Origin: Defluviitaleaceae bacterium
Lineage (GTDB): Bacteria > Bacillota > Clostridia > Lachnospirales > WQUN01
Assembly (NCBI GenBank): GCA_009781755.1
Contig: WQVD01000006.1
Location: 1-64,000 of the forward strand
DNA length: 64,000 bases
Direction of reading: 5' to 3'
Shown here in pieces: positions 1 through 64,000 of the stretch. The position numbers and the translations under genes are program-made. Position 1 is the stretch's first letter; each line of letters starts with the position of its first letter. The notes under the pieces were generated by a model. The model was not told the origin of the DNA and did not search any database. It saw only the letters and a list, made by a program, of their open reading frames with translations.

Positions 1-41
1 AATTGGTTAGTTTCTTTTACTTCATACTTCGTTTCATTCAT
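1..41 (-). CDS. partial YafQ/RelE-like toxin (5' end only)
   Basis: A reading frame enters from the left edge on the minus strand and overlaps the 3' end of the antitoxin gene. The start is the ATG at 39-41, with a second in-frame ATG at 42-44. Only 13 residues are visible, MNETKYEVKETNQ. A Lys/Tyr-rich opening followed by TNQ resembles the N-terminus of YafQ-type RelE-fold mRNA interferases, which usually follow a DinJ/RelB antitoxin with a short overlap. The call rests mainly on position; too little sequence is present to see catalytic residues. Confidence 0.45.
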   Translation of the reverse strand, partial: MNETKYEVKETNQ

Positions 42-315
42 CATTATCTAAATCCTCAAAAAGTGCATTCATGTCTCTGTATCCTTTTACAGACGGGTCG
101 CGACTGATTCTATTCGCTTCGGCAATTGCCAAAAGCGATTCCGCATTAGGACGAGAAGGACGCAAATCAAAGGGCAACCCTCCAATATTGCATGATTGAT
201 GAATGAATACCGTAACAGCCTCTGTTAGGGATAACCCGTATTGTGCATAAACGGTTTCTGCCGTTTTTTTTATTTCCAGGTTAAAACGGATATTTAAGCT
301 CGCTGTTTTTGTCAA
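34..315 (-). CDS. RelB/DinJ-family antitoxin
   Basis: A 93-residue protein with the RelB/DinJ layout: a short N-terminal beta strand (SLNIRFNLEIKKTAE) followed by a helix-rich ribbon-helix-helix segment (YAQYGLSLTEAVTVFIHQS) that dimerises and binds DNA, then an acidic tail (FEDLDNDE) of the kind that wraps the toxin. I place the start at TTG 313-315 because the AAAGGAGGG sequence lies 6-7 nt upstream of it. A longer frame from an ATG at 337-339 would put this ribosome binding site inside the gene. It overlaps the partial toxin at the left edge, so the two probably form an autoregulated toxin-antitoxin operon. Confidence 0.8.
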   Translation of the reverse strand: MTKTASLNIRFNLEIKKTAETVYAQYGLSLTEAVTVFIHQSCNIGGLPFDLRPSRPNAESLLAIAEANRISRDPSVKGYRDMNALFEDLDNDE

Positions 316-337
316 CTCAAGCCCTCCTTTTGCCTGC

Positions 338-369
338 ACTTTAACGCATATCGTTTACAAATGCAACCA
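338..369 (-). promoter_or_regulatory. promoter/operator-like element shared with the PepF-like gene
   Basis: Read on the minus strand, TTGCAT (361-366) and TAAAGT (338-343) are separated by 17 nt, a plausible -35/-10 pair for the antitoxin operon. The segment 348-369 is identical over 22 bp to 61523-61544, which sits in the same position upstream of the peptidase gene. The TTGCA..TGTAA core is a near-palindrome, so it may also bind a regulator. Function is inferred from position and identity only. Confidence 0.45.
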
Positions 370-822
370 AATTGGCTATTGTTTTAGCTTGTTAATACTT
401 TTACACGGTTACTTAATGTTAGCAGTGTAAAAGTTTGAGCCTATGTTCAAGTATAAAAAGGGGGTGCATGGTACGAATGTAATCAATAGGGCATGTTCCT
501 GGGTAATCATAAATTTATTCAATGGAACTTTCAAAATGGATCGAAAAAAGCCCGAAGAATCCGTATTCTCTGGGCTTTTGCAATTGTATCAAAGGCGATG
601 GCGATACCTCCGATTGGACGTTGACTTGGATACAATTTCAAGATACTCAAAACACCAGCTTTTCCAGACATTTTGCGTTTAATTAAATCATTTTCACTCA
701 ATTTTGTGAGTCTGTAAAACTATTAATCTAAAATAGGCGCATCAAAAACGCACCCATCTGCCGAGCATGAACACGAAATGAAAACCATTACACGATTCAG
801 GTAGCATTGTGTTTATGTATGG
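370..822. other. intergenic stretch without a convincing gene
   Basis: About 450 bases lie between the antitoxin promoter and the hypothetical gene at 823. A 79-codon plus-strand frame (443-682) lacks a ribosome binding site and recognisable protein features, and it runs straight through the terminator hairpin at 545-579. Apart from that hairpin I see nothing that can be named here. Confidence 0.5.
545..579 (-). terminator. rho-independent terminator
   Basis: An imperfect hairpin pairs AAAAGCCC-AAGAAT with ATTCTC-GGGCTTTT. Read on the minus strand it ends in six T residues, so it probably terminates transcripts from the gene at 823-1518. Confidence 0.6.
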
Positions 823-1518
823 CTAAGTATCGCTTGAATTAGGGCGCGATTTCAATAATTTGTGAGACGAAGTTATAGCACCTGTATGATGTGTAGAAAA
901 GTTAGTTGACAAATCTTGTACGCTAATTAATTCTAGCATAATCCTTGCATAAGTGGAGGGCTGTAAAGAGTTGTTTGGCGAATTTGCTTTCCATTCTGCA
1001 ATAACTGGAGTAAACATACCTTGTGAAATCAAACGTTCTCGGCGCACATGTTCAATGGCATATACTTTCTCGTATATTTTTGCCTTTTTATCATAAAAAT
1101 CTGTATAGAACTTAAGCATCTCAGTATCTGATTCAAACCAGTTTTCCACTATTTTTATCATATCATCAAATTGGACATAGCTAATTTTGCCGCTACGCAG
1201 AGCTTTTGTCAGCTTTGCAAGATACCGTGCTTTATAAATGCGATCAAGTCTATCCATAACTATAATAATAAGGCGGTACAAATCATCAGGCGTTTTTTCA
1301 AGATGCGATAATCTTTCGTGAAATCTCTGTAGGTCACCATCATTTATGGTTCCGTATTGAAACTCAACAAAATAATTTTCTAACTTTTCCAGCATGAAAT
1401 AATCGCGTACACTGCTTACGACACCAACCGCTGTTTTAGCAGCCGATGTTATAGCTGCTATTTGATATGGGAGACTACTCATTACAGTTGTAAAGAAAGG
1501 CAATAACAAATCAATCAT
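823..1518 (-). CDS. hypothetical protein
   Basis: A 231-residue protein that I do not recognise. The first 35 residues are hydrophobic (IDLLLPFFTTVMSSLPYQIAAITSAAKTAVGVV), suggesting membrane association or an amphipathic helix. The rest is helical and charged (EKLENYFVEFQ, DDLYRLIIIVMDRLDRIYKARYLAKLTKAL), with a low-complexity polar tail. I choose ATG 1516-1518 because AAAGGAG lies 9 nt upstream; a GTG immediately before it (1519-1521) is an alternative. The gene stands alone between the toxin-antitoxin pair and the nitrilase-family gene. Its lower GC content compared with the sugar region suggests a separate history, but no mobile-element signature is visible. Confidence 0.55.
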   Translation of the reverse strand: MIDLLLPFFTTVMSSLPYQIAAITSAAKTAVGVVSSVRDYFMLEKLENYFVEFQYGTINDGDLQRFHERLSHLEKTPDDLYRLIIIVMDRLDRIYKARYLAKLTKALRSGKISYVQFDDMIKIVENWFESDTEMLKFYTDFYDKKAKIYEKVYAIEHVRRERLISQGMFTPVIAEWKANSPNNSLQPSTYARIMLELISVQDLSTNFSTHHTGAITSSHKLLKSRPNSSDT

Positions 1519-1665
1519 CACCTAAAACTCCTTTTATAGTTTTGTTTCAATAAATATAACATAAAACAAAGTATAAAATGCGAGTTTTGCACTTAAAGAG
1601 ATTTCGAATTGTGTATTTGTATTAACCCTAACGTCATTACCCCTTTTCAATTATAACAACCATAT

Positions 1666-2505
1666 TTACAAGCATATTTCATAACAACCAAACGAACCGT
1701 CACCACATCGGAATGCCATATCCTCGGCGGATAACTTAGCGTTGGCGGTTCTGTCACTAAACAGCAGCTTCGGCGTGCCGGTGGGGTCGATGATGCCGGA
1801 TACACCCATGGGGAAGCCTCGTTCCGGTTTATCCCATACATATTCATCCTGGCCTGCGACAACAAACCAAACGCCGTATTTTTTGGCTTCGCAAATGGAT
1901 TCAAGCATGTAATCCCCGATGGTTGAATTGAAGATAATTTGCGTACCTTGGTCGGTAAATGATTTTACGATGCGTTCGCTTCCGGGGGAAAACGGGTGGT
2001 CGTCGCGGTCGGCGAAGGCTACGTCATAACAAATCATCATCCCGACCACCACATCGCGGCCGTTTATGTTGAGTGTAAACACCGGGCGGTTATGTGCGGT
2101 TTGGATGCCCATCTTTACTTCGCCCGGGGGAATCATATTTTTATCGTATCTGCCGACGATTTCTCCCAGCGGGTCGATAATAAAATTTGAATTGAAGATA
2201 CCCTGCGGACCATCGTTTCCGTAGGGTGCGTTTATATTGAATATCAAATGAATACCGTGCTTTTGCGCCGCGGCTTTTAATGCTGTAAATATCGGGCCGT
2301 CTGTTGCCTCTGCCATGCCGATATCGCTGAAGTTGTCGATCGCACCCGGGTTTAATCGGGTGAATACGCTTTCGCTCAGCAGTACAATATCCGGGTTGGT
2401 TTGCGCGACGGTTTTTTCTATTAATTCTAATATATGAGTGAGATTTTTTGATTTTGAACCAAGGCGAAGCTTTATACATGTGGTGGCTACCTTTACTGTA
2501 GGCAT
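1666..2505 (-). CDS. carbon-nitrogen hydrolase (nitrilase superfamily)
   Basis: A 279-residue enzyme of the nitrilase superfamily, which hydrolyses amide or nitrile C-N bonds with a Glu-Lys-Cys triad. The Glu is in LLSESVF near residue 45, the Lys lies around RYDKNMIPPGEVK, and the nucleophilic Cys is in GMMICYDVAFAD near residue 157. The length is normal for a single-domain amidohydrolase, and no signal peptide is seen. It is divergently transcribed from the sulfatase at 2586 with 80 nt between the starts. Its substrate cannot be read from sequence. Beside a sulfated-glycan locus an amide or N-acyl sugar derivative is conceivable, but this is inference. Confidence 0.85.
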   Translation of the reverse strand: MPTVKVATTCIKLRLGSKSKNLTHILELIEKTVAQTNPDIVLLSESVFTRLNPGAIDNFSDIGMAEATDGPIFTALKAAAQKHGIHLIFNINAPYGNDGPQGIFNSNFIIDPLGEIVGRYDKNMIPPGEVKMGIQTAHNRPVFTLNINGRDVVVGMMICYDVAFADRDDHPFSPGSERIVKSFTDQGTQIIFNSTIGDYMLESICEAKKYGVWFVVAGQDEYVWDKPERGFPMGVSGIIDPTGTPKLLFSDRTANAKLSAEDMAFRCGDGSFGCYEICL

Positions 2506-2585
2506 AATTTACAAACCCTCTTCCTTCATTTAATATACACAGATTATCATTCCGACAAATTATATGCAATTTATAAGGAGCCGTT

Positions 2586-4013
2586 ATGAATAAGCCCGCT
2601 ATTGTTTTAATTACTTGCGACGAGCTGCGCCGTGACGGCCTTAGTTTGTACGGCAACCAATCCATTTCTACGCCGCATTTGGATAAATTGGCATCCGCGT
2701 CCATGCGGTTCGATAATTGCTACACGCCCAGCCCCCTATGCTTGCCCGCACGCTGTGCCATTGCCACGGGGTTATTTCCGCACAACAGCGGTGCATACAG
2801 CAATTTCCGCGAATGCCCGCTCAATACGGGGCTACCCAATATTTTCACATTGCTTAAAAAAAGCGGTTATCGTGCGTCTATGTTCGGCAAGTGTCATTTC
2901 GTGCCGGCGGTAGACGAGCGTGCCACGGCGACCACCACAGTCGAAACCGAATACCGTGACCAATACCTTGCATTGGGTATTGATGACTTATATTTGCAAG
3001 ACGACAAAGCGGGTTCGATTTGGTTTTACGATGATTACAGCCGAGAGTTGGAGGCCGCCGGATACCTGGATGCGTATCGCGAGCGGCAGTGGAATAAAAA
3101 AGAATACGCGTCGGTCTTTGATTTCCCCGGCCCTGCGCAATGGCATCCTGATATTCGGGTAGCAGACAAAACCTGCGAGTACTTAGAAAAGTATGACCGC
3201 GAAGAAGCACCGTTTTTATGGCTGTCTTTCAGCGGGCCGCATTACCCCTTTGATCCGCCGGCGCAATATTTGAGCCGCGTAGATGCTTCGAAGATGAACA
3301 AGCGCGTTTATGATAAAAACGAATTCGACAACCCCAATCGGGTGCACCACACCAGTTATCACGGTCCGGCGGGTATAGACGCTTGCAACCGTGCCAAAGA
3401 CGGCGCATGCAAGAATTTTACGGAAGAATATTGGGAGCGACTCAGGGTTGCGTACAATGCCAACATTGCGCTGATTGATGACCAAATAGGCCGCGTTTTA
3501 GAAGTAGTGCGGCAAAAATTCGGCGACAACGCAATGATTATTTTTACTACTGACCACGGCGAGCTTTTGGGCGACCATGGTCTTTGGGGTAAGCATAATT
3601 GCGTCTACGATTCGGTGTGGCGCACGCCGTTGTTTATACAATTTCCGCATGGCGCACACGCGGGTGAGGTAGCAGAGGCAAAGGTGAATACCATGGATTT
3701 GCTGCCCACTATTTTGCGCGTTGCCGATATTGACACCGATGTGCGGTTTGACGGGCGGGAATTAATCTCGCACGCAGCGGCAGGGGGATATGATTATATC
3801 TTCGCCGAAGCGGAGGGTTTAATGGCGGTGACCGACGGCGTGTACAAATATTGCTACGCACGGTTTGGCGATAAGGACTTTCACGAGTTAATGAACCTTG
3901 AAGCCGACCCGAATGAATTTAATAATTTCTACAACGACCCTACGCACAACGAAACGTTAATCCGCTTGCAAAAGCAAATCATCGAGCGTCTGGTGAAGGA
4001 TGTTCTTCCATAA
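2586..4013 (+). CDS. sulfatase, Cys type (sulfatase 1)
   Basis: A 475-residue member of the alkaline phosphatase/sulfatase superfamily that hydrolyses sulfate esters. The N-terminal metal-binding stretch LITCDELRRDG is followed by the signature C-L-P-A-R at Cys52, which must be converted to formylglycine for activity. A second metal site, TTDHGELLGDHGLWGKHN, lies near residue 320. No signal peptide precedes the fold, so the enzyme is probably cytoplasmic. A good ribosome binding site (AAGGAG, 5-6 nt before ATG) fixes the start. The gene opens a run that continues with the LacI regulator 20 nt downstream. The maturase needed for Cys activation is encoded at 31901-33004. Substrate specificity is unknown. 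Confidence 0.95.
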   Translation: MNKPAIVLITCDELRRDGLSLYGNQSISTPHLDKLASASMRFDNCYTPSPLCLPARCAIATGLFPHNSGAYSNFRECPLNTGLPNIFTLLKKSGYRASMFGKCHFVPAVDERATATTTVETEYRDQYLALGIDDLYLQDDKAGSIWFYDDYSRELEAAGYLDAYRERQWNKKEYASVFDFPGPAQWHPDIRVADKTCEYLEKYDREEAPFLWLSFSGPHYPFDPPAQYLSRVDASKMNKRVYDKNEFDNPNRVHHTSYHGPAGIDACNRAKDGACKNFTEEYWERLRVAYNANIALIDDQIGRVLEVVRQKFGDNAMIIFTTDHGELLGDHGLWGKHNCVYDSVWRTPLFIQFPHGAHAGEVAEAKVNTMDLLPTILRVADIDTDVRFDGRELISHAAAGGYDYIFAEAEGLMAVTDGVYKYCYARFGDKDFHELMNLEADPNEFNNFYNDPTHNETLIRLQKQIIERLVKDVLP

Positions 4014-4033
4014 CAAAATCCAAGGAGTATAAA

Positions 4034-5065
4034 ATGTCAAACGTAACCATTACCGGCATTGCCAAGGAAACGAATCTTTCGACGGCCACGGTGTCGCGGG
4101 TATTAAGCGGCAGCGATTACCCGGTAAAGTTGGAAACCCGGAAAAAGATTATGGATGCCGCAGAAAAAGTCGGCTATGTGCCCAATATGCTGGCAAGAGG
4201 GTTAAAAACCAGGCACTCCAATGAAATCGCAGTGATTGTTCCCTACATCCATTATCCGTTTTTTTACTCCATCGTGACCGGCATTGAAACGGTGCTTGCC
4301 AAATCTGCGTTCAATATGTCCTTGCACCTTACACGGAGTTTAAACGCACCGCCGGATTCGTTAGCGAGTAGGCTGGTCGGTAATATGGTGGCGGGTGTAA
4401 TTATCACCACCGATAGCATGCCGCAAAATTTTTACAATGTGTTGTTGGGATTAAACCAAAAAAACGGGCTGCCCGTGATTACCATGGACTATGAGCTAAA
4501 GGAATATCAATTCCCGGGCGTATATTTTGATTATTTTGCGGGCGCGAAGATGGCATTGGAATATCTCTTTGACAAAGGACACCGCCAAATCGCCTTCGCG
4601 TCATGTCCCATTACCCACTAAACCCGCAAGGCAAGATGGGCAGGCGTACAAGACGCTTGCAAAGCATGGGGCCATAAAACCATTGATTTATTCACAGACG
4701 AAGTTGATTATGATTATTTTAATGATTTTCATGTAGGCGCATCCATCGCACGGAAAATCATAAAAAACAAAAAAAAGTATACGGCCATAGCCGCAAGCAA
4801 TGACACCATTGCCATAGGGCTAATGGTGGAGCTTACCAAACAAGGCATACGCGTGCCGGAGGACATCTCGATTATAGGGTTTGATGACTCTTCTTATTCG
4901 ATGATGACCATACCGGCACTGACCACCATACGCATACCTGCCGTGGAAATGGGCGAGAAGGCTGCGCATGCGGTGCTGGATGCGATAAATAAAAAGGAAA
5001 CGCCCACCGACATTAACCTTGGGCCGCGCGTGATAGAAAGATCAAGCGTAAAGCCGTTGCATTAA
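4034..5065 (+). pseudogene. LacI-family regulator interrupted by one in-frame ochre stop
   Basis: The reading frame encodes a typical LacI/GalR repressor of 343 residues. It has an N-terminal helix-turn-helix (VTITGIAKETNLSTATVSRVLSG), the hinge region, and a periplasmic-binding-protein-like sugar domain ending in IGFDDSSYSMMTIPALTTIR. At codon 196 a TAA (4619-4621) splits it. The same frame then continues without any other fault to the normal C-terminus at 5065. A tyrosine codon (TAC or TAT) at this place would restore the protein. The ribosome binding site CAAGGAG precedes ATG 4034. The N-terminal part alone could bind DNA but would lack most of the effector domain. It sits directly upstream of the transporter it presumably controlled. 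A base-calling error is possible. Confidence 0.85.
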
Positions 5066-5091
5066 TTTGTGAATTGCCACAAAAAATTTAC

Positions 5092-5127
5092 ATAATCGTT
5101 GACAACGATTATTACAAATGCTACACT
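5092..5127 (+). promoter_or_regulatory. promoter with overlapping palindromic operator for the ABC transporter
   Basis: A perfect palindrome with 10-bp arms (ATAATCGTTG at 5092-5101 and CAACGATTAT at 5103-5112) around one central base overlaps a consensus -35 box TTGACA at 5099-5104. After 17 nt comes TACACT (5122-5127) as the -10 box. A further half-site-like AATCGTTTAC lies at about 5142-5151. A repressor on the palindrome would block RNA polymerase. The adjacent LacI-family gene is the natural candidate, although its coding frame is broken. A degenerate catabolite-response-like match also overlaps this site. Confidence 0.7.
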
Positions 5128-5210
5128 GCTTTCGCGATAGCAATCGTTTACTAAAATCAATACATAAGGCATGACGCATTGAATAATTTATTCAGGTAGG
5201 TGGCCTAGAG

Positions 5211-6173
5211 ATGGAAAAGCCGATTAAATTTAAAGAAAAGCGCCGTAGCCTGCTTCAAGACATCAAACGAAATTATTGGTTGTACATTATGCTGATCCCG
5301 GCGATAGTGTTTTATATTGTATTTCAATATATACCTACGGCCGGGGTTTTTATTGCGTTCCAAGAGTACCGCATTGGTGAAGGATTTTTCTTTACTATTT
5401 TCGGGCATGAATGGGTCGGCTTCGACAACTTCCGAATAGTTTTATCCAATGAGCGGATTATTGGCCTGATAAGGATGACCATCCTCTACAGCCTTGGCTT
5501 CATGGTCGTGAATTTGGTTGCCTCGGTAGGTTTGGCATTGCTGCTGTCTGAGATCGGAAGCAAATGGTTTAAAAAGGTATCGCATTCCATGATATTTTTG
5601 CCGTACTTTGTTTCTTGGGTGGTTGTTTCGTTTATCACATTTGCCTTGTTTAGCGGTCGTCACGGTTTGCTTACCAATATGTTAGCTTCTTTTGGGGTTG
5701 ACTTTAACTTTTATCACACACCGTGGATATGGCCGTTTATTTTGTTGTTCTTGTCCGCGTGGAAAAGCGTCGGCTTCAGCAGTATTATTTATTTGGCGGT
5801 CATTACCGGAACCGACCCGCAGATGCACGAAAGCGCCCGCGTAGACGGTGCCAACGTATGGCAGCGCATTTGGCATATTAGCCTGCCGATGCTTAAGCCT
5901 ACCATTATATTGCTTACGATCATGGGGCTCGCGGGCATCATGAGTACCGACGGCGGCATGTTCTTCCAAATTGTGGGTAACAACACCGCCCTGCACCGCA
6001 TGGCGGATACGATTGACGCACACATTATGCGTACATTGATGGTGCCCGGGTCGGCTATATCGTTCCAGCAGACGACGGCGCTGGGATTGTTCCAACAATT
6101 TGTAGGTTTTGCGTTGATCATAACCGTTAATACCATTATCAAGTTTGTCGCACCCGAGCATGCGATATTCTAA
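5211..6173 (+). CDS. sugar ABC transporter permease (LplB/YteP type)
   Basis: A 320-residue inner-membrane permease with six predicted hydrophobic segments, beginning near residues 24-45 (YWLYIMLIPAIVFYIVFQYI). The cytoplasmic EAA loop, which contacts the ATPase, is seen in ESARVDGANVWQRIWHISLP. The sequence resembles the LplB/YteP group, which in Firmicutes imports complex oligosaccharides such as rhamnogalacturonan fragments together with a YtcP-type partner and a lipoprotein. Both partners follow directly. The ribosome binding site is weak (AGGTAGGTGG some 9 nt before ATG). No ATPase gene is present in the window, so the transporter probably uses a shared multi-substrate ATPase such as MsmX. 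Confidence 0.93.
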   Translation: MEKPIKFKEKRRSLLQDIKRNYWLYIMLIPAIVFYIVFQYIPTAGVFIAFQEYRIGEGFFFTIFGHEWVGFDNFRIVLSNERIIGLIRMTILYSLGFMVVNLVASVGLALLLSEIGSKWFKKVSHSMIFLPYFVSWVVVSFITFALFSGRHGLLTNMLASFGVDFNFYHTPWIWPFILLFLSAWKSVGFSSIIYLAVITGTDPQMHESARVDGANVWQRIWHISLPMLKPTIILLTIMGLAGIMSTDGGMFFQIVGNNTALHRMADTIDAHIMRTLMVPGSAISFQQTTALGLFQQFVGFALIITVNTIIKFVAPEHAIF

Positions 6174-6191
6174 GAAAGGCGGGCGTGTGTA

Positions 6192-7082
6192 ATGGAAGGC
6201 AAAAATCGCTTAGACCGTAATCCGCTTGGTTTTAGCATTATGGCATATACCATTGTAGGTATCATGGCCATACTCGGGCTTGCGCCGTTTTGGTTGCTGG
6301 TATCGGGTTCGCTGACCGACAATGCAACTATTATGCGCGAGGGCTTTACCTTTTGGCCGTCAATGTTTTCGCTGGACGCTTACCGTATGGTGTTTGCGGT
6401 TCCGGAAGTGATATTCCGCGCTTACTTTGTTACTATATTCATTACGATTGCAGGCACACTTGGCACGGTGCTTTTATGCAGCATCACAGGCTATTCGCTG
6501 TCTCGCAAGGATTTTGCGTATCGTAATGCTTTCGCATTTTTCTTCTATTTCCCCAGTCTGTTTTCGGGTGGTCTTATCCCGTTCTTTTTACTTATGATTG
6601 CGCTGGGTATGCGCAACAATCCTTTGTCAATGATATTGCCTGCGATGATGAGCTTCTTTTTTATCGTGGTTTTGCGTTCCTTCTTCAAGCAATTACCGGA
6701 TGAAATCGGTGAAAGCGGCAAGATGGACGGTGCCAACGAATTGGTCATTTGCTTTAAGCTGTATATGCCCATGGCGGTGCCCGCAATTGCAACCATTGCC
6801 CTATTTGCTGCGCTCAATTATTGGAACTCATGGCAGCCTGCTATGTTGTTTATCAATGACCCCAACTGGTTCCCGCTCCAACTTGTAATGCATCGTATTT
6901 TGAACGCCGCCGGGGATGTGATGCGGTACGGACAGATGGCAGGTGTTTCTACGCGCAGCATTCCCACGCAGGCATTTCAGCTTGCCATGGTATGCGTGGC
7001 GACAGGACCGATTATCCTGCTGTTTCCGTTTATCCAAAAATACTTTATCAAGGGTCTCACCATAGGTGCTGTAAAGGGATAG
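6192..7082 (+). CDS. sugar ABC transporter permease (YtcP type)
   Basis: A 296-residue permease, the second membrane subunit of the transporter. Six hydrophobic segments are apparent, the first at about residues 15-38 (IMAYTIVGIMAILGLAPFWLL). The EAA loop is visible as IGESGKMDGANELVICFKLYMP. It follows the first permease by 18 nt with the ribosome binding site AGAAAGGCGGG and precedes the binding-protein gene by 36 nt, so the three form one operon. The pairing of an LplB-like and a YtcP-like permease is the usual arrangement of Firmicute carbohydrate uptake CUT1-subgroup systems for oligosaccharides. Confidence 0.93.
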   Translation: MEGKNRLDRNPLGFSIMAYTIVGIMAILGLAPFWLLVSGSLTDNATIMREGFTFWPSMFSLDAYRMVFAVPEVIFRAYFVTIFITIAGTLGTVLLCSITGYSLSRKDFAYRNAFAFFFYFPSLFSGGLIPFFLLMIALGMRNNPLSMILPAMMSFFFIVVLRSFFKQLPDEIGESGKMDGANELVICFKLYMPMAVPAIATIALFAALNYWNSWQPAMLFINDPNWFPLQLVMHRILNAAGDVMRYGQMAGVSTRSIPTQAFQLAMVCVATGPIILLFPFIQKYFIKGLTIGAVKG

Positions 7083-7118
7083 CATCTATATAAAATAAAA
7101 ATCCAAGGAGGATTTGAA

Positions 7119-8744
7119 ATGAAGAAGATGTTTTTAGCAATCGCATTGATTTTGGCTGCGGCTTTGGCTTTTACTGCTTGCGGCAGAAACAATGACGACG
7201 ATAACGACGGCAACAATCAGCAAACACCCGCCGTTACTCAAGCACCCGCCGACACCACCCAAGCACCGGGCGATGACAACCAAACACCTGCCGAAACTCA
7301 ACCACCGGCAGACCCTATCCGCCTTACTTACGCCGTTGCGAGGCCGGACCGCCTTACACAACAGCATGCACTGGATGCGATGAATGCAGCGCTCTTGGAA
7401 AGAGGCTTCATTTTGGAATTTGATCTCTTCGACGGAGCCATGTATCAAGTTATGTTGGCCGGTATGGAAGCAGATTTGGTTGCTGCCGCGCGTTGGAATG
7501 ACTTTATCCCCAACGCACAACAGGGTGCTTTTGCTCCCATTGACAGAGAACTTATCCGCACTTTGATGCCGACTTGGTATGAAAATCATGCCGGATTCTT
7601 GGAAGCCGCTACGGTAGACGGCCAAATTTTTGCCATCCCCAACAACTTCGTAGGCATCAACGCACCGTATTGGATGCTTCGTAGGGACTGGTTCCCCCCC
7701 GGGCTTACTTCCATTCAAAGCATGGATGATTTGTATGCGTACTTGGCGCATGCCCGCACCATCAACCCGCATATGATTCCCATTGCTATGTCAACCGCTC
7801 AAGTAAACTGGCAAATGGCTGCACTGGGCTTTGCGCAGACCCATGTTTTCGCACCCGGCACCCCGCGTTCTGTCAGTGCAATTGCCATGGACAAACGCGA
7901 CTACCCCAATTTTGTTATGCACTACACCTATGAAATGGAAGAGTATGTAGAATTCCTGCGCTGGATGACCCGCTTTTATGATTCCGGATTCTTCCATTCA
8001 GATATTCTTACCAACCCGTTCCCTTGGCAAGAAGCCTTTTTTGCCGGTGAGTCGGCCGTATTTGCCGGTACTAACCATGATTGGGTAAACTGGATTGGCA
8101 GAGAACTTGAAGCGGCAGACCCGAATGCAGAGTTGTATCTGCTTGACTTTGGTGCAGTCTTTAATGTCTATGCAGATCATACCTCTGCAATGGGTCAAGG
8201 CATGACGATACCTTCACGCTCTGCAGACTCCGTGCCTGACGTACTGCGCTTGATTTACGCGTTTTATACGGACCAAGCCCTGCAAGACTTATGGCGTTAT
8301 GGCGTAGAAGGCGTTGACCATATTCATCACGCCGACGGCAGATTTGAAATATTGGATCCGGACGGCATGGATATGCCCATCGCATTTGCTCCCATTTATG
8401 AAAATGTATTCCATAACAGAGTATTGGTAACGCAAAATCCCCAATATATCGAATTCAGAGACCAAGCACGTGCAAGAGGGTGGGTAAACCCGTTTGTAGA
8501 ATTCGTATTTGACATGTCTGACCCTGCAAATGCAGCCCTTAGAAATAACCTTCATGCCACTACCTTGGAACACCTTCCGATGATTTCCATCGGTATGACC
8601 AACGGCGACGCCGATGCGGCCATTGCCCGTCTTATGGAGGCCCTCCTTGCAAACGGCTTGGAAGAGTATAGAGAAGAAAATGTACGCCAAATGAATGCAT
8701 TTGCACAAGAAAGAGGACTTAACATAACCGTAAGTCTGCCGTAA
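7119..8744 (+). CDS. extracellular solute-binding lipoprotein of the sugar ABC transporter
   Basis: A 541-residue lipoprotein that captures the oligosaccharide outside the membrane and delivers it to the two permeases. The signal peptide ends in a lipobox, AFTAC, with Cys21 as the lipidated residue. A flexible linker rich in Thr, Gln, Pro and Ala (about residues 30-66) follows before the two-lobed binding domain. The length matches the large LplA/YtcQ group that binds long oligosaccharides. The ribosome binding site AAGGAGGA lies 8 nt before ATG. Transcription ends at the hairpin 8812-8849. This is the only secreted sugar-handling protein seen in the locus, which supports uptake before breakdown. 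Confidence 0.93.
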   Translation: MKKMFLAIALILAAALAFTACGRNNDDDNDGNNQQTPAVTQAPADTTQAPGDDNQTPAETQPPADPIRLTYAVARPDRLTQQHALDAMNAALLERGFILEFDLFDGAMYQVMLAGMEADLVAAARWNDFIPNAQQGAFAPIDRELIRTLMPTWYENHAGFLEAATVDGQIFAIPNNFVGINAPYWMLRRDWFPPGLTSIQSMDDLYAYLAHARTINPHMIPIAMSTAQVNWQMAALGFAQTHVFAPGTPRSVSAIAMDKRDYPNFVMHYTYEMEEYVEFLRWMTRFYDSGFFHSDILTNPFPWQEAFFAGESAVFAGTNHDWVNWIGRELEAADPNAELYLLDFGAVFNVYADHTSAMGQGMTIPSRSADSVPDVLRLIYAFYTDQALQDLWRYGVEGVDHIHHADGRFEILDPDGMDMPIAFAPIYENVFHNRVLVTQNPQYIEFRDQARARGWVNPFVEFVFDMSDPANAALRNNLHATTLEHLPMISIGMTNGDADAAIARLMEALLANGLEEYREENVRQMNAFAQERGLNITVSLP

Positions 8745-8811
8745 CGTAGTAACGATTATCGCGATGGTTTGCAAAATAAGAAATAAATAATTAAATGTAA
8801 GCGAAAAGCAC

Positions 8812-8849
8812 AAAAAAGCGATGACGGAGAAATCCGTCATCGCTTTTTT
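8812..8849. terminator. bidirectional rho-independent terminator
   Basis: A perfect 17-bp stem (8812-8828 with 8833-8849) with a GAAA loop begins in six A and ends in six T residues, so it can act in both directions. It separates the converging transporter operon and the minus-strand UroD/sulfatase operon. Confidence 0.9.
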
Positions 8850-8867
8850 ATATAGTATCAACAGCTA

Positions 8868-10091
8868 TTATTTATAATATTCGTCAATTGTTTCTTGCAC
8901 GACTTTGTTCCACTCGATTAAATTGGCCGGTTTGTAGGAAACGGTACTGATGTCCTTTAATACAAACTCATAAGGACATTTGTTTTCCATGCAGGTTTTG
9001 ATGATGCGTGTTATTTCGGCTTTCACGTTTTCGCGGTTAAAATCCGCGGAGACAAATGCCGGGTTGGGTTTGTGTGCGTACACATAATCGCCGCCCAGTT
9101 GTTCGGCGCAGCTTTCGGGGTTTGCCCAGGGGCTTACCCCTACTTTGCGCAAGTTGGGTATGGTTTTTAACATCGGGATTTTGCGCTCGAGCGCTTCACA
9201 ACAACCGTAATAGGTTAGCCCGCACATTTTTGCCAGCGGCATTACATAATCAAGTTCAAATTCCTTCCACATGGCGGGCGAAATTTCTGTAAACAATTGT
9301 GCCATGCATCTGAACCAAATGTTTTCGAGTTTATTGCCCGGTTTGAGGTCGGAGGTAAACGCCGGGGTGCAATGCAGGTCAGCTATATGGCTATCCAGCA
9401 GGTCTTGCGCCTCCATTTGCTTCATGATGGAAAGGCCATGTTCCGTCCATTTTTTGATCGTGGCGTGCATAAGCTCCGGGTTATCCATCAGGTCGATTAA
9501 CACGTTGTTTGCGCCTCGGTAATGAGGAATCTTATCCCACGGGGCGTGGTAGATGTAATGCCCACGTAACCGAATCGGTAGAATATCGCCAATGGCATCT
9601 TCCGCAAGTTTTACCCTTTCCGCATCCAGTGCCTTGTCAGCGGTAATGATGGGTTCTTTGAGCGCCATTACTTTTTCCATCGTGTCCAATTGGTCTTTGT
9701 AGGAATGGGAAACAATGCCGCTGTTGGCATCGGTGGACAGCTGCGCTTCATCTACCTCCAAGCCGATGCCTGAATTGTCATACGCACGCATGACGGGAAA
9801 GAACGGCTCCACCACCATATCCGCCTGAAAATATTCCCAGCGGAACAACGTGGAGCGCAAGCGCCACTCCATGATTCTTGCATAATTATCTTCGCAGGTG
9901 AGTTGCATTTTTCCGTCTATGTCCATTTCGTGCCAGGGTAATTCGTTAATTAACACCACGGGGCGGCGGGGTTTTAAATCATTGATGTCCATGGCGCGGT
10001 TGCGGCGTTCGGCTTGTATGGGTAGTTCGGCAAGGGCCTTATACTTCTTTGCGAGTTCACGCAGGGTGGCTTTGTCTTGTTGAGATATCAT
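8868..10091 (-). CDS. UroD-fold protein (uroporphyrinogen decarboxylase/methyltransferase family), copy 1
   Basis: A 407-residue protein of the uroporphyrinogen decarboxylase/MtaA-like superfamily. Support comes from the TIM-barrel-like order of segments, the DNPELMHATIKKWTEHG helix typical of these proteins, and a Y-G-C-C-E motif in LTYYGCCEALERKIPML where zinc-dependent methyltransferases of the fold have H-x-C. It is unlikely to be HemE, because the context is sugar breakdown. I place the start at ATG 10089-10091, preceded by AAGGAAGGA; the open frame extends further upstream into the neighbouring gene. It is the last gene of the operon that starts with beta-galactosidase, 17 nt after the related protein at 10109. 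The reaction is unknown. Confidence 0.8.
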   Translation of the reverse strand: MISQQDKATLRELAKKYKALAELPIQAERRNRAMDINDLKPRRPVVLINELPWHEMDIDGKMQLTCEDNYARIMEWRLRSTLFRWEYFQADMVVEPFFPVMRAYDNSGIGLEVDEAQLSTDANSGIVSHSYKDQLDTMEKVMALKEPIITADKALDAERVKLAEDAIGDILPIRLRGHYIYHAPWDKIPHYRGANNVLIDLMDNPELMHATIKKWTEHGLSIMKQMEAQDLLDSHIADLHCTPAFTSDLKPGNKLENIWFRCMAQLFTEISPAMWKEFELDYVMPLAKMCGLTYYGCCEALERKIPMLKTIPNLRKVGVSPWANPESCAEQLGGDYVYAHKPNPAFVSADFNRENVKAEITRIIKTCMENKCPYEFVLKDISTVSYKPANLIEWNKVVQETIDEYYK

Positions 10092-10108
10092 GCTTGTGTT
10101 CCTTCCTT

Positions 10109-11185
10109 TTAATAAAATCTTGATAATTTCTTCGCTATTTCCACGATGGCATCCGCTTCGTCTTCTTCGTTTGCCCACACCCGCAAATATAGATTGCGGG
10201 CGTTAAGGCTTTCGAGCAATATCGGCAATTCTGCGGGGGTGCAACCGGTCAGCACGCCTTTGCCGGCGGCTTGTATTTGCTGTAGCTGCGGGATGAATGA
10301 TGTGGCGGTACGTCTGGATGCGACATTGGTCCACTGTACGACATCCAATTCGGGAATGGCCAAGATGTAAGGCAAATGTCGTATCTGCTCCTCGCCGTCC
10401 AAATGATAGAGGCTGTATTCCAACTTACTCGCTTGCACAGTTAATTCCCGAAGTAAAAATGCTTCAAACATATCGGGCGAAACCATTACCGAGCAATCGC
10501 TTTGGAGCTGTCCCATAAACCCCGGTGCCCATGTGTTTAACCACGCTATACTACTGCCGCCGAAGTTTGCTTTGGCAAGCATATCTTGCAACAATGTGCT
10601 TGTTTTCTCCCAAACGTCAAGTGCGATGTTAATGGCTCGTTTTAATTTATCCGGGCGGTCAACAAAATCAAGAAGAAAATTACCGGGGCCTCGCAGATGC
10701 GAAATTGCATCGGCCGCGCTGGAAATATCAGGCGTGCCCACCACATAATCACCGTTTGCGTCATTCGCAAAGATTTTTGCATTGGCAAATACCGTTTTGT
10801 ACATAAGGCTGTTCGGGTCAAAAATTAAATCCGCATAGTCATCCAGCGTATGTTCATACCAAATACTGTCTTCAAACCGGGGGATGGACCCCGCAAAAAA
10901 ACCGGCAATGCACGCAGGCCCAACGTTGCAATTTAAAATAGGGAATGCATCGCCGGCATAATACATGGCACTTGCTTGAGCGCGAAAACGTGCGATGACT
11001 TGTTCAGCGTCAAGCCACCATCTCATTCGCTCTTCTTTATTTTGCGGCATTGGAAAGGATTGCCGCAAGGCTCCTTCACGGGGGGCATAAACAGACAAGA
11101 GGCACGAATCCGTGAGTTCGCCGTTCCAAAAATCGGCGTGTCTTTTACGGATGTGGTTCCAATCGATATTTCCAAAGTACGGCAT
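10109..11185 (-). CDS. UroD-fold protein, copy 2
   Basis: A 358-residue protein related in fold to the neighbouring gene. It contains WNTWAPGFMGQLQSDCSVMVSP, typical of uroporphyrinogen-III-decarboxylase-like proteins, and the final barrel strands carry YHLDGEEQIRHL and ELDVVQWT. The H-x-C position of MtaA-type zinc enzymes is replaced by H-L-D-G, so a metal-bound thiol as in cobalamin methyltransferases is not obvious. Two unlike UroD-fold proteins encoded side by side suggest a heteromeric or two-step function. The start ATG is preceded by CGGGAGCG. It lies 28 nt after the sulfatase at 11214 in the same operon. Confidence 0.75.
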   Translation of the reverse strand: MPYFGNIDWNHIRKRHADFWNGELTDSCLLSVYAPREGALRQSFPMPQNKEERMRWWLDAEQVIARFRAQASAMYYAGDAFPILNCNVGPACIAGFFAGSIPRFEDSIWYEHTLDDYADLIFDPNSLMYKTVFANAKIFANDANGDYVVGTPDISSAADAISHLRGPGNFLLDFVDRPDKLKRAINIALDVWEKTSTLLQDMLAKANFGGSSIAWLNTWAPGFMGQLQSDCSVMVSPDMFEAFLLRELTVQASKLEYSLYHLDGEEQIRHLPYILAIPELDVVQWTNVASRRTATSFIPQLQQIQAAGKGVLTGCTPAELPILLESLNARNLYLRVWANEEDEADAIVEIAKKLSRFY

Positions 11186-11213
11186 ACGCCACGCTCCCGT
11201 TTAGAAGATGTTT

Positions 11214-12710
11214 TTATTCTTTCTCCCGCACGGCTTCGGTTATGGCAAGTCCGGTGGCATAATCCAGCCTGCGCTTTTCGTAGCGCTCGTCTTCAATGCG
11301 TTGTCGCGTCATGCCGTCATATTCCCATGTAGCTGCCTTCGCATCGGTGCGCCAAGGGCGACGCTCCCAATAATATCCGCGGAACGGGTCACGGGAGTCG
11401 TTCAAATGTTGCAAAAGCACATCGTGCAAACCGTCCCGAATGGGGAAATGCGCTTCATCATTAATCAAATTATTCATTTCATACGGATCATTTTCCATGT
11501 CATACAGCTCGTCGCTTGATAACAAATGAACCGACAACTTGTACCGCCCGTCAAAAACCGAACGCATGGGTTGAAAGCCACCAAACCCGTCATGGTCAAG
11601 TTCAAATCGACCAAATTCAATAAACACATGGTCATTGGTGCGGACAGAGGGGTCCGCCAGTTCAGCCGCGATGCTCTTGCCCTCAATCGTCAGCGGGATG
11701 TCACACCCCATTAATTCCAAAATAGTGGGCGTGATATTGATGTGCGATGCGGGATGCGGATTGACGGTGCCGGGGGGTATGCCTTTGCCTGCGTATATCA
11801 GCGGCACGCGGGCAATTTCGTCATAGGCCGCCGGGCCTTTCCCGATTAATGAGTGAGAATGCAAAAAATCTCCGTGATCGGATGTATAGATAATTAACGC
11901 ATCCGGCGCGGTTTTTTCAATGGCATCCAACACACGGCCAATTTCATTGTCTACATAAGAATTGCACCCGAATAAAAATCGTTGTTTGACTTCGATGGCG
12001 TCTTTGTCATTGTGCAGGGTATCGCCCGCCCATACACGCTGGTAGTCGGGTTTGTTTTCCAAGGTGTCATAAATATTCAGGCTTTTTGGGAAGACAAAAT
12101 CTTTATACATACTAATGAATGGTTCCGGGCACAGGAATGGATGATGCGGTTCGTCAAAGGACACACACAAGAAGAAATCCTCATCCGCGTGATTATCAAA
12201 AAATTGGATGGCTTTGTCTGCACACCGGCGGCCAAAGGTGAGTTCGGCCGGATATTCTTTCTCCAGCATATGACGCATATAACGTGAAGTCACACGCTGT
12301 TCATCCGTTAGTTCTTCCAGAAAACAACGCATGTCATACCAATATTCCTTATCCCACCCCGGCGGGCACACACCCGTGCCGAAATAATCCCCGCCGTCCA
12401 AGTGCCATTTGCCGATGTACGCGGTGTGTACCCCGCTATCCGCCAGCCGTTGCCCAATGGTGATAGTGTTGTCCGAAATTCCCATGCTGTTGGCCCATCC
12501 TGCACAGGAATGCGGGTACTGCCCCGTGAATATCCCCGCGCGCGCGGCTTGGCACACCGGTTGTGTGGTATATGCACGTTCAAACCGCATCCCTTTTTCC
12601 GCCAAGCGGTCTATGTTGGGAGTGGACAATCCGGTTTCGCGGTAGCTGTTAACCATATCCCACCGCTGTGTGTCCGTCATGATGACGACGATTTTACGAT
12701 TTTTTAGCAT
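11214..12710 (-). CDS. sulfatase, Cys type with C-Q-A-A-R signature (sulfatase 2)
   Basis: A 498-residue sulfatase. Metal-binding residues are seen in IMTDTQRWD, and the activation signature is PVCQAAR with Cys53. Alanine replaces the more common proline two residues after the cysteine, which still fits the wider C-x-[PA]-x-R consensus. The second metal site is YTSDHGDFLHSHSLIGKG near residue 290. The C-terminal sub-domain is complete. No signal peptide is present. AGGAGGG lies 6-7 nt upstream of the ATG. It is the third gene of the minus-strand operon, 15 nt after sulfatase 3. The sugar specificity cannot be assigned without subfamily comparison. Confidence 0.93.
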   Translation of the reverse strand: MLKNRKIVVIMTDTQRWDMVNSYRETGLSTPNIDRLAEKGMRFERAYTTQPVCQAARAGIFTGQYPHSCAGWANSMGISDNTITIGQRLADSGVHTAYIGKWHLDGGDYFGTGVCPPGWDKEYWYDMRCFLEELTDEQRVTSRYMRHMLEKEYPAELTFGRRCADKAIQFFDNHADEDFFLCVSFDEPHHPFLCPEPFISMYKDFVFPKSLNIYDTLENKPDYQRVWAGDTLHNDKDAIEVKQRFLFGCNSYVDNEIGRVLDAIEKTAPDALIIYTSDHGDFLHSHSLIGKGPAAYDEIARVPLIYAGKGIPPGTVNPHPASHINITPTILELMGCDIPLTIEGKSIAAELADPSVRTNDHVFIEFGRFELDHDGFGGFQPMRSVFDGRYKLSVHLLSSDELYDMENDPYEMNNLINDEAHFPIRDGLHDVLLQHLNDSRDPFRGYYWERRPWRTDAKAATWEYDGMTRQRIEDERYEKRRLDYATGLAITEAVREKE

Positions 12711-12725
12711 AAATACCCTCCTGAA

Positions 12726-17220
<4,495 letters not shown>

Positions 17221-17224
17221 CTAT

Positions 17225-17268
17225 AGATAACGTTTGCTATAATAGGTGTTGTTTGTTATAATTGTCAA
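17225..17268 (-). promoter_or_regulatory. promoter of the beta-galactosidase operon with LacI-type operator-like site
   Basis: On the minus strand TTGACA (17263-17268) and TATTAT (17239-17244) are 18 nt apart and form a good sigma-A promoter. Just downstream, 17225-17238 reads as a partly symmetric site around a central AACGTT, as bound by many LacI-family repressors. On the plus strand TATAAT (17257-17262) could serve the divergent operon with a poor -35 box (TTGCTA) 17 nt upstream. The two operons are therefore probably co-regulated. Confidence 0.55.
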
Positions 17269-17321
17269 TGAATAATTACATATATCCTTTTCTAACTTAA
17301 ATGGCAAAGGGGCAAACGCAT

Positions 17322-19337
17322 ATGGACAAGTGGATTGTATTACACAATGGCAAGCCCGTATGCGCGCATGTATTGTCCGACGGCAAAGTCAACGCCGTAT
17401 CGGAAAATGGACGATTCCTGAACATCCGCCCGCATGCGGAAGATGCGTTCGTATTTTCCGGTGAAGGCTTCACCGTATCGGATGAAATTACACAAATACA
17501 AGACGACTTTTATTTTATTACGAGACATTTCCAAAACACGTCCGACACGGCGCGCAGCGTTGTGCTGTACTTTGAATTGGAAACGTTTTTTGTGCCCGAT
17601 TTTTATATGATTCCGTCGGTAAGCTACAACGGCAATCCGTGGGGAACGGGTAACGAGCCGAAAGGATTATCTGTGGACGGTGAACCTTGGGTGTTTGCGT
17701 ATAATCGGGTGGCGCTGCCTTCGGCTACTTTTTCGGAAGATGGCGTTGTTTCCGTTGGTTTGTTTGCCGACGACAGTACCGAAACAAGCCTTGTGTCCGC
17801 ATGTTCAATGACCCCAACCGAAAGCGGTATGATTCACCGATTGATTTGGCCGGACAGAGAAACGCCCAAGGTATATTATGCCCGCGATGCATACGCGCCC
17901 GCCGACACGCCCGAGCTTACGATTGCGGCGGGAGGTTGTTTTTCCGTCGCGTTTTATATATCGGTCAGCGCGGTGCGCAAGCCGTTTTTTGGTTGGATGG
18001 ATGCCTTTGACCGTGCGCAAACACGCATGAAACGCGACATCGATAATGTCATGCGCAGCGAGGAATTTTGGGCGCATCGCATAAATTACATAAAAAATAC
18101 CCAGCTTACCGGCACAGGCGCAAACAACGATTACACGCTATTGGACATGGGGTTATTACCGAACGGCAACATATACAATTATTTTCCGGAGCGGCACGAC
18201 ATATCGAATGTCACGTTTCAACCACGCACTACCCCCGGGGAGCGCCACTTTGAAATCGGCTGGTGTGGCCAAAACGCGTCTATGGCGGTGGCACTCATTT
18301 ACGATTACATTAAAAATAATGATAAAACATCATTACATGCAGGGATTAATGTGTTGGATACATGGGCGCAGCACGCGCCCTTGCCCAACGGTTTATTCGA
18401 AGTGATTTTCGATGAGGTGTTGCAAAGCATCCCCGACAAGCATTTTGAAATAGACACATGCAACCTTGGCTGGGGTATGTGGCAGATGCTAGAAGCGTAT
18501 CAAGCTTTGCAATCCTTGGGTATAGACAAACCTGCGTATAAAAAAATGGCGTTGGACGCCTGTGATTTTTTTGTTATGAACCGTGCGGCGGATGGCTCGT
18601 TCGGTAAAATATGGTCGAAGGAAGGCGTGTGTTTGGATGCAGGCGGTACCATCGGTTGTTTTATATTGCTTGGGCTTATCAAAGCGCATCAAATCACGAG
18701 CAATCCCGCATATTTAAGCTGTGCTACCGATATGTACATTTATTATGTTGAACGCGACCTGTACCGCATGGAATGCACCGCAGGCGCGTTGGACACCCAT
18801 TGCATAGACAAGGAAACGGCGTGGCCTTTATTAAAGTGCGGGTTGGATTTATATCATTTGACGAAAAACCCCCGCTTCTTGGAAGATGCACAATACGCCG
18901 CCTATTATATTTTGAGTTTCACTTTCCAATATGACGCACTGTACGGCCCGGAAACGGATTTTATTAAACACGGCTACCGCACGTATGGCGGCACATCGGT
19001 TTCTACGCAGCACCATCATTTGGATCCGTGGGGCAGTTTAATTGCTTATGATTTTTTTCGGCTGTACGAAGAAACAAAACAGGAAAAGTGGCGCATATGG
19101 TCTGACGCATTATGGAAAAATGCCATGTTGTGTGTGTCGGACGGTAAACAAGTGGTGCATGATTTATTGCGCCCCGCCGGTACGCAAAACGAAATGTTCA
19201 TGCAATGCCGTTTTACTTTTGACTTAAATACGCAACCGGGACGTTTGAATGATTGGTTGCAATCATGGCCGGGCGCATTTAAGTTGATTACCCTGTACCG
19301 CGCACATCAAGACAAAATCAAAAACGTGTTCTCATAA
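17322..19337 (+). CDS. uncharacterised carbohydrate-active protein, probable alpha/alpha-toroid
   Basis: A 671-residue protein that I cannot place in a named family. The first 230 residues look like a beta-sandwich (HNGKPVCAHVLSDGKVNAVSENGRF). The remainder has repeated helix pairs with aromatic- and glycine-rich loops (CNLGWGMWQMLEAYQAL, TAWPLLKCGLDLYHLT, QHHHLDPWGSLIAYDFFRLYEET), as in six-hairpin glycosidases and polysaccharide lyases. I place the start at ATG 17322, which has AAAGGGG 9 nt upstream, rather than seven codons earlier. It is cytoplasmic by sequence. As first gene of the eleven-gene operon with two sulfatases it is a strong candidate for a glycoside hydrolase or lyase acting on the imported sulfated sugar. 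Confidence 0.7.
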   Translation: MDKWIVLHNGKPVCAHVLSDGKVNAVSENGRFLNIRPHAEDAFVFSGEGFTVSDEITQIQDDFYFITRHFQNTSDTARSVVLYFELETFFVPDFYMIPSVSYNGNPWGTGNEPKGLSVDGEPWVFAYNRVALPSATFSEDGVVSVGLFADDSTETSLVSACSMTPTESGMIHRLIWPDRETPKVYYARDAYAPADTPELTIAAGGCFSVAFYISVSAVRKPFFGWMDAFDRAQTRMKRDIDNVMRSEEFWAHRINYIKNTQLTGTGANNDYTLLDMGLLPNGNIYNYFPERHDISNVTFQPRTTPGERHFEIGWCGQNASMAVALIYDYIKNNDKTSLHAGINVLDTWAQHAPLPNGLFEVIFDEVLQSIPDKHFEIDTCNLGWGMWQMLEAYQALQSLGIDKPAYKKMALDACDFFVMNRAADGSFGKIWSKEGVCLDAGGTIGCFILLGLIKAHQITSNPAYLSCATDMYIYYVERDLYRMECTAGALDTHCIDKETAWPLLKCGLDLYHLTKNPRFLEDAQYAAYYILSFTFQYDALYGPETDFIKHGYRTYGGTSVSTQHHHLDPWGSLIAYDFFRLYEETKQEKWRIWSDALWKNAMLCVSDGKQVVHDLLRPAGTQNEMFMQCRFTFDLNTQPGRLNDWLQSWPGAFKLITLYRAHQDKIKNVFS

Positions 19338-19359
19338 CGATTAAATCGGAGGGATATAC

Positions 19360-21795
19360 ATGCACGCATTAAGCCGAAAGTTAAACATAACCGAGCACAA
19401 TCCGCAGGCGAAAAACGGTTGGTACAGCGTTGGCGCGGGGGGCGGCGGCGCATTGTTTACGCCACGGATAAGCCCACATGACAAAAATACGTGGATTGTT
19501 TGTTGCGATATGTCCAACACATACATCACATACGACGCAGGCAAGCATTGGCAAATGCTCCATTTGTGCGGCATGGTGAACGACATCGTCTTTGACCCTG
19601 TTAACCCGGGCGTTATATATGCGGGCGCGCAGGCGGTGTATAAGTCAGTAGATAACGGCTTGACTTGGAAGCTCGTATTACCGCACGCAGATATCGTAAC
19701 GCCGGACAGCGTAATCGGCAGGGTTAAGAAAATCCACATCGACCGCAAACATCCCGACCATATATATGTAGGCTTCCACACGCGGCGGTATCAACGGTCG
19801 AATCCCGGCGGTGGCTTGAAGCTATACCATTCCCCCGATGGCGCGGTTACATGGCAGGACTTGGGTGATATGGAAGGCGGCGAAATCCTCTGCATTGACA
19901 TGGCCGAAAGCGGTACAAGCCGCGTGCCAACGGTGTTTACCAACACGGGGATGTATAAATACGAAGCGGGGACGTTGACGAATCAACCCCTGACCTTCGT
20001 TCCGAAAGTGGCTAGGTGCGGCATTGACCCGAAAACAGGAACATCTGTGTTCTATGTAGCTAGTGGCGTGCGCGTTGATGAAGACGGCACCGTGCATTCC
20101 GGGGTTTTCCGTTCGAACGACGGCGGGTTAACGTGGCACGAATTGGGCGGCTTTGATGTTGACTTCCCGGATAAGAAGAACAGCGCGCGTATCGTTAAAG
20201 ATATTTCATTCTCCTATTACAACCCCGACAAATTATATTTGTCTATTTCACGCTGGCCTTTGGTACTGCCCTCGGCAAAGGTCGATGGCGAAGCCTATGA
20301 CCCGCAATGGCGACATCCGTTCTTGAATCCTGATTATACCTCCGATGCGAAGGAAAATGCGCTGGCGTGTTATAACCGCATGGGCATACTCGTCTCCAAT
20401 GACGGCGGTGCTACGTGGCAGTGGAGTGTAGAAATGGATTTGAACATGCCCGAAAACATCACCGTGGGTTGGTACGAAAATGCTTACGATGTAGATTGGC
20501 TCGGCCCCCCGTGGTTTATGGATGTGGATGAGCATAATCCCAATCGCGTACTTGCTTCGTTACAAGGTTTCGCGTGGATTACCGAAAACGGCGGGCAAAC
20601 TTGGGAGCAGGTCTATACCGAGCAATACGAGGACGGCTCGTGGTATGGAAAAGGCTTTGAAAGCACCACTTGCTACGACGTTGTTTTTGACCCCTTTGAT
20701 AAAGGCACGATGCTCATCACCTACACCGACAACGGAATGCTCAAATCCACCAACGGCGGCAAATCGTGGAATCATGCCATTAAAGGTGTGCCGTACAATT
20801 GGATTAACACCTGTTACAAAATGATTTTCGATCCGGAAGTGCCCGGATTGGCGTGGGGTGTATGGACCAGCGTTCACGACCTACCCGACCACATGTGGAT
20901 ACGCCCCCATATTGCAAAAATCCCGCCGTATGCGTGTGGTGGCATTTGCGTCACCCACGACAGCGCATCAACATGGCAGGCTATAACGGACATGCGCAGC
21001 ACGGGAACGATTCCCACTTGTATTGTGCTTGACCCAACTTCGCCCGTTGGCAGTCGAACGCTGTATATGTCTCGTTATCCTGACGGGGTACTCAAATCTA
21101 CCGACGGCGGCAAAACTTGGGAAAGCAAATCAAACGGCATGGGCGTGAACAAAAATGTGTTTTCGCTGTACCGCTCTGACGATTGTACATTGTACGCGGT
21201 TACGACCAAATCGCTCACCGATGAAGAAACGCCCGAAGATATCCGCCAAGCGATGTGGATGGGGAGTGTTTATGTGTCCGACGACGGCGCAGAAACATGG
21301 CGCAAGCTAACCCTGCCCCAAAACGTGGACAGCCCGCAACGCATCGATTTTAACCCGATTAATCCCAAGCATATGTATATCACCGCATACCCGATTATCC
21401 CCGGCGAACCCATACAAGGCGGTTATCGCACGCTTCCCAAAGAAGAATCACGGGGCGGCGGCGTATACGAATCCACCGACGGCGGGGCAACATGGCAGAA
21501 TATTTTTGACGAGCGCGTAGCGGTCTACGGCATTCAAGTTGACCCCAAAAACCCGTTGGCGATTTATATCGTAACCCCCGAATATGCCGCCTACCGTTCT
21601 CTTGACGGCGGCAAATCGTGGGAGCGCATACGCGGTTATCATTTCAGCACCGGTAAAAATCCCATACTGGACCCTTACAACGATGACATGATGTACATCA
21701 CCACTTTTGGCGGCAGTGTGTTTTACGGCCCGCGCGCCGGGGGAACGGAACGCTACGACGACATCGACGGCCTCACCCTTGACCATAAAATATAA
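19360..21795 (+). CDS. Asp-box (BNR) beta-propeller protein
   Basis: An 811-residue protein with about eleven Asp-box motifs (S-x-D-x-G-x-T-W and close variants), for example VDNGLTW, SNDGGLTW, SNDGGATW, STDGGKTW, STDGGATW and SLDGGKSW. They recur about every 60-90 residues along the whole length. Such repeats make the blades of sialidases, GH74 xyloglucanases and sortilin-type propellers. The number and spacing fit a double seven-bladed propeller such as GH74, but I cannot confirm catalytic residues. No signal peptide is present, which is unusual for this class. AATCGGAGGG lies upstream of the ATG. It follows the toroid protein by 22 nt and precedes sulfatase 4 by 28 nt. Confidence 0.8.
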   Translation: MHALSRKLNITEHNPQAKNGWYSVGAGGGGALFTPRISPHDKNTWIVCCDMSNTYITYDAGKHWQMLHLCGMVNDIVFDPVNPGVIYAGAQAVYKSVDNGLTWKLVLPHADIVTPDSVIGRVKKIHIDRKHPDHIYVGFHTRRYQRSNPGGGLKLYHSPDGAVTWQDLGDMEGGEILCIDMAESGTSRVPTVFTNTGMYKYEAGTLTNQPLTFVPKVARCGIDPKTGTSVFYVASGVRVDEDGTVHSGVFRSNDGGLTWHELGGFDVDFPDKKNSARIVKDISFSYYNPDKLYLSISRWPLVLPSAKVDGEAYDPQWRHPFLNPDYTSDAKENALACYNRMGILVSNDGGATWQWSVEMDLNMPENITVGWYENAYDVDWLGPPWFMDVDEHNPNRVLASLQGFAWITENGGQTWEQVYTEQYEDGSWYGKGFESTTCYDVVFDPFDKGTMLITYTDNGMLKSTNGGKSWNHAIKGVPYNWINTCYKMIFDPEVPGLAWGVWTSVHDLPDHMWIRPHIAKIPPYACGGICVTHDSASTWQAITDMRSTGTIPTCIVLDPTSPVGSRTLYMSRYPDGVLKSTDGGKTWESKSNGMGVNKNVFSLYRSDDCTLYAVTTKSLTDEETPEDIRQAMWMGSVYVSDDGAETWRKLTLPQNVDSPQRIDFNPINPKHMYITAYPIIPGEPIQGGYRTLPKEESRGGGVYESTDGGATWQNIFDERVAVYGIQVDPKNPLAIYIVTPEYAAYRSLDGGKSWERIRGYHFSTGKNPILDPYNDDMMYITTFGGSVFYGPRAGGTERYDDIDGLTLDHKI

Positions 21796-21823
21796 CCACA
21801 AAACACAAAACGGAGGATTGCGC

Positions 21824-23200
21824 ATGAAGCACACAAATGTAATCTTTGTCATGGTAGACGATATGGGCTACGGCGATTTCGGCAAGTTTAGCGAGGGCAA
21901 TGCCATAACGCCTACGTTGGATTGGATGGTGGATGAAGGCGTATGCCTTACACAATGCTACGCGGCAGCACCCGTTTGCACGCCGTCGCGCGCTGCATTT
22001 TTGACGGGAAGGTATAACCACCGCACAGGTGCCATAGACATGCGCGAATTGCGCGGCCTCAGTAATCTGCACATCGGCGAAACCACCATTGGCGATGTTT
22101 TTAAAGAAAACGGATATGTAACCGGCCTGATGGGAAAATGGCACAACGGCACCATCGGCAAAAATTATCATCCCAACAAACGCGGTTTCGATGAGTTCGT
22201 TGGGTTCCGCGGCGCTAGTTGTAATTATTATGATTATAAATTGCATTACAACGAAACAACGCGTGAAAGCGACGGTCGTTACTTGACCGATGTAATCACC
22301 GACGAATCCATCAATTTCATCACGCGGCACAAGGATAAACCCTTCTTCTTAAACATTGCGTACAACGCGCCGCATTCGCCACACGAAGCACCTGCCGAAG
22401 ATGTCGAAATTTTCGCAAGCCGCGGAAAGTACAATACGTTGGTAAGCACGCTGTATGGCATGATTTTGAACATGGACAGGAACTTGGCAAGGGTATTTGC
22501 CGCGTTGAAGGATTTAAATATCGATGAAAATACCATTGTGTTCTTTACCAGTGACAACGGCCCCGAACTGGGCGGGCAAGGCGAAAAATCCCATGCCCGC
22601 TACAACTGCGGGCTCAACGGATGCAAAGGCCAAGTGTTTGACGGGGGCATTCGCGTGCCCGGCGTTGTGCGCTGGCCGGGCAAAATCAAGCCCCGCATGG
22701 ACGAAAATTGTTTCGTGCATGGCACGGATTGGTTCCCCACAATGTTAGCGGCTGCGGGAATTGATGTGCCTGAACGGTTAAAGCTGGACGGCCAAAACAT
22801 ACTGCCGCAATTGTTGGGCGAAGCCGAACCTACCCATGCCAAGCGTTTTTGGCAATGGAACCGCTATGCCCCGGAGGTTACGTGCAACGCAGCAATGCGC
22901 GACGGCAAATGGAAGCTGGTGCGCCCACCCATCGAAGAAGCCATGATGACCGACCGCGCAGAATGGCAGCAAGACCGTCTTGTGGAGCGTGACCCGGAGG
23001 CATTTACAGAAAACGCAAATCCACCGTTCCCGCCCAGAACCGTTCCGCCGCCGGGCCCTGCCAAGCTGTTTGACCTTGAAGCAGACCCCGGCGAAACCAA
23101 CGACGTAGCCACCCAACATCCAAAACGCGCCGCGCAAATGCTGCGGGAGCTGGAAGAATGGTTTGACGATGTAGAATTTGAACGGCAAGCTTTATGCTAA
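21824..23200 (+). CDS. sulfatase, Cys type with canonical C-T-P-S-R signature (sulfatase 4)
   Basis: A 458-residue sulfatase. N-terminal metal ligands lie in FVMVDDMGYGD, a double-Asp form typical of arylsulfatase A-like enzymes, and Cys52 sits in the fully canonical C-T-P-S-R-A-A-F-L-T-G signature. The second site is FFTSDNGPELGGQG, with Asn in the place of the His found in the other four. I start at ATG 21824 with CGGAGG 8 nt upstream; the longer open frame runs back into the preceding gene. It has no signal peptide. Its stop codon overlaps the start of sulfatase 5 by 7 nt, so both are translationally coupled. Confidence 0.95.
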   Translation: MKHTNVIFVMVDDMGYGDFGKFSEGNAITPTLDWMVDEGVCLTQCYAAAPVCTPSRAAFLTGRYNHRTGAIDMRELRGLSNLHIGETTIGDVFKENGYVTGLMGKWHNGTIGKNYHPNKRGFDEFVGFRGASCNYYDYKLHYNETTRESDGRYLTDVITDESINFITRHKDKPFFLNIAYNAPHSPHEAPAEDVEIFASRGKYNTLVSTLYGMILNMDRNLARVFAALKDLNIDENTIVFFTSDNGPELGGQGEKSHARYNCGLNGCKGQVFDGGIRVPGVVRWPGKIKPRMDENCFVHGTDWFPTMLAAAGIDVPERLKLDGQNILPQLLGEAEPTHAKRFWQWNRYAPEVTCNAAMRDGKWKLVRPPIEEAMMTDRAEWQQDRLVERDPEAFTENANPPFPPRTVPPPGPAKLFDLEADPGETNDVATQHPKRAAQMLRELEEWFDDVEFERQALC

Positions 23201-24690
23201 AGCCTAATATCCTGCTAATCACCTGCGACCAAATGCGTGCAGACGCCATGGGATGCGCGGGCAACCCCATCGTACAAACCCCGCATTTGGATGCGCTTGC
23301 GGCTTCCGGGGTGCGCTTTGCCAATGCGTTTACGCCGTACCCGGTGTGCGAGCCTGCCCGTGCCTCCATTACAACGGGTTTGTATCCGCACAAATGCCAA
23401 TGGTACAACCCCGAAAGCGGCGGGGAAGAAATTCATACGAACCTTCCCGTGTTAGGTACGGAACTTAGTAATCGTGGTTATTCGACCTACGCCATGGGAA
23501 AATTGCATTATCACCCCTACACGCCGCCGGGCGCACCCAAGGTAACCCACGGCATCGAAACGGTTGAATTCGCAGAGGAGGGCCGCTGGGCCAATCTATA
23601 CAATGGCGCACACGGGTTGGAAGATTATTTGGATTATTTAGAAACAGTGGGTTACGGCGGTTATTCCCGTGCGCATGCCGTGGGTAACAACGATATCTTC
23701 GCCACGGTTTCGCCGCTGCCGCAGGAACACTATGTCGATAGCTGGGTGGCGACACGTTCCATTCACTACATGCAAAAACATGTGAATGACACGCCCGAAA
23801 AACCGTTTTTCATGTGGGCATCGTTTCCCAAGCCCCATTCACCCTATGACCCGCCGCGCCCGTATGACGCTATGTATGACCCGAGGGAAATCCCCCCGCC
23901 GACGGGTGCCATCGATGAAATAAAAGCACGCGGGTTGGATGCAGTGCACAAAAGTCATTTTAAATATCATTGGAACACGGTTTCGGATGCCGCCAAGCAG
24001 GTGATTAAGGCTCATTATTATGGGCTTATTTCGTTCCAAGACAAGCAAGTCGGCCGCATGATGGACTTTTTGGAAAATGCGGGAATCCGCGATAATACCA
24101 TCGTTATTTTCACCTCTGACCATGGCGATATGATGGGCGATTTTGGGCTGTATTTTAAGACGCTCATGTACCGCCCATCGGTAAACGTGCCGTTTATCGT
24201 CAGTTATCCCAAGCGCTGGCCGGAGAGTGTCGTTTCGGATGCGTTGGTTGGTTTGCAAGATATTTTCCCGACGTTAATGAATCTATCCGGTGCACCGGCC
24301 GAGCAAACGGACGGCCTTGACCTTACCGCCGTCGTCAATAATAAAGCGGAATGCCGTGATGCTTACGTTGCCTATTTCTGCACCGAGGAAGCACCCGAAA
24401 GCAAGCGAATCATGTATGCGGATAAACAATACAAATACATCTACAATGCGTGTGGTGCGGTGGAAGAATTGTACGATACTGTTAACGACAGCAGTGAGTT
24501 AAACAACCTCGCAAACCTACCCGAATACGAAAAAATATGCACTGAGCTGAAAGAAAAGCTGTATCGCTGGTGCGTGGATAATAACCATACCCAAATGTTG
24601 AGTGACAACGGGTTTGAAGTGCAATCCTGCGCTGAGCTGAGCAACATGTATACCGCAACAATCGGTATGTTTGGCAGAAGAAAATATTAA
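23194..24690 (+). CDS. sulfatase, Cys type with C-E-P-A-R signature (sulfatase 5)
   Basis: A 498-residue sulfatase with LLITCDQMRADAMG at the N-terminus, the signature PVCEPARASITTG at Cys52 and the second metal site FTSDHGDMMGDFGLYFKT near residue 308. Its N-terminus is close in pattern to sulfatase 1 (ITCDELRRD, C-L-P-A-R), suggesting the two are in the same broad subfamily. The start overlaps the end of sulfatase 4 by 7 nt. It is without a signal peptide. The next gene begins 37 nt downstream. Activation by the maturase at 31901-33004 is expected from the cysteine-type motif. Confidence 0.95.
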   Translation: MLKPNILLITCDQMRADAMGCAGNPIVQTPHLDALAASGVRFANAFTPYPVCEPARASITTGLYPHKCQWYNPESGGEEIHTNLPVLGTELSNRGYSTYAMGKLHYHPYTPPGAPKVTHGIETVEFAEEGRWANLYNGAHGLEDYLDYLETVGYGGYSRAHAVGNNDIFATVSPLPQEHYVDSWVATRSIHYMQKHVNDTPEKPFFMWASFPKPHSPYDPPRPYDAMYDPREIPPPTGAIDEIKARGLDAVHKSHFKYHWNTVSDAAKQVIKAHYYGLISFQDKQVGRMMDFLENAGIRDNTIVIFTSDHGDMMGDFGLYFKTLMYRPSVNVPFIVSYPKRWPESVVSDALVGLQDIFPTLMNLSGAPAEQTDGLDLTAVVNNKAECRDAYVAYFCTEEAPESKRIMYADKQYKYIYNACGAVEELYDTVNDSSELNNLANLPEYEKICTELKEKLYRWCVDNNHTQMLSDNGFEVQSCAELSNMYTATIGMFGRRKY

Positions 24691-24727
24691 GGCGGTCAAG
24701 TCATTCACCCGCGAGAGGAAAATGATA

Positions 24728-26161
24728 ATGAAAATGGTTACCCCTGAAAGCGTTGGCGTATCATCAGAAGCCATTAACACATTTTTATCCGATTTACAGG
24801 AAAGCCGTTTTAACATGCATAGCATCTTAATCCTGCGGCACGGCAAATTAATTACCGAGGCCTACCGTGAACCTTACGACAAAGACCGCAAACATCGTAT
24901 GTTTTCCATCAGCAAGACATTTACCGCGTATGCGGCGGGGTTGCTTATTGATGAAGGCAAGTTGTCGTTGGATGACAAGGTGGCATCGTTTTTCCCGGAA
25001 TATAATGGTGCGATTCATCCGCTGCTTGCATCCGCAACCATACACGACATGCTCACCATGCGCGACCCACACAACGACACCACCCACGGCTACGGGATGA
25101 AAGCAAACTGGTTGGAAAGTTGGTTTCTTACGCCACCCAACCACCCTGCAGGCACGATTTTCAAATACAACACCACCAGCACAAACTTGGTGGCCGCCAT
25201 CGTCGAGCGTATAACCGGCATGAAGATGATGGATTATATGTACCCGCGGTTATTAACACCGATGGGCTTCTCGGAGGGTTGCGTATGTTGGCAAACCCCG
25301 AACGGGGATTCTTTTGGCGGGTCGGCGGTATTCTGCACCCCGCGTGACTTAGCAAAGCTGGTATTGCTGACCATGAACGACGGTATGTGGGAAGGCAAAC
25401 AGCTTATCAGCGCAGATTTCGTAAAAAGTTTGCGCTCAAAAATCGTCGATACCAGCCTGATGGGCATTCCTGTGGAGGGTATGTTTGGCTACGGCTATTT
25501 TACGTGGCAGACGCGTTATAACGGGTTTGCGCTTTTTGGCATTCATGGGCAGTTTGGCATCGGCTTCCCGGATAATGGGCTGGTCGTTGTTGCCACGGGT
25601 AACACCACGGATAACTATAATGTAGAAAATGATATTTTGTATTCACAGTTTTTGGATCGGGTATATAAACTGTTGCCGGGGTTGTCGGATGCGCCGTTGA
25701 AGGAAGCAGAACCGCCCCCTTCCGTGTTGCCGCATATCATCGCACCCGGCGCGGCATCTTCCCCCATTGAATCCAACATTGTACAGCGCACATACAAACT
25801 GCATGCCAATCCGTCCGGCTGGCAAAAGGTGTCTTTTGATTTTAACGCCGGGCAAGGCAAGCTTACCTATGCCAACCGCCGTGGCGAAATGCAACTTAGC
25901 TTAGGTATGGGTAAAGTCTTGCTTACCACTTTCCCGGAAGGCAAAGGACATCACCCTGATTCGTTAAACGACCCTTACGATGTATACGCAAGCGGCGGTT
26001 GGGTAGATGAACGCACGCTCGCCATCCACGTATACGACATAACCATCGGGTACATGCAGTTGAACGCCGTATTCGAAAAAAACGAGATCACAATTTTAAT
26101 AAAGCCGGATGTATACCGTGGTGATTACGGCGGTTACATGTATGGCATGTTGGAAGGATGA
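24728..26161 (+). CDS. serine hydrolase, beta-lactamase/class C penicillin-binding-protein fold
   Basis: A 477-residue serine hydrolase. The nucleophile motif S-x-x-K is seen as FSISKT near residue 74, and the second motif Y-x-N as KYNTTSTN near residue 150. The C-terminal 130 residues form a separate beta-rich domain. Enzymes of this family include esterases, D-aminopeptidases and carboxypeptidases. Within a sulfated-glycan operon an esterase removing acyl groups from sugars is a reasonable guess, not a demonstrated role. No signal peptide is present, so a role on cell-wall peptides is less likely. ATG 24728 is preferred because AGAGGAA lies 7 nt upstream. Confidence 0.85.
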   Translation: MKMVTPESVGVSSEAINTFLSDLQESRFNMHSILILRHGKLITEAYREPYDKDRKHRMFSISKTFTAYAAGLLIDEGKLSLDDKVASFFPEYNGAIHPLLASATIHDMLTMRDPHNDTTHGYGMKANWLESWFLTPPNHPAGTIFKYNTTSTNLVAAIVERITGMKMMDYMYPRLLTPMGFSEGCVCWQTPNGDSFGGSAVFCTPRDLAKLVLLTMNDGMWEGKQLISADFVKSLRSKIVDTSLMGIPVEGMFGYGYFTWQTRYNGFALFGIHGQFGIGFPDNGLVVVATGNTTDNYNVENDILYSQFLDRVYKLLPGLSDAPLKEAEPPPSVLPHIIAPGAASSPIESNIVQRTYKLHANPSGWQKVSFDFNAGQGKLTYANRRGEMQLSLGMGKVLLTTFPEGKGHHPDSLNDPYDVYASGGWVDERTLAIHVYDITIGYMQLNAVFEKNEITILIKPDVYRGDYGGYMYGMLEG

Positions 26162-26165
26162 ACGC

Positions 26166-26879
26166 ATGTTTAATTTAAATTATGCATATACCACAGCCGA
26201 TTTCACCGTGCCTGTGTATAAAAACGCGTTGGCTTCCGCCGCAGACACCAAGCACTTTATATTAGAAGGCACCGCAAAGGTCGATTTCCCCAATGGCAAG
26301 ATGCAGTTATCATCGGTGCTTGACCCCGAACTGGGCCAAGCGGCTAACTATGTATATTGGTGCGACCAAGAATTCCCATCGGATGCATTAATAGAATGGG
26401 AGTTTACACCCCTTGCGGAATCGGGGTTGTGCATCATGTTTTTTTCCGCTACCAACTTGACGGGCGGTTCTGTATTTGATGCCAACCCCCGCACGGGCAG
26501 GTACGAGCAATATTACAATGGCGATATCAATGCATTTCATGTGTCGTATAACCGCACCAATGCGGTGCGCGATGTGCCCAAGGCAGAAGGCCTGCGCTTA
26601 TGCAACTTGCGTAAAAGCAAGGGCTTTCATATGGCCGCGCAGGGTGGCGATGTGATTCCGGAGTTGAGTTTAATCCGTCCGCCGTATCCGCCGTTTTTGG
26701 TGAGCATTGTAAAACGCGGCCCGCTGGTGGCATTCTACATCGAAAAAATCCTTTGCTTCTTCTACCATGACGATGGCGTTACCCATGGACCGTTGCTGGG
26801 CGGGGGTAGAGTGGGCTTCCGCCAAATGTCGCCCATGGTGGGTGAATACGCAAACCTGAATGTAAGGACATTACGTTAA
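26166..26879 (+). CDS. DUF1961-family protein (YesU-like)
   Basis: A 237-residue protein resembling the DUF1961 family, whose Bacillus member YesU is encoded in the rhamnogalacturonan locus. The sequence is a beta-sandwich in pattern, with conserved-looking stretches ALIEWEFTPLAESGLCIMFFSA, RYEQYYNGDINAFHVSYNRTN, LRKSKGFHMAAQGGD and YHDDGVTHGPLLGGGRVGFRQM. Concanavalin-like folds of this type bind or cleave polysaccharide fragments. The biochemical role of the family is not established. It starts 4 nt after the serine hydrolase stop, with GGAAGGATG as ribosome binding site, and is followed 12 nt later by the creatininase-like gene. Confidence 0.75.
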   Translation: MFNLNYAYTTADFTVPVYKNALASAADTKHFILEGTAKVDFPNGKMQLSSVLDPELGQAANYVYWCDQEFPSDALIEWEFTPLAESGLCIMFFSATNLTGGSVFDANPRTGRYEQYYNGDINAFHVSYNRTNAVRDVPKAEGLRLCNLRKSKGFHMAAQGGDVIPELSLIRPPYPPFLVSIVKRGPLVAFYIEKILCFFYHDDGVTHGPLLGGGRVGFRQMSPMVGEYANLNVRTLR

Positions 26880-26891
26880 GGAGAGAAAACT

Positions 26892-27725
26892 ATGTTTTGG
26901 GATTCATTAACCGCGACAGATTTCGAGAAAGCCGTTGAAGCTTGCGAGGGCGTATGCGTGTTGCCCATCGGTGTTATTGAAAAACACGGAAACCACTTGC
27001 CTCTTGGCACGGACATGCATGTCAGCACAAACGTAGCGAAGGACGCGGCCGAGTTAGAAAAGGCCATTGTTTTCCCCTATTATTTTATGGGACAGATTGC
27101 CGAGGCGCGGCATTATCCCGGTACGGTAGCCGTCTCACACCATTTGATGATGCAAGTGCTGCGCGAAATTTGCGATGAAATCGCGCGCAACGGGTGCAAA
27201 AAAATCTTAATCCTTAACGCCCACGGGGGCAACAATCATTTCTTGCCGTTTTTTGCGCAGGAGCAACCGGGGGTTAATCGGGATTATTGCGTGTATATAC
27301 GGAACGCGGGTTGGTGCACCGCTGAACAAAGGAAAGCGCTTGAAGCCGAAGTGGGTTGCGATAGCGATAATTGGGGAGAGCACGCCGGTTTTAGGGAGTC
27401 TGCGTTGCTCATGCATTTGCATCCCGAACTGGTAAAACCCGCCGAACAGCCCGCACATGAAGGCAAATCATTTAACCGCTTACCCCATTTGGAAAAACAC
27501 GGTATCTATACCGGGTTCAATTGGTATGCCGATTTCCCTTATCATTTCGCGGGCGATTTTTCTGCCGCTACCCCTGAAGCCGGAAAGATTTTTTATGATG
27601 CGATTGTTAAGGACGTTGCCGAAGCCATAAAAGCGATAAAAAAAGACGATGTATCCCTTCGGCTGGCAAAGGAATATGTAAACTACGGCAATAATCCCAC
27701 CAATAAAATAACCCACGAGGAGTGA
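26892..27725 (+). CDS. creatininase-family amidohydrolase
   Basis: A 277-residue member of the creatininase family, metal-dependent hydrolases that open cyclic amides or cleave small amides. Metal ligands are readable: Glu30 and His32 in PIGVIEKHGNHLP, Asp41 in LGTDMH, His111 in LNAHGGNN, and a further Glu in GEHAGFRES. The length is normal. The start has AAGGAGAG 6 nt before ATG. Members in sugar clusters are annotated as creatinine amidohydrolases without real evidence. Here an activity on an N-acyl or lactam/lactone sugar intermediate would fit better, but that is inference. It is followed after 4 nt by the NagB-like gene. Confidence 0.88.
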   Translation: MFWDSLTATDFEKAVEACEGVCVLPIGVIEKHGNHLPLGTDMHVSTNVAKDAAELEKAIVFPYYFMGQIAEARHYPGTVAVSHHLMMQVLREICDEIARNGCKKILILNAHGGNNHFLPFFAQEQPGVNRDYCVYIRNAGWCTAEQRKALEAEVGCDSDNWGEHAGFRESALLMHLHPELVKPAEQPAHEGKSFNRLPHLEKHGIYTGFNWYADFPYHFAGDFSAATPEAGKIFYDAIVKDVAEAIKAIKKDDVSLRLAKEYVNYGNNPTNKITHEE

Positions 27726-27729
27726 TAGC

Positions 27730-28467
27730 ATGGAAATGCATGTGCTGGAAACACCGCAACAATTGGGCGAACAAGCCGCAAAAAAAACTGCGCACTATAT
27801 CAATGAGGCGATTCAAAAAAAAGGCGCGGCACGGCTGCTCATGTCTACAGGAGCGTCGCAATTTGACACCATCAGCCATTTGCGCAAAGCGGACATTGAC
27901 TGGACAAAGGTCGAAATGTTTCACCTTGACGAATATATCGGTGTTGACGCAACGCACCCCGCCAGCTTTGTTAAGTATCTGAAGGAGCGTTTTGTCGGCG
28001 ATGATATCCCGCTAAAAGCGACCCATTACATCGACGGGACACGTCCGCCGCAAGAAGTAATCGCAGAAATTACCGCTGAAATTAACAAAGCCCCCATTGA
28101 TGTAGCACTGATCGGCATCGGTGAAAATGCACACATCGCATTTAACGACCCCCCGGCGGACTTTGATACAACGGACGCTTTTATTATCGTTAACTTGGAC
28201 GATGGTTGTAAACAACAGCAAGTACGCGAGGGTTGGTTCCCTACATTGGACGATGTGCCCAAGCAAGCCATCACCATTTCTGTGCAAGAAATATTAAAAT
28301 GTAAAGCCGTCATTTCTGCCGTGCCGCATAAAGAAAAAGCCAAAGCCATACACGCAACCGTAACCCAAGAAGTCAATAACCTTGTGCCTGCCACCATATT
28401 AAAAACCCACCCTGACTGGACGCTGTATACAGACAAGGCATCGGCCTCTTTGTTGGATGAGGCGTAA
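27730..28467 (+). CDS. NagB-like glucosamine-6-phosphate deaminase/6-phosphogluconolactonase family protein
   Basis: A 245-residue protein of the NagB/6-phosphogluconolactonase family, which isomerises and deaminates glucosamine-6-phosphate or hydrolyses sugar lactones. The substrate loop LLMSTGAS, the catalytic Asp67 in FHLDEYIG and the signature GIGENAHIAFNDPP are present. In that signature Asn133 replaces the Asp of E. coli NagB (NDGH), while His135 is kept and Asp140 replaces Glu. Many NagB relatives outside E. coli have a similar E-N-x-H form, so activity is still likely but the exact reaction is uncertain. If it is a true deaminase, the imported glycan contains an amino sugar. It starts 4 nt after its neighbour. 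Confidence 0.8.
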   Translation: MEMHVLETPQQLGEQAAKKTAHYINEAIQKKGAARLLMSTGASQFDTISHLRKADIDWTKVEMFHLDEYIGVDATHPASFVKYLKERFVGDDIPLKATHYIDGTRPPQEVIAEITAEINKAPIDVALIGIGENAHIAFNDPPADFDTTDAFIIVNLDDGCKQQQVREGWFPTLDDVPKQAITISVQEILKCKAVISAVPHKEKAKAIHATVTQEVNNLVPATILKTHPDWTLYTDKASASLLDEA

Positions 28468-28468
28468 C

Positions 28469-29821
28469 ATGATTGACGGCATAAAAATCGGGTATATCGG
28501 TGCAGGTTCCATGAACTGGGCATGGGCGGTCATGGGTGATTTGACCCTGGACAATGAAATTGGCGGCGAAGTTAAGTTATATGATTTGGATTTTGCATCG
28601 GCTAAAGCAAATGAAAAAATCGGTAATAACTTGGATTCAAATTGGAAATACACCGCTTGTCCTTCTTTGCAAGAGGCGTTGGCGGGCGTGGATTTTGTTA
28701 TTATTTCTATTTTGCCGGGTACTTTTGATGCCATGGAATCGGATGTCCATGCGCCGGAGGCTTACGGCATTTATCAATCGGTGGGTGATACCGTTGGACC
28801 TGCGGGCATTGTACGCACCATGCGCACCGTACCCATGATGGCAGAGATCGCTGAGGCGATACGGGATTATTGCCCCGGTGCATGGGTCATTAATTACACT
28901 AACCCCATGGCGGCTTGTGTAAATACCTTGTACCGCGTGTTTCCCGGGGTGAAGGCCTTCGGATGTTGTCATGAGGCGTTCCATATACAAGCACTGCTGG
29001 CAAAGCTGATGGAAACCGAAATTGGAGAAAAGGTAACGAAGTCCGAAATTAATATCAATTTCCTTGGTGTAAATCATTTTGTATGGGCGGACAAGGCAAG
29101 CTACAAAAATACCGACTTGATGCCGAGGTTCGCCGATTTCGCAAAAAAATACGCCCAAAGCGGCTATGCGCTGACCGCAGACGACGAGGATGTAACCAAC
29201 CATTTCAGGAACCTAAATAAGGTATGCTTTGACTTGTTTAACCAATTTGGTGTCATACCCGTTGCGGGTGACAGGCATTTGGTTGAATTTATGTCGCCGT
29301 CTTACCTGAAGGATGTGGAACAATGGGGCTTCGCGCTTACGCCGGTGTCATGGCGCAAATCCAATCAAAAGGAATTGTTGGAAAAACGCGCGCGTATTCT
29401 ATCCGGCGCTGAGGCGTTTGAAGTAAAAAACTCCGGCGAAGAGGGTACGTTGCTTATCAAAGCCCTATTAGGCTTGGGCGATATGATTACGACGTTAAAC
29501 CTGCCTAACCGAGGGCAGATGCAAGGCATTGACCACGGCATTGTGGTGGAAACAAACGCCATCATCCACCGCGACGCGGTATATCCTGTATGCGCCGGAA
29601 AGCTGACCGAACCGGTTCACGCCATGGTAAAGAAGCATGCCGATGCGCAAGCGCAGTTGATTGACGCGTGTTTGAATAAAGACACCTCAGCTGTATTTGA
29701 AATTTTTGCACGTGACAATCTTGTTTGCGATTTGGATGAAAAAGACGCGAGGGAATTATTCAAACGTATGATAACCAACACAAAATCCTACCTGAAAGGC
29801 TGGAAGGTGGATGAATTTTAA
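28469..29821 (+). CDS. glycoside hydrolase family 4 (possible alpha-galacturonidase group)
   Basis: A 450-residue GH4 enzyme, a family that uses NAD+ and a divalent metal ion to cleave glycosidic bonds by an oxidation-elimination-addition-reduction cycle. The Rossmann motif IGYIGAGSMNW is at residues 7-17, NYTNPM at 142-147, the metal-binding Cys167-His168-Glu169 in FGCCHEAF, and LGVNHFVW near 195. In GH4 the residues at the CH-x position track with substrate. To my knowledge CHE is found in the alpha-galacturonidase (LplD-like) group, while alpha-galactosidases have CHS. ATG 28469 has GGATGAGG upstream. Its last 11 nt overlap the next gene. It points to a uronic acid or related sugar in the substrate. 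Confidence 0.85.
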   Translation: MIDGIKIGYIGAGSMNWAWAVMGDLTLDNEIGGEVKLYDLDFASAKANEKIGNNLDSNWKYTACPSLQEALAGVDFVIISILPGTFDAMESDVHAPEAYGIYQSVGDTVGPAGIVRTMRTVPMMAEIAEAIRDYCPGAWVINYTNPMAACVNTLYRVFPGVKAFGCCHEAFHIQALLAKLMETEIGEKVTKSEININFLGVNHFVWADKASYKNTDLMPRFADFAKKYAQSGYALTADDEDVTNHFRNLNKVCFDLFNQFGVIPVAGDRHLVEFMSPSYLKDVEQWGFALTPVSWRKSNQKELLEKRARILSGAEAFEVKNSGEEGTLLIKALLGLGDMITTLNLPNRGQMQGIDHGIVVETNAIIHRDAVYPVCAGKLTEPVHAMVKKHADAQAQLIDACLNKDTSAVFEIFARDNLVCDLDEKDARELFKRMITNTKSYLKGWKVDEF

Positions 29822-30830
29822 TATCGCATTGCTGATGCCGGATGACCTTACCCGCGCTTGGTTTGCGCCGCCCGACGTAATCGCTGTTTTTGCGGAACTG
29901 GGCAATTTGCGCGTCAATGACCGCAAAGATTACGAACCCCAACACATGGCGGCGTTATTAACCGACTGCCATGTTTGCATTACCGGGTGGGGTTGCCCCG
30001 CGCTGGATGCGGATGTGTTGAAAAATGCACCGGACTTGCGTTTGGTCATCCACACAGGCGGCACGGTTGCCGGTATTGTCACCGATGAATTGTATAACCG
30101 GGGCGTGCGCGTAATCAGCGGGAATGAAATTTTTGCCCAATCCGTGGCGGAGGGTACGCTGGCGTATATGCTTGCGGCGCTGCGGCGCATTCCGTTTTAT
30201 AACAAGCTCATGCATGAAGGTGGCTGGAAACGCGGCATCGACAAGACAAATGCGGGACTGTTTAACAAAAGCGTCGGGCTGATCGGCTTCGGCGCGATAC
30301 CGCGTTATTTGGTGCCGATGCTTAAACTCTTTACCACAGATATTTGCGTATACGACCCCTATGTAGCGGACAGCGTGCTGCAAGAATTTGAAATCAAACG
30401 AGCCGAATCTTTGGCCGATGTTTTTTCAAAACAACTCATCAGCAATCATCTGCCGCTGACCAAGGAAACGGAAAAACTGATTGACGCTGATTTACTGGGT
30501 TTGATGCGCGAAAACGCGGTGTTTATCAATACCGCAAGAGGCGGCACCGTGGATGAGGATGCATTAATAGCGGTTTTGAAAAAAGGAAAAATCACCGCTG
30601 TATTGGATGTATTTGAGGTGGAACCGCTGCCTGCGGACAGCCAATTAATGGGGCTGGACAACGCCATTCTTATCCCGCATATGGCAGGGCCGACTGCGGA
30701 CCGATATATCCATGTAAGCTTATCACTGGCTGCTGTATGCAAGGATTATTTGCAAGGCAAGCCGCTGATGTACGAAGTGACCCATGATTACGCATCAAGG
30801 ATGACGAGCATAGCGCTTCAAAAAATGTAA
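29811..30830 (+). CDS. D-2-hydroxyacid dehydrogenase
   Basis: A 339-residue NAD-dependent dehydrogenase of the D-isomer-specific 2-hydroxyacid family. The nucleotide-binding motif is VGLIGFGAIPRYLVP, with Arg in place of the final Gly of the usual pattern. The catalytic triad is seen as Arg in NTARGGTVDEDAL, Glu in VFEVEPLP and His in IPHMAGPT. It reduces or oxidises a 2-oxo/2-hydroxy acid, which would suit an acid derived from a uronic sugar. Its start overlaps the GH4 gene by 11 nt, so the two are probably coupled. The GGAAGGTGG sequence immediately before ATG serves as ribosome binding site with short spacing. Confidence 0.9.
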   Translation: MNFNIALLMPDDLTRAWFAPPDVIAVFAELGNLRVNDRKDYEPQHMAALLTDCHVCITGWGCPALDADVLKNAPDLRLVIHTGGTVAGIVTDELYNRGVRVISGNEIFAQSVAEGTLAYMLAALRRIPFYNKLMHEGGWKRGIDKTNAGLFNKSVGLIGFGAIPRYLVPMLKLFTTDICVYDPYVADSVLQEFEIKRAESLADVFSKQLISNHLPLTKETEKLIDADLLGLMRENAVFINTARGGTVDEDALIAVLKKGKITAVLDVFEVEPLPADSQLMGLDNAILIPHMAGPTADRYIHVSLSLAAVCKDYLQGKPLMYEVTHDYASRMTSIALQKM

Positions 30831-30883
30831 CCAAAATTCGGGCGTTGACGGAAGTGGGAACACGCCTTAAAGGGGATAACACA

Positions 30884-31924
30884 ATGAATCCATTGCGCTA
30901 CACGCCAACTGATGAGGCGATAATGCCGCACGCCGCCGACCTGCACGAAAGAGCGGTAGCGGAGAACGGTTTTGCTGCAGGCTGGTGTATGCACGCCAAA
31001 CCCGTTGCGGACTATTGGTTTGATTTTCATCTGCACGGCAACCCGAAAGCGGGCGACGACTTGAATGAAACGATGCAACCGGATTTTGACGCTGTAAAGC
31101 ATTTGAATGTAAAGCGCGGTATGTTGCTTATCCAAGCCCATGATGCCGCATGGCAGGGCGATCCGATTAATATGTTCGGCACATCATTACCCTTTGAAGA
31201 CGTGGTCGTTGCTACAAAAAATTTGGTGCGCGAAGGTATTTTTACCTGGGCGATATGGCCGCATTATACAAACCCGAACGCGGATATGATACGCGCGGCT
31301 TATCATGCGGGGGCGCGGTGCGTCAAAATCCATAATGCCCCGGTGATTCAAAATGCCGCACCTGCGGATTTGTGGTTGGAGAAACCATGGCAAGATGTCT
31401 TCCGCGCCGCCGCCGAATGTAACATGCCCATTATTTGGCATGTTACACAGCGTTTGCCCTCCAGCAAATACACCGGCGGTGATGCCAATTCTTATTGGCG
31501 CAAGGGTTGGGAAAACGGCGTAACCTACGGCAACGAAGAACTATTACAAACCTTTCTACGCTGCCTAGAGCTGAACCCCGATGTCAATTTTGTTGGAGCA
31601 CATCAGCTGCATATCGGTTGGGAGCGTTTGGACTCACTGTTTGAAAAATATCCGAATTTATATGTAGACACGACCATCGGGTGCATGTTGCAAGCATGGG
31701 ATACTTTCTACCCGGCAGACAAGCAATACCTACGCCAAGTGTTTATAAAGTGGGCAGACCGCTTGTTGTATGGTACCGATAATTTTTGGGGTGTCGGCAC
31801 AGACGAGCGCCATCAATTAGAGCATATGCGGTTTATTCAACATTTGGATTTGCCCGAAGCTGCGCTCAATAAAATCGCCTACCAAAACGCCGAAAGATTG
31901 TTAAGCATGAAAACGCTTGTGTAG
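30884..31924 (+). CDS. amidohydrolase-2 family TIM-barrel protein
   Basis: A 346-residue metal-dependent hydrolase of the amidohydrolase-2 (COG2159-like) group, which includes lactonases and decarboxylases. Metal ligands are visible as H-x-H in WFDFHLHGNP, His in IIWHVTQRL and GAHQLHIGW, and Asp in LLYGTDNFWG. I place the start at ATG 30884, which has AAAGGGG 8 nt upstream; 13 further codons are open upstream. It is the last gene of the plus-strand operon. Its 3' end overlaps the convergent sulfatase-maturase gene by 24 nt. A sugar-lactone hydrolase acting after the GH4 and dehydrogenase steps is plausible but unproven. Confidence 0.82.
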   Translation: MNPLRYTPTDEAIMPHAADLHERAVAENGFAAGWCMHAKPVADYWFDFHLHGNPKAGDDLNETMQPDFDAVKHLNVKRGMLLIQAHDAAWQGDPINMFGTSLPFEDVVVATKNLVREGIFTWAIWPHYTNPNADMIRAAYHAGARCVKIHNAPVIQNAAPADLWLEKPWQDVFRAAAECNMPIIWHVTQRLPSSKYTGGDANSYWRKGWENGVTYGNEELLQTFLRCLELNPDVNFVGAHQLHIGWERLDSLFEKYPNLYVDTTIGCMLQAWDTFYPADKQYLRQVFIKWADRLLYGTDNFWGVGTDERHQLEHMRFIQHLDLPEAALNKIAYQNAERLLSMKTLV

Positions 31925-33004
31925 CGTTTTATACGTTAGCAATAATTCTTGCAAGCATTCGTCCAAAAACAACTTCATGCCGCAGGGGTTGCCGTAGACG
32001 GCATTAACCATCCGCTTACAACCGCCATTGCACCACCTGCGATGCGTACATTCGGCACAAAACGGTGAAAATTGCCGCGCTACGTTTGCGAAGCCGCTGT
32101 TTACCACGGCTTCAAACGCGGTTTGTAGATTATATTGCGACAAATCGCTGACGCGGTATTCATCCAACACGTAAAAATCGCATGGATACACGCCGCCGTC
32201 TGCCTCCACGATGATTTGCGGGTAGCAACGTCCGCTGATGCCGCAGGTTACAGGTTGACCGCCCAGCAGCAACAACGCCAAATCATCAAATAGGCGCACA
32301 CTGACGATATTCCCCTTTAAGGCTTCCACTTTCCAAAGCGGGAATAACGTTGCATAAAATTGATGGAATCGGTCGCCGGTAAGTGCCGTGGGGTTGTGGC
32401 CATTCAACGGCTCCAGGCATGGGATGAATTGGATATGGCTGATTTTTTCTTTGATAATAAAATCCCATATGCGCTTTGCTCGCCGTGCGTTTTCCTTGGT
32501 GAGCACGCACAGTATATTGTAGGCAACGCCGTGGGAATCCATCAGTTTCTTCGCGTTCATCACCCGGTTGAAAGTTCCTTTGCCCAACGAGTCCATGCGG
32601 TTGCGGTTGTGCAACGCCATATCTCCATCCAATGAAAGCCCCACAAGGAAGTTATGTTCCTTTAAAAAGGCGCACCATTTTTCGTCCAGCATAAGCCCGT
32701 TGGTTTGCATCGCATACGAAACCACCGCACGGGTTGCGTTATATTTTTTAACCTCATCGGCGAAAAACATAAAAAAATCTAAACCGGCAAGACCCGGCTC
32801 CCCCCCTTGGAAAGCAAAGGTGATGCGGTCACCGGCGGTCAGCACAGAAAATACATTTTTTATTAACTTTGCGGCGGTATCGCGACTCATGATGCCCAAG
32901 GAAGCCGACGACCTGTGCGCCACGACATCGTTGTAAAAGCAATAACCGCAACGCATATCACACAGCGACGACGCGGGTTTTATCATTATGTTTAATTGTT
33001 TCAT
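31901..33004 (-). CDS. anaerobic sulfatase-maturating enzyme (radical SAM/SPASM)
   Basis: A 367-residue radical SAM enzyme that converts the signature cysteine of sulfatases to formylglycine without oxygen. The SAM cluster motif C-x3-C-x2-C is Cys15, Cys19 and Cys22 in LCDMRCGYCFYND. The C-terminal SPASM region binds auxiliary [4Fe-4S] clusters through CGISGRCYPQ, GGVYPCDFYVL and CAECTHRRWCNGGCKRM. Length and motif order match anSME. The context of five Cys-type sulfatases makes the role nearly certain. Its 3' end overlaps the amidohydrolase gene by 24 nt on the opposite strand. The ribosome binding site is weak, suggesting modest expression. Confidence 0.95.
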   Translation of the reverse strand: MKQLNIMIKPASSLCDMRCGYCFYNDVVAHRSSASLGIMSRDTAAKLIKNVFSVLTAGDRITFAFQGGEPGLAGLDFFMFFADEVKKYNATRAVVSYAMQTNGLMLDEKWCAFLKEHNFLVGLSLDGDMALHNRNRMDSLGKGTFNRVMNAKKLMDSHGVAYNILCVLTKENARRAKRIWDFIIKEKISHIQFIPCLEPLNGHNPTALTGDRFHQFYATLFPLWKVEALKGNIVSVRLFDDLALLLLGGQPVTCGISGRCYPQIIVEADGGVYPCDFYVLDEYRVSDLSQYNLQTAFEAVVNSGFANVARQFSPFCAECTHRRWCNGGCKRMVNAVYGNPCGMKLFLDECLQELLLTYKTLHKRFHA

Positions 33005-33040
33005 GGCATAACCAACTTTACAATGGGATGAGTGAAATTT

Positions 33041-34165
33041 ATGACTTCAAGGCAACGTGTAACGGAAGCCATCAACCATCGCACGCCCGACCGTATGCCC
33101 ATCGATTTGGGCATGCACACCGCCACGGGTATTTCCGCTTTTGCGTATCAACGCCTGCGAGCGCATTTGGGGTTGCCGCTTTCGGAAACGGAGCTGGTGG
33201 ACGGGGTGCAGGTATTGGCGCGGGTGGAAGAAGATGTGTTGAAGGCACTCAATTGTGACTGTATTTACTTAAAACCGCCGGCAGCCCAATACCGCACATG
33301 GGAACCACGGAACGGTTACCCATTCAAAGTGCCCGATTATTACACGCCCGTCAAAAATGACAAAGAAGAATGGGTAATCACACGCGGCAATCAAAGTATG
33401 CGTATGCCAAAAGGCGGCTATTTTTTTGATGGCGATTGGATAGCCATGGAACGCGCTTGGGTGGAGCCGTTTTTTTCCGATACGGTGCGCGAAGCCGAGC
33501 GCGTATATAAAGAAACGGATTATTTTACGGCGTTCAGAGGTTTCCATCCCTATTTCGAAGCCGATATGGATTATTTTTGCGACATGTTGACTGACCCCGA
33601 AAGGCTCATCGAAGAAAACGCCGCTATCTTGAAAACAGAACTGGAACGTGCGGCGTTGTTTATCGAAAAAATGGGGCCGTATGTGGGTGCCGTTTGCATG
33701 TCCGGCGACTTGGGCAGCCAATCTGCCCCCATGATAAACCCAAAAATTTTCGAGCAGGTTTCAGCGCCGTTCTTAAAAAAGTTTTGTGATTTCATGCACC
33801 GCAATTCCGATTTGAAGATTTTCTTGCATTGCTGTGGAAGCATGGAGCCCTTTTTGCCCGCGTTGATCGACTGCGGCATTGACATTATTAATCCCGTGCA
33901 GATTTCTGCCAGCGGGATGGATCCGGTTATGTTAAAAGAACGTTACGGCAAGGACATCACCTTTTGGGGTGGCGGGGTAAATACACAACAAGTGCTTAGC
34001 CAACAAGGCCCGACCGAGGTTGCGGAAAACGTTAAATATTTGACGGATATTTTCAAACCGGGTGGCGGTTATGTCTTTTGCCCGGTTCACAATATCATGG
34101 GGGATATACCGCCGGAAAACATCGCTGCCGCTTATCGTGCGGCTTTTACCAACTCTCGCATGTAA
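33041..34165 (+). CDS. UroD-fold protein with H-C-C-G motif (MtaA-like), copy 3
   Basis: A 374-residue protein of the uroporphyrinogen decarboxylase/MtaA family. It begins with the typical MTSRQRVTEAINHRTPDRMPID and carries LHCCGSMEPFLPALIDCGIDI near residue 265, an H-x-C-G motif followed by another Cys. That is the zinc-site pattern of methylcobalamin:coenzyme methyltransferases such as MtaA and MtbA. Unlike copies 1 and 2 it therefore keeps the likely metal site. ATG 33041 has GGGATGAG upstream; a GTG three codons earlier is an alternative. The start is 36 nt from the divergent maturase start. The 3' end overlaps the convergent isomerase gene by 34 nt. Confidence 0.85.
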   Translation: MTSRQRVTEAINHRTPDRMPIDLGMHTATGISAFAYQRLRAHLGLPLSETELVDGVQVLARVEEDVLKALNCDCIYLKPPAAQYRTWEPRNGYPFKVPDYYTPVKNDKEEWVITRGNQSMRMPKGGYFFDGDWIAMERAWVEPFFSDTVREAERVYKETDYFTAFRGFHPYFEADMDYFCDMLTDPERLIEENAAILKTELERAALFIEKMGPYVGAVCMSGDLGSQSAPMINPKIFEQVSAPFLKKFCDFMHRNSDLKIFLHCCGSMEPFLPALIDCGIDIINPVQISASGMDPVMLKERYGKDITFWGGGVNTQQVLSQQGPTEVAENVKYLTDIFKPGGGYVFCPVHNIMGDIPPENIAAAYRAAFTNSRM

Positions 34166-34917
34166 GCCAAATAATGCGGCAAGGCTATTTCCGGGTTCGG
34201 CAAACTTGGAACCCACATTTTCTCCCATTCGAAGGACAGAAATCCGTCAAAGTTTTTTTCGGCAAGCAGTTTTATAATTGCGGGCACCGGCAGCACACCT
34301 TCGCCCATCAAACAAAGGTTGTGCGCGGCATCTGCGTCTTTGATGTGCACATGGCGGATATGCGCGCCCACATGTCGCCAAGTATCCTGCGGGGATTCCC
34401 CATCCCGCAAGCTGTGGTGAATATCCCATAGAATCGCCACACCCGGGCTGTTAACCATATCGATCAATTCGGCTGCTTTTTTGCCGCTGTTAATCACATC
34501 ATGGATTTCTACTAACACCGTGACACCTAAGGCCGCAGCTCGATTGCCGGCGGCGTGGAGATATTGCGCACCCACTTCGGTAAATGCGCCCAATTCCCCA
34601 ATGAAAGTGCGTACATATTTGACCCCCAAGTCGGCGGCCAACTCTGCGTTAATGATTAATTTGTCTTCATTTTCCTTGAGTCTCGTCGGGTCACTGCCAT
34701 AAAAAGTCGTATACCCACTGATAATCGGTATATCAACGCCCCGCGCAGCAAACATATCTTTTATATGCGCTCGTTCATTTTTAGTTAGCGCGGGGTCAAC
34801 ATGTCTATCATCACGGATGCGTAATTCTACGCCGTCAAATCCGTATGCCGCCGCGTTTTGTGCTACTTGTGTGATGTCCCAATCCGGGCATCCCAATGTA
34901 CTGAAGCATAGTTTCAT
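34132..34917 (-). CDS. sugar phosphate isomerase/epimerase-like TIM barrel (xylose isomerase/AP endonuclease 2 fold)
   Basis: A 261-residue TIM-barrel protein of the AP_endonuc_2 group, which includes sugar isomerases, epimerases and inosose dehydratases. Conserved-looking strands are YGFDGVELRI, LGVKYVRTFIG, VTVLVEIHD, VAILWDIHHS and HIRHVHIKDAD, carrying the Glu, Asp and His ligands of a divalent metal. The start is ATG 34915-34917 with GGGAGG 7 nt upstream, and it overlaps the preceding FAD gene by 4 nt. It is the last gene of the redox operon. A keto-sugar intermediate made by the SDR or OYE-like protein would be a logical substrate. The exact reaction is unknown. Confidence 0.85.
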   Translation of the reverse strand: MKLCFSTLGCPDWDITQVAQNAAAYGFDGVELRIRDDRHVDPALTKNERAHIKDMFAARGVDIPIISGYTTFYGSDPTRLKENEDKLIINAELAADLGVKYVRTFIGELGAFTEVGAQYLHAAGNRAAALGVTVLVEIHDVINSGKKAAELIDMVNSPGVAILWDIHHSLRDGESPQDTWRHVGAHIRHVHIKDADAAHNLCLMGEGVLPVPAIIKLLAEKNFDGFLSFEWEKMWVPSLPNPEIALPHYLAYMRELVKAAR

Positions 34918-36701
34918 CGTTGTGCCTCCCAATCCCGTTCAAACCAATCGTCGCATTCAGGCAACGCACGCACAGGCGCGAAGGTAGAATAGTTGCCTTT
35001 TGTGATAACCACTTCTTTTAACCTTGCGGCATCCGTTTCCTGTGTTCCTTTTACCATGGCACCGCCGTGTGTGCCCCATTCCCTCGCCGCAAACAACATG
35101 GCCGAGAGCACTTTTTCTTGCGTAATCAGCAGATCATAGGCTTTGTACAGCGCAGGAATATCTGCGTCGCATGTAATGGTGGCGTCATCAAAGAAACGCT
35201 CGACTTGACGACGGCAATTATCGTACAATTTTTGCATTTGCGGGATATCACGGTTGTACGCGGCGTAATGGCTCATGGCATCTTGGGTAGCCCGCGTTTT
35301 TTTTATGAAATTAACCGTAGGTGCGTAATTGAAAACGGGCGGAGTGAAATCCGCTGCGTTTTCTTCTGATTCACCCAACGTTTCCCCTTTGCGTGCGATG
35401 TGCTCCGCCGCCCGCATCGAGCCTACCTGTGCGGAATTGAGTGCACTACCGCCGGGGCGGTACACCCCAAAAGTACCCGCCGCTTCGCCTACGGCATATA
35501 ATCCTTTTATATTGGTTTCCCAATTGATGTCCACGGCGATGCCGCCGTTGCAATGTTGGGCACAAACGGCCACTTTCAACGGCTCGGTATGCAAATCAAT
35601 GCCGTTATTGCGGTATAAATCAATGGCCTTGGGGTTCATTTTTTGCAATCGTTCAATGGGCGTACCGAAAAGCGCGTCCGATTTTTTTAAATAATCGTAC
35701 ACCTCATCATTTAAATCTTCGAAGTTTAACCTCGACGGGTTCCGCCGGAAGTCCATGTATACCGTGCGTTTTTTTTCTTTCATTTCCGCCGCAACCAATA
35801 AATCAATTAAAGACGAGCCTTCCAATTTGCGGGTATCAAAAGGCCATTGATAACCCTTCAAAAAAACGCGGTTTAATCCTTCAGCGGGGTTGGAAAAATA
35901 CTCGGCCAAAAATTCGTGCTCGATCCCGTCCGCATCCACAGAAATATAGCGCGGCAACACCTGCTGGTAGGTGCCGGAAACATTCCAACGGAAATCTGTA
36001 CTGGCCAAGCCGTATTGCCATTCTTGCAAATTGCAAGCATCTGCGCCTGCGGCCAGTGCAAGCCCCGTTCCTCCCGTTTGGCTTATGGGAAATACCGAAT
36101 CGGCATAAACCCCCGCAGGCCCGCCGGTGGCCAAAATAATATTTTGCGCACGAAGGGTCACAAACCCCTCGCCCACGCGGTAATAAACCAAACCTTGGAT
36201 TTGGTTATCTTCAACCAATAGCTTTGCCACGGGTGCGTTGTCTATTATTTCAATTCCCTTTTGCAACACCGATTTTTCCAATGCCTCGGTCATTAATTTT
36301 GAAGTAAGTGGTCCGCAGGAAGTAGCACGCTGGCGCGGGTCGTGGTCGGTTTTGTAACCAATATAGGCACCGTATTTATTGGTAGGGAAAGGAAGCCCAA
36401 AATGCACCAACTTCATAAAAGCCTTAACCGAACCCGCCGCTTCCGCCAATGCGGTATCGCCGTGTACCGCGCCGCCATCAAAGAGCGTGCGCGCCATTTC
36501 GTATACGCTGTCCGATTCCTCGCCCGCGATGGTTAATTTGTAATAGGTTTGTTTGTCGCTGCCCGTATTGCGCGAAGTGCCCATCTTTTGCCCTTCTGTA
36601 ATGAGGGCGATGTCCGTAACACCTAAATCGAACAGCCAATCCGCTGCGTTGTATCCGGCGCAACCACTGCCGATGACCAGTGTGTGATAGGTGTTTTTCA
36701 C
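34914..36701 (-). CDS. FAD-dependent oxidoreductase (fumarate reductase/aspartate oxidase flavoprotein type)
   Basis: A 595-residue flavoprotein related to fumarate reductase, succinate dehydrogenase and L-aspartate oxidase flavoproteins. The FAD motif VIGSGCAGYNAADWL is at the N-terminus, and a second FAD contact, GLYAVGEAAGTFGVYRPGGSALNSAQVG, lies near residue 420. The substrate loop includes CAQHCNGGIAVD. A C-terminal helical domain of about 150 residues follows, as in the family. No signal peptide or heme-binding domain is seen, so it is a soluble enzyme. It lies between SDR (1 nt gap) and isomerase (4-nt overlap) genes. Because the OYE-like protein upstream lacks its own NAD(P)H domain, the two may work in sequence. 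Confidence 0.85.
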   Translation of the reverse strand: MKNTYHTLVIGSGCAGYNAADWLFDLGVTDIALITEGQKMGTSRNTGSDKQTYYKLTIAGEESDSVYEMARTLFDGGAVHGDTALAEAAGSVKAFMKLVHFGLPFPTNKYGAYIGYKTDHDPRQRATSCGPLTSKLMTEALEKSVLQKGIEIIDNAPVAKLLVEDNQIQGLVYYRVGEGFVTLRAQNIILATGGPAGVYADSVFPISQTGGTGLALAAGADACNLQEWQYGLASTDFRWNVSGTYQQVLPRYISVDADGIEHEFLAEYFSNPAEGLNRVFLKGYQWPFDTRKLEGSSLIDLLVAAEMKEKKRTVYMDFRRNPSRLNFEDLNDEVYDYLKKSDALFGTPIERLQKMNPKAIDLYRNNGIDLHTEPLKVAVCAQHCNGGIAVDINWETNIKGLYAVGEAAGTFGVYRPGGSALNSAQVGSMRAAEHIARKGETLGESEENAADFTPPVFNYAPTVNFIKKTRATQDAMSHYAAYNRDIPQMQKLYDNCRRQVERFFDDATITCDADIPALYKAYDLLITQEKVLSAMLFAAREWGTHGGAMVKGTQETDAARLKEVVITKGNYSTFAPVRALPECDDWFERDWEAQR

Positions 36702-36702
36702 G

Positions 36703-37401
36703 TTACAGCCTCCTTATATGAAAGCCGCCGTCTGCGTTGAAAACCTGCCCCGTGGCGAAGTCAAACCGCCCATCGGTAATGGCAAGCACGATATTGGCCA
36801 CATCTTGCGGCGTGCCCAGCCGATTAATCGGGGTAAGCCCTTCGGCGATGCGTTTTTCATACATATCCTTTACGGCGGCTATCATATCGGTTTCGATAAT
36901 GCCCGGACGGATTTCAAACACGCCGATGCCGTATTCCGCCAAGCGGTCGGCAAAAAGCTGCGTTACCATGCTAACACCGGCTTTGGAAATACAATACTCC
37001 CCGCGTTTGACAGACGATGTGTATGCGGAAATGGAACCTATGTTTATAATCCGACCCGTGCCGTGCGGTTGCTTGCGCATTTGATTAGCGAAAAGTTGGC
37101 ACATAAAAAACGTGCCCTCCAAGTTGATTTCCATCACGCGTTGGTAACTTTCCGATGTGGTTTCCAATAAATCCAAACGTGTTGCGGGCGCTACACCTGC
37201 GTTATTAACAAGTAAATTTACTTGGCCGTACTGTGTTATCACATGGTCGAGCAAATCACGGCGGTCGGTTTCATTGGCGATGTTGCATTTGGGGTTGCTG
37301 CTTGTGCTTGCGCGTACCACTGCATAACCCGCGTCTTCTAAATTTTGCGCAATACACGCACCGATGCCTCGGGATGCGCCTGTTACAACGGCAACCTTCA
37401 T
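36703..37401 (-). CDS. short-chain dehydrogenase/reductase
   Basis: A 232-residue SDR. The cofactor motif TGASRGIG is at residues 7-14, NNAG at about 87-90, the catalytic Ser in INIGSISAY and the Tyr-x-x-x-Lys in GEYCISKAG. It oxidises or reduces a hydroxyl/keto group with NAD(P). The length is typical. The gene overlaps the OYE-like gene by 4 nt and precedes the FAD gene by 1 nt. In a sugar operon with a TIM-barrel isomerase, a sugar or sugar-acid oxidoreductase is more likely than the fatty-acid synthesis enzyme that general similarity would suggest. Confidence 0.9.
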   Translation of the reverse strand: MKVAVVTGASRGIGACIAQNLEDAGYAVVRASTSSNPKCNIANETDRRDLLDHVITQYGQVNLLVNNAGVAPATRLDLLETTSESYQRVMEINLEGTFFMCQLFANQMRKQPHGTGRIINIGSISAYTSSVKRGEYCISKAGVSMVTQLFADRLAEYGIGVFEIRPGIIETDMIAAVKDMYEKRIAEGLTPINRLGTPQDVANIVLAITDGRFDFATGQVFNADGGFHIRRL

Positions 37402-38618
37402 TGTTGCCCCGCTTTCATTTTCAAGTACAAGTCCGTGTACAATTTATCACGCACCACGCAGCCCGCATTGGAATGGCCGCGCATTAATTCCGAACATTTG
37501 GCACAGGTGACGCACACTTGTTTGCCGTCGAAGCAATCATTTAATATATCCCGCGCGAAAGTAGGATACGCGAAACCCAAACGCCCAAAACCAACAAAAT
37601 CGGCATAATCCGCTTCAACTGCACCCGCCGCAAGATACGGGGAATCCATGCGCAAAAAGGTAGGCGCGGAAGCCACAATGGCCGTGCCGGGCAACGCATC
37701 GCGGACTTCTTTGGTCAAGCGGTACATACGCTCAACACCTTCCAAGTCGGTGGGGCGGTTTACATAAGGATTAAAATACGGATTGCCCATGCTGATATTT
37801 ACCATAGAAAAATTCAATTCCTTAAGCAACGCGATGGGCTCGCTTAGGTTCGGCTCGATAGAACCGTCCTGCTCTACGCCGAAGCCGTGGGGATAGGGAA
37901 TGCCGTCGTAAATATTAAGACGCGTGGTAACTAAGAAGCCCGCCGGTGCTGCGGCGCGCGCAGCGGCTGTGATATTTTTATAGAACCGGGCGCGGTTTGA
38001 GAGCTCCGGCCCGCCATAAGGACCGGGGCGCGTAAAGGCACCCAACAATTCGCCATTCAAATACCGATGGCAAGCCTTGACATCGATGCCGTCAAAGCCG
38101 CAATCGGCGGCCATTTTAGTGATTTCGCCGTAACGTATTTCAATTTTGCGCAGGGTATCGTCGGAAACGATGCGTTCGGGCGGGATGGGGTTGTCCTTTT
38201 CATAAATAGGAACATTGACGGCAATCATCGGCTCGGGCGGGCCGTCGGGCCTCGAATATCGTCCGCTGTGCGTGGCTTGCATGATGATTACCGGATTAGG
38301 GTTGCCGTTTTTAACTGCGGTTTCGCGGATGCGCTCCACCAGCCATTTATAATGGTCGGTGTTTTTTTCGTGCATCCATAATTGATAGGCATTGGCGCGT
38401 CCGTCGCTTTGCACCGCCACGGCCTCAAACCATATCAAACCTGCGCCGCTGGTTGCGAAGCGGTCATAACGGCGTATGGCCAAGGTATCCGCCTCGCCGG
38501 TGCGCGTTCCGTCCGCGCCTTCCATGGGTTGCACCACCAATCGATTCGCGAAGGTGTGGTTTTCGACAGTAAACGATTGCTTCAAAACAGATAAGTTGCG
38601 GGACAGCGGTAGATTCAT
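37398..38618 (-). CDS. OYE-like NADH:flavin oxidoreductase with C-terminal Cys cluster
   Basis: A 406-residue protein with the old-yellow-enzyme FMN TIM barrel: ANRLVVQPMEGADGT at the N-terminus, IMQATHSGRYSRPD, DGIDVKACHRYLNGELLGAFTRPGPYGG split over the barrel, and VGFGRLGFAYPTF. It ends in C-x2-C-x2-C-x11-C (CVTCAKC...GHSNAGC), which resembles the [4Fe-4S] site of 2,4-dienoyl-CoA reductase and bile-acid BaiCD/BaiH proteins. However, the FAD/NAD domain that follows in those proteins is absent. I prefer ATG 38616-38618; a start three codons earlier is open. It heads the four-gene operon ending at 34132. The substrate is unknown. Confidence 0.85.
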   Translation of the reverse strand: MNLPLSRNLSVLKQSFTVENHTFANRLVVQPMEGADGTRTGEADTLAIRRYDRFATSGAGLIWFEAVAVQSDGRANAYQLWMHEKNTDHYKWLVERIRETAVKNGNPNPVIIMQATHSGRYSRPDGPPEPMIAVNVPIYEKDNPIPPERIVSDDTLRKIEIRYGEITKMAADCGFDGIDVKACHRYLNGELLGAFTRPGPYGGPELSNRARFYKNITAAARAAAPAGFLVTTRLNIYDGIPYPHGFGVEQDGSIEPNLSEPIALLKELNFSMVNISMGNPYFNPYVNRPTDLEGVERMYRLTKEVRDALPGTAIVASAPTFLRMDSPYLAAGAVEADYADFVGFGRLGFAYPTFARDILNDCFDGKQVCVTCAKCSELMRGHSNAGCVVRDKLYTDLYLKMKAGQQ

Positions 38619-38639
38619 ATCACACATCCAATCGAGCCA

Positions 38640-38671
38640 AATGTCGCGAGTCGCAATCGACGCAAGACATT
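38640..38671 (-). promoter_or_regulatory. inverted repeat upstream of the redox operon
   Basis: AATGTC (38640-38645) and GACATT (38666-38671) enclose a second pair GTCG/CGAC, giving a 10-bp stem with an internal loop. It lies 22 nt upstream of the OYE-like start. A related repeat with the same outer arms, the same inner GCGAG and the same flanking CAG is found at 53463-53496, 19 nt upstream of the DUF3795 gene. Either a protein operator or an RNA stem-loop in the leader is possible. Confidence 0.45.
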
Positions 38672-38793
38672 CAGCATTATAATGGTGCTAGTATAAGTAA
38701 TTCGCGGTAATATTTCCAGTAGTGAAACTTGTTCATTACATCATCTTACATTCACGTTCCAATCGCATTCTATAGGGGCGTGAACGTAAACAG

Positions 38794-39952
38794 TTATAAA
38801 TTAATAGGCTTCTTGATTTGATTAATATAACTGAGCATTTGACCGGCTGATTCATCGCCCATTTCGGCGGCTTTGGCGTACCATTTTTTTGATTGTTCGT
38901 AATCGCGGGCAACACCGTAGCCGCAATAAAACATGAAGCACAACCTGCGGCTTGCCGTCATCACTTCCCATGTTTGGCATTGCGGGTATTCTTCTTGTTG
39001 CGCGGCTTGAGCAAACCACTGGGCCGCTTGGTTGTAATCTTGTACAACGCCATCGCCATACCAATATCGAATCCCCATATAATACTGCGCATCGGCCATA
39101 CCTTGTTCGGCGGCTTTGGTTAGCCATAGGACGCTTTTTTTATAATCCGGCGCGATGATTTGCCGAATGCCATGTATCGCAAGCGCCCCGCTACATTCAG
39201 CTTCACCGCCGCCGTAGTAATCACCCAATGCGCGTTGCGCCTCGATGTGTCCTTGTTCCGCTGCCTTTGTCACCCATTTTAAGGTTTGTTTGTATTTGCG
39301 TATTTTGTAAAAATATTCGCTCATTCGATGCTGTGCGTCGGCGTCGCCTGCTTCGGCTTTTGCCACGAGTTCATTGGTTTCATCGTCAAATTCCATTTTG
39401 TTTGCCAAGGCCGCAAAGATATCTTTCCAGCGTGCGGGCATGGTGTCGTCGATGGACTCGTCGGGGGTAAAGCCTAGTTTGAGATATATTTTTTATCGCC
39501 GCAAGGCAATAGTCCCGTGTTTCTAACTTGACCATTTTGACGCCACGGTCGCGTAGCTTGCGCAAGACCGCCGCGGTGATTTCGTATCCTAAATTCATGC
39601 CCGAATAGTCGGGAAGTGCCGCGACATATTCCAAGTAACCGCAATCCTGTCGAATGTCTTGTGACGCAAACTCCCCACGACATTCAACTTTCGACTGCTC
39701 ATGGATGTGAAACGCCGTGCCGGTGGCAATGATTTTGCTGCCGTCGGTTATGACCCAAACGCTGTCTTCAAAATAGCCGTCTCGGATTGCGATGCGGGTG
39801 GCGAAATCGGTGAATTGGTTAAATGCCGCCTCACTTAATGCTTCCCACTGCTCGATATCATCGGCGCGGATAACCCGCAATTCGAAGCCTGCGCGCAGGT
39901 TCGCTTCCGGGATGTCCGACATGCTTGATTTGATCATTTTTATATCCCACAT
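38794..39952 (-). pseudogene. GNAT acetyltransferase-Sel1 repeat fusion split by a frameshift
   Basis: Two frames belong to one gene. From ATG 39950-39952 (GGAAG 7 nt upstream) a GNAT acetyltransferase domain runs through LEYVAALPDYSGMNLGYEITAAVLRKL to YCLAAIK. Then a run of six A (39489-39494, read as T on the plus strand) shifts the frame into a meaningless tail. With five A the sequence continues as IKIYLKLGFTPDES, the expected end of a GNAT domain. It then runs without a stop into MPARWKDIFAALANK and four or five Sel1 repeats (TKAAEQGHIEAQRALGDYY, TKAAEQGMADAQYYMGIRY, AKAAEMGDESAG). The intact protein would have about 385 residues. The fault may be real, a phase-variable homopolymer, or a sequencing error. 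Confidence 0.8.
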
Positions 39953-40068
39953 TGTAAATCTTCCTTTCTTGTGTAATACCAATCCTTGATAAAACCAGTG
40001 ATACATTGCGAGGATTTTGTCACAAGATGAGAAGGTCGTGACGTAGTGCACCTAGCGGTGCGCTTGTG

Positions 40069-41424
40069 CTACAAAAGAAGTTGTTTTGCTTTGGACAGTA
40101 AACTTCCGTCTACGGCTTCTTTTTTATGCCCCTCCGCCCAATTGGGAAAGTTTTCCTTGCCGGTATAAGCAACAATAAGTGCGTACACCGGCCCGGCTAC
40201 ATCGTCAATGCGCGTTTCAAGCTTTTCTGCTTCTGTCCGGGTATTATTGTGCTTTTCAATATACTGACGATGGTACTCGTCTTGAAATGTTTTCTTTGCT
40301 TCGTCTGACATGGACCAACAAACATTTCGGAAATCTGAAAGCCGATACCCTTTGCCCATTAAATTATAATCAAACATCATTGCCGCTTTTTTGTCCTTGC
40401 GGACAACAAAGTTTGACCAATAGAAGTCGTTGTAGGTCATCGTAAATGCAGGTTGGAAAATCATCTTATGAAATTTGTCGTAATGAACAAGCAAAAAGTC
40501 AAACATCGCTTGTGCTTCAGGTAAATTTTTCAACAGCATTTGTAAGTTTTCGACCGTGATTTGAGCAAATTCAAAAAATAATGTATCCAATTCCGATATA
40601 TTGGCACCGTTTTCGTGGAACTTGAAATACCAATGTGCGAGACTTTTTGCTACGTCAACATCTGTGAGATCTTCTGCCACGCCGAGCCGCCAATCTTCCG
40701 AAACGGATATATCCTCCATGACGAGCGATGTTTTTCCAATTGCATAAGTTTTGATGGTTGGAATACCGTGTTGCGCCAATATTCGGTAGTTTAATAACTC
40801 GCGCCTGTCATCTTCGTTTTCAAAATGTTTAACGACTGCGGGGATATTGTCATAACGGCACTTGTAGACATAAACGCCCCCCTTGGCGCGGATAAGCCGA
40901 AAATCGTGTATTGCTCTTGGCGATATTTCTTGCAAATCTTGCTTTATACATTTTGTGACATGCGGGTATGGATTTATCGGGTTAAGTTGCTTGACTACAT
41001 AATAACCGTCAACAGCAATGTTATGCCGTTCAAGCCATATTTTCGCAGGGCATAACCCATATCCAAGATTGCGCCACATCGGTATTGCTTCCGTTTTATC
41101 TTGGCTGCTCCATGCACGGATTTGGAGCAGCCCGTTTTTCATAGCCCATGCTTCTGTACGTTTGACAAGCTCGGTCGCAATGCCCATTCGCTTACATGCA
41201 TCATCTACTTCGATTATATCAATGTAAGCGTCTCTTTCCTCGCCGATGGGGGCATCGAGGTTTCGTGTGTAGGTTGAAATAAAACCTATCGGCACGTCAT
41301 CATGCATGGCAGCAAGTGAATAACTGTCGTCCTCGGTATGGATATGATTTTTTGCCACTTCTCCATATTTAATAGCAATATTTTCAAGTAGATTGGCATT
41401 GATTTCTTGGTAAGATATTTTCAT
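40069..41424 (-). CDS. GNAT acetyltransferase-phosphotransferase (APH-like) fusion
   Basis: A 451-residue two-domain protein. Residues 1 to about 135 are a GNAT acetyltransferase, with the acetyl-CoA loop in VDDACKRMGIATELVKRTEAWA and a closing WRNLGYGLCPAKIWLER. Residues from about 170 form an aminoglycoside phosphotransferase/choline kinase-like domain: VVKHFENEDDRRELLNYRILAQHGIPTIKTY, then YNDFYWSNFVV, the Brenner-type catalytic loop with Tyr instead of His before N-D, and AAMMFDYNLMGKG with the metal-binding Asp. The ribosome binding site is AGGAGG, 6 nt from ATG. The architecture recalls the bifunctional AAC(6')-APH(2'') resistance enzyme, but substrate identity cannot be inferred. It is transcribed toward the GNAT-Sel1 gene. 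Confidence 0.8.
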   Translation of the reverse strand: MKISYQEINANLLENIAIKYGEVAKNHIHTEDDSYSLAAMHDDVPIGFISTYTRNLDAPIGEERDAYIDIIEVDDACKRMGIATELVKRTEAWAMKNGLLQIRAWSSQDKTEAIPMWRNLGYGLCPAKIWLERHNIAVDGYYVVKQLNPINPYPHVTKCIKQDLQEISPRAIHDFRLIRAKGGVYVYKCRYDNIPAVVKHFENEDDRRELLNYRILAQHGIPTIKTYAIGKTSLVMEDISVSEDWRLGVAEDLTDVDVAKSLAHWYFKFHENGANISELDTLFFEFAQITVENLQMLLKNLPEAQAMFDFLLVHYDKFHKMIFQPAFTMTYNDFYWSNFVVRKDKKAAMMFDYNLMGKGYRLSDFRNVCWSMSDEAKKTFQDEYHRQYIEKHNNTRTEAEKLETRIDDVAGPVYALIVAYTGKENFPNWAEGHKKEAVDGSLLSKAKQLLL

Positions 41425-41529
41425 ACAATCCTCCTGATGGTTGGAAAGCTACAGTATAGTCACCGTCCTAAATTTTTTTTGCGACAATCATACTTGTACG
41501 TTTCATACTCAGCGCCTTTCATTTTTAGA

Positions 41530-41751
41530 TTAATCGCCATGCCCCATTTCTTGGAAAACCAAAACGCCGTCATCACGAATATGAAGCATAGGCCATTTTA
41601 CGCCGACACGTTTATCATCCCAAATATAATGTAGTGCCAACTGCTTGCCTGTAGTGAGGTATACGACTGCCTCTTGCAAATTAGAATATAGCGAAGCATA
41701 TGGTTTTAATTCAGTAAGCCCGAGTACGGATGAACCGTGATAATATTCCAC
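41530..41751 (-). CDS. short hypothetical protein, probably a truncated gene
   Basis: A 73-residue frame beginning with GTG 41749-41751, close behind GGAGGG. The sequence YYHGSSVLGLTELKPYASLYSNLQ followed by VVYLTTGKQLALHYIWDD reads like the N-terminus of a conserved Firmicute protein that I remember as about 180 residues long. It then stops after FQEMGHGD. I cannot find the missing part downstream in any frame, so it is probably a remnant. No function is known to me. Confidence 0.4.
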   Translation of the reverse strand: MEYYHGSSVLGLTELKPYASLYSNLQEAVVYLTTGKQLALHYIWDDKRVGVKWPMLHIRDDGVLVFQEMGHGD

Positions 41752-41793
41752 AATCCCTCCGAAGGTGTATATTCGCGCATGCCCAACCGCCGG

Positions 41794-43347
41794 TTATCCG
41801 GCGGGGCAAATATGCTTGAACCCATCGAAATCTACGTACCCGCCAATTGATTGCGTTGCGTAGTTGAACAATGCGTAGCGATACCCCGTAAAGTGGCTAA
41901 GGCGGTATTCCATTTTAAGCGTCTTGCCCAATTTCACCCATTTTTCACCGCACAGGCTATATTGGAAAGTCGCTTCATCCAATGCATCTTCGAAGTCGAA
42001 ACGAATGCGCAAATAGACTTTGTTTTGCGTTGACGGCAAGGGAATGTATTCCTCTTGCGCCAACACGCCTTTATCGCCGCACATCAAAGAAATATAACGC
42101 ACGTCATTTTTTTGTGTAACGCCAACGAGTCCGTATTTTTCTTGCAAAGCCGCCAGCCCGGCGACGTCACCGTCCTGCATGCCGGTGATATCCATGCATA
42201 CGACTCCCGCGCAAGTTGGGCCTTCGGTGCGCTGCGTTAGGGTGTTGCGGGCATCCATCAAGTCCGTGGCGATGTGCGAAGTGACAAGCCGCAACCAGCC
42301 CGTCCGCGCAGTTAGCGACCACGCGCCATGCACGGGGTTATGGTTCCACTGCCATTGCTTGCCCAACCCCGCCGCATCGTTAAAATCATCCGAAGCCGCG
42401 AGGCCGGATGTCATGTGAGGCCTATCATCCATAGCATTCGGTGAACATCCGGCAGTCTGTGGAAGAAATGCACAAGGTAGCGTCGTAGGCACCCTGCCCT
42501 CTACACCCAACACCGGCCAAGCGTCTTCCCAAGCCATGGGCACCAATACCGGAATCCGCCCCACCGCGCCATGGTCTTGGAAAAGCAGCGCGAGCCACAA
42601 CCCTTCGGGTGTGTCCACAATACCCCCCTGCGCCACACCCGCATTTTGGAATCCCATGTTGTCGTCCAAAATCACACGCTTGTCGTACACGCCGTCGATA
42701 TGCCCAGCGCGATAGCAAACTTGTATCCTGCGCCCCGACCCACTGCGCGGCCATGCGATGATGAAGATGTAGTAATATCCGTTCATTTTATAGATATGTG
42801 CGCCTTCGGCCAGGGCCGTGCCCCCCGTGGGGTCGGCGTGGGGGATGATGATTTTGTTCATGCCGCCGTCCAACAGCGCGGTGGCGTTTGCGTTTAATTC
42901 AACCACCCGTATTGCGCCGCAACCGTACACCATATACACGCGCCCGTCGTCGTCAAACAACAGCGACATGTCGTGGTAGATGCCGTCGATTATGTATTTT
43001 TGCCAATCGCCTTTTTCTATGTTTGTCGTTTGGTAGATGTAAGTCTTGCCCGTGTTGTACGCCACGAAGGACACGTAAAACATTCCGTTATGATAACGCA
43101 AGCAGCTTGCCCACGAGCCTTTGCCGTAGTCGTGCTTGCCGTTGGACAGCGTCATTTCGTCGCTGTTGGCCAGCGTATCGTACACGTAGCCAATGATTTC
43201 CCAATTTATTAAATCCATCGACTTCATCACCGGGCAGCCGGGGGTGAAGTACATCGTCGTGCTGGTCATGTAATACACATCGCCTACCCGTATCACCGAG
43301 GGGTCGGGCACATCTGCCCAAATGATCGGGTTCGGAAAGTTTGTCAT
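41794..43347 (-). CDS. glycoside hydrolase family 43 (beta-xylosidase/alpha-L-arabinofuranosidase type)
   Basis: A 517-residue GH43 enzyme. The five-bladed propeller begins with NPIIWADVPDPSVIRVGDVYYM, where Asp15 is the likely general base. HDMSLLFDDDGRVYMVYG supplies the modulating Asp, and ALAEGAHIYKMNGYYYIF the general acid Glu. The C-terminal 190 residues are a beta-sandwich of the type found in GH43 beta-xylosidases (DDFNDAAGLGKQWQWNHNP). The start is ATG 43345-43347 with GGAGG 8 nt upstream; the frame is open 36 codons further but without support. It has no signal peptide, so it acts on imported oligosaccharides. It is divergent from the GH43-like gene at 43442 with 94 nt between starts. 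Confidence 0.92.
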   Translation of the reverse strand: MTNFPNPIIWADVPDPSVIRVGDVYYMTSTTMYFTPGCPVMKSMDLINWEIIGYVYDTLANSDEMTLSNGKHDYGKGSWASCLRYHNGMFYVSFVAYNTGKTYIYQTTNIEKGDWQKYIIDGIYHDMSLLFDDDGRVYMVYGCGAIRVVELNANATALLDGGMNKIIIPHADPTGGTALAEGAHIYKMNGYYYIFIIAWPRSGSGRRIQVCYRAGHIDGVYDKRVILDDNMGFQNAGVAQGGIVDTPEGLWLALLFQDHGAVGRIPVLVPMAWEDAWPVLGVEGRVPTTLPCAFLPQTAGCSPNAMDDRPHMTSGLAASDDFNDAAGLGKQWQWNHNPVHGAWSLTARTGWLRLVTSHIATDLMDARNTLTQRTEGPTCAGVVCMDITGMQDGDVAGLAALQEKYGLVGVTQKNDVRYISLMCGDKGVLAQEEYIPLPSTQNKVYLRIRFDFEDALDEATFQYSLCGEKWVKLGKTLKMEYRLSHFTGYRYALFNYATQSIGGYVDFDGFKHICPAG

Positions 43348-43441
43348 CTTATTCGCCTCCGCAATGAAAATGAAATTTGAATGGCAATTTTTATTATACA
43401 ATATATAATCATCAGCATTACAATTCGTGGAGGACACAATC

Positions 43442-45412
43442 ATGAAAAAAATCATGCAAAACCCTTACTTACCCCTGTGGGAGCACTTGCCCGATGGCGA
43501 ACCCCGCGTTTTTGATGACCCCGACAACCCGGGGCGGCAGCGTATTTATATCATCGGTTCGCATGATTTGCGTATGGACAGTTATTGCGGGCCAGATATC
43601 CGCATTTGGTCGGCCCCCGTGGAGGATTTGTCCGATTGGCGCGATCATGGCGCGGTGTTTACTTACCAAAGCCCCACCACCGGCAAGTGGGATGTCATGT
43701 ACGCCCCCGATTTGGTGGAGGTAAACCGCCGTAACGGCAAGCGTGAATATTATTTATTCCCCCACAGCCGCGGCCCCGGGCGTGAGGCCATGGTGGCAAA
43801 GGGCGACCGACCGGATGGACCGTTCACGCCGATTAACGTAGACGCGGAAAGGCGATTATTCGAGGGCAGTATCCTCGGCTTTGACCCCAGCGTGTATATC
43901 GAGCAGATTAACGACCCCGCCGACCCTGATTACGAAATCGGCTTCCGTGCGTATGCGTTTTGGGGCTTCCAAAAAGCGCACGCGGGGCAGTTGGATCAAA
44001 ATACGATGTACACCCTGCGTCCCGGTACGGAGGTGACGCATTTTTATATCCCGTCCAGTTCGAGCTACGGCAACTTACGCGATCCGCAGGGCACGGCGTA
44101 CCCCGCCATCTTCCCCGATGAAGATTTGACGCAGTTTAATTACTTCGAGGCGTTTTCTATCCGAAAGGTGGGTAACAAATTTGTGCTGGCCTTTAGCGGA
44201 TATTCCGGACCGGATTATGGGCTGCCCAGCACCAACTCCACACTGCGCTATATGTTTGGCGACACGCCTTTGGGGCCTTGGCGTGCGGGTGGGGTGCTGG
44301 TGGATTCGCGCGGGCCGGTACCCAACGAGGACGGCTCGGCATTGCGTTGGGGGTCGGCCAACCATAACACCCACGGCGGCTTGGAGTGCATCAATGGCCA
44401 ATGGTACGCGTTTTATCATCGCCCGCCGCGCAGTTTTGGTTACGCGCGGCAGGCGGTGGTGGCACCCGTGACCATTGCATGGGATGAAAAATCCGTGGCC
44501 AACGGCGGGCGCGTAACGATACGCGGATACGACCCGTTCGCTGCTGACGGCATATGGACGGTTATGAGCGGCACGCACGAATACACCGGCGCACAAATCA
44601 CTTCAGAAGGTTTTGCCATTTTCGGGTTGGATCCTTTCCAATATTATTCGGCGGGTATCGCCAGCTTTTTGTCCACGCCGCAGACACTCAAGGACGCATG
44701 GGATATTTGGAACAACCACCAACCTATTGAGAGCGTAAACAACGATCATATCATAGGCTTCCAACACTTCGGCTTTGGCGGCTTGGCGAAAACGGAGCGC
44801 GGCGTGCCCGCTTTCGAAGGCACAAAAGCCGGAGACAACACGCACTTGAACGTGTTCATCACTCCGCGCACGAACGCGGCGTTCAAAATCAACGTGTGGC
44901 TGGACGGCGCATGGCAAGGTGCGCCGTGGCACGGCAAACCCATCGGATCAATCGAAATCCCCGCCAACGCACCGCGAAATATTACACGTTATTCCGTGGA
45001 CGTAGCGCAGCATGTAGAAGGGCTAAGCCAAAAAAATGCCGTCTTTTTTGTAGCCGAGGGCGGCGAGGGCGAATTATTCGACTTTATCGGATTGGGTTTT
45101 TCTTCCGACGCCCACAAAATTGACATGCCTGATGTGCCCGTGGTTGAAATTAAGGTAAACGGCACACCGCAGACATTGCCCCCCCACCCCGTGCGCTCCA
45201 CTGAGGAGAACGGCTATGTGGGTTGCGACATATATGAAATGACGGTGGACGGTGTGATGCACTTACCCTCTATCACAGCAACGGCGCGTGCAAATTCCCC
45301 CGCAAAAATAAACATCACCATCAACGAAGGCGAAACCCCGAACGTGGCACTAGTCGCTTTCGATTATAACGGCGTGGTGAAAACCTATCGATTAATTTTC
45401 ACACAGGCGTAA
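43442..45412 (+). CDS. GH43-like beta-propeller glycosidase with C-terminal beta domains
   Basis: A 656-residue protein. The first 330 residues form a clan GH-F propeller of the GH43 type: LPDGEPRVFDDPDNPGRQRIY, DVMYAPDLVEV with a catalytic Asp, FEAFSIRKVGNKF with the probable acid Glu, and SANHNTHGGLECINGQWYAFYH. A carbohydrate-binding-module-6-like domain follows (HIIGFQHFGFGGLAKTERGV, with TNAAFKINVWLDGAW), then a short bacterial immunoglobulin/cadherin-like domain at the end. The start ATG 43442 has GTGGAGG 8 nt upstream. No signal peptide is seen. It is followed after 49 nt by the GH127 gene, so it probably trims arabinose or xylose from the same substrate. Confidence 0.85.
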   Translation: MKKIMQNPYLPLWEHLPDGEPRVFDDPDNPGRQRIYIIGSHDLRMDSYCGPDIRIWSAPVEDLSDWRDHGAVFTYQSPTTGKWDVMYAPDLVEVNRRNGKREYYLFPHSRGPGREAMVAKGDRPDGPFTPINVDAERRLFEGSILGFDPSVYIEQINDPADPDYEIGFRAYAFWGFQKAHAGQLDQNTMYTLRPGTEVTHFYIPSSSSYGNLRDPQGTAYPAIFPDEDLTQFNYFEAFSIRKVGNKFVLAFSGYSGPDYGLPSTNSTLRYMFGDTPLGPWRAGGVLVDSRGPVPNEDGSALRWGSANHNTHGGLECINGQWYAFYHRPPRSFGYARQAVVAPVTIAWDEKSVANGGRVTIRGYDPFAADGIWTVMSGTHEYTGAQITSEGFAIFGLDPFQYYSAGIASFLSTPQTLKDAWDIWNNHQPIESVNNDHIIGFQHFGFGGLAKTERGVPAFEGTKAGDNTHLNVFITPRTNAAFKINVWLDGAWQGAPWHGKPIGSIEIPANAPRNITRYSVDVAQHVEGLSQKNAVFFVAEGGEGELFDFIGLGFSSDAHKIDMPDVPVVEIKVNGTPQTLPPHPVRSTEENGYVGCDIYEMTVDGVMHLPSITATARANSPAKINITINEGETPNVALVAFDYNGVVKTYRLIFTQA

Positions 45413-45461
45413 AATCCCAAAATAAAATCTAATAAAGCTCAATAATAAAGGGGTGCATTCC

Positions 45462-47876
45462 ATGCTAACAGACCCGTTTTTATTAAATGCGGAGAAAGTG
45501 AACACCATGAATTTGCTTTCGCTGGAGCCCTTGCGGTTTTTGGCGCATTTTTATACGACGGCGGGGTTGACGCGTCCGCCGGGTGCCGAACCCTACGATG
45601 AATTAAACAACGAGCCAACATGGGAGCGTTCGAAGGACTATAACTTCCGTGGGCATATGTTTGGGCATTATCTGTCGGCAATGAGCATGATTTATGTGAA
45701 GCAAGGCGCGGAGGCACCGCGTGTGTTGCAAAACATTCGTACTGCCGTGCAGGGGTTGAAGGAATGCCAAGATGCCTTCGCGTTGGTGCACCCCGACCGC
45801 GCGGGGTATATCGCGCCCTTTGGTGACGGGCGGCTGGATGAATTTGACGGGTTGGCGGGGGGTACAGGGCTCCCCACCGAAGGCACGGTGTGGGTGCCGT
45901 GGTACAACTTGCACAAAGTCCTGGCGGGCTTGCTGGACATCTATAAGCATGTGACCGACGACCCTGTTAGTGAAATGGCGTTGGACATCGCCAAGAACTT
46001 CGGCACGTATTTTTACAACGCACGCGCCACCCGCTACACCGATGAAAATCGGAAAAAGCTGCTGCACATCGAATATGGCGGCATGAATGATGCTTTCTAT
46101 GAATTGTTCCGGCTCACCGGCGATGCACGGTTCAAGACCTGCGCAGAATGCTTCGACGAGGTATCGTTGTTTGATGCGCTGGCTGCGAGGCAAGATGTGC
46201 TGCCCGGCCGCCACGCCAACACGCAAATCCCCAAATTTATCGGCGCGCTCAAACGTTATACGACGCTTACGAGCAACCCCAATTTCTACAACGCGTTAAC
46301 CGATGATGAAAAAGCGTCACTGGATAAATATTTGCAAGCAGCAAAGAATTTCTTCGATATTGTGCTGGCCAATCATTCATATATCACGGGCGGTAACAGC
46401 GTGGGCGAACATTTCCGCACACCGCAAATCATGGCCGAATCCATTAACCGCGAAGACACCCACGAAACTTGCAACGGCCACAACATGCTCAAACTCGCGC
46501 GCGCATTATTCATCGCAACCCAAGACAAAAAATACGCGGACTACTACGAAAACGCGTTTATCAACGTCATTCTGTCTTCCCAAAACCCCGAAACGGGGCA
46601 GGTCATGTACTTCCAGCCTATGGGCACGGGGTACAACAAGCACTTTGGCTTTAGCCGTTTTTGGTGTTGCGTGGGCACGGGGGTGGAGAGTTTTGCAAAA
46701 CTGGGCGATTCCATTTACTTCGCTTTTGGCACGCGGGTCTATGTGAATATGTATTTTAACTCCGTTTTCACACACGTGGCGGGTAATTTGAAACTCACAC
46801 AAGCAGCCAACCTTCCTGACAATCCCACCATCACCTTCACCTTTGACGCATTGGACGACGGCGAAATATCGCCCGCTGCTGAGGTGTATTTGCGCATACC
46901 CGACTGGTGCGCAGGTGTGCCGACTGTGGTGAAAAACGCGGTGGCAATGGGTACACCCGTGATAAAAAACGGGTACATCGTGCTTACCAACTGCGCCAAG
47001 GGCGACACGATTAAGCTGACATTGCCGATGACGGTGGCTTGCCATTCGCTGGCAGGCAACACCGACATTACGGCGTTTCGGTATGGGTCGGTGGTGCTAA
47101 GTGCGGCCATGGGATATGCGAATATGGATGCGCACGCACCCAATGGGATATTGGTACAAGTGGCCGTGCGGGATGCCGCCGCGCCGTCCATGCTCATCAT
47201 CCAAAATGGTCAAACCGTTTCCCAGTGGAAAGAGAATCTTGCAAATAACCTCGTGCGCACCGAGGGCACTACAGATGCGCCGCTCCAATTTAAACTCAAT
47301 GGCACCGACCAAGACGACATGCTTTTTTTCACGCCGCATTACAGGCAATACAAAAACCGGTATGGCTTGTACTTTATGGTAACAGAGCCCAACTCCCCCG
47401 CGGTGCAGGCGATGATTGCTGCCGATGAGGCAGAAAAACGCGAACGCGCCGCGTCATCGGCATATTTGACCAACTTTGATAATCACGCCTACGAGGGCGA
47501 GTACCGCATGCAGTCGCACAAATCCTCGGCGGGGTCGTGGAATGGACGCTCGTATCGCCATGCCAGCGGCAAAGATTGTTGGTTCGGCTACACGATGCCG
47601 ATTTTTGCCAATCAAGCAAATATGCTGTCGCTGGTGCTTTCCAAAGCCGACAAGGGGCGTGTGTGGGCGATTTATATCAATGACGAATTTTTCGCAGAAG
47701 AAACCATCGTGTCGGATGGCGACGAACCCCCTTTCTACACCGTCACGCACCGTATCACCGACAAGTACACCACGGGCGACGCGCAGGAAATCAACTTGAA
47801 GTTTCGGCATGCGGATGACAATGCCGATGGGTATGTGGGCGGCATTTTTGGGATGCAGATAAAAGCAGATTGTTAG
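45462..47876 (+). CDS. glycoside hydrolase family 127 (beta-L-arabinofuranosidase type)
   Basis: An 804-residue protein of GH127 (formerly DUF1680). The alpha/alpha barrel starts with FLAHFYTTAGL and RGHMFGHYLSAMSMIY. The zinc-thiolate site is visible as Glu and Cys in HETCNGHNMLKLAR and the Cys-Cys pair in SRFWCCVGTGVES, the first of which is the nucleophile in characterised enzymes. Beta-sandwich domains (AEVYLRIPDWC, FRYGSVVLSAAMG) and a C-terminal accessory domain with a YRHASGKDCWFGY stretch follow. ATG 45462 has AAAGGGG 8 nt upstream. No signal peptide is present. It probably releases beta-L-arabinofuranose from oligosaccharides cut by the adjacent GH43 enzymes. The terminator at 47940 ends the unit. 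Confidence 0.93.
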   Translation: MLTDPFLLNAEKVNTMNLLSLEPLRFLAHFYTTAGLTRPPGAEPYDELNNEPTWERSKDYNFRGHMFGHYLSAMSMIYVKQGAEAPRVLQNIRTAVQGLKECQDAFALVHPDRAGYIAPFGDGRLDEFDGLAGGTGLPTEGTVWVPWYNLHKVLAGLLDIYKHVTDDPVSEMALDIAKNFGTYFYNARATRYTDENRKKLLHIEYGGMNDAFYELFRLTGDARFKTCAECFDEVSLFDALAARQDVLPGRHANTQIPKFIGALKRYTTLTSNPNFYNALTDDEKASLDKYLQAAKNFFDIVLANHSYITGGNSVGEHFRTPQIMAESINREDTHETCNGHNMLKLARALFIATQDKKYADYYENAFINVILSSQNPETGQVMYFQPMGTGYNKHFGFSRFWCCVGTGVESFAKLGDSIYFAFGTRVYVNMYFNSVFTHVAGNLKLTQAANLPDNPTITFTFDALDDGEISPAAEVYLRIPDWCAGVPTVVKNAVAMGTPVIKNGYIVLTNCAKGDTIKLTLPMTVACHSLAGNTDITAFRYGSVVLSAAMGYANMDAHAPNGILVQVAVRDAAAPSMLIIQNGQTVSQWKENLANNLVRTEGTTDAPLQFKLNGTDQDDMLFFTPHYRQYKNRYGLYFMVTEPNSPAVQAMIAADEAEKRERAASSAYLTNFDNHAYEGEYRMQSHKSSAGSWNGRSYRHASGKDCWFGYTMPIFANQANMLSLVLSKADKGRVWAIYINDEFFAEETIVSDGDEPPFYTVTHRITDKYTTGDAQEINLKFRHADDNADGYVGGIFGMQIKADC

Positions 47877-47894
47877 AAGCTGTGTTCATAAACC

Positions 47895-47921
47895 CAGTTG
47901 GTTGCAAAATGCGACCAACTG
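47895..47921. repeat. palindromic repeat, family CAGTTGG...CCAACTG, copy 1
   Basis: CAGTTGGTTGC (47895-47905) and GCGACCAACTG (47911-47921) form an 11-bp stem with one wobble pair and a 5-nt loop. Closely related palindromes occur at 54562-54592 and 55732-55764. It has no T-run on either side, so by itself it is not a terminator. Confidence 0.6.
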
Positions 47922-47939
47922 AAACACAACCGGATTGGC

Positions 47940-47984
47940 AATCAAAAACGAGCGAAGGCACAAGGCCAACGCTCGTTTTTGATT
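47940..47984. terminator. terminator-like hairpin after GH127
   Basis: A perfect 15-bp stem (47940-47954 with 47970-47984) contains AAAAACGAGCG and its complement CGCTCGTTTTT. It lies between the ends of the GH127 gene (plus) and the M28 peptidase gene (minus) and can terminate both. Confidence 0.75.
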
Positions 47985-48008
47985 GAAGGGATACGAATAA
48001 AGTAAATG

Positions 48009-49694
48009 TTATCGGTTGGTAAATGACATATTCAATAACGCGTCAAGGATCAACGAGAACGTCCACATGGCATCGGCCACTTTGTCCGGCCACATTTCGT
48101 TGATGAAGTGAATGTCATCAAAGGGGGAATGCACGACAGAAGCGCCGAACGCAACGCCATCGATTTCAAACATGGGGGTTACGCCGCCGATGATGTTGTA
48201 AGCGGGGTCGCCTGCGCGCGCAAGCCCTGCGAAGGAAACAACCGTTTGCCCGGTCAACAGGAACATGAGTTGATCGCTGGGCATGGCCGCTGCGTAAATC
48301 CATTCGATTAATTGCGTGCCGTAGGTTGCGTTCACATCTGCCACAACGGCATTTACTGCGCGGGAAAGGTCATTTTCGACCAGTCCGTATCCCGCCATCA
48401 AGAGACCAAGTGTGGATGCGATTTCGGCAACTTCGCTGTCTTCGGTTATCGCAGCAAAACCCGATTGTGCGGTGCCCACGATAAAATACGGCCCTTCAAA
48501 CAGTACGTCGGCGTTGATGTTTAACACGACGTTATCGCGTTCGGCAGCGGTCAGGGATGAAACATAATAATAAATACCCACCAAGCCAACTTCTTCTGCA
48601 CCTGCGAAAACATACACGAGGGTGTAATAATTATCCACATCCAGCATGCGGTATGCGCTTTCCAACAGCAGCGCTACGCCGGAGGCATTGTCGCTGGCAC
48701 CGGGCACCATAACCGAGTCAAAGTGAGCGGTCATAACGATTTTTTGCTCGCTTTGTCCGGGGATGGTGAGGATAACGTTTTGGGTATACGGACGGAATGC
48801 TACGTCAGAGAAGATGCCAAACATACCGTAATGCGACAACAATTGAGATACGATTAAATCCATTAAATCCATGCCCAACAATTCGGGAATCATTTCGTAG
48901 GGAATGCCCATTTCTTCCAGTGCCAATACATTTGCCATGTACATTGATTCAAGGAATTCAACCATCATTTCGGATTGGAAGAAAGCTTCGGGGGTTAATT
49001 GCTCGCCGTCAAAAATACGCTCCAGCGCATACAAGAACCACTCGTAGTCAAACGCCAGCATCATATCATGTACATCACCTAGATAAATGTTTTGCATATA
49101 AACGGCGTCTTCATCAAAGCCCATGTTCACCAATTGGTCGGCGATCCATTGCGCAGCTTCCAACTCGCGGTAGGTGAATGCGACGCGGTCGTAGAAGTTG
49201 TCATTCAGCTCTACAATGAAATCAAGCGCCATTTGGCCATGATCCGTTGTATGGGTCAGGGGCTGCCTGTCCGTAATCCATGCCGGCAACTCAACCGGTA
49301 CCACGGGAAGGGTCGCGATGAATACTTCAACCAAAGCGATCAAATCCCACTGTGCGATGTAAGAAACGCCGTCTTCCAATTTAATTGGGGTTTGGAGGTT
49401 TCCGGGTACGTCGTTCGTCAACACATCGGTGCTGTCCAAAAACAATACAATGCTACCGCCGTCTATAGCGATATGTATGCTTCTGTCTGCCCGGATCCAT
49501 GTGACTACGCCGCCAGCGCCTTCAAAGAATTCGCGGACGGGTTCCCATTGTACTTCGGCCATGATGGGCACGAATTCTGCCGAGATGGGCTCGAACGGTA
49601 CCGGTTCGGCCGATACAGCCATGGGGGTAGCGATAAGTGGCAATACCAATGCGGCAACCAACACCCACGCCAAGATTGCTTTCATTCTTTTCAT
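48009..49694 (-). CDS. secreted M28-family zinc aminopeptidase with N-terminal stalk domain
   Basis: A 561-residue exported peptidase. The signal peptide (MKRMKAILAWVLVAALVLPL through about residue 29) ends in AVSA. Residues of about 45-125 resemble the copper amine oxidase N-terminal-like stalk domain found on clostridial surface proteins (EPVREFFEGAGGVVTW; GNLQTPIKLEDGVSYI). The M28 domain shows its zinc ligands in MTAHFDSVM, GASDNASGVALLLE, FAGAEEVGLVG (catalytic and ligand Glu), NINADVLF and a final His in VVHSPFDDIHF. AAAGGAG lies 6 nt before ATG. It probably releases amino acids from peptides outside the cell. It stands alone between two terminators. Confidence 0.9.
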   Translation of the reverse strand: MKRMKAILAWVLVAALVLPLIATPMAVSAEPVPFEPISAEFVPIMAEVQWEPVREFFEGAGGVVTWIRADRSIHIAIDGGSIVLFLDSTDVLTNDVPGNLQTPIKLEDGVSYIAQWDLIALVEVFIATLPVVPVELPAWITDRQPLTHTTDHGQMALDFIVELNDNFYDRVAFTYRELEAAQWIADQLVNMGFDEDAVYMQNIYLGDVHDMMLAFDYEWFLYALERIFDGEQLTPEAFFQSEMMVEFLESMYMANVLALEEMGIPYEMIPELLGMDLMDLIVSQLLSHYGMFGIFSDVAFRPYTQNVILTIPGQSEQKIVMTAHFDSVMVPGASDNASGVALLLESAYRMLDVDNYYTLVYVFAGAEEVGLVGIYYYVSSLTAAERDNVVLNINADVLFEGPYFIVGTAQSGFAAITEDSEVAEIASTLGLLMAGYGLVENDLSRAVNAVVADVNATYGTQLIEWIYAAAMPSDQLMFLLTGQTVVSFAGLARAGDPAYNIIGGVTPMFEIDGVAFGASVVHSPFDDIHFINEMWPDKVADAMWTFSLILDALLNMSFTNR

Positions 49695-49803
49695 GTTCTG
49701 CTCCTTTGTTATCGTCTCCGATAAAATTTGTTATTTCGGCATTATATTACAATTTTATTACTAAACAGACAACCGTTTTCCATTATGAATGTGCGCAACA
49801 AAA

Positions 49804-49830
49804 AAACCATGTCACGTTTCGACATGGTTT
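49804..49830 (-). terminator. rho-independent terminator of the XRE pair
   Basis: AAACCATGTC and GACATGGTTT (49804-49813, 49821-49830) form a 10-bp stem. On the minus strand it is followed by a run of T residues. It lies 35 nt downstream of the second XRE gene. Confidence 0.8.
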
Positions 49831-49864
49831 GAAGGAAGTTTTAGATGTGTTTTGTCCGGCTGGA

Positions 49865-50821
49865 TTAATCCGGCATCCAATTAACATCGGAGCCGCATTT
49901 TTCGGCCAGGAAGACGCGCATGTTTTCTATGTGGTTGGCAAACCCGCGAAATTCTGCCCAGCTGTAAGCACGTAATGCCCAAAGGCGGAGAATGCTTGCA
50001 TCTTCGCCTGCGCTGTCGTAGTCGTACACCAAATAGGACAATCGGGTGCCTAGGTTTATGAGCGCATCTTTTTTGACAAAACCGTTGATCATGTTTAAAC
50101 CTTCTACCACAACATCGTTGTAATTTCCCATTGCGCGCTGGATAGACATTTTGCCACCTTGCACATAAAAATCTATTTGAAAGTTGTCATCGGATGCGCG
50201 CGCTATCAAGCCTTTATTGCTTAATAATGCATCGTATAAGTTTTTGGCTCGATCAAGTTCGCCTTGTTGCTTGATTGCCAGCGCCATGTCGCTTAGCAAA
50301 TAAAATTCGTGCCCCACCAACGGATAACTACCGGCCTTGCGCTCGTCGAAGCCCGGGTGGGTGATGGATATGGCTGCGGTTAGGTCTTTTATGTCTTCTT
50401 TATCGTATTGCTCGGCGCTGCCCGGGGCGCGCCGCATGTATTCGCGCTGCCTGATTTGGGCGTATGCTTTTATCATGGCGATGTAGGGGTAGTCTTTTTT
50501 CCAGCCCGCTTCAAGCTCGGTTATGGCCGCGTCTACGCCCGCCCAATCATACGTCATCAAAGCGTAAAGGGCTTTACGAAATACTGCGTACCAGCGGTAG
50601 CTATTACTTTTTAATGCCAGCGATGAAAGGTCGTTGGTTTGGCCGGGGCGGCCGTACTTTTGCATGATGTCTACTAATTCTAATATGTGTACGTCGGCTT
50701 GGCCGTTTTCTATGCGGGATAATTGGCGGGCACTTTTTTTTATCTTCTCGGCGAATTCTTCTTGACTAAGCCCCCATTCGGTGCGCAAGTTTTTTATGAT
50801 TTCATTGGCTTGTAATTTCAT
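49865..50821 (-). CDS. XRE-family regulator with TPR-like C-terminal domain, copy B
   Basis: A 318-residue regulator. Residues of about 5-60 are a Cro/C1-type helix-turn-helix (IIKNLRTEWGLSQEEFAEKIKKSARQLSRIENGQ). The rest is helical with TPR-like spacing, as in Rgg/PlcR-type peptide-responsive regulators, though no peptide gene is seen nearby. Its start overlaps the end of copy A by 20 nt, so both are made from one transcript. The ribosome binding site (AGGTCTACC region) is weak, consistent with coupled translation. It ends at the terminator 49804-49830. Targets are unknown. Confidence 0.82.
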   Translation of the reverse strand: MKLQANEIIKNLRTEWGLSQEEFAEKIKKSARQLSRIENGQADVHILELVDIMQKYGRPGQTNDLSSLALKSNSYRWYAVFRKALYALMTYDWAGVDAAITELEAGWKKDYPYIAMIKAYAQIRQREYMRRAPGSAEQYDKEDIKDLTAAISITHPGFDERKAGSYPLVGHEFYLLSDMALAIKQQGELDRAKNLYDALLSNKGLIARASDDNFQIDFYVQGGKMSIQRAMGNYNDVVVEGLNMINGFVKKDALINLGTRLSYLVYDYDSAGEDASILRLWALRAYSWAEFRGFANHIENMRVFLAEKCGSDVNWMPD

Positions 50822-51704
50822 GGTAGACCTCCCATATTTCTTTTGCCAATTGGGTTTGGCCGATGCCGCACGCGCCGTGATATGCCCTGGCCAGCAAGGG
50901 GATGTAGTCGGTGGGGTGTTTGTGGATGTGTATGCGGCACAATGCCAAGTGGTAAGTTATTTCGGGGTGGAAGCGCATGCTGTTTAATGCTTGCCCTGTT
51001 TCTAATGCCTTGTTGCACATTTCGGCGGCTTCTTCGTAACGTTTGGCCTGGATTAACAGGCGGCACGAGTTGACGATAGGCGCGGGGAAGATCATTGCTT
51101 TTTCTTCGTTGGTGATGCGCAGACTGTTGGTGTCCAATCCGTTGATGATGCCTTGCAACATGGATATGGCCAAGTCGTGATGGCCCGCGCGGTTATGCAA
51201 CAAGGCCAATTCGTTGATGATAATAATTTCGATGTAGGTGTATGAATGCGGCGAGGAAACCGGATCGTAATGCGGCATGCTGTGGTGCAGGGCTGCTTGC
51301 AAGCCAGCGATGCGCGTTGCATCGTCGGTATCGGTCAAAATATGCGTCATGGCGGATATGAATTGCTGCATAAAATCGTGCTTGGCAAGGGGGCTTTCTT
51401 TGAAAGCGGCCAAGGCTTCACGCGCTTCTGTGTGTCGGCCTTTTTTCATACTTTTGCGGATGTTTTGGTATTTTAAATAGCCCTTAAACTCATCGTAATC
51501 CAAATACATAATCCAAAAATCATCGGTAAAATATCCCAGCGCACCAAATACCAAGATAAACTCCAACCAATCTAACTCCGTTTCGCCGCGTTCTATGCGC
51601 GAGAATTCGCGCTGGCTCATGTATAACCTTTTGGCCATGGTTTCTTGGTTGATGCCCATTTCTTTGCGTAAGTTGCGTATGATGCTGCCGCCTTTGTACT
51701 TCAT
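50802..51704 (-). CDS. XRE-family regulator with TPR-like C-terminal domain, copy A
   Basis: A 300-residue paralogue of copy B with N-terminal helix-turn-helix IIRNLRKEMGINQETMAKRLYMSQREFSRIERGETELD and a helical C-terminal domain. The start is ATG 51702-51704 with GGAGG 5 nt upstream; the frame is open 13 codons further without support. The order of domains, similar lengths and 20-nt overlap show that the two genes arose by tandem duplication. In Firmicutes such pairs often regulate cell-density or developmental responses, but nothing in the sequence shows a target here. Confidence 0.82.
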   Translation of the reverse strand: MKYKGGSIIRNLRKEMGINQETMAKRLYMSQREFSRIERGETELDWLEFILVFGALGYFTDDFWIMYLDYDEFKGYLKYQNIRKSMKKGRHTEAREALAAFKESPLAKHDFMQQFISAMTHILTDTDDATRIAGLQAALHHSMPHYDPVSSPHSYTYIEIIIINELALLHNRAGHHDLAISMLQGIINGLDTNSLRITNEEKAMIFPAPIVNSCRLLIQAKRYEEAAEMCNKALETGQALNSMRFHPEITYHLALCRIHIHKHPTDYIPLLARAYHGACGIGQTQLAKEIWEVYHEITSQ

Positions 51705-51787
51705 GCTTGCCTCCGCGTCGTTGTTGGATAAAAAATTTTGCACTAATTATACTATATTTGTTCGTTTTCTATCCCTTTTTGATATAA

Positions 51788-51842
51788 AAAAATTAGCTTG
51801 GCAGGTTTGCATGCATTGTGCGAACCTGCCAAGCTAATTTTT
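51788..51842 (-). terminator. strong rho-independent terminator
   Basis: A perfect 20-bp stem (51788-51807 with 51823-51842) starts in A5 and ends in T5. It lies 20 nt downstream of the gene ending at 51863 and upstream of the XRE pair, insulating both. Confidence 0.9.
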
Positions 51843-51862
51843 ATTGTCGTGTTAATGCTGCA

Positions 51863-52342
51863 TTATTGTTGTCGTTGTTTTAATTCGAGTTCTATGAATT
51901 TTTGGATGTAGGGTTTGCTTTCCGGTGATACGAGGAATTCGAAGCAGCTGTAGCGGCATTTTTGGAAGTGGGTGTCGCCGATGTGGAAGTCGTAGCCGGT
52001 GCATTTTGGGCTGCATCCGTCGTTTATCAAACGGGCGCAATCTCCGGCTTTGTGGATGGATGCGGTCATTTCCGGCGGCAGGGATTGCAAAAATTCGGGG
52101 TATTGGGCGATGCATTCGCCGTAGATGCGCGCCAACATGCCGTGCTTGCGAAATACGAAATTGAGAAAGGCCTTGGGCGGCTTGCCGTATTTGTACGACG
52201 CCATGAAGCCGATGGCCTTGGGTTCGAAGGCGATTTTGCACCCGGCTTGCGCGAGTTGGTCGTGTATGGCTTGCACAAACGGCTGATTGTGCGGGTCTAC
52301 TACGGCGAAGAATTGCTCGTAGGTAATTTTTTCTTTTGGCAT
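51863..52342 (-). CDS. conserved-looking hypothetical protein with C-terminal cysteines
   Basis: A 159-residue protein that I do not recognise. It begins MPKEKITYEQFFAVVDPHNQ and has an even mix of helix and strand. The C-terminal half carries five Cys (GDCARLINDGCSPKCTGYDFHIGDTHFQ split by KCRYSCFEF), a spacing that could bind a metal ion or Fe-S cluster. The ribosome binding site is AAAGGATTG before ATG. It ends at the strong terminator 51788-51842 and starts 3 nt after the flavin-reductase-like gene, so both are in one operon. A redox or metal-linked role with its neighbour is possible but not shown. Confidence 0.6.
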   Translation of the reverse strand: MPKEKITYEQFFAVVDPHNQPFVQAIHDQLAQAGCKIAFEPKAIGFMASYKYGKPPKAFLNFVFRKHGMLARIYGECIAQYPEFLQSLPPEMTASIHKAGDCARLINDGCSPKCTGYDFHIGDTHFQKCRYSCFEFLVSPESKPYIQKFIELELKQRQQ

Positions 52343-52345
52343 GGT

Positions 52346-52993
52346 TTACAATCCTTTCGTGGGTTGGATGATACCCAAGCCTTCGGCTCCGACTTCACCG
52401 GTTTCGGGGTTGCGGGGGTTGACGATGTTGTAGAGGAATCCGGTTTCGCCGTATCTGCCGCGTTGTTTATCATCGTAATAACGGTCATCCATGCTCATGT
52501 GGACGGCTTTTAACGCGATGACTATATTGTCGCCGTTTTCGAAGATTTCTTTTTCCCACATAAATTCGCATTCGATGTTAAGGAAGCATTCGGCGATGCG
52601 GGGCGCGTTGACGGTTTTGGTTTTTTCCGCGGTGAGGCCGGATGCGGTGATTTCGTTGATTTCGTCTTGGTTGTGTTCGATGGTGGCGTAGCAACGGTCG
52701 TAGATGTCACGCGAGGGGAAGTTGAGGACGCAGCAACCCGTTTCCTTCAAGGATTGGTACATGTGGCCTTCTTTGGGTACGGTGCCCAACATGCAAACGA
52801 ATTCGCCCCCCGTGCTGACGAAAGTGGCCCATGACTGTAGGCAGGCGTTTTCCTTGCCGTTGGCCTTCCAACCGGTAACAACCAACAGCGGCGCGGGGAT
52901 ACCCGCCAATAAATCCTTCCACGAGAACATGTCCAACTCGCCCGGCCAAGTTTCGGTGAATGACGCGGGTTGGGTCGAGAATTCTTTCTTCAT
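52346..52993 (-). CDS. flavin reductase-like FMN-binding protein
   Basis: A 215-residue protein of the flavin reductase/flavoredoxin family, which bind FMN in a split beta-barrel. The pattern PAPLLVVTGWKANGKENACLQSWATFVSTGGEFVCM (residues about 34-70) and SLKETGCCVLNFPS are characteristic, as is the late AECFLNIECEFMWEKEIFENGDNIVIALKAVHMSMDD stretch. I start at ATG 52991-52993 with GGAGG 7 nt upstream; an ATG two codons earlier is too close to the ribosome binding site. It follows the 165-bp inverted-repeat element and precedes the Cys-containing hypothetical gene by 3 nt. Confidence 0.88.
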   Translation of the reverse strand: MKKEFSTQPASFTETWPGELDMFSWKDLLAGIPAPLLVVTGWKANGKENACLQSWATFVSTGGEFVCMLGTVPKEGHMYQSLKETGCCVLNFPSRDIYDRCYATIEHNQDEINEITASGLTAEKTKTVNAPRIAECFLNIECEFMWEKEIFENGDNIVIALKAVHMSMDDRYYDDKQRGRYGETGFLYNIVNPRNPETGEVGAEGLGIIQPTKGL

Positions 52994-53022
52994 ATACATA
53001 CCTCCGGTTTGGGGATTAATTT

Positions 53023-53187
53023 AGATAGTGTCGACAGGAAATTTATGGTAGGGATTGCGTGTTGATTTTACGCCAATCAAGGAGATTCCGACGCGGCGTA
53101 TGGGGAACATACGCAAGGAGGGATCGACGAAGAGTGGCGTAAATATCAACCGCAAGCACTGCCATAAATTTCCTGTCGACATTATCT
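53023..53187. repeat. 165-bp imperfect inverted-repeat element
   Basis: Arms of about 52 bp (53023-53074 and 53136-53187) are about 85 percent complementary, both starting with AGATA-TGTCGACAGG at the outer ends. The 61-nt middle has its own perfect stem (GCGTATG and CATACGC at about 53096-53114). The hairpin is flanked on both sides by AAGGAG-containing near-repeats. The element fills the gap between the DUF3795 gene, whose stop it touches, and the flavin reductase gene. It contains no ORF. It could be a MITE-like element or a structured intercistronic RNA. Confidence 0.75.
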
Positions 53188-53444
53188 CATGCGCGTAAAT
53201 TTGCTATTTCAATGCCGTTGCCTTCGGGGTTTTCGTTTTTGTGGGCTTCTATTAATTTATCGCACGGGAAGGTTGCGCATTTTCCGCAATGTGGCAATGC
53301 TTTGTCGGCGGCGCAGTCGTGCAGTTCGCAACGTCCGCCCCATACGCATTCGCCCTTGGGTGCGGATATGCGGCAACCCTCGCACTTATTTTCGAGTTTG
53401 AACTTGCAAGCATCGCAGTCGATGCCGCACATGGACAGATTCAT
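53187..53444 (-). CDS. DUF3795-type cysteine-rich small protein
   Basis: An 85-residue protein with 12 cysteines in the pattern of the DUF3795 family: MCGIDCDACKFKLENKCEGC, then GGRCELHDCA and LPHCGKCATFPCDKL. The cysteines come in C-x2/3-C pairs that probably bind zinc or Fe-S clusters. The family function is unknown. ATG 53442-53444 is preceded by GGGGGAAG; the frame is open 22 codons upstream but crosses the inverted repeat at 53463-53496. It lies between the WYL regulator and the flavin reductase gene on the same strand. Confidence 0.85.
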   Translation of the reverse strand: MNLSMCGIDCDACKFKLENKCEGCRISAPKGECVWGGRCELHDCAADKALPHCGKCATFPCDKLIEAHKNENPEGNGIEIANLRA

Positions 53445-53462
53445 GATTCTTCCCCCGTTACC

Positions 53463-53496
53463 GAATGTCATCGATCGCGAGCTCCGATGGACATTC
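53463..53496 (-). promoter_or_regulatory. inverted repeat upstream of the DUF3795 gene
   Basis: GAATGTC-ATCG and CGATGGACATTC form an 11-bp stem with one bulge, 19 nt upstream of the start. Outer arms, inner GCGAG and the following CAG match the element at 38640-38671 in front of the redox operon. It is a candidate operator or leader stem-loop common to both transcripts. Confidence 0.45.
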
Positions 53497-53565
53497 AGTT
53501 TATCAATCACCTACGAAATATTTCGCACCATCGTACCACGCCAAACGCGACAACTGCATGTCTTG

Positions 53566-54480
53566 TTATTGCGACCCGTTTTCGTAACGTGTCAAAATTT
53601 TGCGTGCGGAGGTTTGCACGGCTTGCACGAGTTCGGGCGGTGATAATACCTTCACTTTATCGCCGAAGCCGAGCAGCCAGCTCAGTACATAATTTTCGTT
53701 CGTATAATCGAATTCGAAGTGCAGCCCAGCTTCGTCCTCGTGGAAGCTGTCGGGGCCGTAGGCATCTACCAGCAAATACTTGACCGACGGGGCGAATATC
53801 GCCCGCAGGGTATGTTCGTCGGTCATGTGGCTGTACATGTCACGCCGTTCGGGTGGGATGGGACGCGCGGTGAAGGATTCATCGCAAGTGATCAAATCCC
53901 ACAAGCGGTTTAATTTGAACATCCGCCAGTCTTGCCGCTGCGTACAAAACCCAAACACATACCATGAGCTCCATTGGAAAATGACGAAGTACGGCTCGAT
54001 GCGCCGAGTGTGCTGGCCTTTTTCGTAGAAATATTCAAATTGGATGCATCGTGTGTCCAAGATGGCGCGTTTGATTTGCTCAATTTTGCCCGCCAAGCTA
54101 CCTTTGTAATGGGAGCCCAAGTCAATCACCACCGGTTGCCCCAGCGACACCACCGCATCGGCGTTGGCACCCAGCTTGTCCAGCGTGCGCTCCATTTGCG
54201 ATGACTCGGACACACTGTCCAAACCCTTGAGCGCGGCGACAATGCCCGCCAACTCGTCCGTGGTCAGCACCGTCTTGTCCAGCTTAAAGCCCTCGGCAAT
54301 GGAAATACCCCCACCCGCTCCCTGATGCGTGACAATGGGGATACCCGCACGGCACAAAGCGTCAATATCGCGGCCAATGGTGCGGCGGGTCACTTCATAT
54401 TTATCCGCCAGAAACGGAGCTGTTACACGGTCGTTTTGCAATAACACTGTCAGGATGCCCAGCAGTCGGTCAAGTTTCAT
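53566..54480 (-). CDS. WYL-domain transcriptional regulator (YafY type)
   Basis: A 304-residue DeoR-like regulator. An N-terminal winged helix-turn-helix (RLLGILTVLLQNDRVTAPFLADKYEVTRRTIGRDIDAL) is followed by a WYL domain from about residue 140 (IQFEYFYEKGQHTRRIEPYFVIFQWSSWYVFGFC split over two strands) and a C-terminal WCX-like segment. Such proteins sense a small ligand or nucleic acid through the WYL domain. The ribosome binding site AGGGGG is 12 nt from ATG, rather distant. The perfect palindrome 54520-54544 lies 40 nt upstream of the start and could be its own operator. It shares the intergenic region with the divergent LytTR gene. Confidence 0.92.
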   Translation of the reverse strand: MKLDRLLGILTVLLQNDRVTAPFLADKYEVTRRTIGRDIDALCRAGIPIVTHQGAGGGISIAEGFKLDKTVLTTDELAGIVAALKGLDSVSESSQMERTLDKLGANADAVVSLGQPVVIDLGSHYKGSLAGKIEQIKRAILDTRCIQFEYFYEKGQHTRRIEPYFVIFQWSSWYVFGFCTQRQDWRMFKLNRLWDLITCDESFTARPIPPERRDMYSHMTDEHTLRAIFAPSVKYLLVDAYGPDSFHEDEAGLHFEFDYTNENYVLSWLLGFGDKVKVLSPPELVQAVQTSARKILTRYENGSQ

Positions 54481-54519
54481 TTACAACCACGCCCCCTATG
54501 GAATATTTCTTCGCGAATT

Positions 54520-54544
54520 AACCGGTGGCAATTTGCCACCGGTT
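54520..54544. promoter_or_regulatory. perfect palindrome between the WYL and LytTR genes
   Basis: AACCGGTGGCAA (54520-54531) and TTGCCACCGGTT (54533-54544) are perfect 12-bp arms around one base. Its place in the divergent promoter region suggests an operator for the WYL regulator or the LytTR protein. Confidence 0.5.
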
Positions 54545-54561
54545 GAATTACATGCGCGCGT

Positions 54562-54592
54562 TTCAGTTGGTTGCAAATTACAACCAACTGAA
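54562..54592. repeat. palindromic repeat, family CAGTTGG...CCAACTG, copy 2
   Basis: Perfect 12-bp arms TTCAGTTGGTTG (54562-54573) and CAACCAACTGAA (54581-54592) flank a 7-nt loop. It shares its core with 47895-47921 and 55732-55764. It lies in the WYL/LytTR intergenic region, 137 nt before the LytTR start. Confidence 0.65.
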
Positions 54593-54728
54593 TTATAGCA
54601 AATTTCCGTTCAGCTCGGAGCGGCTTCCCAAGTTGCTGTATTTTGCTACCCAAATGCATTGCCCGCAAATTACACGGCGTTTATGATGTATTTGCTTAAG
54701 CACCCCTTCACCGAAAGGAATGAAGCCC

Positions 54729-55163
54729 ATGAAAATAAGCATACAAGAAGGCCACCCCGCCTTGGAAGTGGTCATCCAATGCCCCCAAGCCGACGACACC
54801 GTCCACAAAATCAAGACGCTGCTGCACAGCCAAAACCAAAAACTCCCCTGCACTCTGGACGGCGCGACCCACTTCATCGACCCCATGGACACCTTATACT
54901 TCGAAAGCGTTGACAAGCGCAGCTACCTCTACACCGCCAAAGCCGTCTACGAAACCCCGCTGCGACTCTACGAAATCGAAGCCCTGTTGGCCGACGCACT
55001 CTTCATCCGCAGCGCCAAGGCGCAAATAATCAACTTGGCACAAATCCAATCCCTGTGCCCCGATTTCGGCGGTCGTATCGAGGCCGTCCTCACCAACGGC
55101 GAGAAGCTCATCGTATCCCGCCAGTACGCCAAAAACTTAAAAGAGAGGTTGAATCTATCATGA
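54729..55163 (+). CDS. LytTR-domain DNA-binding regulator
   Basis: A 144-residue protein whose C-terminal 95 residues form a LytTR DNA-binding domain: DPMDTLYFESVDKRSYLYTAKAVYE, then LRLYEIEALLADALFIRSAKAQIINLAQI and EAVLTNGEKLIVSRQYAKNLKE. There is no receiver domain, as in the short LytTR regulators that are controlled by a membrane partner. The start is ATG 54729, with AAAGGA about 9 nt upstream; an ATG three codons earlier would have no spacing. Its stop overlaps the start of the DUF3021 gene (ATGA), the standard partner arrangement. Palindromes at 54520 and 54562 are possible binding sites. Confidence 0.92.
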   Translation: MKISIQEGHPALEVVIQCPQADDTVHKIKTLLHSQNQKLPCTLDGATHFIDPMDTLYFESVDKRSYLYTAKAVYETPLRLYEIEALLADALFIRSAKAQIINLAQIQSLCPDFGGRIEAVLTNGEKLIVSRQYAKNLKERLNLS

Positions 55164-55621
55164 AAAAATTAATCGAATTCTCCATCCCCCTTAAGGCATT
55201 TGCCGCCATGATTCTTGCGGGTATCCTAGTGTTGTACATGGTTAGCGGCGTGGCCTACACGCTCCTTACCGATGCGGATTTTGAATATTCCATCCCCTTC
55301 GCATTCGTCATCCAAGGCGCAGTACTGTCCATGCTCATCTCTGTGTTGTGGGGTGTTTTCCTCAGCGATGTGCTCATCAAGAAGTGGCGATTTGCCCTGC
55401 GGATTACGCTGTTCGCCGCGTCGCTGCTGCCGTTGCTGGCATTGTGCTTCTTCGTTTTCATGACTATCCCCGCTGATTGGACGCTGCCGTGGCTTTTAGC
55501 GTTGGGTGGGATAGTAAAATTCGTCATTTTCCTGGCATTCCTGCACGAGTGGAATTATAAAAAAACCGGCGAACGCTACACGCAAGCCTTGCAGCAGTAC
55601 GTACAACGCACGCAGCAATAA
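55160..55621 (+). CDS. DUF3021 membrane protein, LytTR partner
   Basis: A 153-residue protein with four predicted membrane segments (about residues 10-32, 45-68, 77-97 and 105-125), matching the DUF3021 family. In Firmicutes these proteins are encoded next to LytTR regulators and are thought to hold them inactive at the membrane. The gene overlaps the regulator by 4 nt (ATGA), which couples their translation. The C-terminal 25 residues are charged and cytoplasmic (HEWNYKKTGERYTQALQQY). The signal it senses is unknown. Confidence 0.88.
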   Translation: MKKLIEFSIPLKAFAAMILAGILVLYMVSGVAYTLLTDADFEYSIPFAFVIQGAVLSMLISVLWGVFLSDVLIKKWRFALRITLFAASLLPLLALCFFVFMTIPADWTLPWLLALGGIVKFVIFLAFLHEWNYKKTGERYTQALQQYVQRTQQ

Positions 55622-55639
55622 TATCGCCGAATAAAAACG

Positions 55640-55715
55640 GGCCATTTCAACCGCTTAGCCGCAATACAATGCGCGACAGTCGCATCGTTGTAATCAGCAA
55701 CCGGTTGAAATGGCC
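55640..55715. repeat. long inverted repeat after the DUF3021 gene
   Basis: Perfect 14-bp arms (55640-55653 GGCCATTTCAACCG and 55702-55715 CGGTTGAAATGGCC) enclose 48 nt that can pair partly. Right-arm sequences also pair locally as CAACCGG with CCGGTTG. It lies between convergent genes and may be an elaborate terminator or a repeat element. Confidence 0.5.
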
Positions 55716-55726
55716 GGTTGTCAATC

Positions 55727-55764
55727 AAAAAAATCAGTTGGTCGCAACTTGCGGCCAACTGATT
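55727..55764 (-). terminator. terminator formed by palindromic repeat copy 3
   Basis: AATCAGTTGG-CGCA and TGCG-CCAACTGATT (55732-55764) form a stem of about 14 bp, followed on the minus strand by seven T residues. It ends the flavodoxin-like gene at 55789 and shares its core with the repeats at 47895 and 54562. Confidence 0.75.
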
Positions 55765-55788
55765 GGGATTACATAAAAAATTATGTTG

Positions 55789-56448
55789 TTAGAATTTTTC
55801 CAAGTCTTTGATGTGGTTCATGGTCGCCACCGCTTTTTTATCACGGTTGATGGCTACCATTTCATTAATCGCGGCTTTCAACGCCACGCGTTTATATTCC
55901 TGATTCCAGCGGTTAACGCCGATATAGTCAAAAATCCCCGCCGTGCCCTCGCGGCATCCTGTATGTTCGCCCAACTGGTCAACCGCGCGCTCCATGGCGG
56001 TGAAAGTACTCACGATACCCCCGCCCCCGCCGCCCGCTGCGGCCACCAATATACTGGGTTTACCTTTGTGAAACGACTGCACATCGTCCTTGCCGTTCCA
56101 TTGCTTGGTCGTTTCGCAGCGGCGCATCCTGTCAAAGAATATCTTTAATTCCTCGCTGTACTCGCCCCAATAAACGGGCGTTACATACACAAACGCATCC
56201 GCTTCGGCAATCTTTTGTTGCAACGCACCAAAGCCATCCTTCTCGCCCAGCACGCATTTATGTTCCTTAAAACAGATGCCCCAGCCATCGTGGCACATCA
56301 CGCACTTGTGCAAGCCATACCCCGCCAAGCGCAATACTTCCGATTCCAATCCAAGCGCGTCCACGGCTTCTTTGGCGGCAGTCACAAACGAATGCGTAAG
56401 ACCGTCCTTTTTGGGCGTTGCGTTTACGATGAGCACTTTTTTGAACAT
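55789..56448 (-). CDS. flavodoxin-fold NAD(P)H-dependent oxidoreductase
   Basis: A 219-residue protein of the NADPH-dependent FMN reductase/iron-sulfur flavoprotein group. The phosphate-binding loop VNATPKKDGLTHSF follows the first strand, YVTPVYWGEYSEELKIFFDRM contacts the flavin, and VAAAGGGGGGIVSTF lies on the third strand. Cysteines in HKCVMCHDGWGICFKEHKC split over residues of about 48-66 could carry an Fe-S cluster, as in IsF-like proteins. The ribosome binding site AAAGGAGG is 6 nt from ATG. The gene is monocistronic with its own terminator at 55727. Its electron acceptor is unknown. Confidence 0.87.
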   Translation of the reverse strand: MFKKVLIVNATPKKDGLTHSFVTAAKEAVDALGLESEVLRLAGYGLHKCVMCHDGWGICFKEHKCVLGEKDGFGALQQKIAEADAFVYVTPVYWGEYSEELKIFFDRMRRCETTKQWNGKDDVQSFHKGKPSILVAAAGGGGGGIVSTFTAMERAVDQLGEHTGCREGTAGIFDYIGVNRWNQEYKRVALKAAINEMVAINRDKKAVATMNHIKDLEKF

Positions 56449-56463
56449 GGGAGCCTCCTTTGG

Positions 56464-56727
56464 TTACTGCTCGTAATGTGTCCACATACTTAATACTCTA
56501 ACTATTTTTTCATCTTCATGCACTTCATAAACCAATCTGTGTTTTCGATTAATCCGACGCGAATAAGCACCATTTAAATTCCCCTTTAACTTTTCATACG
56601 GTGGCGGAATTTGATATGGATTTTGTTGGATAACCGTTAATAATGCTTGCGCATGCAAATCCAACTTGGCCGATTTAAGCTTTGGAATATCTTTTGTTGA
56701 TTGTTTTGTGTATACGAGTGCGTACAT
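56464..56727 (-). CDS. YoeB/RelE-type toxin
   Basis: An 87-residue RelE-superfamily mRNA interferase. The YoeB-type pattern is seen in YALVYTKQSTKDIPKL at the start and in RINRKHRLVYEVHEDEKIVRVLSMWTHYEQ at the end, where the Glu, Arg and terminal Tyr residues of the catalytic site lie. The start is ATG 56725-56727, which overlaps the stop of the antitoxin (TGATG). The toxin cleaves mRNA in the ribosome when freed from its antitoxin. The arrangement antitoxin-then-toxin with overlap is the usual autoregulated module. Confidence 0.88.
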   Translation of the reverse strand: MYALVYTKQSTKDIPKLKSAKLDLHAQALLTVIQQNPYQIPPPYEKLKGNLNGAYSRRINRKHRLVYEVHEDEKIVRVLSMWTHYEQ

Positions 56728-56945
56728 CACCAAGCAACCTGATCAGCGGGAAGGCTGTCTTGTAAAGGTTCCGACATACCGGAAATAATTTTTTTCGCCA
56801 TTCCCGGTACAGCATTTAAATAATCGGTATCATTGTCGTAAACATTAAAATAAAACATTTGCATGCTTATATATTTTCGCAAGTCATCTAACGCCTCATC
56901 CGGCAACAATTCAATATCCCGTTTAATTAATTCTCTAACCGCCAT
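56727..56945 (-). CDS. antitoxin of the YoeB/RelE-type pair
   Basis: A 72-residue protein encoded directly upstream of the toxin with a 1-nt stop/start overlap. It begins AVRELIKRDIELLPDEALDDLRKYISM, a short amphipathic region similar to small antitoxins of the DUF2281/prevent-host-death type, and has a C-terminal part rich in Asp, Leu and Pro. Family assignment is uncertain. The role follows from its position. AGGTGATG precedes the ATG at 56943-56945. Confidence 0.75.
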   Translation of the reverse strand: MAVRELIKRDIELLPDEALDDLRKYISMQMFYFNVYDNDTDYLNAVPGMAKKIISGMSEPLQDSLPADQVAW

Positions 56946-57001
56946 GTCATCACCTCATATGTGATTATAGCACACGATTTAATACATTTACTATTTAATG
57001 A

Positions 57002-58981
57002 CTAGCTATTGTATTTTTCCCACTGCACTTTCCGCATGCGATTAATCGCCGCCAAAATATCATAACATCGCGGCATATCCATGAAGCGTTTCATGCCTGT
57101 GAAGAAACCTGTATCCACCAAGTCCAAGCCTTCTTTTTGTATTTGTGCATGCAATGCCCTTACTTTTGTGATTATATCCATCGCATTTTCGCCGCGCTTG
57201 GTAGATGGGCGCAACCCGCGCATTGCTAGTGCCATTGCCTCCAAGTCATCCACGCCTTCATTGCCCTTCGCCAAATGCCGTAGGATAAAAGCCACTGCGT
57301 TGATTTGCGCCTCGGTGGTGATGTCGTGCAGGTTTCGGATGTCGATGCGCTCGTCGCCGATAATGATAAAACCCGTGTCGGAGACTTCCAACTTTTCGCG
57401 GCTCGTACCGGAGGGATAGGTTGAAAAACAACCCGACAGGGCCCGATGATTTTCCCAATCGGCGGCAGGCGGCAATGCTTGTGGTGCGGGGGCCAATGAT
57501 TTTGCATGCGCGGTTACTTCACCCATCACAAATTCGTCCATCATAAAAATGTCATCCGCTACGGACAAATACTCCCCGCTTCCCCCAATGACCAACAGCG
57601 TGGACACGCCCCTGTCAGCCAATTCCCGCACGCGGTCGGTGAAGGGCGTAATCGGTTCACTTTCAATCAGACGCTTCATGACCGCATCGCGAATCATAAA
57701 GTTGGTGGCTGAACGGTCCTCGTCAATGAGCAAAAGCTTCGCACCCAACGAAACCGATTCCATGATATTCGCCCCCTGCGAAGTAGAACCCGAAGCATGC
57801 GTCGTGGAGAAATGCGCAGGGTCGCCGCCCGGTATCCATTTAATGAATGGAGAAATATTCACCGCAGACACCGCGCGTCCGTCTTCTGCGGTGATGGTGA
57901 CAGCGGTATCGTCTGTGATGCAAAGCTCGCGCCCATCCCCCGCAACATGGTTATATATGCCTGCGGACACGGCATTTAACACGGTAGATTTGCCGGAGTA
58001 ACCGCCGCCGGTAATCACCACCACACCGCATTTTATGCCCATGCCTTTGATGCCCGCTACTTCAATTTCATGCTTGGGCGGGCTTTGGAATGGGATGGCA
58101 TTGGCGGCGGGTTTATCACTGCCGCGTTCCCGCGCCAAGATGCTGCCGTTGGCAATAAACGCACAATAACCATTGTTCCGCAGAAAATCACGTATGGCAT
58201 GTTGGGTTTCTTCCAATTTTAATGCGGCTTTTAATCCTTTCACGTCAAATGCTTTGATAAAACGCTGCGTAGCATCGGGCATTTGGTTGCACAGCATCTT
58301 CGTTGCCCTGTCCAGCTTCATATGCGGCAATTGGACTTCCAAACGAATGCACAAGCAAAAAACATCCGGCGGCGAATCCTTCTCCGGGTCAACGTGAATT
58401 CGGTTGCCCCCCAAATCCTCGTAATCTTTGGCTTCCTGCATCGCAAAATAAGCCGCATTACGCTGCAACACCTTTGCGCCGGGCGCGTAAAGATAAAATT
58501 TCCCATTGTCCTTGTCCGGGCGGGTGCGGTTGGCGTACTCCGCGTTAATGGCTTCAAAATATGGCGTTATCGCCCGCAAACAAAAATCTGCCGCGCCGAG
58601 GGTAGGCGTATCGATACCCAACTTTTCCACCGGGATGGCAATGGTAATCGTCGGCCTGTCGGGCACCAGTTTGTTGGTACGGTCCAGCGTGTAAGCAACC
58701 CCGTCATCCCAAAAAGTAGGCACCCGCCAAGATTCCACTCTGGGCGGATCGGTACGCCCCGCGAAAGTCACCACGCATTCGCAGTCATACAAATCCCTTT
58801 GTACCATCTGCACCTTAAAATCTTGCAATGCGCCCTGTTGTACCAAGTCGCCGTCTTTGCCCACTTTTCCTTTATACTTGCGTCCGTCTCCATCAACGGC
58901 TGCTACCGTATAACGGTATGTGGTGGTTCGGTTGTCCGTATTTTTGATACGGTCAAAGTAATAACGTAGTCTCTTCAGCAA
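57002..58981 (-). CDS. ABC_ATPase-family P-loop protein (COG3044 type)
   Basis: A 659-residue protein of the predicted ABC-class ATPase family (ABC_ATPase). The N-terminal 300 residues include YLYAPGAKVLQRNAAYF and RLEVQLPHMKLDRATKMLC. A Walker A GGGYSGKST follows, then a Q-loop/signature-like SQGANIMESVSLGA and a Walker B LLLIDEDRSATNFM. There are no membrane segments. Its function is unknown. I favour TTG 58979-58981 as start, because GGAGG lies 8 nt upstream. The ATG at 58994-58996 has no ribosome binding site and itself forms part of that GGAGG. An attenuator-like leader precedes it. Confidence 0.85.
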   Translation of the reverse strand: MLKRLRYYFDRIKNTDNRTTTYRYTVAAVDGDGRKYKGKVGKDGDLVQQGALQDFKVQMVQRDLYDCECVVTFAGRTDPPRVESWRVPTFWDDGVAYTLDRTNKLVPDRPTITIAIPVEKLGIDTPTLGAADFCLRAITPYFEAINAEYANRTRPDKDNGKFYLYAPGAKVLQRNAAYFAMQEAKDYEDLGGNRIHVDPEKDSPPDVFCLCIRLEVQLPHMKLDRATKMLCNQMPDATQRFIKAFDVKGLKAALKLEETQHAIRDFLRNNGYCAFIANGSILARERGSDKPAANAIPFQSPPKHEIEVAGIKGMGIKCGVVVITGGGYSGKSTVLNAVSAGIYNHVAGDGRELCITDDTAVTITAEDGRAVSAVNISPFIKWIPGGDPAHFSTTHASGSTSQGANIMESVSLGAKLLLIDEDRSATNFMIRDAVMKRLIESEPITPFTDRVRELADRGVSTLLVIGGSGEYLSVADDIFMMDEFVMGEVTAHAKSLAPAPQALPPAADWENHRALSGCFSTYPSGTSREKLEVSDTGFIIIGDERIDIRNLHDITTEAQINAVAFILRHLAKGNEGVDDLEAMALAMRGLRPSTKRGENAMDIITKVRALHAQIQKEGLDLVDTGFFTGMKRFMDMPRCYDILAAINRMRKVQWEKYNS

Positions 58982-59024
58982 TTTTGCTTCCTCCATTGTG
59001 CGGAAGGCAGGGCAAAATAAAAAA

Positions 59025-59047
59025 CGCCGTTGACAAAACCAACGGCG
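59025..59047 (-). terminator. terminator/attenuator hairpin upstream of the ABC_ATPase gene
   Basis: CGCCGTTG and CAACGGCG (59025-59032, 59040-59047) form an 8-bp GC-rich stem with a 7-nt loop, followed on the minus strand by six T residues. It sits between the leader peptide and the ABC_ATPase start, on the coding strand, so it would stop transcription before the gene unless antiterminated. Confidence 0.8.
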
Positions 59048-59072
59048 CGAAAAGACTTACGTCAAAAAAGAC

Positions 59073-59126
59073 CTAAATCGGCACGGACAAAATGGTTTTA
59101 TCAAATAGTGATATGGGTGTTTTCAT
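59073..59126 (-). CDS. 17-codon leader peptide
   Basis: The frame MKTPISLFDKTILSVPI begins at ATG 59124-59126, with GGAGGG (59137-59142) 10 nt upstream, and stops at TAG 59073-59075. It is followed by a terminator hairpin and then the ABC_ATPase gene, the standard layout of ribosome-controlled attenuation. The start codon lies in an 11-bp stem (59084-59094 with 59124-59134). No homologue is known to me. The evidence is the ribosome binding site, position and structure. Confidence 0.55.
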   Translation of the reverse strand: MKTPISLFDKTILSVPI

Positions 59127-59134
59127 TTTGTCCG
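59084..59134 (-). promoter_or_regulatory. leader stem-loop sequestering the leader-peptide start
   Basis: CGGACAAAATG (minus strand, 59124-59134) pairs perfectly with CATTTTGTCCG (59084-59094) across a 29-nt loop, hiding the leader ATG. The segment GATAAAACCA (59093-59102) can pair over 10 bp, one a G-U, with TGGTTTTGTC (59032-59041), which is the terminator loop and its edges. The leader could therefore switch between alternative structures. Confidence 0.55.
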
Positions 59135-59167
59135 ATCCCTCCTGAATTTTTATTTTGATTCCGGAAA

Positions 59168-59196
59168 AGCGTAACGCGTTCGCCATGTAAATGCAA
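59168..59196 (-). promoter_or_regulatory. possible promoter of the ABC_ATPase leader
   Basis: On the minus strand TTGCAT (59191-59196) and TACGCT (59168-59173) are 17 nt apart. The -10 match is weak, but the layout TTGCATTT...GCGTTA resembles the elements at 338-369 and 61513-61544. Confidence 0.3.
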
Positions 59197-59728
59197 TGAT
59201 AAATCTTGTTTATAATCATTCTTCATCATAAAAAGAGACTGTCTTGTAAGCAAAAACAAGCCGGTCACTATTTTTAATACATAATGTCATGACAAAATCT
59301 TAGAAAATGTCTAAGGTCTTGGCAACGGATGTCCGATACACTGCACCTTGCAACCGAAACAAACGTTTCTACGCCATGGACGGGTTTTGCCACCTCCGCG
59401 AAGGACTTGTGCCTTGTACGGACCGCACCGCTCCCGCTTTAACCTTTGTTACAGGTTGCACAAGCAACACCCTGCACCACCCGCCGCACATATGCAAAGG
59501 GGGTAGCACACCGCGCTTTGGATCCGGCACGGTTATGCTGCCCACGCATGCACCTTTGCAAACAAAGCGGCAAACGCCGGGGGCCCGGGACCCCAATTAC
59601 TATTACAACTACATAACCATTAAACAAAATGAAGAAAGCGAATTGGCAACGCAGGCTGCGAAGACCGGCCGCCAATACAGTTTTTTTGTTAACTTGTTGG
59701 GTTAAAATCATAATTCGCTTTACGCAAA
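59197..59728. other. long non-coding-looking region with unusual GC-rich core
   Basis: About 530 bases hold no convincing gene. The core 59320-59600 is GC-rich, C-rich on the plus strand and open in both directions: 59307-59705 plus, 59369-59596 and 59439-59741 minus. None of these frames has a ribosome binding site or a recognisable domain, and their translations are rich in Cys, Arg and Pro as in chance frames. A small stem CTTAGA/TCTAAG (59299-59315) precedes the core, and GGGGGCCCGGGACCCC ends it. This may be a repeated intergenic element or a structured RNA. I could not match it to tmRNA, RNase P RNA, 6S or SRP RNA by eye. Confidence 0.4.
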
Positions 59729-59752
59729 GGGGCGGTTTCATGAGACAGCCCC
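59729..59752 (-). terminator. terminator-like hairpin after the PepF-like gene
   Basis: GGGGC-GTTTCA and TGAGAC-GCCCC are imperfect 12-nt arms with wobble pairs, followed on the minus strand by three T residues. It lies 53 nt downstream of the peptidase frame. Confidence 0.5.
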
Positions 59753-59804
59753 TATTGCCGTTTAACTTGCTCCGGCACCTCTTTCAATATATTTTAAATC
59801 TGCG

Positions 59805-61490
59805 TTATATTCTATTTTTTTCAAGCCATTCCGCTGCCATATCTGCAACCATCTTCAAGTTTTGCGGTTCAAAGGGCGTAGGCAGGCCGCTGTCGCTAAC
59901 AAGCTCTACAAAATTCTTGGTGCCGGCAAACTTTACAAGGCGCACATACTTTTCCCACGTACTCATATGGTCTTTTTGGTTCAATGCCCAAAAATTTAAT
60001 GCCATAATGCCCGCAAGACAGTAGTCAATGTAGTAAAAAGGCATCTGATAAATGTGTATTACTTCCTGCCAGCTGCGACCTTGTGCATAAAATGGTATAT
60101 CAAGCGTGTGATGCCAAGGTCTATACTTTTTATCAAGCGCAAGCCAAAGTGCATTGCGCTCGGCAGGTGTCATTTCGGGTTTGGAATAAACAATGTGCTG
60201 AAATTCGTCCACCATCACCCCATAGGGCAAAAACTCTAAATCCGCAGACAGGTGGCTATGGCAATACTTTGTAGTATCTGCACCAAAAAACCCCTCCATC
60301 CACGGCCATGCAAAAAATTCCATAGCCATGGCGTGTATTTCGCCTATCTCTGCACTGCCTTCTTGCAAGTCATAGGGGTAAATATCCCTTGCTACATAAC
60401 CTGCATAGGCATGTCCGATCTCGTGGGTAAGCACGTCAATGTCTTCACTCGTTCCTCTAAAAGTTGCATGAATAAATGGGGATTAGTAAATTGCAAAGTC
60501 TGTCATGTAACCGCCTATACCCCTGTCAGGCTTGTTAAGCACATCAATCAAATCATTTGCTAACATAAAATTAAAAAACGCGCTCGTTTCGTCAGATAGT
60601 TCGGCATACATCTTTTTGCCGTGGGCAAATATTTCGTCGTGCGTGCCTTTGGGTGTTGCGTTGCCGTCAGGGAAATTAAATTTTTGGTCTGCCGTGTCAA
60701 TTTTGTCCACACCTATACGCTTGGCTTGCTCCGCTTTTATGGCTGTCACAAGCGGCACAATATGTTCCAACACCCCTTGGCGAAACTTTGCAACCATGGC
60801 TTCGTCATAACAATTTCTCTGCATACGGTAGTAACCAAGTTCCGTAAAACTCTTGTAGCCAAGCTTTTTTGCTATGGCTGTGCGGAGTTTTACAAGCTTG
60901 TCAAAAATAGCGTCAAACTTTTCTGCATGGCTCATATACCAGTCAGACATTGCTTTGTAGGCAGCTACACGCACTTCCCTGTCCTTGTTTTCAAAATAAG
61001 CTTCTATGTCGGACATGTTCATCGTCTTGCCATCAAACTCAAACTCAGCAGCGTTCCACAAGTCGAAATATTCACCGCCAAGCTTGTTTTCCTCTTGCAA
61101 GTCTTCAATAATTTCAGGGCTAAAGGTTTTACGCTTCATTTCAAGATTTACAAACATCAGCTTACCCCAGGCTGTCTCCATTTCTGCACGAAAAGGCGAT
61201 TCGAGCATGGCCTTAGAAATTTCTTGCTTCACTTCCTCAAGCATGGGGTCGATTTCGTCCAAATAATCATGCTCAGCCGCGTAATATTCATCCTTGGTAT
61301 TCAAGCTTTTGCGCGCATAAGCAAGGTTAAACATGGTGCTTACCCATTCGTTAAGACCGTTTATTTCCTTATAAATTGCAAAACAGTCCTCGGCAGTCTG
61401 CGCTCCCTTAAACTGCTCAATAAGCGCTTGGTATTTTGCGCTTGTTTGCGCTAATTCGGGTCTAATATACTGCATATCTGCAAATTTCAT
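59805..61490 (-). pseudogene. oligoendopeptidase F-like M3 peptidase interrupted by one in-frame ochre stop
   Basis: One frame of 561 codons encodes an M3-family zinc oligopeptidase (M3B/PepF-like). It has an N-terminal helical half (SAKYQALIEQFKGAQTAEDC, DKFDGKTMNMSDIEAYFENKDREVRVAAYKA in part) and then the zinc motif H-E-x-x-H in LTHEIGHAYAGYV. The downstream Glu ligand is in MAMEFFAWPW. At codon 336 a TAA (60483-60485) lies just before SPFIHATFRGTSEDIDVLTHE. In PepF-like enzymes this position is typically Lys (YKSPF), so an AAA-to-TAA change explains it. The rest of the frame is intact to 59805. As read, the product would lose its active site. The ribosome binding site is AGGAGGG. A sequencing error is possible. 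Confidence 0.88.
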
Positions 61491-61512
61491 TATAATCTAT
61501 CCCTCCTATTGC

Positions 61513-61544
61513 AATTTAATGTATATCGTTTACAAATGCAACCA
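61513..61544 (-). promoter_or_regulatory. promoter/operator-like element upstream of the PepF-like gene
   Basis: TTGCAT (61536-61541) and TAAATT (61513-61518) lie 17 nt apart on the minus strand, just before the ribosome binding site. The 22 bp at 61523-61544 are identical to 348-369 upstream of the DinJ-like antitoxin. Confidence 0.5.
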
Positions 61545-61623
61545 TCAACTGCGTCATATTTTGCGCACGTATAATCGTACCCGGACTTATCACGAGTTAA
61601 TATAAGACACTTCCGTATAAGAA

Positions 61624-61659
61624 AAACAGCCTGATGGTTTATAAACCACCAAGCTGTTT
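61624..61659 (-). terminator. terminator of the tRNA-Ser gene
   Basis: Arms of 17 nt (61624-61640 and 61643-61659) pair at 15 positions, and the minus strand continues with five T residues. It lies 4 nt downstream of the tRNA. Confidence 0.85.
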
Positions 61660-61662
61660 CAA

Positions 61663-61748
61663 CGGAAGGTAAGGGATTCGAACCCTTGTGGGGTTGCCCC
61701 CAAACGGTTTTCAAGACCGCCCCGTTATGACCACTTCGGTAACCTTCC
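61663..61748 (-). tRNA. tRNA-Ser (anticodon TGA)
   Basis: The minus strand folds as an 86-nt class II tRNA. The acceptor stem is GGAAGGT with ACCTTCC, the anticodon stem GCGGT/ACCGT carries loop CTTGAAA (anticodon TGA, reading UCA), a long variable arm pairs GGGG with CCCC, and the T loop is GGTTCGAATCC. The discriminator base is G, as in serine tRNAs. The 3' CCA is not encoded. A terminator follows at 61624-61659. Confidence 0.95.
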
Positions 61749-61835
61749 AAGGTATAGCCAAGACGCGCGCAATAGTATACGATTGCGAAGGCAAATGTCA
61801 ATCATGCGGCATAAATTTTACATAGAGGTGATGGA

Positions 61836-62963
61836 ATGAAGCGTGTATTAACCGTTTTCGGCACAAGGCCGGAAGCTTACAAGATGATTCCGTTGGTGTT
61901 GGCATTGCGGGCGCGGCGCGATGTGTTGGAATCGCGTGTTTGCGTGACGGCGCAGCACCGCGAAATGTTGGACACGGCGTTGGCACCGTTCGGCGTGGTG
62001 CCGGACGTGGATTTGAATGTGATGACACATGGTCAAACCCCGGGCGATGTGATAAGCCGTATTTTGGCGGGCATGGCACCCGTCTTGGCCGATTGGCAGC
62101 CTGATATTGTGCTCGTGCATGGCGATACGACCACCACTTTTGCGGCGGCGCTGGCGGCTTTTCATGCGAAGGTGGCAGTGGGGCACGTGGAAGCGGGGCT
62201 GCGCACGTTTGACAAATACCGCCCCTATCCCGAAGAAATGAACCGCAAGTTGACGACCGCGCTGACGGATTTTCACTTCGCGCCCACGGCATTGGCGCGG
62301 CAATATTTGTTGGACGAAAAAGTGCCCGCCGAACGGATTATTGTAACGGGCAATACCGCGTTGGATATGTTGAAGCATACGTCAAGCGACGATTATACTT
62401 TTCAAAATGCCGATGCGGCACGCATTTGTGCCGAAGCTGCTCAAGGCAATCATCGCCTCATACTCATGACCGCACACCGCCGCGAAAATATCGGCGCGCC
62501 GATGGAGGCCATTTGTCGTGCGGTGGGGCGTATTGCGGCGGATTTCCCCGATGTACGCATCTTGTGGCCCATGCACCCCAACGGCACAGGCCGGGTCGAA
62601 TCGCATCAATACTTGGCGCATTTGCCCAATGTCGTATTGACGCAAGCGTTGGATTTGCACGACATGCACAATGTGATGAAGCGCGCTTATTTGATATTGT
62701 CCGATTCGGGCGGAATTCAGGAAGAAGCACCGTCCTTTGACGTGCCTGTCGTGGTGCTGCGCGAAGTGACCGAACGCCCCGAAGGCGTGGACGCAGGCGC
62801 ATTGATGCTGGGCGGCGTGGAGGAATCGGGCATTTACAGTGCCACCGCACGTTTGTTGACCGATCCGACAGCACATGCAAAAATGGCCGCCGTACCCAAC
62901 CCCTACGGCGATGGCAACGCCAGCGAACGCATCGTACAAGTGATTATTGAAAATGACATATAG
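61836..62963 (+). CDS. wecB: UDP-N-acetylglucosamine 2-epimerase (non-hydrolysing)
   Basis: A 375-residue GT-B-fold epimerase that interconverts UDP-GlcNAc and UDP-ManNAc for teichoic-acid linkage units or surface polysaccharides. Family patterns are clear: FGTRPEAYKMIPLVLAL at the start, VHGDTTTTFAAALAAF, GHVEAGLRTFDKYRPYPEEMNR, MTAHRRENIG and LSDSGGIQEEAPSF. The length is standard. The ribosome binding site AGAGGTGATGG precedes ATG. It is followed by the GNAT gene after 9 nt and the RqcP-like gene, probably as an operon. No other cell-wall genes are in view. Confidence 0.95.
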   Translation: MKRVLTVFGTRPEAYKMIPLVLALRARRDVLESRVCVTAQHREMLDTALAPFGVVPDVDLNVMTHGQTPGDVISRILAGMAPVLADWQPDIVLVHGDTTTTFAAALAAFHAKVAVGHVEAGLRTFDKYRPYPEEMNRKLTTALTDFHFAPTALARQYLLDEKVPAERIIVTGNTALDMLKHTSSDDYTFQNADAARICAEAAQGNHRLILMTAHRRENIGAPMEAICRAVGRIAADFPDVRILWPMHPNGTGRVESHQYLAHLPNVVLTQALDLHDMHNVMKRAYLILSDSGGIQEEAPSFDVPVVVLREVTERPEGVDAGALMLGGVEESGIYSATARLLTDPTAHAKMAAVPNPYGDGNASERIVQVIIENDI

Positions 62964-62972
62964 GAGATAAAC

Positions 62973-63425
62973 ATGCTAACAATGCAATGGTTTTTTGGTG
63001 AGGAACACTTAGAAGATGTATACGCCCTGCGCCGTGCGGTTTTTATCGACGAGCAAGGCATCGCGGTGGAAGACGAGTTGGAGGGCGATGACGGCGGTTG
63101 CATCCATGTGGTGCTGTATGAAAGCAACGTGCCTGCAGCCACCGGTCGCGTCAAAATTACGAAGGAAGATTATATCATTGGCCGTGTGGCGACGTTGGCG
63201 CAGCATCGGGGGCGCGGCTTTGCTACGGCGGTGATGCAGGCACTCATCAAGGCTTGTTGCATCATGGGCGGCGAACGGCAAATTCTGCACGCGCAGTTAT
63301 CCGCGCAAGCGTTTTATGAGAAATTGGGCTTCAAGCCTTATGGCGAAATCTTTGAAGAAGCGGGCATTCGGCACGTATGTATGGAGCATTTCGGCTTCCC
63401 TGTTGGTTCGTGCCAACGCGGTTAA
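62973..63425 (+). CDS. GNAT-family N-acetyltransferase (ElaA-like)
   Basis: A 150-residue acetyltransferase. The opening LEDVYALRRAVFIDEQGIAVEDELEG, the strand GRVKITKEDYIIGRVATL and the acetyl-CoA loop AQHRGRGFATAVMQALI are characteristic of the YjcF/ElaA-type GNAT group. It ends in HAQLSAQAFYEKLGFKPYGEIFEEAGIRHVCME. AGGAGA lies 6 nt before the ATG. The substrate is unknown. It sits between the epimerase and the S4-domain gene, 9 nt and 44 nt away. Confidence 0.92.
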   Translation: MLTMQWFFGEEHLEDVYALRRAVFIDEQGIAVEDELEGDDGGCIHVVLYESNVPAATGRVKITKEDYIIGRVATLAQHRGRGFATAVMQALIKACCIMGGERQILHAQLSAQAFYEKLGFKPYGEIFEEAGIRHVCMEHFGFPVGSCQRG

Positions 63426-63469
63426 AGACCGTTGTATTTACGATTCACGCACAGAAAGGAGACTTAACC

Positions 63470-63712
63470 ATGCGATTGGATAAATATTTGAAAGTGAGTC
63501 GCGTCATCAAGCGGCGCACCGTGGCCAACGAAGCTTGTGATGCCGGACGCGTCACCATCAACGGCAAAGTCGCCAAAGCATCCGTGGATGTTAACCCGGG
63601 CGATGTCATTGCCATCCGCTTTGGTGATAAAGTGACGAAATTGCAGGTCGTGCAAGTCAAAGAAGTCGTGCGCAAGGAAGAAACGACGGAGATGTTTCGG
63701 TTAATCGATTAA
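63470..63712 (+). CDS. S4-domain RNA-binding protein, RqcP/YabO-like
   Basis: An 80-residue protein consisting of an S4 RNA-binding domain (MRLDKYLKVSRVIKRRTVANEACDAGRVTINGK, then VNPGDVIAIRFGDKVTKLQVVQV). Size and sequence match RqcP (YabO), which works with RqcH to add Ala tails to stalled nascent chains on 50S subunits, and the related Hsp15. The start is ATG 63470 with AAAGGAG 8 nt upstream; the longer open frame overlaps the GNAT gene. The terminator at 63751-63791 ends the unit. Confidence 0.9.
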   Translation: MRLDKYLKVSRVIKRRTVANEACDAGRVTINGKVAKASVDVNPGDVIAIRFGDKVTKLQVVQVKEVVRKEETTEMFRLID

Positions 63713-63750
63713 ATCGAACGCGCCGATGGCCTTTGCATCTAAAAACAAAA

Positions 63751-63791
63751 CGGACACCACCTTCCTAAACGAAAGTGATGCCCGCTTTTTT
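63751..63791. terminator. terminator between the RqcP-like gene and the spore protein gene
   Basis: CGGACACCACCTTC (63751-63764) and GAAAGTGATGCCCG (63771-63784) pair at most positions, some as G-U. Six T residues follow at 63786-63791, and T-rich sequence follows on the other strand, so it can serve both convergent genes. Confidence 0.8.
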
Positions 63792-63810
63792 ATTGCTTTA
63801 TATCGCTTGT

Positions 63811-64000
63811 TTACTTGCCGCGCATTTGTTTTTCTTGCGCTTCGATCATCTTTTTCACCATGTAGCCGCCCACGTAGCCGGTTTGGGCCGATGTGAGGTC
63901 GCCGTTGTAGCCTTGTTTCAAGGGTACGCCGATTTCGCTGGCGACTTCAAATTTGAATTTTTCCATCGGATTTTGGCCGGGGATGGTGGATTTGGGTGTG
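63811..64000 (-). CDS. alpha/beta-type small acid-soluble spore protein (5' end missing)
   Basis: A frame enters from the right edge and ends at TAA 63811-63813. The visible C-terminal 63 residues include MEKFKFEVASEIGVPLKQGY, then NGDLTSAQTGYVGGYMVKKMIEAQEKQM. Both are the conserved blocks of alpha/beta-type SASPs, which coat and protect DNA in dormant spores. The FEVASEIG stretch matches the site cut by the germination protease GPR. An in-frame Met lies at MEKFKF, but the family usually has residues before this block, so I treat the gene as partial. It shows that the organism belongs to a spore-forming lineage. Confidence 0.93.
   Translation of the reverse strand, partial: TPKSTIPGQNPMEKFKFEVASEIGVPLKQGYNGDLTSAQTGYVGGYMVKKMIEAQEKQMRGK

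Follow-up and report, generated by a model that had tools for sequence, protein, structure and literature searches.

The window, 64,000 nucleotides of a contig from a Defluviitaleaceae bacterium, carries on its minus strand a gene for a 659-residue P-loop ATPase (57002-58981) behind a short open reading frame (ORF) and a set of hairpins that includes a terminator. This arrangement raises the question of whether the leader controls transcription of the ATPase gene and, if so, what the leader senses.

Parts of the leader

All features described below are on the minus strand. A promoter-like sequence was read at 59168-59196, with TTGCAT (59196-59191) separated by 17 nt from TACGCT (59173-59168). 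By eye, relatives show at the same place TTGC.. followed at the same 17-nt spacing by TATGTT (G032), TATGAT (G001 and G002), or TAAACT (G027). An automatic consensus promoter scan returned two other promoters further upstream on the same strand and did not return TTGCAT-17-TACGCT. The location of the putative promoter argues against a transcription start downstream of 59047, an objection that the preliminary description of the locus had raised against its own proposal.

The leader ORF of 17 codons (MKTPISLFDKTILSVPI; 59073-59126, ATG at 59126-59124) is preceded by the Shine-Dalgarno sequence GGAGGG (59137-59142). Its start codon lies in the 5′ arm (59124-59134) of a perfect 11-bp stem, P1, the 3′ arm of which (59084-59094) is defined by folding, by ORF shuffles, none of which (0/200) reached the P1 of the window, and by double changes in relatives. 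The loop of P1 contains L1 (TTGATAAAACCA; 59093-59104), the antiterminator segment, recognized by its complementarity to, and co-variation with, the intrinsic terminator hairpin T (59024-59048), itself defined by a terminator call and by double changes and followed by a U tract (59023-59014). The complementary part of T comprises its loop and the edges of its stem (TGGTTTTGTCAA; 59030-59041). Between the leader ORF and T, folding predicts a small hairpin with a U-rich loop, SL2 (59054-59079), a possible pause element; in relatives, the corresponding position is taken by small hairpins that differ in sequence and stability, except in G302, which has none. Downstream of T, hairpin P3 (58981-59018) is predicted by folding to sequester the Shine-Dalgarno sequence GGAGG (58990-58994) of the ATPase gene, which starts with TTG at 58981. 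The product matches the PF09818 ABC-class ATPase profile (323 bits versus a cut-off of 23.2; E = 1.8e-96) and contains an MRB1590_C domain (50.1 bits versus 27).

The leader as a whole is unusually stable (minimum free energy z = -5.18; 0/200 shuffles equally good), and the L1:T match of the window, taken alone, is modest (1.7% of 300 mononucleotide ORF shuffles equally good). The preliminary description had located correctly the 17-codon ORF with its AUG inside the 11-bp stem, as well as the GC-rich terminator with its U run and the GGAGG, TTG, and ATPase gene that follow. The loop-terminator match that it gave as 10 nt is present and extends over 12 nt with one G-U pair (59104-59093 with 59041-59030). 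Its proposal of an attenuator holds, and the loop-terminator match is better read as an antiterminator competing with the terminator than as static kissing.

Conservation, co-variation, and recurrence of the leader

The leader was found in 9 of the 10 family genomes having a PF09818 gene, window included; in the tenth, the contig ends inside that gene. These 9 family leaders and 7 leaders from other genomes formed a set of 16, in all of which an ORF and a ribosome-binding site (by eye, a Shine-Dalgarno-like G-rich stretch) lie ahead of an intrinsic terminator. P1 provides the hairpin overlapping the ORF that is expected of an anti-antiterminator. For P1 and T together, double changes were detected at 10 of 20 pairs (2/10 in P1 and 8/10 in T), and none of 500 shuffles reached the observed values on any of five measures. 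When the stem was required to overlap the AUG, those of G033, G003, and G302 did not exceed shuffles; the lower P1 pairs are kept.

Re-pairing the 16 leaders with the 16 terminators never reproduced the observed fit (0/200,000 permutations; L1:T duplex energy of -298 versus a permutation mean of -216), the best duplex being sought over the whole ORF and lying, in G033, outside the L1 site. With ungapped L1:T pairing, 0 of 100,000 permutations reached the observed value when all 16 leaders were used; the number was 37 with the 9 family leaders alone, 300 with the 7 others, and 1 with a set of 9 chosen for spread. The L1:T co-variation score exceeded 500/500 shuffles and all six slid registers; two of five co-variation measures did not rise above shuffles (62/500 and 396/500). 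Pairing is weak in G003, which has two internal mismatches and a leader that fits the G001 and G002 terminators better than its own, and in G586 (8 bp; 16% of shuffles equally good). More divergent PF09818 leaders, such as G250/L064, retain a start-codon stem and a terminator with no clear L1:T match (37% of shuffles equally good). Thus, both stems and L1:T co-vary among relatives, and the ORF, the stems, and the complementarity are conserved. The concern, voiced in the preliminary description, that so A/U-rich a match could arise by chance is removed by the compensatory changes, and co-variation likewise backs the mutual exclusion of antiterminator and terminator. Since P1 and L1:T cross topologically, P1 is probably an anti-antiterminator.

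In the seven other genomes, the same module precedes genes for GNAT-fold acetyltransferases (5 genomes) or an operon encoding a Mef-like major facilitator superfamily (MFS) transporter and an RsgA-like protein (2 genomes). The switch, given this recurrence, is not specific to the PF09818 ATPase. The GNAT and MFS genes all fall short of a curated resistance-protein cut-off. The MFS protein has only distant relatives on plasmids (17 records, all <60% identity); the plasmid collection contained no match to the leader, and one exact leader pattern was absent from viral contigs.

The leader element is sparse. At E ≤ 0.01, the R2 search matched 20 of 299 genomes in the family of G235 and 27 of 391 in its class, with many weak matches among them. 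Twenty-one loci were inspected, 20 from the R2 lists and one, G167, the only weak match (E > 1e-4) of the R1 search to be inspected. Six new loci with P1, the ORF, and the complement were kept (G771, G784, G367, G376, G302, and G586; 43.6 to 88.8 bits); the remaining 15 (28.7 to 41.3 bits) were dropped, since by eye they lacked P1 and resembled ordinary terminators or coding sequence. The R3 search detected only G367 and G586 among 21 genomes of the family of G367, and only the leader of the window among 117 genomes of the phylum. Absences in genome scans are soft, because scans covering over 40 genomes used stricter filters.

Ribosome position and leader peptide in the proposed control of termination

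Folding of the nascent RNA in the absence of a ribosome gave an L1:T probability below 0.5 in 12 of 16 leaders, the pairing being predicted even under this condition in G001, G784, G376, and G302. Masking the AUG with a ribosome raised it to 0.71-0.99 in 16/16, in support of the anti-antiterminator role of P1. At equilibrium, with the ribosome at the AUG, T was still favored in 13/16 (T probability ≥ 0.75), so that readthrough would have to be kinetic.

The leader is therefore best described, in our judgment and with good though not full confidence, as a translation-sensing transcription attenuator opened by a ribosome held at or just after the AUG. In a healthy cell, P1 would form or re-form, or ribosomes would traverse the leader ORF, keeping L1 off the nascent terminator, and transcription would end at T; in leaky transcripts, the Shine-Dalgarno sequence of the ATPase gene would be held in P3. 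If a ribosome were detained on the leader AUG or immediately past it, for which an inhibitor of initiation or early elongation is the most plausible cause, P1 could not form. The freed L1 would pair with the emerging 5′ arm and loop of T, delaying T past the U tract and allowing transcription of the ATPase gene. We infer the stalled-ribosome trigger and the kinetic competition, as well as the kind of inducer and what the ATPase and the other downstream genes do. At the translational level, reading of the folds suggests a local hairpin over the Shine-Dalgarno sequence in 8 of the 9 family leaders (not in G031). In 5 of the 7 others (not in G302 or G586), an anti-Shine-Dalgarno sequence after the leader stop codon pairs with it, and the observed anti-Shine-Dalgarno pairing total was reached by 52 of 50,000 permutations for the 16 leaders and by 89 of 50,000 for the 7.

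A sensor of failed initiation would use the same parts differently: with no ribosome on the leader, P1 would stay closed and its loop segment L1 would pair with T as a pseudoknot, leading to readthrough, whereas translating ribosomes would mask L1 and cause termination. Burial of the start codon in P1 would make leader translation sensitive to initiation capacity, L1 directly adjoins the P1 3′ arm in the family leaders, favoring coaxial stacking, and the loops appear to leave enough room for L1 pairing with P1 still closed. However, L1 stands 4 nt from that arm in G235, for example, the required pseudoknot is beyond scoring by nested folding, and such folding gives an L1:T probability below 0.5 without a ribosome in the 12 leaders mentioned above. 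We regard this scheme as improbable.

Control could alternatively lie in the peptide, through nascent-peptide arrest of the TnaC/SpeFL type at or near the stop codon, directed by a conserved C-terminal I-L-S-A region. ILSA- or LSAP-like segments occur in most of the 16 peptides, the distance from the ATG to TTG(T/C)C(C/T) (33 to 54 nt) is a multiple of 3 in 15/16, and the probability of T falls to 0.35 in G235 and 0.33 in G302 when a ribosome masks the stop. However, the codons for I-L-S-A lie in the P1 3′ arm, which is already fixed by the RNA stem, G302 reads this arm in a different frame, and L1:T remains at 0.00 in 15/16 under the stop-codon mask. The ORFs have 14 to 25 codons, and the peptides end variously in PI, LI, SAF, RI, KRL, PM, PG, AV, TK, AD, LR, LD, or AI. 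Stalling at the stop codon is rejected mainly because the stop moves (+43 to +76), making this explanation very unlikely. The two subgroups translate L1 in different reading frames, so it is the RNA match that is kept rather than the peptide. In codons 2 to 6, 36 pairwise comparisons gave 48, 75, and 90 differences of 180 at positions 1, 2, and 3, respectively, with 25 synonymous versus 100 nonsynonymous codon differences, showing little amino acid constraint. The peptide thus does not appear to be strongly constrained, and the shifting L1 frame and stop codon give no support to a specific stalling peptide. The RLR/RYR stalling motif is absent from all 16 peptides. An attenuator of amino acid biosynthesis was discarded, as no regulatory-codon run for one amino acid is common to the 16 peptides and the downstream genes are not biosynthetic. 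A GCGCCG in the leader mimicking the 5′ arm of the terminator was dropped by eye, being missing in G009 and G235.

Autogenous control, in which the PF09818 protein would bind its own leader hairpins, draws on the relationship of the window protein to RNA-binding ABC ATPases. Its solved homologues (PDB 4yix, 4yiy, and 4yj1, a kRNA editing protein, and 5d6a; E values of 1.6e-69 to 3.3e-68) belong to the same family as trypanosome KRBP72/MRB1590, which binds RNA and has an N-terminal RNA-binding region according to PMC11754742. Yet the same leader precedes GNAT and MFS genes, G235 has its PF09818 gene on a different contig from the leader, and the leader-carrying G302, G376, and G586 (assemblies 88 to 94% complete) gave only weak PF09818 matches (best E values of 9.6e-4, 5.8e-4, and 4.9e-5, respectively), so that this proposal deserves little credence. 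Least probable of all is a small-molecule riboswitch or T-box-like element, which a conserved 5′ leader with a terminator could resemble, since no Rfam family except tRNA reached threshold in the window or in seven other leader loci, subthreshold matches lay mostly over the terminator (best, 25.5 bits versus a threshold of 49.5), and no conserved aptamer-like domain is visible apart from the ORF, the stem, the complement, and the terminator, which are the parts that are conserved.

The leader-bearing ATPase clade and related attenuators

In a tree of 64 PF09818 proteins, leader-bearing members occupy 16 of the 17 positions to one side of a branch with 100/100 support; the remaining 47 proteins were scored leaderless. 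A uniform scan found an ORF and a terminator at 14 of 16 leader-labeled loci versus 3 of 48 others, and a strong start-region stem at 11/16 versus 0/48; it misses L041 and L057, counted as leaders by eye, and L076 offers only 10 bases of flank. When 105 genes from the window and from 13 loci were scanned, the start-stem test singled out 8, all of them known leaders. The leader is thus confined to one PF09818 clade within the sample.

PF09818 proteins are widespread and have solved structures; neither a bacterial function nor control by an attenuator was found for them in the open-licence literature searched, which leaves uncontradicted the preliminary description's statement that no attenuator had been described for this family. 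The sequence comparisons suggest that ribosome-blocking compounds turn on the ATPase: the module also precedes GNAT genes and the Mef-like MFS/RsgA operon, and the ATPase therefore probably acts in response to ribosome-directed compounds. The shared attenuator and its restriction to a single clade make it a testable hypothesis that this clade answers ribosome-targeting compounds. More tentatively, and with less than even confidence, we propose that an undescribed mobile family of Clostridia attenuators, combining a start-codon stem, a loop-to-terminator antiterminator, and an anti-Shine-Dalgarno sequence, marks inducible responses to ribosome-targeting drugs, and that the leader-bearing PF09818 clade may be a new class of inducible ribosome protection, rescue, or resistance ATPases, with a leaderless housekeeping clade as its counterpart in the way that HflX is the counterpart of HflXr. 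The P1/L1/T sequence-structure model could guide searches of uncultured gut Clostridia for additional inducible genes of the resistance type.

This type of leader was not found described in our limited literature searches. Erm/Msr-type leaders place a resistance gene under the control of a ribosome that a drug has stalled on a short ORF, and this control depends on peptide motifs. In the window-type peptides, by contrast, no conserved stalling motif is evident.

Closer in layout is the vmlR leader of Bacillus subtilis, described in PMC9226507 as inducible by drugs that arrest ribosomes at initiation and as combining transcription and translation attenuation through an upstream ORF within an anti-antiterminator hairpin, a pause hairpin, a terminator, and a hairpin sequestering the Shine-Dalgarno sequence. 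In vmlR, the ORF has three codons (MIN) and the regulated gene encodes an ABC-F protein, whereas window-type leaders have longer ORFs and precede unrelated genes; in most of them, the AUG itself lies in the stem, and the antiterminator is a hairpin-to-hairpin complement. The hflXr leader rli80 of Listeria monocytogenes similarly contains a short ORF (14 amino acids), an anti-antiterminator, an antiterminator, and a terminator, and the leader-bearing paralogue is the inducible resistance copy, the other copy being uninvolved, as reported in PMC6310831. The rli80 peptide contains the RLR motif that the 16 peptides lack, and HflXr is a GTPase whereas the window protein is a PF09818 ATPase. By analogy with these two systems, the leader is probably a ribosome-controlled attenuator of the vmlR/hflXr kind, with sequestration of the Shine-Dalgarno sequence and with translation inhibitors as inducers.

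Organization and conservation of the leader

Re-inspection of the minus strand bore out the coordinates that the preliminary description had assigned to the leader elements. A promoter-like element recognized by eye (TTGCAT-17-TACGCT, 59196-59168) precedes a GGAGGG motif and a 17-codon leader ORF (59126-59073). The AUG of this ORF lies in the 5' arm of a hairpin, P1, the loop of which contains L1, a segment complementary to the intrinsic terminator T. P1 is followed by a small U-rich hairpin (SL2), by T, by a hairpin (P3) over the Shine-Dalgarno sequence of the gene, and by the gene itself, which has a TTG start and encodes a 659-residue PF09818/MRB1590_C protein. The fold of the whole leader had a z score of -5.18 relative to dinucleotide shuffles, none of 200 being equally stable.

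Three features of the surrounding DNA were recorded. Upstream of the promoter-like element, a 58-bp stretch (59240-59297) recurs elsewhere in this genome as an 81% copy, on a different contig (G000:C15:34891-34948). Directly 3' of the ATPase gene, a YoeB/RelE-like toxin ORF preceded by a 72-residue ORF (56464-56945, minus strand) likely forms a toxin-antitoxin pair. An M3-peptidase-like gene (59805-61490, minus strand), maybe in two frames of 335 residues without a Pfam match and then 209 residues matching PF01432, may be broken or mis-assembled.

The PF09818 protein query matched 10 of the 38 genomes of the family, including that of the window, marking the gene as accessory. Among named records, relatives occurred in MAGs of Defluviitaleaceae and other Clostridia and in one Arcanobacterium MAG (6 loci). 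The leader was found just 5' of the gene in nine of the ten family genomes, the contig of the tenth (G028) ending within the gene. In the alignment of these nine leaders (A2), double changes occurred at two P1 pairs and two T pairs, and 93.0% of the P1 and T cells were paired versus 38.6-49.2% in slid registers. For L1:T, 83.0% of the cells were paired versus 30.0-51.0%, with double changes at 4 of 12 pairs; the covariation score exceeded 500 of 500 shuffles, and neither the number of double-changed pairs (62/500) nor that of pair types (396/500) was above shuffles in these nine leaders. In an ungapped swap matrix, the G031 and G033 leaders fitted the G031/G033 terminators at 9.9-11.5, others of the nine at most 9.0. 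The G009 terminator was best fitted by its own leader (12.8 versus at most 9.0), and the G003 leader did not fit its own terminator.

Co-variation and reuse of the module before other genes

A covariance model built from the nine family leaders (R1) revealed an outlier in another family (G235, E = 3.0e-13), where the leader precedes an MFS transporter distantly related to Mef(A) and then an RsgA-like GTPase (125.3 bits, cut-off 100). The transporter scored 49.4 bits against the 675-bit Mef(A) cut-off and is thus not a Mef member. A second model, R2, added the leaders of G771, G784, G367, G376, G302, and G586, the first of which precedes the same pair of genes as in G235. The first gene after the seven non-family leaders encodes an MFS transporter in two cases and a GNAT-fold acetyltransferase in five. 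None of the GNAT or MFS genes reached a curated resistance-protein cut-off, so that we only infer a drug role for them. The Mef-like MFS/RsgA-like operon is conserved under the leader (L127:1979-4404 and L175) and is possibly an uncharacterised ribosome-drug resistance operon. The GNAT gene of G376 lies inside a 676-residue open frame (L178:3581-5608, minus strand) with two GNAT matches and, further on, a weak kinase-fold match (Pkinase, 7e-4), a composition reminiscent of bifunctional resistance enzymes.

Across the 16 leaders, double changes in P1 and T affected 10 of 20 pairs (23 such cells), a result matched by 0 of 500 shuffles on all five measures. The best L1-T duplex energies of the 16 true pairs summed to -298.4, a value attained by none of 200,000 random re-pairings (mean, -215.8; SD, 14.0); the score uses the best duplex at any ORF position, and in G033 this site differs from L1. 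For ungapped L1:T, the observed sum was attained by 0 of 100,000 re-pairings for all 16 leaders, by 1 for nine spread-out leaders, by 37 for the nine family leaders, and by 300 for the seven others; the presence of the match in R2 leaders is partly selected, because R2 includes the sequence of both segments. Unlike match presence, compensatory changes are not subject to this selection: CCGATAAAGTCG pairs with CGATTTTGTCGG in G376, and CGATGAAATCG pairs with CGATTTCATCG in G302.

Distribution of leaders among PF09818 genes

In a midpoint-rooted tree of 64 PF09818 proteins, with leader labels partly set by eye, a branch with 100/100 support separated 17 rows, 16 of them leader-bearing, from 47 rows with no leader-bearing protein. 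Two changes of the label were required, versus 14.4 in shuffles. The exception, G003b (L056, G003:C11), is the sole copy in the leader clade for which no terminator was found upstream. One inner fork of this clade is weak (88/13), and L043 and L042 are long-branched and drew a warning of long branches meeting. For the 16 loci labelled as leader-bearing, a uniform scan detected an ORF plus terminator in 14 and a strong start-region stem in 11; the corresponding counts among the 48 others were 3 (L071, L081, and L099) and 0, one of these 48 (L076) having a flank of 10 bases only. Among 105 genes of the window and 13 loci, a terminator lay upstream of 24 and an ORF plus terminator upstream of 12, while 8, all known leaders, passed the stem test; among the 97 that failed are the L040-L042 PF09818 genes, with leaders below the cut-off.

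Four divergent members (L042, L058, L059, and L064) display a second leader type, with a GTGATYAA(C/T)ATG-like sequence, a stem that covers or immediately precedes the AUG, and terminators with TCCG motifs (L059 and L042 were read by eye, L059 also in the uniform scan). L064, the one examined for L1:T, gave no clear match. This type may represent a separate attenuator family.

Translation, folding, and relation to known attenuators

In 15 of 16 leaders, the AUG and the 3' arm of P1 share a reading frame despite a distance ranging from 33 to 54 nt, indicating that the leader ORF is translated. The L1 reading frame, the position of the stop codon (+43 to +76), and the peptide ends vary. Translation is thus probably needed, with no indication of a stalling peptide.

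Nested folding, with pseudoknots outside the model, was applied to nascent RNA before completion of the T 3' arm. The mean L1:T probability was <0.5 in 12 of 16 leaders with no ribosome; masking the AUG region gave values of 0.71-0.99 for every one of the 16. In the full-length leader, T dominated (0.87-0.99 without a mask) and remained at least 0.75 in 13 of 16 leaders with the AUG masked and at least 0.81 in 14 of 16 with the stop masked. Because T dominates the full-length fold and L1:T is predicted on masked nascent RNA, antitermination would be kinetic.

Predicted folds place the Shine-Dalgarno sequence of the gene inside a local hairpin in eight of nine family leaders. In five of the seven others (G235, G771, G784, G367, and G376), the Shine-Dalgarno sequence beyond the terminator is paired with a stretch just 3' of the leader stop; no such pairing was seen in G302 and G586. 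When partners were permuted, 52 of 50,000 trials for all 16 leaders and 89 of 50,000 for the seven attained the observed total. Because this helix encloses T in a nested manner and crosses L1:T, it may silence leaky transcripts and be freed once L1:T forms, a coupling that we infer.

The element was not found described in searches of open-licence papers on PF09818, COG3044, MRB1590, leader-peptide attenuation, GNAT, MFS, or uORFs, nor in text passages of a 2010 survey of premature terminators (PMC2965389). Ribosome-controlled attenuation is already known as a kind; within the open-licence literature searched, the module, its reuse before other genes, and its association with PF09818 appear to be new. 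Two PF09818 copies occur in three genomes (G003, G203, and G291), and hflXr is the precedent for the leader-bearing paralogue: in the hflXr paper, resistance is attributed to the copy with the leader, and the other copy plays no part (PMC6310831). For vmlR, passages of the published account describe drug-stalled initiating ribosomes that break an anti-antiterminator and a hairpin, SL-4, that sequesters the Shine-Dalgarno sequence, a layout matching that of the present leader (PMC9226507).
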